A stretch of DNA of 50,695 nt from positions 1 through 50,695 of the forward strand of contig CANQYB010000005.1 of assembly GCA_947627975.1 (NCBI GenBank), written 5' to 3'. A program made the translations under genes and the position numbers. Shown in pieces: positions 1-50,695 of the stretch; position 1 is the stretch's first letter, and each line of letters starts with the position of its first letter. Under the pieces are notes generated by a model that worked only from the letters and a program-made list of their open reading frames with translations, was not told where the DNA came from and searched no databases. This DNA comes from an uncultured Bacilli bacterium. GTDB lineage: Bacteria; Bacillota_I; Bacilli_A; RF39; UBA660.

Positions 1-134
1 GCATAAAAAATTAACTCAATTATCTTGAATTAATTTTTATATAATTTTTGTTTCACATCATTTACAAATATACAAAGGTAAGTTTTTATTTTGCTTTATT
101 TAAAAATATTATATAATAAAAATAGGTGGTAAAT

Positions 135-1532
135 ATGGAAGATATTGTTATTATTGGTGCAGGACCTGCTGGATTATTTGCAGCATATAAATTAGTAGAA
201 AATAAAAATTTAAAAATTACATTAATAGATAAAGGTAAAAGATCATTAAAAAGAGTTTGTCCAATGAAAATTAATGGTGGGAAATGTTTAAATTGTAATC
301 CTTGTAATATATTATCTGGTTTTGGAGGAGCAGGAACTTTTAGTGATGGAAAACTTAATTTTATTCCAAAACTTGGAAAAAGTGATTTATTTAAATATAT
401 GAATAGTGAAGAGGCATTTAAATTAATAGATGAAACAGAACAAATTTTTAATAAATTTAATATGAATAGTGAAATATTTCCTAAAAATATGGATAAAGCT
501 ATTCAAATACAAAAAAATATAGCTAAAGAAGGAGCAAGATTACTACTTATTAAACAAAAACATTTAGGAAGTGATAAATTGCCTAATTATATTAATGATT
601 TTGAAAGCTATTTAGAAAAAAAGAAAGTTAAATTATTAGAAAATTGTGATGTAATTGATATTAAAAGTGAAAGTAGTAACAAACATGAAGTTATTTATAA
701 AAATAATGATAAAATATTTACAATAGAAACTAAAAATTTAATTATTGCCCCTGGTAGAACTGGAGCTAAATGGGTACAAAAACTTGCAGATAAATATGGT
801 ATAGATTATGTTTCAAAATCTATAGAAATTGGCGTTAGAGTAGAAGTTAGAAAAGAAATTATGGAAGAAATTTGTTCTACAATTTATGATCCATCTATTT
901 TTATAAAAACTAAAACTTATAATGATGAAATAAGAACTTTTTGTACAAACCCTGGTGGATTTGTTTCTAAAGAAAATTACTATGGATATATTTGTGTAAA
1001 TGGGCATGCTTTAAAAGATATAAAATCTTCAAATTCAAATTTTGCATTTATATCTAAAGTTGGATTAACTGAACCAGTTACTAATACTCGTGAATATGGA
1101 GAATCAATTGCTCATATAGCTAATGTATTGGGAGATTCAAAACCAGTTATTCAGACATTGAGAGATTTACGATTAGGAAGAAGATCTACTTGGCCCCATA
1201 TAAATAAGGGCTTTATTTCTCCAACCTTAAAAGATTGTGTTGCAGGTGATCTTGCATTAATTCTTCCACATAGAATTATAACTAATATTTTGGAAGGATT
1301 AGAAGAGCTAGATAAAATAATTCCTGGTGTAAATAATGATGAAACACTATTATATGGGCCTGAAATAAAATTTTTTAGTAATGAAATTATAACAGATGAT
1401 AATTTTAAACTTAAAAATTATAATATTTATTTTGTTGGTGATGGAGCTGGTAAAGCTGGTAATATTGTAACATCTGCTGCTACAGGATTAGTTGCTGCTA
1501 AAAATATACTAAGTCAAATTGACAAAAAATAA
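135..1532 (+). CDS. FAD-dependent oxidoreductase, COG2509-like
   Basis: A 465-residue flavoprotein of the uncharacterised FAD-dependent dehydrogenase family; its substrate is unknown. The N-terminus has the Rossmann dinucleotide motif GAGPAGLFAAYKL. This is followed by a cysteine cluster (CPM...CLNC..C) and by GFGGAGTFSDGKL, which are hallmarks of this family. The C-terminus has GDGAGKAGNIVTSAATG, the second FAD-contacting motif, so both ends of the fold are present. I start at ATG 135 rather than GTG 126, because the ribosome-binding site AGGTGG (125-129 region) sits a suitable distance before ATG 135. A TATAAT box lies at 112-117 but its -35 element is weak. The next gene begins 52 bases downstream and there is no clear terminator between them. 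Confidence 0.85.
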   Translation: MEDIVIIGAGPAGLFAAYKLVENKNLKITLIDKGKRSLKRVCPMKINGGKCLNCNPCNILSGFGGAGTFSDGKLNFIPKLGKSDLFKYMNSEEAFKLIDETEQIFNKFNMNSEIFPKNMDKAIQIQKNIAKEGARLLLIKQKHLGSDKLPNYINDFESYLEKKKVKLLENCDVIDIKSESSNKHEVIYKNNDKIFTIETKNLIIAPGRTGAKWVQKLADKYGIDYVSKSIEIGVRVEVRKEIMEEICSTIYDPSIFIKTKTYNDEIRTFCTNPGGFVSKENYYGYICVNGHALKDIKSSNSNFAFISKVGLTEPVTNTREYGESIAHIANVLGDSKPVIQTLRDLRLGRRSTWPHINKGFISPTLKDCVAGDLALILPHRIITNILEGLEELDKIIPGVNNDETLLYGPEIKFFSNEIITDDNFKLKNYNIYFVGDGAGKAGNIVTSAATGLVAAKNILSQIDKK

Positions 1533-1584
1533 AAAGTAAATTAAAATATATATAGAATAATAAAAGAAAAAAGGGGATTTGCAA

Positions 1585-3591
1585 ATGGCAAAAAATGGTA
1601 AGGTTATTTGTGTATCATCTGCTAAGGGTGGCGTTGGAAAAACTATTTTTTCATTAAATTTAGCTGGTGTATTTGAAACATTAAATAAAAAAGTTTTATT
1701 AATTGATTTAGATTTAGCAGGTGGAGGAATAGCACTTGCTTTAGGTCGTGAATTTAAAAAAGATATTTATAATATTTATGAAGATTTAAATAATAATAAA
1801 TTTAATGATATTAATAATTATATTACTAAATATGATAACTATATTGATTTTATTGCCACATCAAAAGATCCTCGTAATTTAAAAAAAGTTGATGGAACAT
1901 ATCTTAAATATATATACGATTTATGTAGATACTATTATGATATTATTATTATAGATACAAATCATTTTTTAACTGATGCTAATTTAATAACAATGGATTT
2001 AGCTGATGAAATATTTTTTATGATGACAAATGATCCATTAGATGTTAAAAATATGAAATCTTTATTAAATATTTTTAAAGAACTTGATAAAGATAATTTT
2101 AAAATTATTTTAAATGATGCTATTGATCATTGTAAAAATTATTTTTCAAATTTTGATTTAAGAAATATAATTAATGCTAATATTGACTATACATTATCTC
2201 CAGCATCATATGTAAAAAATATTGATACTTTAATTTTAAATGGTAAAATTATTACTTTGCAAAAAAATTTTCAATCATCAAGAGATTATGGAATTTATTT
2301 AAAAATTGCCACAAATATTTTTGAAAAAGGGGAAAATAATATGAATAATAAAAGTTTAGCTGAAATTTTTGATGTAAAAAATAATAATAATTATATTAAT
2401 ACAACAGATTATAATGCATTTAAAGATAAAAAGTTATTAAATGAAATTAGAGTAAATATTATAAAAAGTATTTCACTTTTTAACGATGAAATTAATCAAG
2501 ATTTAATAAATGAAATAATTGAAAAAGAACTAAATAAATATGATTTAACTAACTTGGAGAGAAGTTATGTTTATAATTTAATTGATAATGAAGTAAATGG
2601 TAGTGGTCCTATTAGTGAACTTTTAAAAGATAATGCAATAACAGAAATAATGGTAAATGGGCCAAGTGAAATTTACATTGAAACAAATGGAGAAATAGTA
2701 AAAGATGAAAGTGTTTCTTTTATTGATGATAATCATATAATTAGAACAGTAAACAAATTAATTGAAGACACCAATATTACTTTAGATTTAGAACATCCAA
2801 TAGTTGATGCTAGGACAAAAGACGGTTCACATATAAATGCTATTATATCTCCAATATCTGTAAGTGGTCCAGTATTTACTATCAAAAAAATAAATAAAAA
2901 TATTTTAAATATTAATGATTTAATTAGACTTGGTACTTTAACCCCAGAAATGGCCAGATTTTTAGAAAAATGTGTAAAATCCAAATTAAATATTATAATA
3001 TGTGGTAATTCTGGGGCTGGAAAAAACACTTTACTTAACGTTTTGTGTAACTTTATTGATATCAATGAAAGAATAGTCACTATAGAAGATAATGCGTTTT
3101 TAAATTTATCTCAAAAAAATGTTATTTCCCTAGAAGAAAATAATATATCTAAAAAATATTCAAATACTAATTTAATTTCTTTAGCTAAAAAATTAAAACC
3201 CAATAGGGTTATAATTGGTGGAGTTACAAAGGAAAATACTTTTGATGTATTACATTTAATGAATAGTGGTTTTAATGGAACAATGACATCATTACATGTT
3301 GCTCAAATAAAAGATATAATTAAAACACTTTCAACCAATGTTTTATTTAATGGTAAAGATATTCCAATAAATCTCATCAAAGAATATATTTGTGAAGGTA
3401 TAGATTTAATAATATTTGTAGAAAAATTAAAAAATGGGCAAAGGAAAATAACTTCAATAAGTGAAATTATAAAAAAAGAAGATAATTATCAAATTGCCGA
3501 AATATTTGGATTTAAAAAAAGTAGTAATGAAAGTTTAGAAGAATTTATAACTCATAAAAGAATTCCAGATATTTTAAAAAAATTAAATTAA
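1585..3591 (+). CDS. CpaE/MinD-like ATPase fused to CpaF/TadA-like secretion ATPase
   Basis: A 668-residue two-domain protein. Residues 1 to about 250 form a ParA/MinD-type ATPase like CpaE/TadZ, with an intact deviant Walker A (KGGVGKT), a switch motif DLDLAGGG and a Walker B DIIIIDT. Residues about 253-668 match CpaF/TadA, the motor of Tad pilus or secretion systems, including GSGPI..LL, IMVNGPSEIYIE and TIEDNAFL. The motor active site is degenerate. Walker A reads GNSGAGKNT, with Asn where Ser/Thr is expected after the lysine. The Walker B region reads IIGGVTK where the family has VGEVRG, so the catalytic Glu is missing. ATG 1585 follows AAGGGG well; TTG 1579 is too close. An internal start lies at 2341. 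The tadB-like and tadC-like genes follow. The family call is firm, but ATPase activity of the second domain is doubtful. Confidence 0.85.
   Translation: MAKNGKVICVSSAKGGVGKTIFSLNLAGVFETLNKKVLLIDLDLAGGGIALALGREFKKDIYNIYEDLNNNKFNDINNYITKYDNYIDFIATSKDPRNLKKVDGTYLKYIYDLCRYYYDIIIIDTNHFLTDANLITMDLADEIFFMMTNDPLDVKNMKSLLNIFKELDKDNFKIILNDAIDHCKNYFSNFDLRNIINANIDYTLSPASYVKNIDTLILNGKIITLQKNFQSSRDYGIYLKIATNIFEKGENNMNNKSLAEIFDVKNNNNYINTTDYNAFKDKKLLNEIRVNIIKSISLFNDEINQDLINEIIEKELNKYDLTNLERSYVYNLIDNEVNGSGPISELLKDNAITEIMVNGPSEIYIETNGEIVKDESVSFIDDNHIIRTVNKLIEDTNITLDLEHPIVDARTKDGSHINAIISPISVSGPVFTIKKINKNILNINDLIRLGTLTPEMARFLEKCVKSKLNIIICGNSGAGKNTLLNVLCNFIDINERIVTIEDNAFLNLSQKNVISLEENNISKKYSNTNLISLAKKLKPNRVIIGGVTKENTFDVLHLMNSGFNGTMTSLHVAQIKDIIKTLSTNVLFNGKDIPINLIKEYICEGIDLIIFVEKLKNGQRKITSISEIIKKEDNYQIAEIFGFKKSSNESLEEFITHKRIPDILKKLN
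2327..2343 (+). promoter_or_regulatory. Internal ribosome-binding site and ATG inside the CpaE-CpaF fusion
   Basis: The run AAGGGG (2327-2332) lies eight bases before an in-frame ATG at 2341, exactly at the junction between the CpaE-like and CpaF-like halves. Initiation here would give a separate CpaF-like protein of about 416 residues, close to the usual CpaF length. The site looks like the retained start of a gene that was once separate. Its use is inferred, not shown. Confidence 0.5.
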
Positions 3592-3615
3592 GAATAGAAA
3601 GGAGTAATATATATT

Positions 3616-4611
3616 ATGAATTTAAAATTTTTATTATTAATTATTATTACTCTTTTTATAATTATATTTTTATTTATTAATTTTTTAAATGTAAAAAAAA
3701 TTAATAAATATGAAAAAAGATTTGCTCTTTTTTCATTTCATAATGAAAAAGAAAAAAGATTAACTTTATTAAAAAAAATTAAATTTTATATAATTAAATT
3801 TGTAAAATTAAATTCTTCATTTTTAAAATTATTTAAAATAAATAAATTTTATGCTAAAAAATATCAAAAACTTGAAATAGAAAATAGTATAATGCAAGAT
3901 ATAGATTATGTATCACTAAAATTAATAATTGGTATTTTATTTTTAATTTTATCTTTTATTTTAAATTTATATAATATACTACCTAAATCATTATTATTAA
4001 GTATTTTTCTTTTTCTTTTTGGTTTTAATATATTAGATTATATTTTGTTCTTTTACTATCGTAAAATAAAAAAATCATTAAATAATAATTTATACAAAGC
4101 AATATGTCTTTTATGTGATAATTTAGAAACTAAAAATTTTATAAATTCTATTCACGATATAATTTCTGATTTATCTGGACCAATTAAAAATGAATTTAAA
4201 ATTATATATAAAAAATTAAAAAGAGGAATAACAGTAGATGAATGTTTTATAAATTTTTATGAAAAATATAAATTAAAAACTTTAAATGATATTAAATTAT
4301 TGTTAATTTTAACTGATGATAATACAGTTAATTATAAAGAGTTATTTCTTCAAATTAAAAATAGATTAGAAGAAAAAGAAAAATATAAAAAGAGTAATTA
4401 TTTTATTAAAAAAATGTCCTCTTTATTATTTTTAATATTCTCCATTTTGCCAATTGTATTATCTATAATTTTGCTTTTAGTAAAAAAGACGTATTTTGAT
4501 GTTTTTTTTAAAAATTCATTTGGGTTAATAATATTTATAATCATTCTTCTTTTATATATTGTTTATATAGGTTGTATTAAATATATGATTGGAGATGATG
4601 AATGTGAATAA
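3616..4611 (+). CDS. TadB-like (type II secretion F family) membrane protein
   Basis: A 331-residue inner-membrane protein in the position of TadB, the platform protein that partners the CpaF motor. There is one N-terminal membrane segment (about residues 3-25), a pair at about 100-150, a cytoplasmic stretch resembling the GspF/T2SSF domain (about 155-255, with NNLYKAICLLCDNLE and ISDLSGPIKNEF), and two C-terminal segments. It lacks sharp catalytic motifs, so the call rests on topology, length and its place between the CpaF-like and TadC-like genes. The site AAAGGAG stands about 11 bases before the ATG. Its 3' end overlaps the next gene, which implies translational coupling. Confidence 0.7.
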   Translation: MNLKFLLLIIITLFIIIFLFINFLNVKKINKYEKRFALFSFHNEKEKRLTLLKKIKFYIIKFVKLNSSFLKLFKINKFYAKKYQKLEIENSIMQDIDYVSLKLIIGILFLILSFILNLYNILPKSLLLSIFLFLFGFNILDYILFFYYRKIKKSLNNNLYKAICLLCDNLETKNFINSIHDIISDLSGPIKNEFKIIYKKLKRGITVDECFINFYEKYKLKTLNDIKLLLILTDDNTVNYKELFLQIKNRLEEKEKYKKSNYFIKKMSSLLFLIFSILPIVLSIILLLVKKTYFDVFFKNSFGLIIFIIILLLYIVYIGCIKYMIGDDECE

Positions 4612-5203
4612 AAAGGTATTACTTTTAAGAATTTTTTTAAGTTTATTAATTTTAATTTTACCAGTTTTTATTACAGTTTATAATATAATTTTTTCTAGTA
4701 TTTTAGCTATATGTTTTTTTATATTTTCAAAAATGATTTATTTAAAATTGTTGAAAAATTTCAAAAAAAATAACTTAGAATATCAATCTTATTTTTTCAT
4801 TATTTCTGTTTATATAAATTTAAAAACAAGTAGTATATTAGATTCTTTAAATTATGCATCATCACATATAAAATGTGATTTATCTAATTATTTTAAGATT
4901 TCTTTAAAAGAAATTAACAATGGGCTATCATTTAATGAAAGTTTTGAAAATTTAAAAGCAAAATTTGATTTACCTTATTTAATAAGATTTATTGATATTT
5001 TAATTTTATATACTAATAATAAAAAAACCCTCTTAATTAAATTAAAAGAACTTTGTAAAGATTTAGAAAAAGAAAATGTTTTAAAAGAAAATAGTAGAAT
5101 TAAAAAGTTACCAATAAATGTAATAATTTTTTCCTTCCTTTTTATAATACCAATTATAATCTTGTTAATTATAACGCCATTAATTATTGAAAAATTTATT
5201 TAG
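4604..5203 (+). CDS. TadC-like (type II secretion F family) membrane protein
   Basis: About 199 residues with two N-terminal membrane segments, a central soluble region (about 55-165) and a C-terminal membrane segment. This is a shortened TadC/GspF-like layout; the central part (INNGLSFNESFENLKAKFDLPYL, read in two pieces) resembles the T2SSF repeat. It overlaps the tadB-like stop codon. The start is ambiguous. GGAG at 4591-4594 is nine bases before GTG 4604 but only three before ATG 4598, so I prefer GTG 4604; ATG 4598 would add two residues. TadB and TadC normally act together as the membrane platform for the CpaF ATPase. Confidence 0.65.
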   Translation: MNKKVLLLRIFLSLLILILPVFITVYNIIFSSILAICFFIFSKMIYLKLLKNFKKNNLEYQSYFFIISVYINLKTSSILDSLNYASSHIKCDLSNYFKISLKEINNGLSFNESFENLKAKFDLPYLIRFIDILILYTNNKKTLLIKLKELCKDLEKENVLKENSRIKKLPINVIIFSFLFIIPIIILLIITPLIIEKFI

Positions 5204-5237
5204 TTTATGTTAGAATAATATTCGAAAGGGTAAATAT

Positions 5238-5756
5238 ATGAAAAATAAATCAGATAAAATATTTATATTTATTATTTCATTAATACTTGCTTCAAGTATT
5301 GTAACAACTTATGCCTTTTTTAATGCAAATATTTCTGGCAATGTTACGACTAAAAATATTAATGCCAATACTGTAAATATAGAATTACAATATTCTGAAA
5401 ATGATCCAACAATTAATGTTAGTGATATTCTTCCTGGATGGACTGGAAGTAAAACTATAAAAGTTATCAATAATGGGGATATTGCAGTAAATTATAAATT
5501 AGTTTGGCAATCTTTAACAAATAATTTTGACAATAATTTTGTTTATTCTATAAATTGTTCAAATAATTGTTCTGGATTATCAGAAACTTTTGTACCTAAA
5601 AATGGTAGTAATTTAACGATAATTAATAATATTTCAATTTCAGCTCATACTACCCAAACTTATACTATTTCTTTTAGTTTTAAAGAAACAAATACCGATC
5701 AAAGTGCTAATATTGGTGCAAGTTTTACAGGAACGCTTGGTATTTTAGAAATATAA
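5238..5756 (+). CDS. Secreted TasA/camelysin-like protein with SipW-type signal peptide
   Basis: A 172-residue exported protein. It has a basic N-terminus, a hydrophobic stretch (about residues 8-25) and then TYAFFNANISGN, the pattern of SipW-dependent signal peptides found in TasA and camelysin-type proteins. The mature part is Asn/Ser/Thr-rich and probably beta-sandwich. It contains the family-like phrases DILPGWTGSKTIKVINNGD and a closely spaced Cys pair (CSNNC). The ribosome-binding site GAAAGGG lies before ATG 5238. It follows the Tad-like genes by 34 bases and ends just before a hairpin, so it is probably the last gene of their operon. No SipW-type peptidase is seen beside it; the only signal peptidase in the window is at 47.4 kb. 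It could be the substrate of the Tad-like apparatus, or simply a Sec substrate. Confidence 0.7.
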   Translation: MKNKSDKIFIFIISLILASSIVTTYAFFNANISGNVTTKNINANTVNIELQYSENDPTINVSDILPGWTGSKTIKVINNGDIAVNYKLVWQSLTNNFDNNFVYSINCSNNCSGLSETFVPKNGSNLTIINNISISAHTTQTYTISFSFKETNTDQSANIGASFTGTLGILEI

Positions 5757-5837
5757 AAATATAATGTTTTAAGTTTTATTTAATAATATTTAACCAAAGT
5801 AAAATATATAATATTATTAAAAAATATGTAATTTTAG

Positions 5838-5862
5838 AAAATGTTGCTTATGCAACATTTTT
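5838..5862 (+). terminator. Hairpin terminator (or operator) between the Tad-like cluster and pflB
   Basis: A perfect 10-base-pair inverted repeat, AAAATGTTGC and GCAACATTTT, with a four-base loop and a short T run. It most simply ends the preceding operon. It is also a symmetrical palindrome just upstream of the pflB promoter region, so an operator role cannot be excluded. Confidence 0.6.
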
Positions 5863-5876
5863 ATATTTATTATATA

Positions 5877-5885
5877 TGCTATTAT
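5877..5885 (+). promoter_or_regulatory. Candidate extended -10 promoter for pflB
   Basis: TGCTATTAT has the TGn extension followed by TATTAT, and it sits 16 bases before the pflB ribosome-binding site GGAGG (5901-5905). No good -35 element is visible, so this is a modest-confidence call. Confidence 0.4.
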
Positions 5886-5910
5886 TTTAATACATAATGT
5901 GGAGGTAAAG

Positions 5911-8142
5911 ATGAAAAAAGAGTGGAAAAATTTTAATGAGGGTCTATGGTGTAAAGAAATTAATGTAATTGATTTTATAAAAAGTAATTATTTAAAATAT
6001 GATGGCGATGAAAATTTTTTAACTGGTAAAACTGATAAAACTACAAAAGTTTGGCAAAAATGTGAAAAGCTATTAAAAGAAGAATTAAAAAAACATGTCT
6101 TAGATATTGATGTTGATCATATGTCTGGTATTAACTCATATGATCCTGGATACATAGATAAAGAAAATGAAGTTATTTATGGTCTTCAAACAGATAAACC
6201 TTTAAAAAGAATTGTTAATCCTTATGGAGGAATTCGAATGGTTTATCAAGAACTTGAAACATATAATTATAAATTAAATAAAAATGTTGATAAATATTTT
6301 AATGAATTTAGAAAAACTCATAATGATGGAGTATTTGATGTATATACAAAAGAAATTCGAAAAGCAAGACATGTTGGTTTATTAACTGGGCTTCCAGATG
6401 CCTATGGTCGAGGAAGAATTATAGGTGATTATCGAAGAATTCCTTTATATGGTATAAATTATTTAATGAAATTAAAAAAAGATGAATGGGAAAATATGGA
6501 AATAACTGAAATGAGCGATGATATAATAAAACTTCGTGAAGAACTTTCCATGCAATATAAAGCTTTAGATGAAATAAAGAAAATGGCCTCTTCATATGGA
6601 TTTGATATTTCTAACCCAGCAAAAAATTCTAAAGAAGCAATTCAATGGTTATATTTTGGCTATTTAGCGGCTATTAAAGAAAATAATGGGGCAGCAATGA
6701 GTTTAGGAAGAGTGGATGCTTTTTTAGATATATATATTAATAGAGATTTAGAACATGGCTTAATAACAGAAAAAGAAGCACAAGAATTAATTGATCAATT
6801 TGTAATAAAATTAAGACTTGTAAGACATTTAAGAACTTTAGAATATGATGAATTATTTTCTGGAGATCCAACTTGGGTTACATGTTCTATTGGTGGTTTA
6901 ACTTCAGAAAAAAATAGTTTAGTAACTAAAACTTCATATCGAATACTGCATACATTAAGTAATTTAGATCCAGCTCCTGAGCCTAATATGACAGTTTTAT
7001 GGTCAGAAGAATTGCCAATAAATTTTAAAAAATATTGTGCTAAAATGAGTATTTTAACTGATGCTATACAATATGAAAATGATGATTTAATGCGTCCTTC
7101 GATGGGAGATGATTATGCAATTGCATGTTGTGTTTCCTCTATGCGTATTGGCAAAGATATGCAGTTTTTTGGAGCAAGATGTAATTTAGCAAAAGCTTTA
7201 TTATATTCAATTAATGAGGGAGTTGATGAAATAAAAAAAGATTTAGTAATACCTAATGTGCCTAAAATTAATGATGAAGTTCTTAACTATAATAAAGTAA
7301 AAAAATCTTATTTTAAAGTTCTGGAATATGTTGCTAAAATTTATAGTGAAGCAATGAATATTATTCATTATATGCATGACAAATATGCTTATGAAGCTGG
7401 GCAAATGGCCTTACATGATACTAATGTAAATAGATTAATGGCATATGGTGTTGCAGGGCTTTCCGTAGTAGCTGATTCCCTTTCAGCTATAAAATATGCT
7501 AAAGTAAAGCCTATTAGGGATAAAGATGGTATTACAGTTGACTTTGATATTACTGGTGATTATCCAAAATATGGTAATGATGATGATAGAGTAGACAATA
7601 TTGCCAAAGAAATTTTAAATAAATTTTATAAAGAATTAAAAAAACATAAATGTTATAAAAATGCAACCCCAACAATGTCTGTATTAACTATTACATCAAA
7701 TGTTGTATATGGTTTAAAAACTGGAGCAACACCAGATGGAAGAAAAAAAGGAATACCTTTTGCTCCTGGTGCTAATCCAATGCATCAAAGGGATTTAAAT
7801 GGTGCAATTGCTTCATTAAATTCCGTTTCTAAACTTGATTGGGAAAAGTGTTGCAAAGATGGTATTTCCAATACTTTTTCCATAATACCAAGTGCTTTAG
7901 GTAAAAATCAAGAAGAACAAATAAATAATTTAATTACATTAATGGATGGATATTTTTCTAAAAAAGCTCATCATTTAAATGTTAATGTTTTAAATAAAGA
8001 AACTTTAGTTGATGCTATGGAAAATCCTTCAAAATATCCTTTATTGACAATAAGAGTTTCTGGTTATTCTGTAAGATTTAATCGACTTACGAGAAAACAA
8101 CAAGAAGAAGTTATTTCTAGAACTTTTCATGAGAAAATATGA
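5911..8142 (+). CDS. pflB: Formate C-acetyltransferase (pyruvate formate-lyase)
   Basis: A 743-residue glycyl-radical enzyme that converts pyruvate and CoA to formate and acetyl-CoA in anaerobic fermentation. The two catalytic cysteines are adjacent in the motif IACCVSS (Cys406, Cys407). The C-terminal glycyl-radical loop [10 protein letters not shown] places the radical on about Gly718. The length is normal for the family. ATG 5911 is preferred over the upstream GTG 5899 because GGAGG lies five bases before it. The stop overlaps the start of pflA in ATGA, so the enzyme and its activase are translationally coupled. Confidence 0.97.
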
Positions 8143-8861
8143 AAAAAAGTGGATCAATAAATAGTATAGAAACTTTTGGTCTTGTAGATGGTCCAGGAAT
8201 AAGAACAGTTATTTTTCTTAATGGTTGTATTTTAAGATGTAAATATTGTCATAATCCAGAAATGTGGACTATGAAAGAAAAAAATTATACAGTAAAAGAA
8301 GTATTAACTATAGTTAAATCAAATAAACCTTATTATAAAAATGGGGGTGGAGTTACATTTTCCGGTGGAGAACCACTAATACAGGTTGATTTTTTAAAAA
8401 AACTTTGTTCTAAATTAAAAAAAGAAAAAATTAATATTGCAATTGATACATCTGGAATTAGCTATAAAAATTATAAAAAATTATTTAAATATATTGATAT
8501 TGTCCTTTTAGATATTAAACATATTAATAAAGACGATTATATAAATATTACTTGTAAAAATGAATTTTCTAAATTTTTAAAATTTGTAGATGATCTTAAT
8601 AAAACAAATATTGAGGTTTGGATTAGGCAAGTTATTATTCCAGATGTTAACGATAATAACAATTATCTTAAAAATTTAGCTAATTTTATTAAAAATAATA
8701 TAAGGAATGTAAAAAGAATTGATTTTTTACCATATCATAAATTAGGAAAAGAAAAATATAGGACTTTAAATATAAATAACTTATATAAAGATAAAGAAGA
8801 AATGAATAAAGAAAAATGTGATGAATTATACCAAAAATTTTTAAATTATTATAATAATTAA
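8139..8861 (+). CDS. pflA: Pyruvate formate-lyase activating enzyme
   Basis: A 240-residue radical SAM protein that installs the glycyl radical on PflB. The [4Fe-4S] cluster motif CxxxCxxC is seen as CILRCKYC (Cys30, Cys34, Cys37). It is preceded by the typical opening [19 protein letters not shown] and followed by [11 protein letters not shown], which binds S-adenosylmethionine. The length matches the family. It starts within the last codons of pflB (ATGA overlap) and is followed by a T-rich hairpin terminator, giving a two-gene operon. Confidence 0.96.
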
Positions 8862-8897
8862 TTTTTGAATTAAATTTATTGCATATTTAAAAAAATT

Positions 8898-8931
8898 AAA
8901 GTAAAAAAAATAATTTTTACTTTATTTTTTT
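8898..8931 (+). terminator. Terminator after pflBA
   Basis: Inverted repeat AAAGTAAAAA and TTTTTACTTT with a six-base loop, followed by a run of T. The stem is A+T-rich with only one G-C type pair per side, so it is weak but well placed. Confidence 0.6.
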
Positions 8932-8976
8932 AATTAAATTAATTTTATTGCAACTAGTAAATATCTAAATAATTAT

Positions 8977-8982
8977 TATAAT
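8977..8982 (+). promoter_or_regulatory. TATAAT -10 box of a possibly leaderless transcript
   Basis: A perfect TATAAT ends six bases before the helicase ATG at 8989, so transcription would begin at or next to the start codon. No Shine-Dalgarno sequence lies in front of that ATG. A -35 element at normal spacing is not evident (TTGCAA at 8948-8953 is too far), so the assignment is tentative. Confidence 0.45.
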
Positions 8983-8988
8983 ATACTT

Positions 8989-10392
8989 ATGAATAGTGAA
9001 ATATGTGGTTATAAATTAGATAAAAACCAAAAAGATGTTATTTTTAATAATGCAAATAATATTTTAGTAATTGCTGGTGCAGGTTGCGGAAAAACATTGA
9101 CAATTGTTGGTAAAATTAAATATTTATTAAATATTGGTTATAAAAGTGATGAAATACTTTGTATATCATTTACTAACGATTCAGTTAATAGTTTGAAAAA
9201 TAAAATTAATAAATGTTTTTCTAAAAAAATTAATATTGAAGTATTAACATTTCATAAATTAGCTTTAAGTATTTTAAAAGAAAATAATATTAATTTTAAT
9301 ATTGTTGATGATAAATTGTTAATATATATTATAGACGAATTTTTTTTAAAATATTATATTAACAATCCACTATTAAAAAAAATGATAAATAAATATTATA
9401 ATGTGAAATTTTTAAAAAAAATTATATATAGATTTATTAGTAATTTTAAATCTAACAATTTTGAAATAAGTGATTATTTTACTTTTTTTAATAAAAATAA
9501 TTCTAAAATTAATTTATTTTTATCAATAACTTTATTTATATATGTTGAATATGAATTAGAAAAAAAATCACAAAATTTATATGATTTTGATGATATTATT
9601 ATTAATGCTAAAAATATATTAAAAAACAAATTTAAAAATTTTAATTATATTATAATTGATGAGTTTCAAGATACTTCTTTAATTAGATTACTATTAATTA
9701 AAAAAATTGCTCAAGTTAATAATGCTAAATTAATGATGGTAGGTGATGATTTTCAATCAATATATAAATTTAGTGGGACAAATATTCAGTTATTTTTAAA
9801 CTTAAATAAATATATTGATAATTTAAAAATTATGTTTTTAGAAAATACCTATCGATTTAGTAAAGAACTGGCCTATATTTCTAGTACTTTTATTTTAAAA
9901 AATAAATATCAATTTAAAAAAAATTTACATTCTAATAAAATTAATGCTAAACCAATTAAATTATATTATTATAAAAAATATAATGAATTAGATAAATTAG
10001 TAAAATATATAAAAAATGATATTTTAATTTTAGGAAGATATAATAAAGATATAGATGTTTTTTATAAAACAGATAAAAATGGTTATATAAAAAATAATTT
10101 AAGATATCTAACAGTTCATAAATCTAAAGGCTTGGAATGTGAAGAAGTAATAATTATAAATTTAAAAAACGATATTTTAGGTTTTCCCTCTAAATTAAAA
10201 AAAGAAAAAGAACTTTCATATGTTACTAATAATGATTTAATAAAATTTGATGAAGAAAGAAGGCTTTTTTATGTTGCTTTAACAAGAACAAAAAATAATG
10301 TTTATCTTTTTGTATCTAAAAAAAACCAATCAATATTTGTAAAAGAAATTAAAAAAAAATATAAAAAGTATATTGAAATTTTAAGACTTTAA
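8989..10392 (+). CDS. Compact UvrD/Rep-like SF1 DNA helicase
   Basis: A 467-residue superfamily 1A helicase, much shorter than UvrD/PcrA (about 700 residues). The SF1A motifs are present in order: Walker A GAGCGKT (near residue 30), Ia-like ISFTNDSVNSLKNKI, TFHKLA, Walker B IIIDEFQDTS, motif III VGDDFQSIYKFSG, YRFS, TVHKSKGLECEEV and VALTRTK. The missing length is mostly in the 1B/2B insert domains. It probably unwinds DNA in repair, though the specific pathway is unknown. There is no ribosome-binding site, and a TATAAT box ends six bases before the start, so the mRNA may be leaderless. Its 3' end overlaps gerAB by 12 bases in convergent orientation. Confidence 0.85.
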   Translation: MNSEICGYKLDKNQKDVIFNNANNILVIAGAGCGKTLTIVGKIKYLLNIGYKSDEILCISFTNDSVNSLKNKINKCFSKKINIEVLTFHKLALSILKENNINFNIVDDKLLIYIIDEFFLKYYINNPLLKKMINKYYNVKFLKKIIYRFISNFKSNNFEISDYFTFFNKNNSKINLFLSITLFIYVEYELEKKSQNLYDFDDIIINAKNILKNKFKNFNYIIIDEFQDTSLIRLLLIKKIAQVNNAKLMMVGDDFQSIYKFSGTNIQLFLNLNKYIDNLKIMFLENTYRFSKELAYISSTFILKNKYQFKKNLHSNKINAKPIKLYYYKKYNELDKLVKYIKNDILILGRYNKDIDVFYKTDKNGYIKNNLRYLTVHKSKGLECEEVIIINLKNDILGFPSKLKKEKELSYVTNNDLIKFDEERRLFYVALTRTKNNVYLFVSKKNQSIFVKEIKKKYKKYIEILRL

Positions 10393-11460
10393 TATTTTTT
10401 TTATTTTAATTGATAAGGCAATAATGATTATTAAAATTAAAAAGCAAATTCTTATTATTGGTGCTATATAATATGTATAATAATTAAAAATAGTTATATT
10501 TTTAAATAATAAATTAGTTGTTAAAGTTATAGCAAATAAAATAATTATTGGTAATAACTTAGATTTATTATTTGGTTTAATCAATGTATTAATATTATAT
10601 ACACAAAAGGAAATTATAATAAATAATCCAAATATCCACTGCATTGAAATTAAATTCTCAATTCTATCAATAAAATTAAATATTTCAATTCTTTTTAAAA
10701 CAATATATTCTGGATATTGATATAATTTAGTAAGATTAATACCTAAGTTTCCAAGTGTAACTAGTGTTATTATTAATATAATAATACATCCAAGTAAGTA
10801 GGATAGCAATGTATATTTATTATATTTTTCTTTGTTTTTTATTTGATTTTTAGGTATAATTAAAGTCAAAAATAAAGGTACAAAGTTGAGTAAAAATATC
10901 CTTATTCCACCATTTATTGTTTTTTTATATCCAAATTCTAATATAGGTTTGTAATTATTAATTTCAATATTAGGTAGTAATCCCAAAATAGAAAAAATTA
11001 CAAATATTAAAGAAATAAAAAACAATATCAATGATGTTCTTGAAATAGTTTCTAAACCTTTTATATTAATATAAATTATTGCAATACTAAAAATTATTTC
11101 AATAGCTATTACTGGTGTTTCAGATAAAAATTGTGTAACTATAAAATGACCTAAATTAAAAATTAAACTAATAGATGTAGATGCAACAAATAAAATTAAT
11201 AAAACATTTATTATTGTTCCCATTTTTTTACCATATAGATGTATTACTTTTTCTCCAATAGTTAAATTTTTTTTATAATTAGCAATATAAATAATTAAAA
11301 AGAAAATTATAAATGATAAAATAGTTGTATTAATAATACTAATCCAGGCATCTGTTTTTGCAGATTTAAATACATTATAAATTCCTATTCCAAAAAAAGA
11401 TGATATAATTATAAAAATATTTAAAGAAAAAAGTTGCATCATACTAATTTTATTTTTCAT
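10381..11460 (-). CDS. Spore germinant receptor permease subunit, GerAB family
   Basis: A 359-residue integral membrane protein with about ten hydrophobic segments, of the GerAB/GerKB amino-acid-permease-like family. In spores this subunit lies in the inner membrane and binds the germinant. A family-like stretch YIVLKRIEIFNFIDRIE precedes the seventh or eighth helix. The site AAAGGAAAT lies before ATG 11460. It is the last gene of the operon (order AA, AC, AB), three bases after the gerAC stop codon. Its 3' end overlaps the opposite-strand helicase gene. Confidence 0.88.
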   Translation of the reverse strand: MKNKISMMQLFSLNIFIIISSFFGIGIYNVFKSAKTDAWISIINTTILSFIIFFLIIYIANYKKNLTIGEKVIHLYGKKMGTIINVLLILFVASTSISLIFNLGHFIVTQFLSETPVIAIEIIFSIAIIYINIKGLETISRTSLILFFISLIFVIFSILGLLPNIEINNYKPILEFGYKKTINGGIRIFLLNFVPLFLTLIIPKNQIKNKEKYNKYTLLSYLLGCIIILIITLVTLGNLGINLTKLYQYPEYIVLKRIEIFNFIDRIENLISMQWIFGLFIIISFCVYNINTLIKPNNKSKLLPIIILFAITLTTNLLFKNITIFNYYTYYIAPIIRICFLILIIIIALSIKIKKILKS

Positions 11461-11463
11461 ATT

Positions 11464-12639
11464 TTATTTCCTTTCTGGTGTATATAAAGTATTACCTTTT
11501 TCTAAAGTTTCAATTTTAACAGATATATTAAAATTAATTTTTTGATAAAATTTATCCCAATTTTTAATACTTTTATAGTATTTTGGATCATTTTTATAAA
11601 TTATATCTTCCAAACCAAATATATCAGATTTATATTTTTTTTGAACTTTTGTCAAAGTTTTTTTAATATTATTTTTAATATTTTTTTCTATTTCAGACCT
11701 TAATTTTTTAATTTCCTTTTTAGAATTTAAATTAATATTACAAGAACTTTCATTAACATTAGCATTTCCAACTACTTTAATAGATATATTATTTTTGTTA
11801 TTTGAAATTTTAGTTTTAGAAGTAGTAATTTCTGAGGATACTAATCCATTTTTTGAACATTTGGTTGTTATTATAGTATTTTCAATATTATTTAAAATAA
11901 AAGAGTAGGCAATGGATTCTTGTTCAGTTAAATATCCAATTAATTTTTTATTTTTAAAAACTGCTATTGAAGATATTTTGGAATCAGCAATATTTTTGAC
12001 TTTTTCTAAATTTTTGGTACTATCACTGTTTTTATTTTCATTTATTATGACAACTGAAGGAATTGATACTTCAATTTTATCATTTAAAAGATTATTTATA
12101 ATATCTTCAAAAGTTATTTCATATCCTATTCCTAAATATTTAGTATTAGTTTTTAATGATTCTCTTATATTAGTTGAGTTTATAGTTTCAAGAGGGGTAA
12201 GAGTAGTTAAAATGTTATTAGCTGTTGTATTTTTGGAAATTAATGTTAAAAATTTCATTTGAATTTCAGGGTCTCTTGTAAAAAAATCAATATATTTTGT
12301 TATTCCTTCTTTAGCACATTCTTCACTAATAACTAATATTTGCATTTGAGTTGCAAATAGTCTTTTTGGTGAAGATAATATAACTTTTCTTATAGCTTCT
12401 TGAACAGTTTTATCAGTTGATTCATATGTTATAAATTTGGCATTTGTATTTGATTGAGATGAATCTGAACTTTCTTTTTTAGAACTGATTACTTGTATGG
12501 TTACTTTTATATTACCATTCTTGGCTTTGTCTATTCCTATAGCTGATACAATTGATAATTCATTTAATTCTCGATAATTATAACATCCACATAATGTAAA
12601 CAAAATTATTAATAATGTAAGTATTTTAATTTTTTTCAT
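11464..12639 (-). CDS. Spore germination lipoprotein, GerAC family
   Basis: A 391-residue Ger(x)C lipoprotein. The N-terminus is a lipoprotein signal with lipobox LCGC, which would acylate Cys19. It is followed by the conserved family opening YNYRELNELSIVSAIGIDK. I start at ATG 12639 because GGAGG lies five bases upstream; the ATG 12 bases earlier overlaps that site. The start lies inside the end of gerAA (14-base overlap), implying coupling. With gerAA and gerAB it makes the A, B and C subunits of a germinant receptor on the spore inner membrane. Confidence 0.92.
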   Translation of the reverse strand: MKKIKILTLLIILFTLCGCYNYRELNELSIVSAIGIDKAKNGNIKVTIQVISSKKESSDSSQSNTNAKFITYESTDKTVQEAIRKVILSSPKRLFATQMQILVISEECAKEGITKYIDFFTRDPEIQMKFLTLISKNTTANNILTTLTPLETINSTNIRESLKTNTKYLGIGYEITFEDIINNLLNDKIEVSIPSVVIINENKNSDSTKNLEKVKNIADSKISSIAVFKNKKLIGYLTEQESIAYSFILNNIENTIITTKCSKNGLVSSEITTSKTKISNNKNNISIKVVGNANVNESSCNINLNSKKEIKKLRSEIEKNIKNNIKKTLTKVQKKYKSDIFGLEDIIYKNDPKYYKSIKNWDKFYQKINFNISVKIETLEKGNTLYTPERK

Positions 12640-14023
12640 TTTGTCCTCCATTAGTTGAATTTAGTTTTATAATACTATCTTTTAATTCTTTTTTATTTAT
12701 AGGCGAAAAAGGTTTAAGATATGGAACACCAAATGATTTTAAAGATGATAGATGAATAATTAAAATTAAAAATACTATTAAAACACCAATTATCCCAATT
12801 ATAGTTGCTCCAATCATAAAAAATATTCGCCAAATTCTTAATGCATTAATTAATTCTGGTTCGGTAAAAAGTAGTGAAGATATAGCAGTAATTGCTATTA
12901 CAATTATCATTATAGGTGATACTATTCCTGCATTTACAGCTGCATCACCTAAAATTAATGCTCCAACAATTGAAAGAGCACTTCCTGAAAATCCCGGAAC
13001 TCTCAAATCGCCTTCTCTTAAAATTTCAAAACATATCATCATTAAAATTGCTTCGAAAAAAGCTGGAAAAGGAACGCCATCTCGTTGAGTTGAAAAATTT
13101 ATTAAAAGATCAGTAGGTAACATTTCTTGATTAAATGTAATAATAGCAATATATATAGCTGGAACTAATAAGGCAATAAAAAAAGCAAATAATTTTAAAA
13201 TTCTTGTAAATGTGACATTAATACTTTTACCATATACATCCTCTGAAGTTTTAAAAAAATCATTTAAACATGATGGTAAAATTAAAACATATGGGCAATT
13301 GTCAATTACAATTACTGTTTTTCCAGAAAGTAATGCTAAAACTGCAATATCTGGTCTTTCTGTTGTTCTAACAGTTGGAAAAACACTTTTATTTTCTTTT
13401 TCAATATTATTTTTAATTTCTCCAGAATTAACAATATCTTCAATATTTAAATTTTCCATTTTTTTTAAAATCATATTATAGGATTCTTTATGCACTTTAT
13501 CACTTAATGATAATACTCCTATTTCAGATTGAGTATATTTTCCTTTATTATAATTTTTAATTCTCAGTTTATTACTTTTAATTCTTCTTTTAATTAAGCC
13601 AATATTTGTTTGATATATTTCTGTAAAGGCATCTTTTGCTCCACGATAAGTATTTTCACTTTCTGGTTTATCTATACTTCTTGATAAATCTCCTTTAGTT
13701 TCTAAGGCTAAATACGTGGAAATATTATCAATAATAATTATAGTAAATCCTGAATGTAAATATTTACATATTTCTTGATAAGTAGTTATTTCTTGAACTT
13801 TATTATTACTAATATTATTTTTGATTTTTTCTAAAATATTTTTTTTATTAACTTTTTTTATTTTATTTAAACTTCTAATAATAAAATCACTAATTTTATC
13901 ACTATTTGTTAATGATTCAGAAAATACAATATAGGTAGTAATTTTGGATATAATTTTTTTTCGATATATAATATCTTTCATTTCGTCAGTATCAGTTTTT
14001 AATTTTTCAATTATTTTATTCAT
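12626..14023 (-). CDS. Spore germinant receptor subunit A, GerAA family
   Basis: A 465-residue GerA-family protein with a soluble N-terminal half and a C-terminal membrane half. Family motifs include YRGAKDAFTE (usually RGPREGFTE), VRTTERPD, GKTVIVIDNCPYVLILP, GVPFPAFFEAILM and EILREGDLRVP. The site AGGTGA is five bases before ATG 14023, so the GTG at 14032 is not needed. It heads the operon gerAA-gerAC-gerAB, a subunit order like that of B. subtilis gerK. Upstream, on the minus strand, a CATnnTA-type sequence (14045-14051) could be a sporulation sigma factor -10 box, but this is weak. Confidence 0.93.
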   Translation of the reverse strand: MNKIIEKLKTDTDEMKDIIYRKKIISKITTYIVFSESLTNSDKISDFIIRSLNKIKKVNKKNILEKIKNNISNNKVQEITTYQEICKYLHSGFTIIIIDNISTYLALETKGDLSRSIDKPESENTYRGAKDAFTEIYQTNIGLIKRRIKSNKLRIKNYNKGKYTQSEIGVLSLSDKVHKESYNMILKKMENLNIEDIVNSGEIKNNIEKENKSVFPTVRTTERPDIAVLALLSGKTVIVIDNCPYVLILPSCLNDFFKTSEDVYGKSINVTFTRILKLFAFFIALLVPAIYIAIITFNQEMLPTDLLINFSTQRDGVPFPAFFEAILMMICFEILREGDLRVPGFSGSALSIVGALILGDAAVNAGIVSPIMIIVIAITAISSLLFTEPELINALRIWRIFFMIGATIIGIIGVLIVFLILIIHLSSLKSFGVPYLKPFSPINKKELKDSIIKLNSTNGGQNEKN

Positions 14024-14100
14024 TTGAATCACCTAATCTAATATTATTATGTATTTATTTTGTTTATTTATTTATTTTGATATCAATTTGTAAAAAAAAA

Positions 14101-14109
14101 TGTTATAAT
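14101..14109 (+). promoter_or_regulatory. Extended -10 promoter of the gdpP-like/rplI/dnaB operon
   Basis: TGTTATAAT is a perfect TGn-TATAAT box, 17 bases before ATG 14127. No good -35 element is seen at the normal spacing. It fits the extended -10 class seen repeatedly in this window. Confidence 0.65.
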
Positions 14110-14126
14110 TAAATAGGTGAAAAAAT

Positions 14127-15083
14127 ATGAGAAATAGAGCAGAAATAATATTAAAAAAAATAAAAAAATCTAAAAATATTTTTATAATGGGTCATAAAAA
14201 TATTGATTTAGATGCTTTAGGAGCATGTGTATCTATTTCTTCAATATGTAAAAAAAATCGTCGAAAATCTTATATAATTTTGCAAGATTCAAAATATGAT
14301 GAATCAATAAAAAAAGCTATTGAATATTTAAAAGAAAAAAGCAATTTCATATTTTTAAAATATAAGGAAGCTATTGAGCTAGTTAATAGTGAATCACTTT
14401 GTATAATTGTCGATACATACAGTGAAAGAAGATGTCAATCATTTAAATTATTTAATAAAATAAAAAATAGATTAATAATTGATCATCATCTTTTTGGTAA
14501 GCCAATTAATAATGATTATATTATTGATACTAAAGTTTCATCTACTTGTGAACTTATTTTAAAAATATTTAAAAATAAAAAAATAAAATTTGATAAATAT
14601 ACTGCTACAGTAATGTTGGCAGGAATAATTATTGATACTAACAATTATAGTATTAAAACTACTCCAAATACTTTTGATTCAGCGAAACTTTTATTGAAAT
14701 TAGGTGCTGAAAATACTATTGCTCATGGTTTTAATAAAGTTAATATGGAAGAATATCAAAAAATTCAAAAAGTTATATTTAAAACTGAATTTTATAAAAA
14801 AAAGTATGCTTTTGTTAAATGTGATAGTAAAAAAATATATGATCGAGAAGATTTAGCAAAAATATGTGATACTTTACTTATGTTTGAAAATGTTGAAGTA
14901 GCATTTGCAATAGGATTTGTTAATAAAGATGAAGTAGGTTGTAGTGCTAGAAGTGTAAAAGAAAATGTCGCAGATATAATGTCTAAATTCGATGGAGGAG
15001 GTCATAAATTTAATGCCGCCTGTCAATTAAAATCTATTACACAAAATGAATTAGTTAAAAAAATAAAGGAGGTTTTAAAATGA
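14127..15083 (+). CDS. Stand-alone DHH-DHHA1 phosphodiesterase, GdpP-like
   Basis: A 318-residue DHH/DHHA1 phosphoesterase. Metal-binding motifs are clear: [12 protein letters not shown] (His23, Asp27, Asp29), VDT near 97, DHH (Asp119-His121) and the C-terminal GGGH (Gly290-His293). It directly precedes rplI and dnaB, as gdpP (yybT) does in Bacillus, and GHKN.D.DALGA is like the DHH core of GdpP. However, GdpP has N-terminal membrane helices and PAS and GGDEF-like domains, and none of these are present here. It is probably a soluble c-di-AMP phosphodiesterase, but the alternative is a generic NrnA/Pde2-type enzyme acting on pApA or nanoRNA. The stop overlaps the rplI start (ATGA). Confidence 0.8.
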
Positions 15084-15526
15084 AAGTAATTTTACTTAAA
15101 GATGTAAAAAAACAAGGTAAAAAAGATGATATAATAGATGTTTCTGATGGATATGCAATTAATTTTTTAATAAAAAATAATTTAGCAGTTAAATATACAA
15201 AGACTAGTGATAATATTTTAAAATCAGAAATTAAATTACGTGAAAAAGAAGAAAACTTAAAAATACAAGATTGTATAAAAATTAAAAATAAATTAGAAAA
15301 AGAACAATTGATTTTTAAACTTAATAGTGGAGAAATGGGAAAAACATTTGGGACTGTTTCTAAAACTAATATAAAAGATGAACTAAAAAAAAGAGGATAT
15401 AATATAGACTCAAAAAATATAAAAATTAGTGTACCAATTACCAGTTTAGGCTGTTTTACAGTTGAAATTAATCTTTATAAAAATGTTAATGCAAAATTAA
15501 AAATTATGGTTAAAGAAAGTATGTGA
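15080..15526 (+). CDS. rplI: 50S ribosomal protein L9
   Basis: A 148-residue ribosomal protein with the classic N-terminal L9 motif [25 protein letters not shown] (read in two parts), a long lysine-rich connecting helix and a C-terminal domain. A strong site, AAGGAGG, precedes the ATG. It overlaps the gdpP-like gene by four bases and abuts dnaB, preserving the Bacillus order gdpP-rplI-dnaB. Confidence 0.97.
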
Positions 15527-15531
15527 TTTTA

Positions 15532-16875
15532 ATGGCTCAAATTCGTAAAATGCCTCAAAATATTGATGCTGAAATGGCTATTTTAGGTTCAGTATTTATA
15601 GATAATGAACTTATAGTAAAATTAATTGATGAACTAAATGTCAATATGTTTTATAAAAAAGAACATCAAATTATTTTTAATGCAATAAAAAAGTTGTATG
15701 AAAAAAAAATATCACTTGATATTACAACTATAAGTAATGAACTTGATAGTACTAATAGTTTAAATGATGTAGGTGGTATTGAATATATAGGAGAAATTAT
15801 TGATTCTGTTGCCTCAGCTTCAAATATAGATTACTACATAGACATAATAAAAGATAAAGCAGTTAGAAGATATTTAATTGATACAGTAAATTCAATTGCT
15901 TCATCTGCTTATGATTCCAATGATTCTTTAAATGATTTATTAGATAACGCTTCAAGAGAAATGTCTAATGTTTTAGATAATCGAAAAACAGGAGATTTTA
16001 TTCCTATTTCTGAAGCTATAAGAAAAACTCAAGAAATACTTGAAAATTTGGCTAAAAATAAAAGTGAACTTACTGGTGTACCTTCTGGATTTTTGGATTT
16101 AGATAAAATAACATCTGGGTTTCATGAAAATGAATTAATTATTATTGCAGCAAGACCAGGAGTAGGAAAAACTGCTTTTAGTTTAAATATAGCTACAAAT
16201 GTAGCTTTAACAACTAAAAGACCAGTTGCAATATTTAATATGGAAATGAGTGTTGAACAATTATTAATGCGTATGATTTCATCAGTTGGAGGAGTAGATT
16301 CTAAAAAGCTTCGTACTGGACGACTTGAACATAATGATTGGAAAAGAGTAAATGAAGCATTAAGCCAGCTTGGAGATGCAAAATTATTCATTGAAGATGT
16401 TGCTGGTCTTACAATTTCTGAAATAAAAGCTAAATGTCGCAAATTAAAAAATACTGAAAAAGATTTGGGGCTTGTTATAATAGATTATTTACAATTAATA
16501 CAGGGTTCTTCTAGATATGCCGGAAATAGAGTTCAAGAAGTTACAGAAATATCTCGAGGACTTAAAACTATGGCAATGGAATTAAAAGTACCAGTTATTG
16601 CATTAGCCCAATTGTCAAGAAGTGTTGAAACTAGAGAAAATAAAAAACCTACACTAAGTGATTTAAGAGAATCAGGATCCATAGAGCAAGATGCTGATAT
16701 AGTTGGTTTTTTATATCGTGAAGATTATTATAAAAATACTAATGAAGTAAATGCCCCAACTGAATTTATAATTGCTAAACATAGAGCAGGTTCAACTGGA
16801 AAAATTAATCTTTTGTTTGAAAAAAATCTCAGTAATTTTGTTCCATTAAAAATTACTGATGAAGGAGAGAATTAA
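15532..16875 (+). CDS. dnaB: Replicative DNA helicase DnaB (DnaC in Bacillus)
   Basis: A 447-residue replicative helicase. The N-terminal DnaB domain starts MAQIRKMPQNIDAEMAILGS. The RecA-like C-terminal domain has Walker A ARPGVGKTAFSLN, Walker B LVIIDYLQLI and the family phrases FNMEMS and LSDLRESGSIEQDAD. The start is uncertain: GTG 15523 overlaps the rplI stop and would add three residues, while ATG 15532 fits family N-termini better. Neither has a strong ribosome-binding site. It hexamerises around the lagging-strand template at the fork. Confidence 0.97.
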   Translation: MAQIRKMPQNIDAEMAILGSVFIDNELIVKLIDELNVNMFYKKEHQIIFNAIKKLYEKKISLDITTISNELDSTNSLNDVGGIEYIGEIIDSVASASNIDYYIDIIKDKAVRRYLIDTVNSIASSAYDSNDSLNDLLDNASREMSNVLDNRKTGDFIPISEAIRKTQEILENLAKNKSELTGVPSGFLDLDKITSGFHENELIIIAARPGVGKTAFSLNIATNVALTTKRPVAIFNMEMSVEQLLMRMISSVGGVDSKKLRTGRLEHNDWKRVNEALSQLGDAKLFIEDVAGLTISEIKAKCRKLKNTEKDLGLVIIDYLQLIQGSSRYAGNRVQEVTEISRGLKTMAMELKVPVIALAQLSRSVETRENKKPTLSDLRESGSIEQDADIVGFLYREDYYKNTNEVNAPTEFIIAKHRAGSTGKINLLFEKNLSNFVPLKITDEGEN

Positions 16876-18405
16876 ATGAATTTTAAAAATGTATTTATAA
16901 GTATAATTTTAGTATGTTTTGTTTCTTTTCTAACTATAATAATGGTTTTTACAGATAAATTAGAATCTAATGCAACATCTTTATATCAGGTTTATTTAAA
17001 TGGTAATAAAATTGGTAAAATCAAAGATATTAATTCATTATATGAATTAATTGATACAAATCAACAAAATATAAAAGATAAATATGGAGTTAGTAAAGTT
17101 TATCCACCATCATCCTTAAAAATTAATAAAGTTATATCTTATGATAATAAAGAAGAATCAATAAAAAAAATATATGATGAAATTAAAAAAAATGATACAT
17201 TTACTATTAATGGATATCAAATAATTATAAAAAAAGAAATAAAAAATAATGATGAAAATAATGATGAAGAAAATAAAGAAGAAAAAAAATATGAAACAAT
17301 TAAGATTAATGTGTTAGATAAAAAAATTTTTACCGAAGCTATTGAAAATTTTATAAAAGCTTTTTTAGGATATGATAAATATTTAGCATATAAAAATAAT
17401 ACTCAAGAAGAAGTTACCGAAACAGGTACAACTATTGAAAATGTTTATTTTGATGAGAATATTAAAATTAGAAAGACATTAATTAGTACAAAAGAAAAAA
17501 TATTTACTAATGTTGATGAATTAAGTCAATATTTATTATATAGTTCTAATACTTCTGATACATTGTATACTGTAAAACAAGGAGATACAATTGAATCAGT
17601 TGCTTATGATAATAAATTAAATAATGAAGAATTTTTAATAGCTAATCCAAAATTCACAAGTATTAATAATGTTTTATCAGCTGGACAAATAGTTAACGTA
17701 TCTTTAATAAATCCTTTACTTACTTTAACTTATGAACAAGAAGTAATTGAAGACTTAGAAACTGATTTTGAAAAAAAAGTAGAATATGATAACGCAAAAA
17801 GAGCTGGATATTCCCAAATAACTCAAGAGGGGCAAAAAGGATTAAATAGAGTAACTGAAAAAATTAAAATATCTAATGGTGAAACTCAAAATGTTGTAAT
17901 AACTAATAAACAAGTATTAAAAGAAGCAGTACCACAAATAACTACTAAGGGTGGTAAAAAAGGGTCAGTATCTATTTATGATGGACCAATATATGGTTCT
18001 AATGGAGCTTGGTTTTGGCCAACTCAAACACCATATGTTATATCTTCACCATTTGGTTATCGTTGGGGTAAATTGCATGAAGCATTTGATATTTCTGGAT
18101 GTGGTTATGGTTCTCCAATTTATGCTGCTAATAATGGAGTTGTAAGAAGTGCTGGATATGGAGGAATGCTTGGTAGTTCTTCGGGATTAAATATTGTTAT
18201 AGAGCATCCTAATGGTTATTGGACTGTTTATGCTCATTTATCAGCAATAAGTGTATCGGCTGGTCAAAATGTAACTGGAGGACAAAGAATTGGCTCAATG
18301 GGAAAATCTGGTTTTGCCACTGGAACACATTTACACTTTGGAGTTTATAATGGAAAGCCATATGGAGGAGGAAGACCTTTTTCTCCTGCATTGTTATATA
18401 AATAA
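16876..18405 (+). CDS. Exported M23 peptidoglycan endopeptidase with LysM and G5-like domains
   Basis: A 509-residue cell-wall hydrolase. A membrane anchor or signal segment spans about residues 5-27. A LysM domain follows at about 233-277 (TLYTVKQGDTIESVA), then a G5-like region (about 280-355) and a C-terminal M23 domain. The zinc ligands are visible as HEAFD (His401, Asp405) and HLH (His485, His487). It should cut peptide cross-links in peptidoglycan outside the membrane. It starts directly after the dnaB stop with a strong GAAGGAG site and overlaps walJ by one base. In Bacillus, walR, walK, walH and walI occupy this interval, and none are found here. Confidence 0.9.
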   Translation: MNFKNVFISIILVCFVSFLTIIMVFTDKLESNATSLYQVYLNGNKIGKIKDINSLYELIDTNQQNIKDKYGVSKVYPPSSLKINKVISYDNKEESIKKIYDEIKKNDTFTINGYQIIIKKEIKNNDENNDEENKEEKKYETIKINVLDKKIFTEAIENFIKAFLGYDKYLAYKNNTQEEVTETGTTIENVYFDENIKIRKTLISTKEKIFTNVDELSQYLLYSSNTSDTLYTVKQGDTIESVAYDNKLNNEEFLIANPKFTSINNVLSAGQIVNVSLINPLLTLTYEQEVIEDLETDFEKKVEYDNAKRAGYSQITQEGQKGLNRVTEKIKISNGETQNVVITNKQVLKEAVPQITTKGGKKGSVSIYDGPIYGSNGAWFWPTQTPYVISSPFGYRWGKLHEAFDISGCGYGSPIYAANNGVVRSAGYGGMLGSSSGLNIVIEHPNGYWTVYAHLSAISVSAGQNVTGGQRIGSMGKSGFATGTHLHFGVYNGKPYGGGRPFSPALLYK

Positions 18406-19169
18406 TGTATGTTAGTGTTTTAGCTTCAGGTTCTAAAGGAAATTCTTGTTTGATTAAAACAGAAAATCATAATATATTAATTGATATTGGAACTACAGCT
18501 AAATATTTATGTGAAACATTAGAAAAGATTAATATAAATTCCAAAGATATAGATTATGTTTTTATAAGCCATACTCATAAAGATCACGTTAGTGCATTAA
18601 AAGGCTTTTTAAAAAAAAGTGAGCCATTTATATGTTTATCTTCAAAAATGTTTGAAGATTTAGAAGAAATTCATAATTATAATAAAATATTAATTTATGA
18701 TGACGAAATTATTTTAGATGATATAACAATAGAAATATTTAAAACATCTCATGATGCTTCTGATTCTCGAGGTTTTATTATTAAAACAGAAAATGGGGAA
18801 ATTGTTTATTTAACTGATACTGGCTATATTAATTCCAAATTATTTAAAAAATTATATAATAAAGATATATATATAATTGAAAGTAATCATGATCCTAAAT
18901 TAGTAAGAGAAGGAAAATATCCTGTATGGTTACAAAATAGAATTTTAAGTGATTATGGTCATTTATCAAATGAGATGACTGGTACTTATCTTTCAAAATT
19001 AATTGGTTCGCGTACCAAAAAAATAATTTTAGCCCATTTAAGTGAAGAAAATAATGATGAAATTTTAGCAAAGGATACAGTATTAAAAATTTTGAATAAC
19101 AATAATATAAAGTTTAATAATATTGAATGTGCTAAACAATATTTATATACAGAGGTAGATGTTTTATGA
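18405..19169 (+). CDS. walJ: WalJ/YycJ metallo-beta-lactamase-fold hydrolase
   Basis: A 254-residue MBL-fold protein. The opening SVLASGSKGNSCLI is characteristic of YycJ/WalJ. The metal motif HTHKDH is present at about residues 56-61, followed by further ligands (SHDASDSRG, TDTGY, and the late HLS). In Bacillus the gene belongs to the walRK operon and the protein is linked to DNA repair and replication-division coordination as a 5' exonuclease-like enzyme. It starts in a TAATG overlap with the M23 gene and ends in an ATGA overlap with rlmH. Confidence 0.9.
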   Translation: MYVSVLASGSKGNSCLIKTENHNILIDIGTTAKYLCETLEKININSKDIDYVFISHTHKDHVSALKGFLKKSEPFICLSSKMFEDLEEIHNYNKILIYDDEIILDDITIEIFKTSHDASDSRGFIIKTENGEIVYLTDTGYINSKLFKKLYNKDIYIIESNHDPKLVREGKYPVWLQNRILSDYGHLSNEMTGTYLSKLIGSRTKKIILAHLSEENNDEILAKDTVLKILNNNNIKFNNIECAKQYLYTEVDVL

Positions 19170-19603
19170 TTAAAATTATTTGTTTAGGAAAATTAAAAAA
19201 ACAATATTTATATGAATTTATTAATGATTATAAAAAACGTATTGAAAAATATCATAAGATAAATATTATTGAATTAAAAGATTACGAGAATAAAGAAAAA
19301 GAAACTGAAGAAATATTAAAATATTATAATTCTAATGAATTTAATATTGTTATGGCAATAGAAGGTAAAAAAATATCATCTGAAAAATTTGCCAAACTTA
19401 TTAATGACACATTTATAAACTATTCAACTATAACTTTTATAATTGGCTCATCAAATGGTGTAAGTGAAAAAATAAAAGAAAAGGCTAATTTAAATTTGTC
19501 TTTTTCTGATAATACATTTCCTCATGGCATATTTAGAGGAATATTGTTAGAACAAATTTATAGAGCTTTTAAAATAAATAATAATGAAATTTATCATAAA
19601 TAA
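19166..19603 (+). CDS. rlmH: 23S rRNA pseudouridine-1915 N3-methyltransferase
   Basis: A 145-residue SPOUT methyltransferase that modifies helix 69 of 23S rRNA. The C-terminal knot signature is clear: FIIGSSNGVSEKI, LSFSDNTFPHG, LLEQIYRAFKI and the terminal NEIYHK. The length is slightly short of 159 but complete. The site AGAGG precedes the ATG. It closes the gdpP-like to rlmH block and is followed by a bidirectional terminator facing sigK. Confidence 0.96.
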   Translation: MIKIICLGKLKKQYLYEFINDYKKRIEKYHKINIIELKDYENKEKETEEILKYYNSNEFNIVMAIEGKKISSEKFAKLINDTFINYSTITFIIGSSNGVSEKIKEKANLNLSFSDNTFPHGIFRGILLEQIYRAFKINNNEIYHK

Positions 19604-19628
19604 AAATTAGAAAATTTTTCTAATTTTT
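19602..19628. terminator. Bidirectional terminator between rlmH and sigK
   Basis: A hairpin of AAATTAGAAA and TTTCTAATTT with A runs on one side and T runs on the other, so it can stop transcription from both directions. The two convergent genes end at its edges. Confidence 0.75.
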
Positions 19629-19629
19629 T

Positions 19630-20328
19630 TTATAAAATATTATCTGATTTTATAAATTCCCTTAATATTTTTGTTATTGCTCTTTTTTCTATTCGAGAAA
19701 CATAACTTCTTGAAATTCCTAATTCTTTAGCAATTTCTTTTTGAGTCATTTCCTTTTTGTTATTTAATCCATATCTTTTTATTATTATTTCTTTCTCTCG
19801 ACCTTTTAATTTTATTAAATATTTTTTTAATAAAGCAACATTATTTTTTAAATGTATAGAATCAGCATAATCTTCTTGATTATCTTTTAAAACGTCTATT
19901 AAATTTATTTCATTACCTTCTTTATCATATCCAATTGAATCGTTTAAAGAAACATTATTATTATTTTTTTTATTTTGTCGAAAGTACATTAATATTTCAT
20001 TTTCAATACACCTTGCAGCATAAGTTGTAATTTTGGTTTTTTTATCATTTGAATAAGAATCAATACCTTTTATTAAACCAATAGTTCCTATAGAAATTAA
20101 ATCATCCGGATCATTATTTTTATTATCAAATTTTTTTACAATATGAGCTACTAATCTTAAATTATGTTCAATTAATTTATTTCGTGCATCTTTATCTCCT
20201 TTAATCATTAAATCAATATATTTTTTTTCATCTTCTGGGCTTAATGGATCTGGAAAAACATTATTTGAATAACTGCCTGTAAAAAACATAGCATTCTTAA
20301 TAATACTTACTAATACACTTAATATCAT
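19630..20328 (-). CDS. sigK: RNA polymerase sporulation sigma factor SigK (pro-sigma K)
   Basis: A 232-residue sigma-70-family protein matching late mother-cell sigma K. A hydrophobic N-terminal pro-sequence (first about 20 residues) precedes [17 protein letters not shown]. Region 2 has [29 protein letters not shown] and [16 protein letters not shown]. Region 4 ends with [17 protein letters not shown]. The gene is uninterrupted, with no skin-type element. The site AGGAG lies before ATG 20328. In the family this factor drives coat and mother-cell lysis genes after proteolytic activation. Its presence, with gerA and cotF-type genes, supports a sporulating organism. Confidence 0.95.
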
Positions 20329-20456
20329 TTAATTCACTCCTAATTAAATTTATTTAAAGTAACTTATTTTAATAACTATGAAAAATTAAAAAATTTAAAT
20401 TGATTTTACATTTTTTTACACAGTTTTAATATTTTTTTTTAAAGTAATTAAACATT

Positions 20457-20465
20457 TGATATAAT
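20457..20465 (+). promoter_or_regulatory. Extended -10 promoter upstream of the GNAT-murD-murE operon
   Basis: TGATATAAT is a perfect extended -10 box, 23 bases before ATG 20489, with the ribosome-binding site AGGAGATG in between. The -35 region is only T-rich. Confidence 0.6.
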
Positions 20466-20488
20466 ATAATATATATAGGAGATGAATT

Positions 20489-20980
20489 ATGAATATAAAT
20501 TTAAAAAAATTGACTTTAGAACAATTTAATTATATTATGGATGATTTAAATAAAGATGAAAAAAAGTTTGTTAATTTTACTTATAATAGTGATTTTCATC
20601 AAAAACATAGTTGTAATTCAACTGGTATATTTTTAGACGATAAATTAGTTGGTATTTTTTATATAGTAGAAATTTGGAAAATACCAGCAATTCGTCTTGC
20701 AATTTTAAGAGAATATCGAGGAAAAAATATTGCAACATATGCCACAGATAAAATTATCGATGAATATGGAAAAATATTTTTTGATATTCCATATTTTTAT
20801 AGTGAAGTAGATCCTTTTAATCAAAATGCAATTAACTTAATGAAAAAGTCTAGTTGGGAAAGAAATTATAATTTTGATGAAATAATTTCAAATGAAGGTG
20901 GGTCAGAGTTTTTATTATATACTAAACCTAATCCACATTTTAAAAAAGAAATAAAAGAAAAGGGAGTTTTAAAAAAATGA
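20489..20980 (+). CDS. GNAT-family N-acetyltransferase
   Basis: A 163-residue protein with the GNAT fold pattern. A beta-4 strand (IPAIRLAIL) runs into REYRGKNIATYATDKII, which resembles the acetyl-CoA-binding R/QxxGxG/A loop. This is followed by VDPFNQNAINLMKKSSW, typical of the end of the domain. The substrate is unknown. It overlaps murD by four bases (ATGA) and shares its promoter, so a role tied to cell-wall synthesis or simple co-transcription are both possible. Confidence 0.7.
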   Translation: MNINLKKLTLEQFNYIMDDLNKDEKKFVNFTYNSDFHQKHSCNSTGIFLDDKLVGIFYIVEIWKIPAIRLAILREYRGKNIATYATDKIIDEYGKIFFDIPYFYSEVDPFNQNAINLMKKSSWERNYNFDEIISNEGGSEFLLYTKPNPHFKKEIKEKGVLKK

Positions 20981-22305
20981 TTCAAAACAAAAAAATTTTA
21001 GTTTTAGGTATGGCCAGAAGTGGTATATCTATTGCTAGATTTTTATCACGCTTTGGTAATGATATTACGATTACCGATTTAAAAACACAAGATGAAAAAA
21101 TACTTGATGAATTTGCTAAATTAAATATAAAAGTAATAATAACAGAAAATCAAGAAGAACTACTTGATGAAACTTTTGATTTAGTTATAAAAAATCCTGC
21201 TATTAGAAAAGATAATAAAACTGTTTTAAAAGCTAAAAATTTAAAAATTGATGTTATAAATGAAATAGAGGCAAGTTATCATTTTTTACCTAAAAATGTC
21301 AAGATAATAGCAATTACTGGGTCTAACGGGAAAACAACTACAACAATGATAACTTATGAATTATTAAAATATACTAGTAATAGAGTTCATTTAGCAGGAA
21401 ATATGGGGATACCACTTTCAAGTATAATAGATAAAATTAAAGATAATGATATTTTAGTTTTAGAAATTTCCGATCATCAATTGTGTGATATGTATAATTT
21501 TAAAAGTGACATAAGTGTTATTACTAATTTAAGTAAAGTTCATCTTGATTTTCACAATAGTTATGAAGAATACAAAGATATTAAAAAAAGAATATTTAAT
21601 AATCACAACGAAAAATCAATTGCTATATTAAATAATAATGATAAAGAAGTATTAGAGCTTTGTAAAAATATTCCGTCTAAAAAAATATTTTTTTCAAGTA
21701 TTATAAAATCTGATGCATATATTAAAAATAATAAAATAATATATAATGGAGAAGAAATTATATCTTTAAATGATATTAAAATTAAAGGAAATCATAATTA
21801 TGAAAATATTATGATAGGAATTATTATTTCTAAAATGTATGGAATAAAAAATGATAGCATAAAAGATTTTTTACAAAAATTTAATGGAGTAGAACATCGC
21901 CTTGAATATGTAAAAACTATAAATGGAATTAAATTTTATAACGATTCAAAATCAACAAATAATAAATCAACTATTATTGCATTGGATTCTTTTAATGATC
22001 CAATAATATTAATAATGGGAGGGTTAGATAGAAATATTGCTTTTGATGAAATATCGTCTCATTTAAATAATGTTAAAGCAATTGTTTGTTATGGCGAAAC
22101 AAAAGAAAAAATTTTTACATTTGCATTAGAAAATAATAAAAAATGTTTTGTATTAAATAATTTAAAAGAAGCAACTAAGAAAGCATATGAAATTGCTTCA
22201 AATAATGATATTGTTTTACTTTCTCCAGCCTGTGCATCTTGGGATCAATTTCCTAATTTTGAAATTAGAGGTAGAGAATTTAAAAATATAATTGACAATT
22301 TATGA
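20977..22305 (+). CDS. murD: UDP-N-acetylmuramoyl-L-alanine--D-glutamate ligase
   Basis: A 442-residue Mur ligase that adds D-glutamate to UDP-MurNAc-L-Ala in the cytoplasm. The N-terminal motif VLGMARSGISIARFL binds the uridine nucleotide. The central ATP loop is ITGSNGKTTTTMI, the catalytic region includes LEISDHQL (family usually SSFQL) and the C-terminal domain has NDSKSTN and the late LLSPACASWDQF typical of MurD. It lies between the GNAT gene and murE, from which it is separated by 12 bases containing GAAAGGA. Confidence 0.96.
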   Translation: MIQNKKILVLGMARSGISIARFLSRFGNDITITDLKTQDEKILDEFAKLNIKVIITENQEELLDETFDLVIKNPAIRKDNKTVLKAKNLKIDVINEIEASYHFLPKNVKIIAITGSNGKTTTTMITYELLKYTSNRVHLAGNMGIPLSSIIDKIKDNDILVLEISDHQLCDMYNFKSDISVITNLSKVHLDFHNSYEEYKDIKKRIFNNHNEKSIAILNNNDKEVLELCKNIPSKKIFFSSIIKSDAYIKNNKIIYNGEEIISLNDIKIKGNHNYENIMIGIIISKMYGIKNDSIKDFLQKFNGVEHRLEYVKTINGIKFYNDSKSTNNKSTIIALDSFNDPIILIMGGLDRNIAFDEISSHLNNVKAIVCYGETKEKIFTFALENNKKCFVLNNLKEATKKAYEIASNNDIVLLSPACASWDQFPNFEIRGREFKNIIDNL

Positions 22306-22317
22306 AAGGAAAATTTT

Positions 22318-23676
22318 ATGTTAAATATTAAAATAGATTCAAGAAAAGTAACAAAAGGAGATACTTTTGTTGCGATAGTTGGATTAAATACTGATGGTCA
22401 TAATTTTATTAATGATGCTATTAATAATGGAGCAACAAAAATTATAGTATCTAAAGATGTAAATATAAATGAAAAAGTTGAAAAAGTATTAGTTAAGGAT
22501 ACAACAGAATATTTGCACAATTATTTATTATCTAATTATGCTGATAAAATTAATTCTATAGATTTAATTGGTGTTACTGGCACTAATGGTAAAACAACAA
22601 CGTGTTTTTTAGTTTATCAATTATTGAAGTCTTTAAATAAGAAAGTAGCATATATTGGTACTGTTGGATATTATTTTCAAGATGAATTTAAAAAACTTGA
22701 TAATACAACTCCTAATATTATTGAGTTATATGATTTAATTTTAGAATCAATTAATAAAGGTTGTGATACAGTTATAATGGAAGTAAGTTCACATGCTTTA
22801 TCTCAAAATAGAATTGATGGTTTAAAATTTAAAACTGCTGCTTTTACAAATTTTACCCAAGATCATTTAAATTATCATAAAACAATGGAAAATTATTTGA
22901 ATGCAAAATTAAAAATATTAAATTATTTAAATGATGACTCAATTATGATTGCTAATATTGATGATGAAGTTGGAGAAAAATTTAGATATAAAAATTTTAA
23001 GACTATTAGTTTTAATAATGCTGATTTCAAAATTATTAATTATTTAGATAAAGACTTTAAAACAGAAATAGAATTTACATATTTAAATAAAAATTATAAA
23101 TGTATTGTAAATTTAAAAAGTAAATTTAATGTATATAATTTTATTACTGCTATTGCAATAGTAAATTCATTAGGATTTAATATAAATGATATCTTGAAAA
23201 AATCTCTTGAAATAACTGCGCCAAAAGGAAGATGTGAGCAAATTAAAATTAATGATGGAATTGCTGTTGTTGATTATGCTCATACTCCTGATGCAGTATT
23301 AAAAATAATAAATGCATTTAATGAGAATAAAAAGGGTAAAATAATTACAATAGTGGGTTGTGGGGGAGATAGAGATCCTCAAAAAAGACCACAAATGGGA
23401 AAAATTGCAACAGACTATTCTGATTATGTAATATTTACAAATGATAATCCTAGAACAGAAGATGAAAATAAAATTATAGATGACATAATTATGGGAGTAG
23501 AAAAAAAGAACTATGAAATTGTTCTTGATCGTAAAAAAGCAATAGAAAAAGGAATTACGATGATTAAAAAAAATGATGTTTTATTAGTATTAGGAAAGGG
23601 CCATGAGGATTATCAAATAATAGGTAATACTAAATATCATTTTGATGATATGGAAATAATTAAAAATTTTATATAA
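22318..23676 (+). CDS. murE: UDP-MurNAc-tripeptide synthetase, meso-diaminopimelate type
   Basis: A 452-residue Mur ligase adding the third amino acid of the stem peptide. The opening DSRKVTKGDTFVAIVG and the ATP loop GVTGTNGKTTTCFL are typical, as are EVSSHALSQNRIDGL and VDYAHTPDAVLKII. The substrate-selectivity motif near the C-terminus is DNPRTED. Arg in DNPR is the known signature of meso-DAP-adding enzymes, in contrast to lysine-adding ones, so the organism probably has meso-DAP peptidoglycan. Its 3' end runs into a terminator hairpin. Confidence 0.96.
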   Translation: MLNIKIDSRKVTKGDTFVAIVGLNTDGHNFINDAINNGATKIIVSKDVNINEKVEKVLVKDTTEYLHNYLLSNYADKINSIDLIGVTGTNGKTTTCFLVYQLLKSLNKKVAYIGTVGYYFQDEFKKLDNTTPNIIELYDLILESINKGCDTVIMEVSSHALSQNRIDGLKFKTAAFTNFTQDHLNYHKTMENYLNAKLKILNYLNDDSIMIANIDDEVGEKFRYKNFKTISFNNADFKIINYLDKDFKTEIEFTYLNKNYKCIVNLKSKFNVYNFITAIAIVNSLGFNINDILKKSLEITAPKGRCEQIKINDGIAVVDYAHTPDAVLKIINAFNENKKGKIITIVGCGGDRDPQKRPQMGKIATDYSDYVIFTNDNPRTEDENKIIDDIIMGVEKKNYEIVLDRKKAIEKGITMIKKNDVLLVLGKGHEDYQIIGNTKYHFDDMEIIKNFI

Positions 23677-23702
23677 AAAAATCTTTATAAAGATTTTTTT
23701 TT
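23675..23702. terminator. Terminator between murE and the small convergent gene
   Basis: A nearly perfect palindrome centred at 23687/23688, with core AATCTTTATAAAGATT flanked by A and T runs. It serves murE on the plus strand and contains the stop codon of the minus-strand gene. Confidence 0.75.
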
Positions 23703-24038
23703 GACTTTTAATATATTTTTATCACATAATTTACGCATTTCTTCATTGTAAGCATTAATAATTTCCATAAGAATTGGAAATTTTTTGTTTTTATCAAATG
23801 GTATGTATATATTATTACTATCTTTGTCAATTATAGTTACATTCTCAAATTCATCAAAATATTTAATATTATAGTTTTCATCAATAGGAATGGAAATTAA
23901 AAGATAAATATTATATTTTTTATTTAATAATACAATATAATCGGCATATTTATTATTAATTATTTTAAAATTATTTGCTAGTAACATTTCCAATGTTACA
24001 TTATCATTTATTTCAAAATTTTCTATTTCTTTTAACAT
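23685..24038 (-). CDS. Hypothetical protein, 117 residues
   Basis: I do not recognise this protein. It is soluble, with no signal or membrane segment, and is charged, with alternating hydrophobic strands (YADYIVLLNKKYNIYLLISI) followed by a probable helix near the C-terminus. It has a strong ribosome-binding site (AAGGAGG) before ATG 24038. It is a single-gene unit, convergent with murE, with its stop codon in the shared hairpin. The good start signal and normal codon use argue that it is a real gene. Confidence 0.65.
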   Translation of the reverse strand: MLKEIENFEINDNVTLEMLLANNFKIINNKYADYIVLLNKKYNIYLLISIPIDENYNIKYFDEFENVTIIDKDSNNIYIPFDKNKKFPILMEIINAYNEEMRKLCDKNILKVKKKSL

Positions 24039-24132
24039 ATTTCCTCCTTTTTTCTTTTTATTATAATAACAAATTTAAATATAAATGTAAATCATATATA
24101 TTATATAATATTAATTGTCTCTTAAAAAAATT

Positions 24133-24161
24133 AAAAAACGACTTTTTAAAAGTCGTTTTTT
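24133..24161 (-). terminator. Terminator after tRNA-Ala
   Basis: Hairpin AAAACGACTTTT paired with AAAAGTCGTTTT, flanked by A runs that read as T runs on the minus strand. It lies 34 bases beyond the 3' end of the tRNA. Confidence 0.75.
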
Positions 24162-24194
24162 ATTTTAAAACTATATAAAGTTTTTTTATTAATT

Positions 24195-24271
24195 TGGTGG
24201 AGAATAAGGGACTCGAACCCTTGACCCTCTGCGTGCAAGGCAGATGCTCTAGCCAACTGAGCTAATTCCCC
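24195..24271 (-). tRNA. tRNA-Ala (anticodon TGC)
   Basis: A full cloverleaf can be read on the minus strand from 24271 to 24195, including an encoded CCA end. The acceptor arm has the G3-U70 wobble pair that identifies alanine tRNA. The anticodon stem-loop CTGCCTTGCACGCAG presents TGC. The T-arm contains GGTTCGAGTCCC. It is a single gene with its own promoter and terminator. Confidence 0.96.
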
Positions 24272-24289
24272 AAATGTCAGAACATATTT

Positions 24290-24318
24290 AATATAACATA
24301 TTAAAATTAAATTTTCAA
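24290..24318 (-). promoter_or_regulatory. Promoter of tRNA-Ala
   Basis: On the minus strand, TTGAAA (24318-24313) is followed after 17 bases by TATATT (24295-24290), with a TGn extension in front of it. The start point would be about ten bases before the mature tRNA 5' end. Confidence 0.7.
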
Positions 24319-24363
24319 GTATAATCTTTAATAATGTAAATACTTTAAAAAATGGAAAAAGAT

Positions 24364-24372
24364 TGATATAAT
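24364..24372 (+). promoter_or_regulatory. Extended -10 promoter of hemW
   Basis: TGATATAAT lies 24 bases before ATG 24397, with TTTAAA at 24344-24349 as a possible -35 element at 17-base spacing. Confidence 0.65.
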
Positions 24373-24396
24373 AAATTTGAAAGTAAGTGATAAATT

Positions 24397-25479
24397 ATGG
24401 AAAGTGTTTATATTCATGTTCCTTTTTGTAAAAAAATTTGTACTTATTGTGATTTTTGCAAAACTATTTATTATAAATCATGGATTTTTCAATATTTAGA
24501 AGCTTTAGAAAAAGAAATAAATAATTATTATGATGGTGAAATATTAAAGTCTATTTATATTGGTGGAGGTACACCATCATGTTTAGATAAAGAAGAATTA
24601 AATTTATTATTTAAAATTATTTCAATATTTAAAAAAGATAAATATACGGAAATAACTTTTGAATGTAATTTAAATGATATAAATAATGAATTATTGGATA
24701 TACTAAAAAATAATGGGGTAAATAGATTAAGTATAGGAATTGAATCATTTAATCAAGATTTACTTGAATTAATGAATAGAGATGCTTATTTTGAAGATGC
24801 ACAAGAAAAAATTAATTTATGTCGTAGTATGGGATTTAATAATATTAATGTAGATTTAATATATGGATTTAATATTCAAACTATAAGTATGTTAAAAAAT
24901 GATTTGAAAAAAATATTAAAATTAAATGTTGAACATATTTCAACATATTCACTAATAATTGAGGATAACACTCATTTTGGTATTAGTAAAATTAAACCTA
25001 TTGATGATGAATTAGATGCTAAAATGTATGAAATTATTTGCAAAATTTTAAAACGTCATAATTATAATCATTATGAAATTAGTAATTTTTCTAAAAAAGG
25101 ATATGAATCAATTCATAATTTAAACTATTGGTATAATAAGGAATACTATGGTTTTGGTTTAGGTGCTCATGGCTTTATGATGGGATTTCGCTATGAAAAT
25201 ACCCGAAGTTTAACTGATTATATTAATGGAAAAATACATTTAAAAGAACAAATTATGTCAAAAGATGAAAATATGCAAAATGAGCTTATGCTTTCCTTAC
25301 GTTTAAAAAAAGGAATAAATGTTAAAGAATTTTATAAAAAATATAATATAAATATTCAACAAGTTTTTGATTTTACAGATGTTATAAAAAAAGGGGAAAT
25401 AATTTATAAAAATGGATATATTTTTATACCAGAAAATAAATTTTATGTTATGAATGAAATTTTATTGAAATTATTATAG
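24397..25479 (+). CDS. hemW: HemW-like radical SAM protein (putative heme chaperone)
   Basis: A 360-residue radical SAM protein. The cluster motif is CKKICTYCDFC (Cys11, Cys15, Cys18, Cys21). The fourth Cys and the opening YIHVPFC mark the HemW/HemN-like group. It is followed by IYIGGGTPSCL and ECNLNDIN, which bind S-adenosylmethionine, and by NRLSIGIESF. HemW is proposed to deliver heme rather than oxidise coproporphyrinogen. No heme genes are near, so the biochemical role here is uncertain. The length is typical. The next gene begins nine bases later with AGGAGG. Confidence 0.88.
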   Translation: MESVYIHVPFCKKICTYCDFCKTIYYKSWIFQYLEALEKEINNYYDGEILKSIYIGGGTPSCLDKEELNLLFKIISIFKKDKYTEITFECNLNDINNELLDILKNNGVNRLSIGIESFNQDLLELMNRDAYFEDAQEKINLCRSMGFNNINVDLIYGFNIQTISMLKNDLKKILKLNVEHISTYSLIIEDNTHFGISKIKPIDDELDAKMYEIICKILKRHNYNHYEISNFSKKGYESIHNLNYWYNKEYYGFGLGAHGFMMGFRYENTRSLTDYINGKIHLKEQIMSKDENMQNELMLSLRLKKGINVKEFYKKYNINIQQVFDFTDVIKKGEIIYKNGYIFIPENKFYVMNEILLKLL

Positions 25480-25488
25480 GAGGAAAAT

Positions 25489-26304
25489 ATGAAGAAAAAA
25501 ATTATTTATTTTTTAATAATAATAATAATTTCTTTTTCTTTTAATAATAATGTATTTGCTAAAGATAATTTAAAATTAAATAATAATGATAAAATTGAAA
25601 TGACAACTAATCTTTCTAGTGATGCTAATTTAAAATCCTTAAAGTTTAATACGGGCATACTATCACCAAATTTCGATCCAAAAATCAGCAATTATACATT
25701 AACTGTTAATGATAATGTAGATAATGTTATTTTAAGTGGTTCTTGTAATAAATGTAAATCAATTAGTGGTTTAGGAAATTTTAAGCTGTCAAATGGTACT
25801 AAGAATTATAAAATTAATGTTGTAGCTGAAGATGATAGTTCATCTAAAACGTACAATATTTTTATAACTAAAAAAAATTCCGATAAAAAAATAGTTCAAG
25901 AAGATAATAATTCAGTAAATTTAAAAAAATTGAAGGTAGAAGGTTATAAAATATCTCCAAGTTTTAACAAGCTAAATAATAAATATACAGTAATTATTAA
26001 TAGTAGTGATGAAAAAATTGATATTAAGTATGATGTATTTGATAAAAATGCTACTGTTAAAATTAATGGCAATAAAAATTTAAAATATGGAGAAAATACT
26101 GTTATTTTAACTGTAGAAAATAAAGAAAAAAAACAAGAATATTTTTTAACAGTTATAAAAAATAAAAAATTAAATAAAGATAAAATAACAACTCAAATTA
26201 AAAAAAATAATTTAAATAAAAATTATAGTTTAATAATAATTCCTTTAGTTGCAATTTTAATTATTATAATTTCTTGGTATTTTATATTTAAATATAAAAA
26301 ATAA
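25489..26304 (+). CDS. Membrane-anchored surface protein with two cadherin-like beta-sandwich domains
   Basis: A 271-residue cell-surface protein. It has an N-terminal signal peptide (about residues 1-25, ending near NNVFA) and a C-terminal membrane anchor (about 246-267) with a basic tail. Between them are two copies of a domain like the cadherin-like beta-sandwich family (Pfam PF12733). The first, from about 48, reads LKSLKFNTGILSPNFDPKIS; the second, from about 145, reads LKKLKVEGYKISPSFNKLNN. The first copy carries a close Cys pair (CNKC). The function is probably structural or adhesive. It is co-transcribed with hemW and followed by a terminator. Confidence 0.8.
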   Translation: MKKKIIYFLIIIIISFSFNNNVFAKDNLKLNNNDKIEMTTNLSSDANLKSLKFNTGILSPNFDPKISNYTLTVNDNVDNVILSGSCNKCKSISGLGNFKLSNGTKNYKINVVAEDDSSSKTYNIFITKKNSDKKIVQEDNNSVNLKKLKVEGYKISPSFNKLNNKYTVIINSSDEKIDIKYDVFDKNATVKINGNKNLKYGENTVILTVENKEKKQEYFLTVIKNKKLNKDKITTQIKKNNLNKNYSLIIIPLVAILIIIISWYFIFKYKK

Positions 26305-26315
26305 ATTTTATTAAT

Positions 26316-26342
26316 TCATCTATTTAAGATGATATTTTTTTT
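26316..26342 (+). terminator. Terminator after the cadherin-like gene
   Basis: A short hairpin, TCATCT and AGATGA with a five-base loop, followed by a run of T. The stem is small, so this is of medium confidence. Confidence 0.55.
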
Positions 26343-26395
26343 ATTAAAAATAATATTTAATAGTATTTATAAATATAATAAACTAGGTGAATTAT

Positions 26396-27085
26396 GTGAA
26401 TAATATTTTTAATAATAAAAATTTTAGTCAAAAAAAATTAATTGCTCATCGAGGATTATATTATAAAAATATAAAGGAAAATACTAAAACTGCTTTTTTA
26501 GAAGTATTAAAAAATAAAAAATATATTGGTGCAGAATTTGATATCCATGAAACTAAAGATCATAAGTTTGTTGTTATCCATGATTCGTTAATAAATAGAA
26601 CAAGTGACGGTAGTGGCCTTGTCGGGAAAATGACTTACAAAGAACTTTTAAAATTCAATTTTGGTACTAAAGAAAAAAAAGAAAAAATACCATTACTTGA
26701 AGATGTTCTTAAAATATTGAAAAATAAAGTTAAAATAATAGAAATAAAAAAAGTTGAAAGTTTTATAAAATTAAATAATATTTTAAATAAATATCAAGAT
26801 ATTTATGTTGCTTCTTTTTACAAAAAATATCTTTTAAATTTATCAAAATTAAATCATAATTATAAAATAGGTCTTTTTAATAATCTTTTTAATTCACAAG
26901 ATACTTATATGCCATATGATTTTATTGGTATTTTCTATAAATTAGCAACAAAAAATATAATTAATTTTTTTAATAAAAATAATTTAGAAATAATGTTATT
27001 TGGTATAAAAAATATAAACCAAATTAAAAATTATAAAAACAATTATAATTTCTATTTTATAATAGATGAAAATTATTTGAAGTAA
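26396..27085 (+). CDS. Glycerophosphodiester phosphodiesterase
   Basis: A 229-residue GDPD-family TIM-barrel enzyme that hydrolyses glycerophosphodiesters to glycerol-3-phosphate and an alcohol. Catalytic motifs are present: AHRG (family HRG), the metal-binding AEFDIHETKDH (family E.D...T.D) and VVIHDSLINRTSDGSG. The C-terminal third is more divergent. The start is GTG 26396, because AGGTGA stands five bases before it; the in-frame GTG at 26387 lies within that site. It has no signal peptide, so it acts in the cytoplasm. Confidence 0.9.
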   Translation: MNNIFNNKNFSQKKLIAHRGLYYKNIKENTKTAFLEVLKNKKYIGAEFDIHETKDHKFVVIHDSLINRTSDGSGLVGKMTYKELLKFNFGTKEKKEKIPLLEDVLKILKNKVKIIEIKKVESFIKLNNILNKYQDIYVASFYKKYLLNLSKLNHNYKIGLFNNLFNSQDTYMPYDFIGIFYKLATKNIINFFNKNNLEIMLFGIKNINQIKNYKNNYNFYFIIDENYLK

Positions 27086-27105
27086 ATATTAAAATAAGAT
27101 ATAAT
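27077..27105 (+). promoter_or_regulatory. Promoter of the WG-like protein pair
   Basis: TTGAAG (27077-27082), a 17-base spacer and TATAAT (27100-27105), 24 bases before ATG 27130. The -35 element overlaps the last codons of the upstream gene. Confidence 0.7.
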
Positions 27106-27129
27106 GTAGATAGTAAGGTAGTTGATAAT

Positions 27130-29343
27130 ATGGATTTTGATAAATTACTTAAAGATCAAGAAGTAAAAAATGATGCAGCTAATATAATTAAAAACACAAT
27201 GAAATTAGTTGAAGATTTTTCTTCTTATATCGAAGATGATGATAAATTTTTACTTGAAAATGCTATAAGTGAACTTAAAAATGCTTTAATTAAAAATAAT
27301 ATTGAAGAAATTTTTGTCAAAAAAAATGTTTTGAAAAAAATAACATTAAAAATTTCTGATAAAATATATAGTTCTTATAATAATAATGATGAAAAAGAAA
27401 ATAAATTAAATAATGAAAATTTATCATCAAATGATGAAAATAAAATTAAAGAAGACAAATATCAAAAAAATAAAACAAAAAAAGATAAAAAAAATAAAAA
27501 TAAAAAAAGCAAATGGAAAGATTTAAAAAAATCAAAAAAAATAATATTTTTAACTATTTTAATATTTTTAACTATTTTAATTTTTTCAGTTATTATTTAT
27601 TTTGTTTTTATAAAAAACAATAAAATAGTTAATAATAATGATTATTATTATAAAAATGGAAAATTATATTTTAAAAATGCAGATGGAGTAGAAATAGGAA
27701 AATACAAATGTCAAAATAAAGATGAAAAATTATGTAAAATTGCTAGTGAATTTTCAGATGATGAATTTGATAATGATAAATATGTTTTAGAAAACAATAA
27801 TAAATATAATTTTATTACTAAAATTTATTTTAATAGATATGCTTTTATTTATGATAATAGTTCTTCCTCATCTAATAAAATTTTCTTATATGATATTGAA
27901 AATGAAAAAATTTTAAAAACTTTATATGGAATAAAAACATATAAATATGATGGCAAAAATTATTTTGTCGGTAAAAATAAAAAAGGAAAACAATATTTAA
28001 TTACTATAAATAAAAATAAAATTGTTTATGATAAAAAATATTTTGATTATATTGGTATATATACAAAAAATAAAGCAAATTTATTTTATATAACTAAAAA
28101 TGAAAATTTAAATACGATTTTTAATGATAATTTTAATTCTATTTATGAGGGAAAAGATACTATTAAAAGTTTAAATGATAAATATATTGTTTTATATAAT
28201 GAAAATAAATATAAATTAATAAATTATGAAAACAAGGAAATAGATTTTGATGCATCATATATTAGTCTATTTAATGATTTTTATGTTAAAATTATTGATG
28301 ATAAATTAAATATTTTCAATTATGAAAAAAATACTTTATTACCTGAAGATATAACTTTGAAAAATAAATATTATAATAAAATTATAACGATGAAAAATAA
28401 TAAAATTAAAAATACACAACAAGCTTTTGAAATAAAAAATAATAATAATGAAATAACGATAATTACTTATAATAATAAAAAGAAAACTAAATATAAATTT
28501 AATTTATTAGAATTAAACCTAAATACTAAATTATCATATTATTCTTATGCAAATAAAACTTTATATTTTTATAAAAATAAAGATAAGAAAGAACTTTTAG
28601 GTAAATATAATTGTAATTTAAAAAACGTTGTTTCAAAAAATGATAATTATTATAATCAATGTAAGATATATTCAAATAATAATTTTAAAGAACATATTTT
28701 TTCATCTCGATATTTATTTATAAAAGATGGTGAAAACATTAACTTATATGATTTAGCATCAAATAAAATTTTAAATTCGTATTCAGACTTGCAAGCAAGT
28801 ATAATGGATGATTTTTTCATCAATGATACTACTTATATTAAAGTTATTAATAATAAAAAGTATGGATTAATTAAAATTGTAAGAAATAACGTAGACGATT
28901 TAATTACGCCAAAATATAATTATTTAGAAATCATTAATGATAATTATGTTAAAGCAAAAGATGATTTATCATTTATCTTATTAGATATTAATGGTAAAAA
29001 CTTAAAAGCAAATTATAAAAATGGTTATTATGCAGTAAAAAACTCTAATTCAAGATACGAAGTTTATTCATTTACTGATAATAGACAAATTAGTGGATCT
29101 TTTGCTTATGTTAAATTTTACGAAAAATATATAGCTTTAGTCACTGATAGCAATATTTTATTACTTTATAATTATAATGCAACAAGGTTAATTGATGGAG
29201 TAGGTGTTGTATCAAAAAATAATTTTGATATAACTGACAATGAAAATACAACTGTAATTTCATCCGGAGTAAATAATTATATTTTCGATAATTCTAGTAT
29301 ACCATGGAAAAGAGTTAATAAAGGAAATGAAACAAATGAATAA
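27130..29343 (+). CDS. Single-pass membrane protein with two extracellular WG-like modules
   Basis: A 737-residue protein of unknown function. Residues 1-100 are a cytoplasmic helical domain. A lysine-rich linker (about 110-137) precedes one membrane segment (about 138-161), and the rest should face outside. The outside part has two copies of a module. Each has a GKYxC strand (near 190 and 491), a second Cys, a [NS]RY.FI.D block, a LYD......KIL block and a WG-repeat-like segment such as NNKYGLIKIVRNNVDDLITP. The paired cysteines could form disulfides. The following gene carries a third copy and overlaps this one by eight bases. It is probably a surface sensor or scaffold; that role is inference. 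Confidence 0.75.
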   Translation: MDFDKLLKDQEVKNDAANIIKNTMKLVEDFSSYIEDDDKFLLENAISELKNALIKNNIEEIFVKKNVLKKITLKISDKIYSSYNNNDEKENKLNNENLSSNDENKIKEDKYQKNKTKKDKKNKNKKSKWKDLKKSKKIIFLTILIFLTILIFSVIIYFVFIKNNKIVNNNDYYYKNGKLYFKNADGVEIGKYKCQNKDEKLCKIASEFSDDEFDNDKYVLENNNKYNFITKIYFNRYAFIYDNSSSSSNKIFLYDIENEKILKTLYGIKTYKYDGKNYFVGKNKKGKQYLITINKNKIVYDKKYFDYIGIYTKNKANLFYITKNENLNTIFNDNFNSIYEGKDTIKSLNDKYIVLYNENKYKLINYENKEIDFDASYISLFNDFYVKIIDDKLNIFNYEKNTLLPEDITLKNKYYNKIITMKNNKIKNTQQAFEIKNNNNEITIITYNNKKKTKYKFNLLELNLNTKLSYYSYANKTLYFYKNKDKKELLGKYNCNLKNVVSKNDNYYNQCKIYSNNNFKEHIFSSRYLFIKDGENINLYDLASNKILNSYSDLQASIMDDFFINDTTYIKVINNKKYGLIKIVRNNVDDLITPKYNYLEIINDNYVKAKDDLSFILLDINGKNLKANYKNGYYAVKNSNSRYEVYSFTDNRQISGSFAYVKFYEKYIALVTDSNILLLYNYNATRLIDGVGVVSKNNFDITDNENTTVISSGVNNYIFDNSSIPWKRVNKGNETNE

Positions 29344-30301
29344 AAAAAATAAGATTTTTATATTTACAACATTAACATTAATATTTATATTTAGTATTTT
29401 AGCGATATCAGGCAATGTACTTGATAAAAAAATTATTTTGTATAGTAAAAATCAAAAAGCTGAAATACCAAAAAATGTTTTAACTTTTAAAGATAATTTT
29501 AATAAAATTATTGGACAGTATAAATGTAACTATGAAAATTGCAATTTTGCTTATACTACTATTGATGATAATAAGTATTATTTAGAATATTTAATTAGCG
29601 AAAATCATATTTTTGATGAAGTAATTAATGATAGATTTGTTTTTATAGAAGATTATAATAATGAAAATAATAGAAAAACTATTATATATGATATATTAAA
29701 TAGAAAAAAATTTATGGAAGTTGATTATATTAAAAATTATAATATTAATTTAGAAAATAATTATTTTATCTATTGTATAAATGATAAATTTGGTATTTTA
29801 TCTTTAAATGATAATGGTAAAATTTTATTTAGTCCTATTTTTGACTACATAGGAGTTAATAATCAAGTAGATGTTAATTCTAATAAATTATTAGCTGATA
29901 AATTTGTAGCCAAACAAGATAATAAATGGATGATAATAGATTTATCAGGAAATGCTTTATCAATATTATTTGATTATCCAATAGCAAATTATAATGGCTT
30001 ATATATTACTACTTATGAAAATGGCAAATATAAACTTTATGATTATGATGGTAATGAATATTTAAAAAACAATTCATTAGATTATATTAGTTTTACAGCT
30101 AAATTTGTAAATGTTGTTGAAAATAAAAAATTAAAAGTCATTGATCCAAAAACAAATCTAATACTCACTTCCAATATACTATTAGAAAAAGATAATTATA
30201 AATATGAAAATTCTTTTATAGCTCGACTTGAAAATAATAAATATAATATTACAGTACTTTCTGATAGGGGAATTATAAATAAATTTACTCTTGATACATA
30301 A
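29336..30301 (+). CDS. Membrane-anchored protein with one WG-like module
   Basis: A 321-residue paralogue of the C-terminal part of the preceding protein. An N-terminal signal anchor (about residues 6-27) is followed by an outside domain. It contains the same module: GQYKC near residue 60, Cys four residues later, NDRFVFIEDY, TIIYDILNRKKFM and the WG-like NDKFGILSLNDNGKILFSP. ATG 29336 is chosen because AAGGA lies ten bases upstream; ATG 29327 is too close to it. Overlap with the upstream gene implies coupled translation and probably a joint complex. The function is unknown. Confidence 0.75.
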   Translation: MNKKNKIFIFTTLTLIFIFSILAISGNVLDKKIILYSKNQKAEIPKNVLTFKDNFNKIIGQYKCNYENCNFAYTTIDDNKYYLEYLISENHIFDEVINDRFVFIEDYNNENNRKTIIYDILNRKKFMEVDYIKNYNINLENNYFIYCINDKFGILSLNDNGKILFSPIFDYIGVNNQVDVNSNKLLADKFVAKQDNKWMIIDLSGNALSILFDYPIANYNGLYITTYENGKYKLYDYDGNEYLKNNSLDYISFTAKFVNVVENKKLKVIDPKTNLILTSNILLEKDNYKYENSFIARLENNKYNITVLSDRGIINKFTLDT

Positions 30302-30342
30302 GAATTTATTTTTATAACATTTAATTTATTAAGGAGATATTT

Positions 30343-31344
30343 ATGAAATATAGTATTTTTGTTCCTGGAAGACTTTGTATAATTGGTGAACATTCTGACT
30401 GGGCTTCGAATTTTGATATTTATAAAGGCTTAGCAATTTGTGCAACATTAGACAAAGGAATTTATGCAACATTTTTTAAAGATAATAATATTATTATAAG
30501 CGAAAATAACAAAATAATTATAAATATTGAACCAAATATAATAAATCTAAAAAAATATTTATCAGATGATTATTTAAAATATATTGTGTCTTCATTAATT
30601 TATATGATAGAAAATTACAACGTTTTAGGAATAAATATTAATATTAATAAGGTTACTTTGCCAATAAAAAAAGGTTTTGCCTCATCAACTGCAATAATTT
30701 TAACAGTAATTAAATCATATAATAAGACATATAACTTAGATTTAAAAATTGAGGATGAAATGAGACTAGCTTTAGAAATTGAAAAAAAAATAGGGTCCAA
30801 ATTAGGAATGATGGATACAATATGTGCAATGCAAAAAGGAACATATTTACTTAATTTTAAAAAAAACAATATTAAAATTAATAATATTGTTGTAAAAAAT
30901 AAATTTTATTTTGTTTTTGCCTCTTTAAATTCCTCTAAAAATACAATAGGAATTTTAAATGATTTACATAATTGTTATATTAATAATTTAGATATGCAAG
31001 AATTTTTAGGTAAAGAAAATGAAAACTATGTTAATAAGGCTTTTTTATCTTTAATTAATGGAAATGCTAATGAACTTGGAAAAATTATGAATAATTATCA
31101 AAAAAGATTTGATGAGGTTATGATTAAATATAGTAGATATTTAAAATCTCCCATACTACATAAATTAATGAATGATAAAAATTTAAAGATTAAATCATAT
31201 GGAATTAAAGGAGTAGGATCACAAGGTGATGGAGCAGTTCAAATACTTGCTAAATCATTAAGCGATACACTTTATATTGTAAATTACTTATCAAAAATAT
31301 ATAATATAAAAGCAGATTATTGTATTTTAGGAAAGCAGGAATAA
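30343..31344 (+). CDS. GHMP-family small-molecule kinase
   Basis: A 333-residue GHMP kinase. Motif 1, PGRLCIIGEHSDWA, is galactokinase-like. The ATP-binding motif 2 is LPIKKGFASSTAIIL, and motif 3 is GVGSQGDGAVQIL. The opening GEH.DW suggests a sugar or sugar-acid substrate, but the exact one cannot be told. It heads a run of surface-glycan genes and its stop is two bases before the start of a glycosyltransferase, so it probably phosphorylates a sugar for activation in that pathway. A strong AAGGAG site precedes ATG 30343. Confidence 0.8.
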   Translation: MKYSIFVPGRLCIIGEHSDWASNFDIYKGLAICATLDKGIYATFFKDNNIIISENNKIIINIEPNIINLKKYLSDDYLKYIVSSLIYMIENYNVLGINININKVTLPIKKGFASSTAIILTVIKSYNKTYNLDLKIEDEMRLALEIEKKIGSKLGMMDTICAMQKGTYLLNFKKNNIKINNIVVKNKFYFVFASLNSSKNTIGILNDLHNCYINNLDMQEFLGKENENYVNKAFLSLINGNANELGKIMNNYQKRFDEVMIKYSRYLKSPILHKLMNDKNLKIKSYGIKGVGSQGDGAVQILAKSLSDTLYIVNYLSKIYNIKADYCILGKQE

Positions 31345-31346
31345 AA

Positions 31347-32258
31347 GTGGATTTAATTAGTTTAGTTGTACCAGTTTATAACGAAGAAAATATGATTAAT
31401 TTATTTTATGACGAATTTTTAAAATTTAATAAAAAAATGAATTATGTAAATTTTGAAATAATATTTGTTGATGATGGTTCAAATGATAAATCATTAGATA
31501 ATTTAAAAAAATTAAATAAAAAAGATAAAAGAATAAGATATATTAGTTTCTCAAAAAATTTTGGTAAGGATGCTGCTATGTTTGCTGGTTTAAAATATGC
31601 AAAAGGTAATTTTACAACTGTTATGGATGTTGATTTACAAGATCCTTTTGATTTACTTATTCAAATGTATGATTATGTTAAAAATGGTGAATATGATTCA
31701 GCTGCCGCTTATAGAATTAATAGAAAAGGAGAAAGTTTTTTTCGAAGTTTTTTGGCCCGTATTTTTTATAAATTAATGAAAAAAATAACTAAACTTGATA
31801 TTAAAAGTGGGGCAAGAGATTATCGTTTAATTAACGATAAAATGAAAAATGAAGTTTTAAAATTAAATGAAAAGGTAAGATTTATAAAGGGAATATATGC
31901 CTGGGTGGGATTTAAAACAAAATGGATACCTTATAATAATATCAAAAGAAAAGAAGGAAAAACCAAATGGTCATTTTTTAAATTATTTAAGAATTACATA
32001 ATTGGTATTACAGCAAATTCTAATTTTTTACTAAATATGATTATCTATTTTGGAATATTTATGTGTATTACTTTTTTAATTATGTTATTTATATTATTAA
32101 TTTTTTCTTTAATTAATTATTCGATTTTAATAATTTTATTTGGCTGTTTATTTACAGGATTAATTTTAATTTCGCTTGGCATAGTTGGAAATTATGTTTC
32201 AAATATTTACATTGAAACTCAAAACAGGCCAATTTACATAATAAAAGAAATGAAATAA
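31347..32258 (+). CDS. Polyprenyl-phosphate glycosyltransferase, GtrB/DPM1-like family 2
   Basis: A 303-residue membrane glycosyltransferase. The GT-A domain starts LVVPVYNEENMINLFYDEF, with the nucleotide-sugar motif FVDDGSNDKS and the metal motif DVDLQDP. The QDP form and two C-terminal membrane helices (about 225-250 and 258-290) are typical of GtrB-type enzymes, which move a sugar from a nucleotide donor to undecaprenyl phosphate. The start is GTG 31347 with AGGA six bases upstream. It follows the GHMP kinase by two bases, so the pair probably activates and loads one sugar. Confidence 0.88.
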   Translation: MDLISLVVPVYNEENMINLFYDEFLKFNKKMNYVNFEIIFVDDGSNDKSLDNLKKLNKKDKRIRYISFSKNFGKDAAMFAGLKYAKGNFTTVMDVDLQDPFDLLIQMYDYVKNGEYDSAAAYRINRKGESFFRSFLARIFYKLMKKITKLDIKSGARDYRLINDKMKNEVLKLNEKVRFIKGIYAWVGFKTKWIPYNNIKRKEGKTKWSFFKLFKNYIIGITANSNFLLNMIIYFGIFMCITFLIMLFILLIFSLINYSILIILFGCLFTGLILISLGIVGNYVSNIYIETQNRPIYIIKEMK

Positions 32259-32262
32259 ACAT

Positions 32263-33615
32263 TTATCGTAGTTTAATATTTATTTCATCTACAGATTTTA
32301 TTTCATTTTTTTTATTATAATATTTATAATTTAAATACATTTTATCACAATACAAAAATTGAAAACTAAAAAGCCTTTTATATTCAAAAAATATAATATT
32401 ATATTTATTATCATACCTTGGACATTTTATATTTTTATTATTGTTAATTATTTGATTATTTATATATTTTTCCTTAAGTATATTAAATTTGTTATAATCT
32501 AAATAAATATAACGTAAAGATATTGAATATATTAGTAAAAAAGTCAATTGCAATATTAATATAATTTTTATATATTTTTTTGAAAAGGTTAAAAATTTGC
32601 TTAAATAATAAATAAAAATATTATAAAAACTAATTGCAATAATTAATATAGATCGTACTTCAAAATATTTTCCAAATATTTGAGAAAAAAGGGCAATAAA
32701 AGATATTGTAAAATTTATTAATAATATATTATATAACTTAGAAGATATACTTATTTTTTTCTTTTTACAATAAACAATATAGATTATTGTAAATATAATC
32801 ATAAGCAAAATTAATATAATGTAATGTTTAAAAAAGTTTTCAAACATTTTATTTTTAGTTATTATTGCCCATTTTAAGCCATCAAAAGAATTAATTCTAA
32901 TTTTCGTAGATTTTGATGTAATCATTATTAAAAAACTTATAGAAGTTACAATAGTTGCAAAAATTGGCCACTTAATAATTTTTTTGTTTTTCTTAAAATA
33001 AATAAAAGTAGAAATTATCATATAAACTATTAAAGTTGGAACAATATTTTCTGTTGAAAATCCCGCTATGAAAAAAAATGTAAAATATAAAATTAATTTT
33101 CTTTTCTTATTTTTAAAAATATTTTTATTTTCTTGTAAATATCTAAAGGGAATGCCAGCAATTAATATTATAATTGTGTCAAAAAATTGATTAAAGCAAC
33201 CAGCTTCCCATAAAAATATTTCTGAAAAAGCTGGCGTAAGAGTAAAAAGAAAAATGCTACTAAAAAGTATAAATATAAAATAATGTTTTACTTTAATTTT
33301 TCCAAAAGTATAAAAAATAATAAGATTATTTAATACAATAAAATTAATTGAGCTAATTAAATAAAAAATATATTTTGGAAAAGCACCAACTGTAAAATAA
33401 ACAAGTTCTCCAATTCTTAAATTCCAAAATATGGCTCTATTATATATGTGCTTGATTGTTTGAAAAAATGTTAATCGTGGATTATAAAGATAGGTATTTG
33501 CTAAAATATTGTCAATACCTATTTGTTCAATTACGGTTAATATAATTAAATAACATAGTGCAATAAATAAATTTATTAAAATTACATTTTTATTTTTTTT
33601 TAAACAATCAATCAT
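32263..33615 (-). CDS. Polytopic membrane protein, DUF6056-like
   Basis: A 450-residue protein with about ten hydrophobic segments and a short hydrophilic C-terminal tail. Phrases such as NPRLTFFQTIKHIYNRAIFW, LRIGELVYF, FLWEAGCFNQFFDTI and FSTENIVPTL resemble the DUF6056 family of cell-surface membrane proteins, possibly lipid-linked-sugar transferases. The similarity is judged by eye. The start is ATG 33615, preceded by AAAGAGG. It is on the opposite strand to the surrounding glycan genes and ends four bases from the GtrB-like gene, with no clear terminator between. Confidence 0.6.
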   Translation of the reverse strand: MIDCLKKNKNVILINLFIALCYLIILTVIEQIGIDNILANTYLYNPRLTFFQTIKHIYNRAIFWNLRIGELVYFTVGAFPKYIFYLISSINFIVLNNLIIFYTFGKIKVKHYFIFILFSSIFLFTLTPAFSEIFLWEAGCFNQFFDTIIILIAGIPFRYLQENKNIFKNKKRKLILYFTFFFIAGFSTENIVPTLIVYMIISTFIYFKKNKKIIKWPIFATIVTSISFLIMITSKSTKIRINSFDGLKWAIITKNKMFENFFKHYIILILLMIIFTIIYIVYCKKKKISISSKLYNILLINFTISFIALFSQIFGKYFEVRSILIIAISFYNIFIYYLSKFLTFSKKYIKIILILQLTFLLIYSISLRYIYLDYNKFNILKEKYINNQIINNNKNIKCPRYDNKYNIIFFEYKRLFSFQFLYCDKMYLNYKYYNKKNEIKSVDEINIKLR

Positions 33616-33674
33616 AGTTTTACCTCTTTTATATTTTAACATAATAATATTAAATATAAAATAAAAAAATATAG

Positions 33675-33703
33675 TTGTGAAATATTCATTTAATTGTTAT
33701 ACT
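33675..33703 (+). promoter_or_regulatory. Promoter of the O-antigen-ligase-like operon
   Basis: TTGTGA (33675-33680), a 17-base spacer and TATACT (33698-33703) with a TGT extension, 27 bases before ATG 33730. Confidence 0.7.
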
Positions 33704-33729
33704 TTATTTAGAATGTTGTTGGTGATTGA

Positions 33730-35031
33730 ATGAAAATTAATTTTAAAAATTTTTTTGAGAAGTTTAGTTTTATATTAATTTTTTTGTATTGTATATTACC
33801 ATTTGTTTTATCGATAGTAAATGTACTTAATTATAATATTTCATATGATTTTAGATTTATATATACTTTAATAATAGGCTTATTATCCTTGTTATTATTT
33901 ATAACTTATTTAATAAAGGAATTAAAAAAGCCAAAAATCAATTTAAAAAATATTTTACCAATAATTTTATTATGTTTATTTTTTATATGGGCATGTTTAT
34001 CAGCATTATTTTCATTTGATAAAAAAATAGCTTTTTTAGGTAGTGAATATAGAAAAGAGGGAGTTTTATCTTATTTATTTTATGGTGGTTTTATTGGGCT
34101 TGGAGCAATGATTAAAAATGAAAAAAAATATATTATTTTAGGAAATATTTTATTACTTACCGCTATTTTTGCAGGTATAATTAATTATTTAAGTACGAAT
34201 TTATCTTTAAGATTATTTTTAAATCTACCATATTCAGGTTTTTTTCATCATCCAAATCATTTTGGCTATTTTTTAGATATTTCTATTATAATTTCAATTA
34301 TTTTATTTTTAAAAAATAAAAGTAAAATTTTTAAGATATATTATTTTGTTACTTATTTATTCTTATTATTTATTTTAATTATAAATAATACTTTTGGATC
34401 TTACTTAGCAATTTTATTTTCTTTGGTAATTTTATTAATATACCTTATTAAAAATAAATTTTACAAGTATGGAATTTTAATAATTGTACCATTTTTAATT
34501 TTATCATGTACATTAAAAACATCAAATTATGAGAATAATAAAGTAATTGTGTTTGACAATTTTATTGTACTTGCATATGATTTGAGAATTATTGTAAAAC
34601 CTCAATATGGTTATTTAAAAAAATATGAACCTGATAAAGAAAATATTGATTCAGTTGGTTCGTTTAGAGGCGGACTTTGGCGTAATGGACTAAATTTTAT
34701 AAAACAAAAACCAATATTTGGCTATGGGCCAGATAGTTTAGAAAGAGAGTATAATAAAGTAAATATATATATGGATAGAGCACATAATTTAATTATTCAA
34801 TTAGCTGCATCAGTGGGAATTATAGGAGCTTTATTATATTTTTCAAGCTTAATAATTACACTTATAAAAACATATAATAAAAGCAAATTTAATATGGCTA
34901 TTTCTTTAATTATTTTATGTTATTTAATTTCTGCTATGTTTGGTAATTCAATGTATACAATTTCACCTTATTTTATGTTTTTATATGGAATTTTAATTGG
35001 TAGATATATTGATGGTGATAAATATGTATAA
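33730..35031 (+). CDS. O-antigen ligase / Wzy-like polymerase family protein
   Basis: A 433-residue polytopic membrane protein with about eleven hydrophobic segments. It has the Wzy_C-type large loop near the C-terminus: FRGGLWRNGLNFIKQKPIFG, GPDSLEREY and DRAHNLIIQLAASVGIIGA. The conserved Arg and His-Asn residues of this loop act in glycan polymerisation or transfer. It is in an operon with the sugar transferase and a family 2 glycosyltransferase, overlapping the former by eight bases. It probably polymerises, or ligates to the wall, a surface polysaccharide. No flippase gene is present in the window. Confidence 0.85.
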   Translation: MKINFKNFFEKFSFILIFLYCILPFVLSIVNVLNYNISYDFRFIYTLIIGLLSLLLFITYLIKELKKPKINLKNILPIILLCLFFIWACLSALFSFDKKIAFLGSEYRKEGVLSYLFYGGFIGLGAMIKNEKKYIILGNILLLTAIFAGIINYLSTNLSLRLFLNLPYSGFFHHPNHFGYFLDISIIISIILFLKNKSKIFKIYYFVTYLFLLFILIINNTFGSYLAILFSLVILLIYLIKNKFYKYGILIIVPFLILSCTLKTSNYENNKVIVFDNFIVLAYDLRIIVKPQYGYLKKYEPDKENIDSVGSFRGGLWRNGLNFIKQKPIFGYGPDSLEREYNKVNIYMDRAHNLIIQLAASVGIIGALLYFSSLIITLIKTYNKSKFNMAISLIILCYLISAMFGNSMYTISPYFMFLYGILIGRYIDGDKYV

Positions 35032-35626
35032 AAATTTTTTTAAAAGATTATTGGACATTTTATTATCGGTTATTTTACTTGTAATATTATTTCCATTATT
35101 TATAATTATTGGTTTAGTAATAAAATTATCTTCATCTGGTAAAGTTATATTTATACATAAAAGATATGGTCTTAATGGAAAAATTATTTACTTATATAAA
35201 TTTAGAACTATGTATGAAAATGCTAAATATTTAGAAAGAAAATTTACAAAAGAAGAAAAAATGGAATATAAAAAAAATTTTAAGTTAATTGATGATTTTA
35301 GAGTTATAAAATTTGGTAAATTTTTGCGAAGACATTGTTTAGATGAACTTCCTCAACTTGTAAATATATTAAAAGGAGATATGAGTTTTATTGGGCCACG
35401 TCCTGTTATATATAAAGAATTATTAAAATATAAAAAAAATAAAAATCTATTTTTAAGTATAAGACCTGGTTTAACAGGACTTTGGCAAGTTAATAAAGAA
35501 AAAATTAAATCATATAATAAAAGAATTAAAACAGAAATTTACTATGTAAAAAATTATAATTTTTTGCTTGATACAAAAATTTTTTTTAAAACTTTTGTCC
35601 ATGTATTTAAAGGAAATGATTATTAA
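35024..35626 (+). CDS. Initiating bacterial sugar transferase (polyprenyl-phosphate glycosylphosphotransferase)
   Basis: A 200-residue enzyme that starts lipid-linked repeat-unit synthesis by moving a sugar phosphate to undecaprenyl phosphate. It shows the minimal catalytic form: one membrane-embedded helix (about 10-32), then YLYKFRTMYENA, DDFRVIKFGKFLRRHCLDELPQ (read in two parts), GDMSFIGPRPV and RPGLTGLWQV. The start is ATG 35024, with GGTGAT just upstream. It overlaps the ligase gene by eight bases and the next glycosyltransferase by one base. Confidence 0.93.
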   Translation: MYKNFFKRLLDILLSVILLVILFPLFIIIGLVIKLSSSGKVIFIHKRYGLNGKIIYLYKFRTMYENAKYLERKFTKEEKMEYKKNFKLIDDFRVIKFGKFLRRHCLDELPQLVNILKGDMSFIGPRPVIYKELLKYKKNKNLFLSIRPGLTGLWQVNKEKIKSYNKRIKTEIYYVKNYNFLLDTKIFFKTFVHVFKGNDY

Positions 35627-36582
35627 TGAAAAAAATAAAGTATACTATTTTAATTACAGTTTATAATAAAGAAAAATATTTAAAAAAATGTTTAGATTCA
35701 ATATTTAATCAAACTTTTAAAGAATTTGAAGTAATAGCTTGTGATGATGGATCTACTGATAGGGGATATGATATATTAAAAAAATATGATATAAAATTAT
35801 ATAAAAGAAAAAATCATGGTGTATCTGATACACGAAATTTTTTAATAAGTAAAGTTAAAACTAAGTATTTTTTATTTGTTGATGCAGACGATTATATTGA
35901 TAAAAATTTATTGGCTACTATTAATAAATATGACGATTATGACATTTTAAGTTTTAATGGAAAAGAAGTAAGCGAAAATAATAAAGTTAAAAAATTATTA
36001 AATAAGGGATCATTTATTGGAAATGGCTTAGAAGTGATAAAAAAATTAATTTCTAAACATGTATATTTTGATGTTCCATGGGGATATGTATATAATACTG
36101 AATATATTATTAAAAATAATTTTTTATATCCTTCAAAAAGAGTTCATGAAGATTTTTATTTAACTCCCTTAATTATAATTAATGCCAAAAAAATTATTGG
36201 AATTGAAGATTATTTATATAATTATGTTCAATCAAAAAATAGCATTGTAAGAAATAAACAAATGATTGAAATAAGAAAAAAAGATATGCTAAATAATTAT
36301 TTTAGTTTGTGTAAAAAAGTAGATGAAAAAAAAGATATAGATGATAATACTAAAAAATATTTATATTCATTTTTTCTTAGAACAATTTTATGTTTTACAA
36401 ATGAGTTAAAATTAATAGATAGATTTAAATATTTAAAAAATATAAATAAAAAAAATAATAAATATTTTTATCTATCAGTATTTGATGGTAGGGTAAAAAA
36501 ATTTTTAATGAATATCAGTTTAAATATATATATAATTTTTGGTATTCCATATTATAAATTAAAAAATATATTAATAAAGTGA
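35626..36582 (+). CDS. Family 2 glycosyltransferase
   Basis: A 318-residue GT-A enzyme: ILITVYNKEKYLKKCLDSIF, CDDGSTD for the nucleotide sugar and FVDADDYID for the metal. A conserved HED-like step is seen as RVHEDFYLTPL. There is no membrane segment other than a hydrophobic C-terminal stretch near residue 300, perhaps a membrane association helix. It starts in TAATG overlap with the sugar transferase and should add the second or a later sugar of the repeat unit. The specific sugar is unknown. Confidence 0.88.
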   Translation: MKKIKYTILITVYNKEKYLKKCLDSIFNQTFKEFEVIACDDGSTDRGYDILKKYDIKLYKRKNHGVSDTRNFLISKVKTKYFLFVDADDYIDKNLLATINKYDDYDILSFNGKEVSENNKVKKLLNKGSFIGNGLEVIKKLISKHVYFDVPWGYVYNTEYIIKNNFLYPSKRVHEDFYLTPLIIINAKKIIGIEDYLYNYVQSKNSIVRNKQMIEIRKKDMLNNYFSLCKKVDEKKDIDDNTKKYLYSFFLRTILCFTNELKLIDRFKYLKNINKKNNKYFYLSVFDGRVKKFLMNISLNIYIIFGIPYYKLKNILIK

Positions 36583-36592
36583 GTGATAAAAT

Positions 36593-37252
36593 ATGATAGG
36601 TAATGATTGGGATATAATTTTAAGTAAAATATATGTAAGTAATGGTTTTAAAAAATTTATAAAAATTATAAATCATGAATATGAAACAAAAACAATTTTT
36701 CCTAAAAAAAGTCATATTTTTAATGCCTTAAAACTAACTTCTTACAAAGATACTAAAGTAGTAATAGTTGGACAAGACCCATATCATGGAGAAAATGAAG
36801 CTCATGGTCTTTCTTTTTCAGTTCAAAAAGGAATTAAAATTCCTCCATCACTTAAAAACATTTATAAAGAAATAAAAGATGATATAGGATTAATTGAACC
36901 AAATTGTGGAGATTTAACAAAATGGGCAAAAGAGGGAGTTTTATTATTAAATTCAGTTTTAACTGTTGTAAAAGATAAACCAGCATCTCATAAAAATATT
37001 GGTTGGGAAAGATTAACTGATTATATTATTAAAAAATTAAATGAAAAAAAAGAACCAATTGTATTTATTTTGTGGGGTAATTTTGCTAAAAGTAAAAAAG
37101 ATTTAATAACTAATCCTCATCATTTAATTATTACATCTTCTCATCCTTCACCTTTTTCGGCTAATAATGGTTTTTTTGGAAGTAAACCTTTTTCTAGAAC
37201 TAATGATTTTTTAATAAAAAATAAAATAAAACCTATAAATTGGCAATTATAG
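36593..37252 (+). CDS. ung: Uracil-DNA glycosylase
   Basis: A 219-residue family 1 UDG that removes uracil from DNA. The water-activating motif is VGQDPYHG (Asp62) and the DNA-intercalation motif is SSHPSPFSANNGFFG. The internal phrases GLSFSV, PPSLKNI, GVLLLNS and LWGNFA are all typical. The ATG is preceded by GAGTGAT. Its end overlaps the convergent LemA-like gene by six bases. Confidence 0.97.
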   Translation: MIGNDWDIILSKIYVSNGFKKFIKIINHEYETKTIFPKKSHIFNALKLTSYKDTKVVIVGQDPYHGENEAHGLSFSVQKGIKIPPSLKNIYKEIKDDIGLIEPNCGDLTKWAKEGVLLLNSVLTVVKDKPASHKNIGWERLTDYIIKKLNEKKEPIVFILWGNFAKSKKDLITNPHHLIITSSHPSPFSANNGFFGSKPFSRTNDFLIKNKIKPINWQL

Positions 37253-37789
37253 GTTTAAATTATTTATATCATCATTTATATTTTTTTTCTCAAAAAGGTT
37301 TTGTTTTTTTATATGATGTATTTTAGAAATAATATTTGCAGGAAAGCATTTAATTATTTTATTCAATTCATTAGTATAATTATTGTAAAAAGCTTTAGTT
37401 GCTTCTAATTTTTCATTTGAATTAATAATTTCTTCCATTATTTTAATAATTTCTTTATTTTTTTCAAGAACTTGATAATCATTAATTATTTGTTTTATTA
37501 AATTTTCTTCTTCACATAATTTTTTATCTAATGAAAAATTATCTATTTTTTCATCAGGTAATTTTTCTATATTTTTTAATACTTTTTCATCGATGTCTGT
37601 TTTATTTTTTATAATATTAACTATTTTTATAAGCTTATCATATTTTTTTCTTAATGTTTCATCAATAATAGTTTGTGATTCTTTTATTTTTAATTTCATT
37701 TTTTGTATATTACTATATATAGAAATATATACAATTCCTAATATTCCAAGTATTATAATTAATATTAATAATATAATTATTATTTTCAT
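37247..37789 (-). CDS. LemA-like membrane protein
   Basis: A 180-residue protein with an N-terminal membrane segment (about 2-25), then a helical, coiled-coil-like domain. The region from about 28 to 65 (QTIIDETLRKKYDKLIKIVN) and the C-terminal part (KAFYNNYTNELNKII, then FPANIISKIHHIKKQNLFE) match the pattern of LemA proteins, whose role is not well defined. It is divergent and ends with an Asn-rich tail. It is a single gene with a start site near 37789. Confidence 0.7.
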   Translation of the reverse strand: MKIIIILLILIIILGILGIVYISIYSNIQKMKLKIKESQTIIDETLRKKYDKLIKIVNIIKNKTDIDEKVLKNIEKLPDEKIDNFSLDKKLCEEENLIKQIINDYQVLEKNKEIIKIMEEIINSNEKLEATKAFYNNYTNELNKIIKCFPANIISKIHHIKKQNLFEKKNINDDINNLNL

Positions 37790-37842
37790 TTTTATACATC
37801 CTTTTCTATAATAAAAATTATATCAAATTTTTTTAAATAATT

Positions 37843-38556
37843 CTATAGATTAATTATTGTATTTAAAGCAAGTTCAATCATATTATTTAAATTTTTTTCT
37901 CTTTTTTGAGCACTAATATTAATATTTTCAAATTTTGAATCAACAACTGTTAATATTGTTGCTGCATTTTTATTTAAATTTTTAGCTACAGAAAATAACC
38001 CATAAGCTTCCATTTCAGATATTAGTAAATCTTTTGGAGCTTTTTTTAATATTTTATCAATATTAAAATATAAATCAAAAACATCACTTGTATATATTAA
38101 ACCTCTTTTATATGATAATTTAAGTTTTTGAGAATTAATTTCCAATAAATCGTTTATTTTTTTATTACCAAATAAAATTTTTTTTCTTTCTTTATTTACA
38201 ATTTTATTAAAAGAAGAAATTGAATATGCAGCATCAGCTATTATAATATCATTAATTTTTACATCTTCTTTTAAAGCCCCACATGTCCCTATACGTATAA
38301 TATTTTTAACACCATAAAATTTATATAGTTCATAGGAATAGATTCCTATGCTTGGTATTCCCATACCACTTGAGGCGATAGTTACTTTTTTACCCTTGTA
38401 TAATCCAGAATAAATCAACATATTTCTAACATCGCTTACAAGTTTTTTCTTTTCTAAAAAATTTTCTGCAATATATTTTGCTCTATTTGGATCTCCTGGC
38501 ATTATAACATTTTCATAAATATTTTCTTTATTAGTAATAATGTGAATTGGTTTCAT
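37843..38556 (-). CDS. deoD: Purine nucleoside phosphorylase, DeoD type
   Basis: A 237-residue hexameric-type phosphorylase that splits purine (deoxy)nucleosides to base and (deoxy)ribose-1-phosphate. Motifs: VIMPGDPNRAKYIAE, SSGMGIPSIGIYSYEL, IRIGTCGAL, the ribose-binding EMEAYGLF and TVVD, with a following Arg (KRE) in the position of the catalytic Arg217 of the E. coli enzyme. It is divergently transcribed from the HD phosphohydrolase gene across 65 bases, so purine salvage and dNTP control may be linked. Confidence 0.94.
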   Translation of the reverse strand: MKPIHIITNKENIYENVIMPGDPNRAKYIAENFLEKKKLVSDVRNMLIYSGLYKGKKVTIASSGMGIPSIGIYSYELYKFYGVKNIIRIGTCGALKEDVKINDIIIADAAYSISSFNKIVNKERKKILFGNKKINDLLEINSQKLKLSYKRGLIYTSDVFDLYFNIDKILKKAPKDLLISEMEAYGLFSVAKNLNKNAATILTVVDSKFENINISAQKREKNLNNMIELALNTIINL

Positions 38557-38576
38557 AATAAATCCTACTTTCTATT

Positions 38577-38605
38577 TTGATTATATCTTATATTTTTGTT
38601 ATAAT
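38577..38605 (+). promoter_or_regulatory. Promoter of the HD phosphohydrolase gene
   Basis: TTGATT (38577-38582), a 17-base spacer and TATAAT (38600-38605) with a TGT extension. The start codon at 38622 is only 16 bases after the box, so the leader is very short and contains AAGGGTGAT. Confidence 0.75.
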
Positions 38606-38621
38606 CAATAAGGGTGATATA

Positions 38622-39737
38622 ATGAATAAGATTAAAAAAATAAATTCCTCTTTATTAAGAAGAGAAAAATTATTATCAAAATATGCCACTCGTAGTAAAG
38701 ATGCTTTGTATCTTTTTGATATTTCAGCGGATTATCGATTATTATTTTTTAAAGATATAGATAAAATAATTCATTCCCTTTCTTATACAAGATATATTGA
38801 TAAAACTCAAGTCTTTACATTTAAAAATAATGATAATTTATCAAAAAGAATTATTCACGTTCAGCTTGTTAGTAAAATTGCAAGAACTATAGGGAGAGCC
38901 TTAAATTTGAATGAAGATTTAATTGAAGCTGCATCATTAGGTCATGATCTTGGACATGTACCTTTTGGTCATTTAGGAGAAAAGTATTTAAATGAACTTT
39001 CTTTAAAAAATAATGAAGGATATTTTAATCACAATATTCAAAGTGTTAGAAATCTTTTGGTTTTAGAGAAAAAAAATATTTCAATTCAGACTTTAGATGC
39101 AATTATGTGTCATAATGGTGAATTTGTAAAAGAAATATTTATTCCAAAAAATAAAACTAAAGAAGATTTTTTTAAAGAGTATCAAGATAGTTATAAAAAT
39201 AAAGATATAATAAAAAAATTAGTTCCAATGACATTAGAAGGATGTGTTGTAAGAATATCTGATATAGTTGCTTATTTGGGTAGAGATATTGAAGATGCAA
39301 TTAATTTAGGAATTTTAAAAACAAATGATATTCCAAAAGATATAAGAAAAGTATTAGGAAGTACAAATAATGAAATAGTAGATACAATAGTTAGTGATAT
39401 TATTGAAAATAGTTATAAAAAAAATTATATAAAAATGTCTAAAAATATTTATAACGCAATAAAAAAATTAAAAAAGTTTAATTATGAAAATATTTATGAT
39501 AAAGCAAATACTGATAGCGAAAAAAAAGAGTATAAAAAAATGTTTGAATTTTTATTTTATAAATGTATGGATGAACTTGAAAATAATGATAAAAAGGCAA
39601 ATATTTATAAAATTTTTTTAGATAATATGGATAAAACCTATAAAGAAAGTAATTCTAAGGCACGAATTGTTATAGATTATATAGCTGGAATGACTGATGA
39701 TTATTTGTATAATGAGTACAAAAAATATAATAAATAA
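38622..39737 (+). CDS. HD-domain dGTPase-like triphosphohydrolase
   Basis: A 371-residue HD-superfamily protein of the dGTPase group, which hydrolyse dNTPs to nucleoside and triphosphate. The metal motif is HVQLVSKIARTI...ASLGHDLGHVPFGH, giving the His, His-Asp and later Asp (RISDIVAYLGRDIEDAI) ligands. An N-terminal SKYATRSKDAL resembles the family start. The start is ATG 38622 with AAGGGTGAT upstream; a longer reading from 38577 would include the promoter. It is divergent from deoD. Confidence 0.88.
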   Translation: MNKIKKINSSLLRREKLLSKYATRSKDALYLFDISADYRLLFFKDIDKIIHSLSYTRYIDKTQVFTFKNNDNLSKRIIHVQLVSKIARTIGRALNLNEDLIEAASLGHDLGHVPFGHLGEKYLNELSLKNNEGYFNHNIQSVRNLLVLEKKNISIQTLDAIMCHNGEFVKEIFIPKNKTKEDFFKEYQDSYKNKDIIKKLVPMTLEGCVVRISDIVAYLGRDIEDAINLGILKTNDIPKDIRKVLGSTNNEIVDTIVSDIIENSYKKNYIKMSKNIYNAIKKLKKFNYENIYDKANTDSEKKEYKKMFEFLFYKCMDELENNDKKANIYKIFLDNMDKTYKESNSKARIVIDYIAGMTDDYLYNEYKKYNK

Positions 39738-39772
39738 AGAGAAACTATATATAATAAGAAAGGAGGAATATT

Positions 39773-41035
39773 ATGGAATATCAAAAATTTTCGGGTAATT
39801 CATTTAATTTATATACTATTAAAACAGATAAATTTAAAAATTGTCAAATTGAAGTAATTTTTAGAAATAAAATTACTAAAAATGATATAACAAAAAGAAT
39901 TTTTTTGACTAATATTTTAACTGAATCAACTAAAAAATATTTCAATCATAAATTATATAAAGAACATTTAGAAGATTTATATAATTCTTATTTTTTTTCT
40001 GAAAATAATAAAGTTGGAAAAACTATTCATACAACATTTAAAGCTGATTTTTTAAATCCTAAATATGCAATAGATGACTTGCTTACAGATATTATAAAAA
40101 TGTTTAAAGAAGTTATATTAAATCCTAATGTAATAAATAATGCTTTTGATAAAACTTCATTTGAAATCGTTAAAAATGATTTAATTGATGAAATAAAATC
40201 AGAAAAGGATTCTCCAATGCGTTATGCTATTTTAAAACTTATTGAAAATATGGATCCTGATTCTGCTTTAAATATTAGGCTAGATGGATATTTAGAAGAT
40301 TTAGAATTAATAACTCCAGAAAGTTTATATAAATATTATAAAGAATTTATTGAAAATGACATGTGTGATGTTTTTGTAATTGGTAATCTGGATATGGATA
40401 TGGTTAATAAAAAATTTAGAGAAATTTTTACTTTGTCTTCAATTAAATCAAATCATTTTGAATATAGTGAAGTAATAAAAGAAAGAAAAAAAATTAAAGA
40501 AGTAAGTGAAGAAACAAACTTAAAACAATCAAGATTAGTTGTAGGTTGTAATTTAGTTAACCTTTTAGAAAATGAAAGAAATACAATTATGAGTTTACTT
40601 AATGTTATATTAGGAGGTGGAAGCTTAGATTCAAAATTATATAAATATCTTCGCCAAGAAAATGCTTTATGTTACTCTTGTAGTAGCATTTATCAAAAAA
40701 ATAATAATTTGATAATAATTACAACTAGTATTGATGAAAAAAATTATAAAAAAGCTATTAAATTAATAAAAAAAGCAATTCAAGATTTAAAAAAAGGAAA
40801 GATTACTAATGATGAAATTAATGATTCCAAACGAAATATTATTGAATCATTAGATTTAAATAGTGATATTGCTGATGCTTTAATTACAAATTATATATTT
40901 CATGTTTATTTAGATATGCCATTAATTGATGAAAGAAAAGTTGAATATCAAAAAATTTCTAAACAAGATTTAGTAAAAGCAGCTAAAAAAATTAAATTAA
41001 ACACTATATTTTTACTTAAAGATGGAGGACAATAA
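39773..41035 (+). CDS. Inactive M16-family peptidase-like protein, YfmF type
   Basis: A 420-residue M16 (insulinase/processing peptidase) homologue. It lacks the HxxEH zinc motif, so it is presumably non-catalytic, as in YfmF. The C-terminal M16 half shows GGGSLDSKLYKYLRQENALCYSC, here given as two parts (GGGSLDSKLYKYLR, then QENALCYSC), typical of the family. It has a strong AAAGGAGG site. It overlaps the active partner by one base (TAATG). In Bacillus, YfmF and YfmH are linked to modification of elongation factor P; that role here is inferred by homology. Confidence 0.85.
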   Translation: MEYQKFSGNSFNLYTIKTDKFKNCQIEVIFRNKITKNDITKRIFLTNILTESTKKYFNHKLYKEHLEDLYNSYFFSENNKVGKTIHTTFKADFLNPKYAIDDLLTDIIKMFKEVILNPNVINNAFDKTSFEIVKNDLIDEIKSEKDSPMRYAILKLIENMDPDSALNIRLDGYLEDLELITPESLYKYYKEFIENDMCDVFVIGNLDMDMVNKKFREIFTLSSIKSNHFEYSEVIKERKKIKEVSEETNLKQSRLVVGCNLVNLLENERNTIMSLLNVILGGGSLDSKLYKYLRQENALCYSCSSIYQKNNNLIIITTSIDEKNYKKAIKLIKKAIQDLKKGKITNDEINDSKRNIIESLDLNSDIADALITNYIFHVYLDMPLIDERKVEYQKISKQDLVKAAKKIKLNTIFLLKDGGQ

Positions 41036-42336
41036 TGGATAAAATAATATTAAAAAATATTGATGAAGAAATACTTCATGAAAAAACTGATTCTGGTTTA
41101 GATATTTATATGCTTCAAAATAAAAAAGTAAAAAGTTTTTATATTACTTTAAATGTTAAATATGGTTCAACTTATACATCATTTAAGGAAAAAAAAGCTA
41201 AAAATTTCATTAATGTCCCAAATGGTATTGCCCATTTTTTAGAGCATATGAAATTTTATCAACCAAACGGGAAAAGTGCTCATGAATATTTTAATAAATT
41301 GGGGTCTAGTATAAATGCTGCTACATCATATAGATATACTTATTATGAAGTCTATTCAACTACTGAATTTAAGAAAAATTTAGAATATCTTTTGGAATAT
41401 GTTTATACACCATATTTTAAAAATAAAGATATAAAAACTGAAAAAGGTATAATTAAAGAAGAAATAAAAATGGGACTAGATTCTCCATCATCAACACTCT
41501 TTATGACATCCAATGAACTATTATATGAAAAAGATAATATGAAATATTCAATAGCAGGAAGTATTAATGATATTAATAAAATCAATTCTAAAATGTTACA
41601 GGATGTTTTTGATCATTTTTATAAACCTGATAATATGTTTTTAGTCATTACTGGTAATTTTAATCCTGAGTTGGCAGTGGCAATAACAAATCAAAAAATG
41701 AAAAATTTAAAATTTAGTACTAAAAAAGATGTTGAAACAAAAAAAATTAAAGAACCTGCAAATGTTTCTTTAAATGAGAAATATCTTAAAATGGATGTAA
41801 CTGTTACAAAATTAAAATTAAGTTACAAAATTCCCTATAAAAATTTTACTAAGCTTAAGCTTTCTAATACAAGTTTAGTTGTATATTTAAATGTTATTTT
41901 AAAAAATAATTTTGGCGTTACATCATCTTTATATCAAAAATTAAATGAAGAAAAATTATTAAGTAGTGGTATTTTTTATAGTTCGGTTGTTAGAAAAGAA
42001 AAAGATTATGTTATTTTATCTTTGGAAACAGAAACTAAGTATCCAGATGATATAAAGAAAAAAATATTAGATAAATTAAATAATTTAGAAATTGATGAAA
42101 AAACTCTTTTGAGATGCAAGAAAATTTTAATAAGTGATGCAGTTTTACGAACTGATTCTATTCAAGTAATGAATAATGCTATACAAACTGATATAATTAT
42201 GTTTAATAAAATTATTCAAGATGATTATCAAACTGCTAAAAATTTAAATTTTAAAACTTTAAATCAAGTTATGAATTGTTTGGATTTTTCTAAACAAGTT
42301 TATGTTCAAATTGATCCAATAAAAATACAAGATTAA
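41035..42336 (+). CDS. M16-family zinc metallopeptidase, YfmH type
   Basis: A 433-residue M16 peptidase with the inverted zinc motif HFLEH (HxxEH) followed by the downstream Glu in GIIKEEIKMGLD. The context GIAHFLEHMKFYQPNGKSA and SSINAATSYRYTYYEVYST is typical of YfmH. It is translated with the inactive partner (one-base overlap), probably as a heterodimer. Its stop codon lies in the terminator hairpin at 42323-42350. Confidence 0.9.
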   Translation: MDKIILKNIDEEILHEKTDSGLDIYMLQNKKVKSFYITLNVKYGSTYTSFKEKKAKNFINVPNGIAHFLEHMKFYQPNGKSAHEYFNKLGSSINAATSYRYTYYEVYSTTEFKKNLEYLLEYVYTPYFKNKDIKTEKGIIKEEIKMGLDSPSSTLFMTSNELLYEKDNMKYSIAGSINDINKINSKMLQDVFDHFYKPDNMFLVITGNFNPELAVAITNQKMKNLKFSTKKDVETKKIKEPANVSLNEKYLKMDVTVTKLKLSYKIPYKNFTKLKLSNTSLVVYLNVILKNNFGVTSSLYQKLNEEKLLSSGIFYSSVVRKEKDYVILSLETETKYPDDIKKKILDKLNNLEIDEKTLLRCKKILISDAVLRTDSIQVMNNAIQTDIIMFNKIIQDDYQTAKNLNFKTLNQVMNCLDFSKQVYVQIDPIKIQD

Positions 42337-42350
42337 TCTTGTATTTTTTT
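42323..42350 (+). terminator. Terminator overlapping the yfmH-type stop codon
   Basis: A palindrome with arms AAATACAAGAT and ATCTTGTATTT around a central TA, followed by a T run. The TAA stop (42334-42336) lies at its centre. Confidence 0.8.
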
Positions 42351-42356
42351 ATTTTA

Positions 42357-42365
42357 TGATATAAT
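42357..42365 (+). promoter_or_regulatory. Extended -10 promoter of the YgjP-like gene
   Basis: TGATATAAT lies 18 bases before ATG 42384. No clear -35 element is seen at 17-base spacing. Confidence 0.6.
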
Positions 42366-42383
42366 AATTTTGGTGATATATAT

Positions 42384-43016
42384 ATGACTGTTTTATTAGA
42401 AAATAAAATATATAATATTATAATTTTGAGAAAAAATATTAAAAATGTTTATTTTAGAATAACTGATAATTTAGAAATACAAGTTTCCATTTCTCATTTT
42501 GTTCCTGAATTTGAAATAAAAAAATTAATTTTGAAAAATGAAAAATCAATTAAGAAATTAATTGCTATAAAAACTAAAGAACTTGATGATAATAAATATT
42601 TCTATTATTTGGGAAATAAATATAATATTATATATAAAGAGTGTAAAAAAATATATTTTGACGATGAGAATGTATATACTAAAAATAATGATATGCTAAA
42701 TAATTTTTTTAAAACTGAAGTAATTAGAATTTTTACAGATAGAGTAAAAATAATAAAAAATAACTTTAAAAATTTACCTAATTTCACTTTAAAATTTCGT
42801 AAAATGAAAACTAGATGGGGTGTGTGTAATTATGGAAAAAATATTGTCACTTTAAATACTGAACTTTTAAAAAAAGATATTTCTTTACTTGATTATGTTA
42901 TAATTCATGAACTCTGTCATTTTTATCATCATGATCATTCTAAAAAATTTTGGAATGAAGTATCAATTCATTATCCATATTATAAAATAGCTAGGAAAAT
43001 GCTTAGAGATATTTAA
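42384..43016 (+). CDS. YgjP/WSS1-like (DUF45) zinc metallopeptidase
   Basis: A 210-residue protein of the YgjP-like M48-related metallopeptidase domain. The zinc site is HELCHFYHHDHSKKFW, giving HExxH plus a third His and the conserved HSxxFW. The upstream KMKTRWGVCNYGKNIVTLN (family RWGSC...G.I.LN) is diagnostic. The substrate is unknown. It is a short-leader single gene, between a terminator and the promoter of the methyltransferase operon. Confidence 0.9.
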   Translation: MTVLLENKIYNIIILRKNIKNVYFRITDNLEIQVSISHFVPEFEIKKLILKNEKSIKKLIAIKTKELDDNKYFYYLGNKYNIIYKECKKIYFDDENVYTKNNDMLNNFFKTEVIRIFTDRVKIIKNNFKNLPNFTLKFRKMKTRWGVCNYGKNIVTLNTELLKKDISLLDYVIIHELCHFYHHDHSKKFWNEVSIHYPYYKIARKMLRDI

Positions 43017-43040
43017 AAAAGCCTATTTTTATGATATAAT
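43012..43040 (+). promoter_or_regulatory. Promoter of the methyltransferase-rimM-trmD operon
   Basis: TTTAAA (43012-43017), a 17-base spacer and TATAAT (43035-43040) within TGATATAAT. ATG 43057 follows 16 bases later with AAAAGGAG in between. Confidence 0.7.
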
Positions 43041-43056
43041 TAAAAAGGAGAAGTTT

Positions 43057-43788
43057 ATGGAAAAAATAGTTTCATTAGATAATTCTTATATAAAAAAATT
43101 AAGAAAATTAAAATCAAAAAAATATCGAGATCAATATAAAATTTTTTTAGTTGAAACTCCCCATTTAATAAAAGAAGCATATCAATCTAATTTACTTCTG
43201 GAATTAATTGTTTTGCAAAAACCAAATATTAATGTTAATTATAAATTAGTAGATGAAAAAGTAATGAGAAGTTTAACTAGTATGAGTACAATTCCTAAAG
43301 AAATAGGAGTTGTAAAATTTAGTGAAAAAAAAGATATTGGAAAAAAAATATTAATGTTAGATGATATACAAGATCCGGGTAATTTAGGAACAATAATTAG
43401 AAGTTGTTTAGCTTTTTCTTTTGATACTATTATACTTTCAGATAAATCAGTTGATCTTTATAATCCTAAAACCATTAATGCAACTCAAGGAACATTATTT
43501 TACATTAATATTTTAAGAGGTAATCTAATTGAAATAATAAATAACTTAAAAAAAGAAAATTATATTATTTATGGAACAGATGTATGTGATGGAGTTAATC
43601 TTTCTTTATTAGAAAAACATGAAAAAGAAGTAATTATTATGGGAAATGAGGGAAATGGAATAAATAAAGAAATAAAAAAAATAGTAGATAAAAATATTTA
43701 CATTAATATAAATAAAAAATGTGAGTCGCTAAATGTTGGTGTTGCTGCTTCTATAATTTTATATGAATTTTCAAAGAGGTTAAAATGA
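43057..43788 (+). CDS. SpoU/TrmH-family RNA 2'-O-ribose methyltransferase
   Basis: A 243-residue SPOUT methyltransferase. The N-terminal domain (about 1-95; LRKLKSKKYRDQYKIFLVE) resembles the RNA-binding substrate domain of the group. The knot motifs are DDIQDPGNLGTIIRS, MGNEGNGI and ESLNVGVAASI. It should methylate a ribose in rRNA or tRNA, and the target nucleotide cannot be inferred. It overlaps rimM by four bases and forms an RNA-maturation operon with rimM and trmD. Confidence 0.9.
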   Translation: MEKIVSLDNSYIKKLRKLKSKKYRDQYKIFLVETPHLIKEAYQSNLLLELIVLQKPNINVNYKLVDEKVMRSLTSMSTIPKEIGVVKFSEKKDIGKKILMLDDIQDPGNLGTIIRSCLAFSFDTIILSDKSVDLYNPKTINATQGTLFYINILRGNLIEIINNLKKENYIIYGTDVCDGVNLSLLEKHEKEVIIMGNEGNGINKEIKKIVDKNIYININKKCESLNVGVAASIILYEFSKRLK

Positions 43789-44267
43789 ATAATTATAAAT
43801 ATGTTGGTAAAATAGTTGCTACTCATGGTATTAAAGGAGAACTTAGAATAATAAGTAATATTGAACATAAAAATGAAATATTTAAAGTAAATTCTTTTAT
43901 TTATTTTGGAGATATTTATTCTAAACATTTAATAAAAAGCTATCGAGTACATAAAAATTATGATATGATTACAATAGATAATTTTGATAATATTAATGAT
44001 GTTTTGCAATTTATAAATTTAAAAGTATATAAAAATAAAAAAGATTTAAAAAATATTAATTTTTATGATGACTTAATTGGTTATGAAGTTAGATATAATA
44101 ATAATTTTTTAGGAATAATAACTGAATTTGATAATACAACTGTTAATTTATTATATAAAGTAGAAGGTAAAAAAAATTTTTTATTTCCAGCAAAAGGACC
44201 ATTTATAAAAGAAATTATTCATAGTAAAAAAATTGTAATATTAAAAAATATTGGAGGACTTTTATGA
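43785..44267 (+). CDS. rimM: Ribosome maturation factor RimM
   Basis: A 160-residue 30S maturation factor. The N-terminal barrel starts KYVGKIVATHGIKGELRI, and the PRC-barrel C-terminal domain shows LIGYEVRYNNNFLGIITE and LFPAKGPFIKEI. It binds S19 and aids 16S rRNA processing. It is placed directly upstream of trmD, as in most bacteria, with a four-base overlap at both ends. Confidence 0.93.
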   Translation: MNNYKYVGKIVATHGIKGELRIISNIEHKNEIFKVNSFIYFGDIYSKHLIKSYRVHKNYDMITIDNFDNINDVLQFINLKVYKNKKDLKNINFYDDLIGYEVRYNNNFLGIITEFDNTTVNLLYKVEGKKNFLFPAKGPFIKEIIHSKKIVILKNIGGLL

Positions 44268-44926
44268 AAATAGATATACTAACTTTATTTCCTAAAATGT
44301 TTGAAGGATTTTTAAGTGAATCAATAATTAAAAGAGCAATTAAAAATGAAAAAGTAAAAATAAATATAATAGATTTTCGAAAATATTCTAAGCTTTCTAA
44401 CAATCAGGTAGATGATACACCTTATGGTGGTGGGGCTGGAATGGTATTAAGATGTGAGCCAATTTTTGAATGTATAGATGCTATTAAAACAAAAGATTCA
44501 TATATTATACTATTAACTCCTGATGGTAAAAAATATAATCAAAAATTTGCTAATGATTTTAAATTAAAAAAACACTTGATATTTATATGTGGTCATTATG
44601 AAGGATTTGATGAAAGAATTAGAACTTTGGCTGATATAGAAATTAGCATTGGCGATTATATATTAACAGGTGGAGAATTACCAGCTATGGTTATAGCAGA
44701 TAGTATTATAAGATTGATAGATGGCGTAATTAATAATGAAAGTATAATGGAAGAATCTTTTAATAATAATTTGCTTGATTATCCGACATATACTAAACCA
44801 AAAATTTATAGAAATATGATTGTACCAGATGTTTTATTATCTGGAGATCATAAAAAAATTGCAGAATGGAGAAAAGAAGAACAAATTAAAAAAACAAATA
44901 TTAAAAGACCAGATATAATGGAGTAG
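44264..44926 (+). CDS. trmD: tRNA (guanine-37-N1)-methyltransferase
   Basis: A 220-residue SPOUT enzyme that makes m1G37 in tRNA to prevent frameshifting. Motifs: ILTLFPKMFEGF, PYGGGAGMVL, ICGHYEGFDERI and SIGDYILTGGELPAM, and the tail RPDIM. It is slightly short but complete. In most Bacillota rplS follows trmD at once; here an unknown gene and an inverted ATPase gene intervene. Confidence 0.97.
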   Translation: MKIDILTLFPKMFEGFLSESIIKRAIKNEKVKINIIDFRKYSKLSNNQVDDTPYGGGAGMVLRCEPIFECIDAIKTKDSYIILLTPDGKKYNQKFANDFKLKKHLIFICGHYEGFDERIRTLADIEISIGDYILTGGELPAMVIADSIIRLIDGVINNESIMEESFNNNLLDYPTYTKPKIYRNMIVPDVLLSGDHKKIAEWRKEEQIKKTNIKRPDIME

Positions 44927-44935
44927 GTGAATTTT

Positions 44936-45367
44936 ATGGCAAGTTTTCTAATAAAAAGAACTACAACAACCAATAAAGTTGTAAAAATTATTAAACTAAA
45001 AAACACAGGTTATGAATTTAATCCTAAAAATAAATCTGTTACTAAAATAATTGTGAAAGACCCTTTATTAATCCAAAAAATTTTAGTTATAAAATTTAAT
45101 AATGCTATTAATAAATTATCTAAAGTTATTTATAATATAATTTCTAATGGTGAAAATGATGAAGAAAGTTCAGTAATATTATTAAATGAAATAAATAGAT
45201 TACGTTCTATTTTACTTAATAAATATCGAAAATATTTAAGTAAACAACAAGAAAAACATTTTTTAGATCAACTGCAATTATTAGAATTTGAAATTTGTGG
45301 TGGACATTACAGTTTTAATTTATTTGATATAAATTTACAAGAAGAAAAAAATAGAAGGGGAAAATAA
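44936..45367 (+). CDS. Hypothetical protein, 143 residues, downstream of trmD
   Basis: I do not recognise this protein. It is soluble and basic. A probable beta-rich N-terminus (SFLIKRTTTTNKVVKIIKLK) is followed by long helices (about 50-125) that could be a coiled coil or a four-helix arrangement. The only cysteine and the GGHYS motif lie near the C-terminus (EICGGHYSFNLFDI). The start is ATG 44936 with AGGTGA upstream; GTG 44927 overlaps that site. It is ten bases after trmD, so it belongs to that operon, and it ends in the bidirectional terminator at 45366-45398. Confidence 0.7.
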   Translation: MASFLIKRTTTTNKVVKIIKLKNTGYEFNPKNKSVTKIIVKDPLLIQKILVIKFNNAINKLSKVIYNIISNGENDEESSVILLNEINRLRSILLNKYRKYLSKQQEKHFLDQLQLLEFEICGGHYSFNLFDINLQEEKNRRGK

Positions 45368-45398
45368 AAACTTTAAAGCTATTTCTTTAAAGTTTTTT
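45366..45398. terminator. Bidirectional terminator between the trmD operon and the ClpX-like gene
   Basis: A stem of ACTTTAAAG and CTTTAAAGT around a six-base loop, flanked by A and T runs. It contains the stop codon of the minus-strand ClpX-like gene. Confidence 0.8.
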
Positions 45399-46815
45399 GA
45401 TCTTCTAAATCATCACTATATACATTTTTTAATAAAATTTCATTAAAATAATCAGACACAATTTTATTTAATCCTCTTGCACCGCTACCTTCTTTATAGG
45501 CTATTGAAGCAAATCTTTTTAGTAAATCATCATCAACGTCTATTTTAATATCTAATTGTTCAAATAAAAATTTATATTTTTTAATTGGACTTAATTCTGA
45601 TTTTTTTAATATTTCAAATAAATTATCTTCACTTAAATCATTCAGAATAACTGTAGTAAAAATTCTTCCATAAAATTCTTTAGGAAAATGTTTAATTAGA
45701 TTAATATATTCTGTGTCATTTTTATTTTCAGTATTATTAAAACCAATATATTTTTTATTTATGCTATTTTTCAATTTTAAAAACGATCCACTTAATATTA
45801 GGATTATTTTTGAAGTATCAAAATTAATAATGTATTGTTCTTGATTATTATTAATTTTTATTTCAAAATTACTTCCCTCAATTAATTTTAATAAACTATA
45901 TAAAAAGTCATTGTTAAGTTCTTGGGAATTATCATAATGATTTCCTAATTTTTTATCTATTTCATCAATAACTATAATTCCTTTTTGAGCTAATATTAAA
46001 TCTTCATTTGCTTCATTATATAAATGAATTAACATATCTTCAACATTATTGCCATGATAAGCAGTTGGTGAATATAAATTAGCATCTTCAATAGTAAATG
46101 GTATGTTGAATTCTTTAGCTAATTGTTTTATTATTTCTGTTTTGCCAACTCCAGTATTTCCACTAATTAAAATATTTGATTTTATATAATTTTCTTTTTC
46201 ATAACTAGTTAAAATACTTTTACTTATTTGAATTATTAATTTTTTAATGGCATCTTCTTGAAAGAAAACTTTTGAATTTATATTTTTAATTATTTTTTTA
46301 ATAGTTTTTTTATCTATTTCATATGAAGAATATTTTTCATATTCAGAATTTTCAGAATTTTCTAATTGATTTAGTAAATTATATGGATATTTTGAATCAT
46401 TATAAAAAATATATTTTGAATTACTATGTTCAATATAATCATTGATATTAACTGACACAATTTTATCGTCATTTCTTATGTAAAATGTATCTTTAAATTT
46501 ATTTAAATATACATTTAATAAGCTATTTAAATCACATTTTGGATATAACTTTTTTAATTCACTTAACTTTATATATATATCAGTACATTCAGTTTCTTGT
46601 AGTTGTGTTGCAATATCTAAATTTGAATAATAATTTCCAAAAATATCTTTAAAAAATTTTTTATTATTTTTTTTAATTATTTTACCAATTATTGCAGAGT
46701 GAGGCCAAAATGTAACATAATAATCATTATTATTTAAACTTTTTACTTTTTTAAAGTGAATGGCTACATATAAATTCTCAAAATTATTAAAATTCTCAAA
46801 ATTATCATTTAACAT
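45379..46815 (-). CDS. ClpX-like AAA+ unfoldase with a divergent N-terminal region
   Basis: A 478-residue AAA+ protein of the ClpX/HslU group. Residues 1 to about 185 do not resemble the ClpX zinc domain: no CxxC pairs are seen, and the region looks like a mixed alpha-beta domain with acidic linkers. The ATPase has Walker A GNTGVGKT (Lys225), Walker B IIVIDEIDK and sensor 2 EGSGARGLN. AYHGNNVEDMLIHL corresponds to ClpX GYVGEDVENIL, so the pore-loop Tyr is kept. KKYIGF (Ile357-Phe359) lies where ClpX has its ClpP-binding IGF loop. It may therefore feed ClpP with altered substrate choice. The start at 46815 has AGGAGGG upstream. It is inverted between the trmD operon and rplS. Confidence 0.85.
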   Translation of the reverse strand: MLNDNFENFNNFENLYVAIHFKKVKSLNNNDYYVTFWPHSAIIGKIIKKNNKKFFKDIFGNYYSNLDIATQLQETECTDIYIKLSELKKLYPKCDLNSLLNVYLNKFKDTFYIRNDDKIVSVNINDYIEHSNSKYIFYNDSKYPYNLLNQLENSENSEYEKYSSYEIDKKTIKKIIKNINSKVFFQEDAIKKLIIQISKSILTSYEKENYIKSNILISGNTGVGKTEIIKQLAKEFNIPFTIEDANLYSPTAYHGNNVEDMLIHLYNEANEDLILAQKGIIVIDEIDKKLGNHYDNSQELNNDFLYSLLKLIEGSNFEIKINNNQEQYIINFDTSKIILILSGSFLKLKNSINKKYIGFNNTENKNDTEYINLIKHFPKEFYGRIFTTVILNDLSEDNLFEILKKSELSPIKKYKFLFEQLDIKIDVDDDLLKRFASIAYKEGSGARGLNKIVSDYFNEILLKNVYSDDLEDQKTLKK

Positions 46816-46881
46816 ATAACCCTCCTAAATATTTTTTTATTATATATATTTTTTGTGTGTTTGTAAAGTAATAATTTATAC

Positions 46882-46911
46882 TTGAATTTAATATAATATT
46901 TATGATATAAT
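46882..46911 (+). promoter_or_regulatory. Promoter of rplS
   Basis: TTGAAT (46882-46887), an 18-base spacer and TATAAT (46906-46911) within TGATATAAT. The start codon is 84 bases downstream, leaving a structured leader. Confidence 0.7.
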
Positions 46912-46917
46912 CTTATT

Positions 46918-46990
46918 GCTTTTAAAAAAGCTTAATGTAATCCGCTGATTTTGTTATGATTACATGAAACATATTATATAGAAAGGAATG
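46918..46990 (+). ncRNA. Candidate ribosomal protein L19 leader
   Basis: The leader between the promoter and rplS holds two hairpins. The first is GCTTT with AAAGC (46918-46931). The second has an eight-base-pair stem, ATGTAATC (46935-46942) with GATTACAT (46958-46965), and a 15-base loop. A structured L19 leader is known in low-GC Bacillota (Rfam L19_leader), where it is thought to bind L19 and repress its own mRNA. Here the call rests on position and hairpins only, not on a match to the consensus. Confidence 0.5.
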
Positions 46991-46995
46991 ATTTA

Positions 46996-47340
46996 ATGGC
47001 TAATTTAGTTGATAAAATTAATGAAAAACAAATTAAACCAAATATTCCTGAATTTAGAGTTGGTGATACTGTTAAAGTAGACGTATGGGTAAAGGAAGGT
47101 AAAAAAGAAAGAATTCAAGCATTTGAAGGCGTTGTAATTGCGAAAAAAGGTGGAAGTGTTACTGAAACATTTACTGTACGTAAAAAAAGTTATGGAGTAG
47201 GAGTTCTTAGAATATTTCCTATAAATGCTCCAAGTATCGATAAAATTACTGTTTTAAGAAAAGGTAAAGTAAGACGCGCTAAATTAAAGAATATTTTAAG
47301 AGGTATGAAAAAAGAATTTAAAATTCCAGAAAGAAATTAA
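46996..47340 (+). CDS. rplS: 50S ribosomal protein L19
   Basis: A 114-residue ribosomal protein with the diagnostic stretches FRVGDTVKVDVWVKEGKKER, IQAFEGVVIAKKGG and ETFTVRKKSYGVGVLRIFP. The ribosome-binding site AAAGGA precedes the ATG. It has its own promoter and leader, because the usual link to trmD is broken by the inverted ClpX-like gene. Its stop codon is in a terminator hairpin. lepB follows, as in many relatives. Confidence 0.98.
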   Translation: MANLVDKINEKQIKPNIPEFRVGDTVKVDVWVKEGKKERIQAFEGVVIAKKGGSVTETFTVRKKSYGVGVLRIFPINAPSIDKITVLRKGKVRRAKLKNILRGMKKEFKIPERN

Positions 47341-47360
47341 GGCTAGCCTTAATTTTTTTT
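47334..47360 (+). terminator. Terminator overlapping the rplS stop codon
   Basis: A ten-base-pair palindrome, arms AAATTAAGGC...GCCTTAATTT around a central TA, followed by eight T. The TAA stop (47338-47340) is in the left arm. It may allow partial read-through into lepB. Confidence 0.8.
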
Positions 47361-47380
47361 AAAAAAAAGGAGAATTTGTG

Positions 47381-47866
47381 ATGAAATATGTAAAAGAATT
47401 AATTCCATATTTAATAGTAGTTTTAGTTGTAATAATTATTAGAACATTTTTAATTACACCTATTCGAGTTAATGGAAGTAGTATGTTTCCTACGTTAAAA
47501 AATAATTATATAATGATATTAAATAAAATTAAAAAAAATACAACTACTATAAAACGTTATGACATAGTTGTGTTAAAAGAAGATGACTATTTGATAAAAA
47601 GAGTTATTGGATTACCAAATGAAACAATTAGTTGTGAAGATGGTATTATTTATATTAATGGTAAAAAAATTAAAGATTCTTATGGTAATGGAGTTACTAG
47701 TGATTTTGATCCTATAAATATACCTAAAAATTCTTACTTTGTTTTAGGTGATAATAGGGAAAATTCTAAGGATTCAAGATATTATGGTATAATTTCTAAA
47801 AAAGAAATTAAGGGTATAACATCGTTTATTTTATTCCCATTTAAAAATTTTGGAAAAGTTGATTAA
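47381..47866 (+). CDS. lepB: Type I signal peptidase
   Basis: A 161-residue membrane protease that removes Sec signal peptides. One N-terminal membrane segment (about 6-22) is followed by the catalytic Ser in VNGSSMFPT (Ser34) and the Lys in YLIKRVIG (Lys73), the Ser-Lys dyad of prokaryotic-type enzymes. The box GDNRENSKDSRYYG confirms the family. It is not of the ER/SipW type, which has His instead of Lys. The start could be ATG 47381 or GTG 47378; the site AAGGAGA serves either. It follows rplS, as in other Bacillota. Confidence 0.94.
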   Translation: MKYVKELIPYLIVVLVVIIIRTFLITPIRVNGSSMFPTLKNNYIMILNKIKKNTTTIKRYDIVVLKEDDYLIKRVIGLPNETISCEDGIIYINGKKIKDSYGNGVTSDFDPINIPKNSYFVLGDNRENSKDSRYYGIISKKEIKGITSFILFPFKNFGKVD

Positions 47867-47890
47867 TTGTATTAGAAATAAGGTATGAAT

Positions 47891-48611
47891 ATGAAAAATG
47901 TATTAATAACAGGTGGATGTGGTGGCATTGGTTTTGCAATTGTTGAGGAACTCAAAAAAAGTGGATATAATCCAATCGTAATTGACATAAATAAAGAAAA
48001 TATAAAAAAAAATAAAGAAAAAATATAAAGATATAGAAGTTTGGAATTTAGATATAACTAATATTGATAATTTAGTAAAATTTAAAGAAAAACTTTCCAA
48101 AGATTTCTTTATAAATCATATTGTTACTTTAGCAGGAAGAGCCCTTGATAATGAATGGCAACCGTTTGAAAAACAAAATATTAAAGAAATAACAAAATCT
48201 ATTCAGTTAAATTTAATTGGACATATAAATATAATTCATACTTTTTTACCACTTTTAAAAAAATCAAAAGTGCAAAATAAAAGTATAATACTTATTTCCT
48301 CGATTAATGCAATAAGAAATTATGGACTTCCAGCTTATAGTGCGGCAAAATCAGGAATGTATGGACTTGTAAAATCATTATGTTCCGAATTAGGTTCTGA
48401 TAAAATCAGAATTAATTCAATTTCTCCTGGAACTATAGTAACATCAGCAACTGAGTTAGAACCTAAAAATTTTGATGATTTATTAAAAGGAACAGCAATT
48501 GGAAAATTTGCAACTAAAGAAGAAATTGCTAAAACAGTAAAATTTATAATTGAAATAGAGGGAATAACTGGTCAAAATTTTATAGTTGATGCTGGTCAAA
48601 GCTCTATTTAA
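47891..48611 (+). pseudogene. SDR-family oxidoreductase gene with a frameshift at a poly-A tract
   Basis: A short-chain dehydrogenase/reductase broken into two frames. The first 45 codons (47891-48028) encode MKNVLITGGCGGIGFAIVEE, the NAD(P)-binding TGxxxGxG region, and stop at TAA 48026. The rest reads on in the +1 frame from about 48024 as YKDIEVWNLDITN, through LNLIGH, ILISSINA and the catalytic YSAAKSG, and ends at 48611. Removing a single A from the A9 tract (48004-48012) or the A6 tract (48018-48023) would restore one protein of about 239 residues. The body is otherwise intact, so this is a recent mutation, a sequencing error, a phase switch or a slippage-rescued gene. Confidence 0.85.
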
Positions 48612-48629
48612 CTTATATAATAATAAAAT

Positions 48630-48651
48630 ATATCTTTGAGATATTTTTTTT
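48630..48651 (+). terminator. Terminator after the SDR gene
   Basis: A short hairpin, ATATCT and AGATAT with a three-base loop, followed by a run of T. Confidence 0.55.
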
Positions 48652-48737
48652 ATTTTAAAAAAAGATTGAGATATAATTGATTAATTATATATAATTTAAA
48701 ATGGCATAAATTTAAATTTTACTATTAAATTTAGGAG

Positions 48738-49132
48738 ATGAACATTAAATTGATAAAATCTAATATTAATTTAAAACAAATTCGCAAATATTCTAAATTA
48801 GCTTATTGAGAGATTATATTATGTTGCTACTAAATTAGTATAATACAATATTGGGCGAAGATGGTGTTAATCTATCTGGTATTCAAAAACAAAGATTATC
48901 AATTGCTAGAACATTATCTAAGAAAAGTAAAGTTATTCTCTTTGATGAAACTATTTCTGCTTTAGATAATAATTCTCAATAATATATTAAAAAAGCGATT
49001 GATGATTTAGTTAAAGAACATACTATTATAATTGTTGCTTCAGGTGTTATGATAAGTTTTTAAAAACTAGCAAAATATTGTAAAAATTTATATCAAAATG
49101 AAACTTTAAATATAATTATAAAACGAAAGTAG
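48738..49132 (+). pseudogene. Decayed ABC-exporter ATPase fragment
   Basis: Only parts of the nucleotide-binding domain remain. The 5' piece reads INLKQIRKYSKLAY and then a TGA. From 48845 onward another frame reads [18 protein letters not shown], the ABC signature (canonical LSGGQ), then [14 protein letters not shown], the Walker B and D-loop. In-frame stops occur at 48980-48982 and 49061-49063. The H-loop His is lost (VASG for IAHR). A residual C-terminal tail, CKNLYQNETLNI, continues in the same frame to TAG at 49130. The Walker A half and all membrane segments are missing. With the adjacent SDR gene this marks a zone of gene decay. Confidence 0.85.
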
Positions 49133-49158
49133 ATACATAAAAATGTATCTACTTTTTT
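49126..49158 (+). terminator. Strong terminator after the ABC remnant
   Basis: A 13-base-pair stem, AAAGTAGATACAT and ATGTATCTACTTT with a four-base loop, followed by T. It is one of the strongest hairpins in the window and seems to be the original terminator of the decayed ABC gene. Confidence 0.85.
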
Positions 49159-49215
49159 AATTTTAATAGGTTTAAAATAATTTATTTTAGCCATATTAAT
49201 AACAGGAGGAATTTT

Positions 49216-49407
49216 ATGACACAAAAAGAATTAGATTATGTAGAGGATGCTATTAAACATGAAAATAATTTAGCATCAATAATTACTGAATCAATAGAAA
49301 TATTGGAAGATGAAGAACTTGTATCATTTATGAAAAAACAACTTGCAAATCATAAAGCACTTCATAAAAAATTAATGAATTTATTGGAGGAAAAGACAAA
49401 TGAATGA
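49216..49407 (+). CDS. Small helical protein, probable spore-coat-associated partner of CotF-like gene
   Basis: A 63-residue, highly helical, acidic-basic protein (ELDYVEDAIKHENNLASII...). It has no signal peptide. It resembles the N-terminal half of two-part CotF-type coat proteins, an assignment made partly because it overlaps the next gene (a CotF domain) by eight bases. There is a strong AGGAGG site before ATG 49216. It is probably made in the mother cell late in sporulation, but no clear sigma K box was identified. Confidence 0.6.
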   Translation: MTQKELDYVEDAIKHENNLASIITESIEILEDEELVSFMKKQLANHKALHKKLMNLLEEKTNE

Positions 49408-49648
49408 TAAATTAATTATGGAGAATTACTTGTTACTTTTAAAAAGTACTGTAGAAGTATTTGTTCATGGAACATTGGAAAGTTCCAATCCAGATGTAAG
49501 AACAATATTAAAAAAAGGATTAGATATGATTATGCAAGCACAGGCTGACACATATGATAATATGACTGAAAATGGATGGTATAATATAAATAATGTCCAA
49601 ATAAATTTAATAGATCAAACAATTCAAAATCTTCAAAACGAAAATTAA
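49400..49648 (+). CDS. CotF-family spore coat protein
   Basis: An 82-residue protein matching the Coat_F domain: LIMENYLLLLKSTVEVFVHG, then TLESSNPDVRTILKKGLD and the characteristic TENGWYNINNV near the C-terminus. Full CotF-type proteins are often longer. Here the domain stands alone and is translated with the 63-residue partner (GGAGG before ATG 49400, eight-base overlap). It is a component of the spore coat and supports the spore-forming assignment made from sigK and gerA. Confidence 0.8.
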   Translation: MNDKLIMENYLLLLKSTVEVFVHGTLESSNPDVRTILKKGLDMIMQAQADTYDNMTENGWYNINNVQINLIDQTIQNLQNEN

Positions 49649-49653
49649 AAATT

Positions 49654-50607
49654 TTATAGATTTTTATTGTTTATATTTTTTTTAGTTAAAACTTTTCCAA
49701 CTGTATAATGTCTATTATTATTTTGAGCAAAAGTAAAAATATTATTAGAAGTAACCATATAAGTATAATTGGGACATTTAATCTCATCTATTTTACCTAA
49801 TACTAAATCATTATATTTTTGATTTTTTGGTTTATCTAGTTGACATACATAGGGCGAATGTCCAATGACATGCCAATTTAAATCAACAACATCAATAGTT
49901 GATGCAGTATCAAGTAAAATAGATATTTTTTGGGTTTTATTTTGGTTAATATCTACAAAATTAAAAGCATGAGCAACCGTTTCATAATTATCAAATTTTT
50001 GATTTCCAATTATTAAACTAGTATCATAACCTAAAAATGATAAAATATTTTGAGTTATAATTCCTATTTCACTACATTGATAATTACCTTTCTTTTTAAA
50101 TAAGCTAAAAACTGGTTCTTTAATTGGTTTTATAAAAGACATATTATTTAAATTAATTAGCTTAATCATATCTTCTCTTTTCATAGTTCCAATAACACCA
50201 AAATAATTATGACTAAAATCTAATAAATAATCAAATAATTCTAGGTCTGAACAAATTTCTTTATTCTTAATATATTTACAAAAATCTAAAATATATGAAT
50301 CATCATCTATATAATAATAACATCCACCATTAGATACAATTTTAGCAGGATTTAAATAATACATACCATATACTAATTTAGTACCAAGAGGAATATATCC
50401 ATCAAATTTAGCTAATGTAGGAACTTCAAGCATTTTATTAGAAAAATCTAATATATCAAAAATAGAAGCATTATAATCAAGTAAATAGCCAATTGTATCA
50501 CTTACCATATTTGATATTTGTTTTTTTTCTAATAAAGTAATTCTTTTTTTTACAAACTTTTTTAGTTTATCATCGTTTAATTTTTGAATTTTTTGTAAAT
50601 ATTTCAT
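49654..50607 (-). CDS. Transglutaminase/papain-like fold protein, hypothetical
   Basis: A 317-residue protein I cannot assign to a named family. The C-terminal half has a plausible Cys-His-Asp triad in the order and spacing of transglutaminase-like enzymes: YQCSEIGIITQNILSFLGYD (Cys178), VAHAFNFVD (His213) and ILLDTAS (Asp233). The N-terminal 150 residues are mostly helical. No signal peptide or membrane segment is present. The start is ATG 50607, with GTGGTGAT just before it; the longer reading from 50625 crosses that site. It converges on the CotF-like pair, leaving five bases between the genes. A role in cross-linking or processing spore proteins is speculative. Confidence 0.55.
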   Translation of the reverse strand: MKYLQKIQKLNDDKLKKFVKKRITLLEKKQISNMVSDTIGYLLDYNASIFDILDFSNKMLEVPTLAKFDGYIPLGTKLVYGMYYLNPAKIVSNGGCYYYIDDDSYILDFCKYIKNKEICSDLELFDYLLDFSHNYFGVIGTMKREDMIKLINLNNMSFIKPIKEPVFSLFKKKGNYQCSEIGIITQNILSFLGYDTSLIIGNQKFDNYETVAHAFNFVDINQNKTQKISILLDTASTIDVVDLNWHVIGHSPYVCQLDKPKNQKYNDLVLGKIDEIKCPNYTYMVTSNNIFTFAQNNNRHYTVGKVLTKKNINNKNL

Positions 50608-50695
50608 ATTATCACCACTAATCAAAAATATATTATATCTTAAAATAATAATTATTAAAAGTTTTTATGTAAATTAAAAAAAGATAAATAAATTT

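Follow-up and report, generated by a model that had tools for sequence, protein, structure and literature searches.

A CpaE-CpaF gene fusion with a degenerate CpaF active site in a pilin-less Tad locus of an uncultured Bacilli bacterium

For the Tad (type IVc) pilus machine of Caulobacter, a cryo-ET model puts six dimers of the ATPase CpaE in a ring that surrounds a hexamer of the motor ATPase CpaF (PMC13170226). An N-terminal receiver-like domain has been reported for C. crescentus CpaE and for E. rectale TadZ (PMC13170226). The active-site residues of C. crescentus CpaF have also been described, and the E357A substitution abolishes its function (PMC11300603). A literature search returned neither a CpaE-CpaF (TadZ-TadA) fusion nor a CpaF pseudo-motor, a weak negative that covers part of the literature.

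The window analyzed here is a stretch of 50,695 nucleotides (contig C5) from a source genome of 1.06 Mb in 48 contigs that is 94% complete (G000). It contains a single open frame of 668 codons, from the ATG at 1585 to the TAA at 3591, with cpaE first and cpaF second (Table 1). Residues 6 to 170 of the product match the AAA_31/ParA/MinD families of Pfam, residues 338 to 584 match T2SSE (PF00437, 108 bits), and residues 265 to 638 match the solved CpaF chains 9e24 and 8rkd with an E value of about 1e-58. An earlier reading of this DNA, made from the letters alone and called the sequence-only reading below, had described CpaE-like and CpaF-like ATPases in one 668-codon frame, and the open frame and the domain matches confirm this. 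An AlphaFold model of the fused protein (mean pLDDT, 78; pTM, 0.50) has two folded domains, with fold matches to ParA/MinD and to CpaF 8rkd. A helix at residues 233 to 246 is predicted in the CpaE half at the junction, a candidate for the C-terminal amphipathic membrane helix of CpaE/TadZ proteins, and the junction itself (residues 250 to 253) is modelled with low confidence.

The first half resembles CpaE/TadZ proteins of the MinD/ParA family in its intact deviant Walker A motif (KGGVGKT), in its position directly before cpaF, and in the MinD/ParA fold of the model. It differs from them in having about 252 residues, no stop before CpaF, and no N-terminal receiver-like domain; its P-loop begins at residue 14, near the N terminus, and therefore there is no space for such a domain ahead of it. 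The second half is like CpaF/TadA of C. crescentus (8rkd and 9e24) in sequence, in fold, in its N-terminal and RecA-like domains, and in adjoining the genes for CpaE and TadB/TadC. It is unlike that protein in that the Walker A Thr, the ASP-box Glu, the Walker B Glu, R223, R347, and R359 are replaced, and the system as a whole is unlike the Tad system of C. crescentus in that CpaF is fused behind CpaE in a genome without Flp and TadE pilins.

Table 1. Features of the fused gene and its downstream neighbors in the window
Feature	Positions	Strand	Basis
AAGGGG ahead of the fused gene, ribosome-binding-like	1571..1576	+	Sequence; pairing energy, -8.0 kcal/mol
MinD-type ATPase half (CpaE/TadZ-like), codons 1-252, with an intact P-loop, SAKGGVGKT	1585..2340	+	Pfam AAA_31, 8e-16; 79% identity with G001 cpaE; dN/dS, 0.165
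Internal AAGGGG, ribosome-binding-like, kept from the cpaF start	2327..2332	+	Sequence and pairing energy; AGGAGG in the same place in G001
CpaF-like half, codons 253-668 (CpaF fold, degenerate active site, putative pseudo-motor)	2341..3591	+	PF00437, 108 bits; catalytic residues replaced; 51/137 family-invariant residues lost
Walker A region, GNSGAGKNT in place of canonical GGTGSGKTT, with Asn481 at the Thr288 position	3004..3030	+	Sequence, alignment
ASP-box Glu312 equivalent, now Phe505	3097..3099	+	Match to solved CpaF chains, residue mapping
Walker B Glu357 equivalent, now Gly546	3220..3222	+	Match to solved CpaF chains, residue mapping
TadB/CpaG-like platform protein, fast-evolving, dN/dS 0.50	3616..4611	+	Weak T2SSF match, E 0.04; position
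TadC/CpaH-like platform protein, fast-evolving, dN/dS 0.64	4589..5203	+	T2SSF, E 0.001
TasA/camelysin-like secreted protein, putative link to the locus	5238..5756	+	PF12389, 22.5 bits; TIGR04090, weak

The genus consists of two genomes, and the fused state comes from one genome assembly. In the sole other genome, G001 (public contig CANRDL010000004.1, uncultured Bacilli MAG Lapin-026), the corresponding sequence is 74% identical to the fused gene over its whole length, and the two ATPases are encoded by separate genes that share a frame: cpaE ends in TAA, 3 nt follow, and cpaF then begins with an ATG that has AGGAGG ahead of it. A contig search for further strains of the source species returned only this sister contig. 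The family search gave a match in 214 of 386 genomes, and among the full-length matches listed a junction without a stop was found only in G000; none of the 64 other genomes with readable junctions, the sister counted, has a fused cpaE-cpaF. In these 64 a short overlap of the two genes, of a few bases, is usual (median gap, -1), and in 14 they share a frame, with a stop and 3 to 15 nt ahead of the cpaF start. A phylum sample of 392 genomes contained 17 with a match, none of them otherwise fused. The split pairs of the family (e.g., those of G001, G017, and G030) resemble the fused gene in the order cpaE-cpaF-tadB-tadC, in a homologous cpaF start, and in a cpaF ribosome site that lies inside or past the end of cpaE; they differ in the stop between the genes and, in most cases, in a canonical CpaF with flp, tadE, and tadF upstream.

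With all 64 other junctions split, that of the sister among them, the cpaE stop has been lost recently and the old start of cpaF left in place. Comparison thus shows that the two genes were fused in frame, at the level of the species, through loss of the cpaE stop codon, and the simplest history places that loss in the G000 lineage after the split of the two species. The sequence-only reading had proposed two genes minus the stop between them and had suggested a comparison of fused and split forms in related genomes. Its proposal holds up well, with the sister split in the same frame by TAA and 3 nt and all other relatives examined split.

Numbered as in C. crescentus, the CpaF half carries the substitutions T288N, E312F, R347K, E357G, R359T, and R223H (N481, F505, K536, G546, T548, and H416 of the fused protein) and retains K287 (K480), R217 (R410), and H382. 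These were read from a residue scan of both plus and minus strands and from an alignment in which same-frame relatives were entered as full-length read-through rows. Thr288 of Walker A is the position that binds Mg in P-loop proteins in general; Asn at this position is common only to the fused protein and its sister, all other sampled CpaFs having Thr or Ser. The sister CpaF has the same catalytic changes, except for Asn at R359, and therefore the decay of the motor is older than the fusion. Among the lost family-invariant residues, 31 of 51 have the identical letter in the sister, and therefore most of the losses predate the split of the species. The ATPase domain is hit harder, with 41 of its 85 invariant residues lost compared with 10 of 52 in the N-terminal domain (P = 0.001). 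The sequence of the CpaF half is thus not that of a working motor, and the assumption of two working Tad ATPases in the sequence-only reading does not stand: the catalytic residues are missing from this half, as are Flp and TadE pilins from the genome.

The canonical relatives have flp, tadE, and tadF immediately upstream of cpaE. Here the locus is preceded, in place of pilin genes, by a FAD-dependent oxidoreductase-like gene. The major pilin Flp and the minor pilins TadE and TadF are absent from both G000 and G001, and relatives searched identically have them. The T2SSF matches of the TadB- and TadC-like proteins fall under the curated cutoffs, and the place and order of the genes are right; the sister tadC is missing about 49 N-terminal residues. 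The TasA/camelysin-like gene lies directly 3' of tadC in both genomes of the genus and has a dN/dS of 0.62.

Both genomes also encode a second Tad-like system (L036 in G000:C8, positions 7004 to 14895, and L040 in G001:C2) with an intact CpaF-like ATPase, a CpaB/RcpC-like protein, platform proteins, and small prepilin-like proteins starting MKEATGELNMTVI. It is followed in L036 (14904-15887) by a 328-amino-acid protein that by eye looks like CpaE/TadZ, has a degenerate P-loop (KNITDNAGATTL), and has no match in Pfam. The second system is like the window system in its CpaF- and TadB/TadC-like genes, has a CpaB-like gene as well, and is otherwise its reverse: its CpaF is intact and tightly conserved (dN/dS, 0.075), whereas the P-loop of its CpaE-like protein is degenerate.

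Degenerate CpaF proteins are found elsewhere in the family. All eleven residues checked are present in 49 of the 69 CpaF sequences examined, a sample enriched for low scorers. Strongly degenerate CpaF occurs in 13 genomes (G000/G001, G254/G144, G152, G107, G380, G070, G122/G241, and G197/G064/G292), and on a CpaE tree of 65 rows this distribution takes six changes, at least five of which are forced by well-supported branches. None of the 13 has Flp and none has TadE; among genomes with canonical CpaF, 13 of 14 have Flp and 14 of 14 have TadE. The mildly altered CpaF genomes G025, G034, and G137 are also without Flp. As judged from these sequences, pilin loss and CpaF degeneracy recur together in the family, with at least five origins. 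Because some of the genomes are incomplete, single absences are weak, but the overall pattern is not. The P-loop of CpaE is intact in 64 of 67 sequences; of the three exceptions, two are partial sequences. In G060 and G193, a weak Flp-like gene was seen on a separate contig.

The explanation that we favor, with a probability of about 0.5, is that the fused gene, joined by loss of the cpaE stop, belongs to what remains of a Tad system without pilins and encodes a MinD-type ATPase to which a CpaF pseudo-motor is tethered. The fusion arose in a Tad locus already without pilins and CpaF catalytic residues, both of which absences are common to the unfused sister. The CpaE half is most likely a MinD-type ATPase with a nucleotide switch and membrane binding, and the CpaF half would be a CpaF-shaped scaffold that is unable to hydrolyze ATP, keeps its N-terminal domain, and perhaps still touches the TadB/TadC platform. 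ATPases of the MinD type can bind the membrane and leave it again in cycles; here such a cycle would bring the CpaF-shaped body to the membrane or to the platform, with no pilus work involved, and the fused protein would position or organize a membrane complex and not drive a pilus. The stoichiometry counts against this explanation, since a fused protein would give a CpaE:CpaF ratio of 1:1 or lower, which departs from the model of six dimers round a hexamer (PMC13170226).

If the CpaE-CpaF pseudo-motor is functional, the role of CpaE is separable from pilus assembly, which would be of use in the study of a protein that is ubiquitous in Tad systems but has a clear role only in localization. Pilins and CpaF catalysis have been lost together repeatedly while CpaE was kept, a natural experiment on how the Tad parts depend on one another. 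A broader version, which we consider doubtful, is that Tad cores in which pilins are missing, the MinD-type CpaE is intact, and CpaF is catalytically dead reflect recurrent, selected remodelling into a non-pilus membrane-positioning complex, with at least five origins in the family; the fusion would then fix the CpaE-CpaF pairing and may even serve the second Tad-like system of the genome, whose CpaE-like protein has lost its P-loop.

The main rival to the tethered pseudo-motor is slow decay, which we regard as a serious possibility: the locus would have lost its pilins, then motor catalysis, then the platform, and the stop loss would have been harmless in a fused protein without a function of its own. 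Between G000 and G001, the dN/dS is 0.165 for cpaE, 0.22 for cpaF, 0.50 for tadB, and 0.64 for tadC, compared with 0.08 for the upstream gene and 0.05 to 0.08 for the second Tad-like system, so that the window cpaF is at about three times the value for the intact second CpaF. The membrane parts are therefore under much weaker constraint, and with the truncated sister tadC they fit decay, as do the small genome and what look like later stages elsewhere: a shortened tadB and no tadC in G152 and G107, cpaE and cpaF only in G070, and a cpaE with an intact P-loop and no cpaF in G060 (L110) and G193 (L111). If the locus is decaying, this still suggests an order of loss, with pilins and catalysis at the start, then the platform, and CpaE last. 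However, values well under 1 for cpaE and cpaF indicate that constraint persists after the loss of catalysis, although less than in a working system. In several lineages, cpaE and cpaF are still full open frames after that loss, with degenerate CpaF at 0.11 to 0.36 compared with 0.01 to 0.16 for canonical CpaF, values taken over different distances and with synonymous sites partly saturated. The retained CpaE P-loop and the better-kept N-terminal domain of CpaF also speak against simple decay. A non-catalytic role and slow decay both fit these data; we lean to the non-catalytic role, since several lineages have preserved both the open frames and the N-terminal domain.

The start of the old cpaF gene is still recognizable within the fused frame. 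The sequence-only reading had placed AAGGGG eight bases before an in-frame ATG at 2341, and these positions are correct. The pairing energy of this site is equal to that of the cpaE start at 1585 (a standard anti-Shine-Dalgarno sequence is assumed here and below), and among 178 internal in-frame ATGs of window genes it is one of two that are equally strong. The fused frame with AAGGGG-N8-ATG exceeds chance. The ATG at 2341 and the start of the sister's cpaF are homologous. That it is the retained ancestral cpaF start is supported because 64 of 64 split relatives carry a ribosome-binding-like site before cpaF. Continued use of this start is likely, and because the old ribosome site and ATG persist, some free CpaF-like protein is probably made besides the fused protein.

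A stronger claim, that the gene gives two products, fused and free, in a ratio that is set by the internal site and that matters, appears unlikely to us. The site does match the gene's own start in strength and is almost unique among internal ATGs, and internal starts that yield full-length and short partner proteins are known, as described for SpaO (PMC13059759). However, the site is simply the ancestral cpaF start, whose retention in one genome shows no selection, and it is weaker than the sister's site (-8.0 versus -11.9 kcal/mol). A further strong internal ATG, at 6238 with GGAGG ahead, lies within a pyruvate formate-lyase-like gene of the window and is probably due to chance.

An assembly or base-calling error, with the genes truly split as in the sister, is very unlikely: there is a single assembly, in 48 contigs, and the junction is rich in A and G, with 3 nt of difference between it and the sister's, but the frame is clean over 2 kb on either side and base runs at the junction are just 4 to 5 long. 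A working Tad pilus with the two ATPases joined into one motor polypeptide is rejected as highly improbable, since, although both domains and a TadB/TadC platform are there in canonical order, the catalytic residues are replaced, Flp and TadE pilins are missing from the genome, and the platform is weakly constrained.

Two further observations concern Tad loci of relatives. A DUF192 gene adjoins the Tad locus at L037:6156-6464 (tested against Pfam) and, by eye, at L038:3872-4213, L100:74-403, and L107:7892-8221; it is retained in G254/G144 despite pilin loss, and a DUF192 gene has also been reported beside the Tad locus of Bulleidia extructa (PMC12786226). The Tad locus of G035 (L041) has two genes, at 5550-6962 and 9080-10594, whose products have type IV prepilin-like N termini (KKGFTLVELLAVI) and which sit between tadB and cpaF and between cpaE and tadF.
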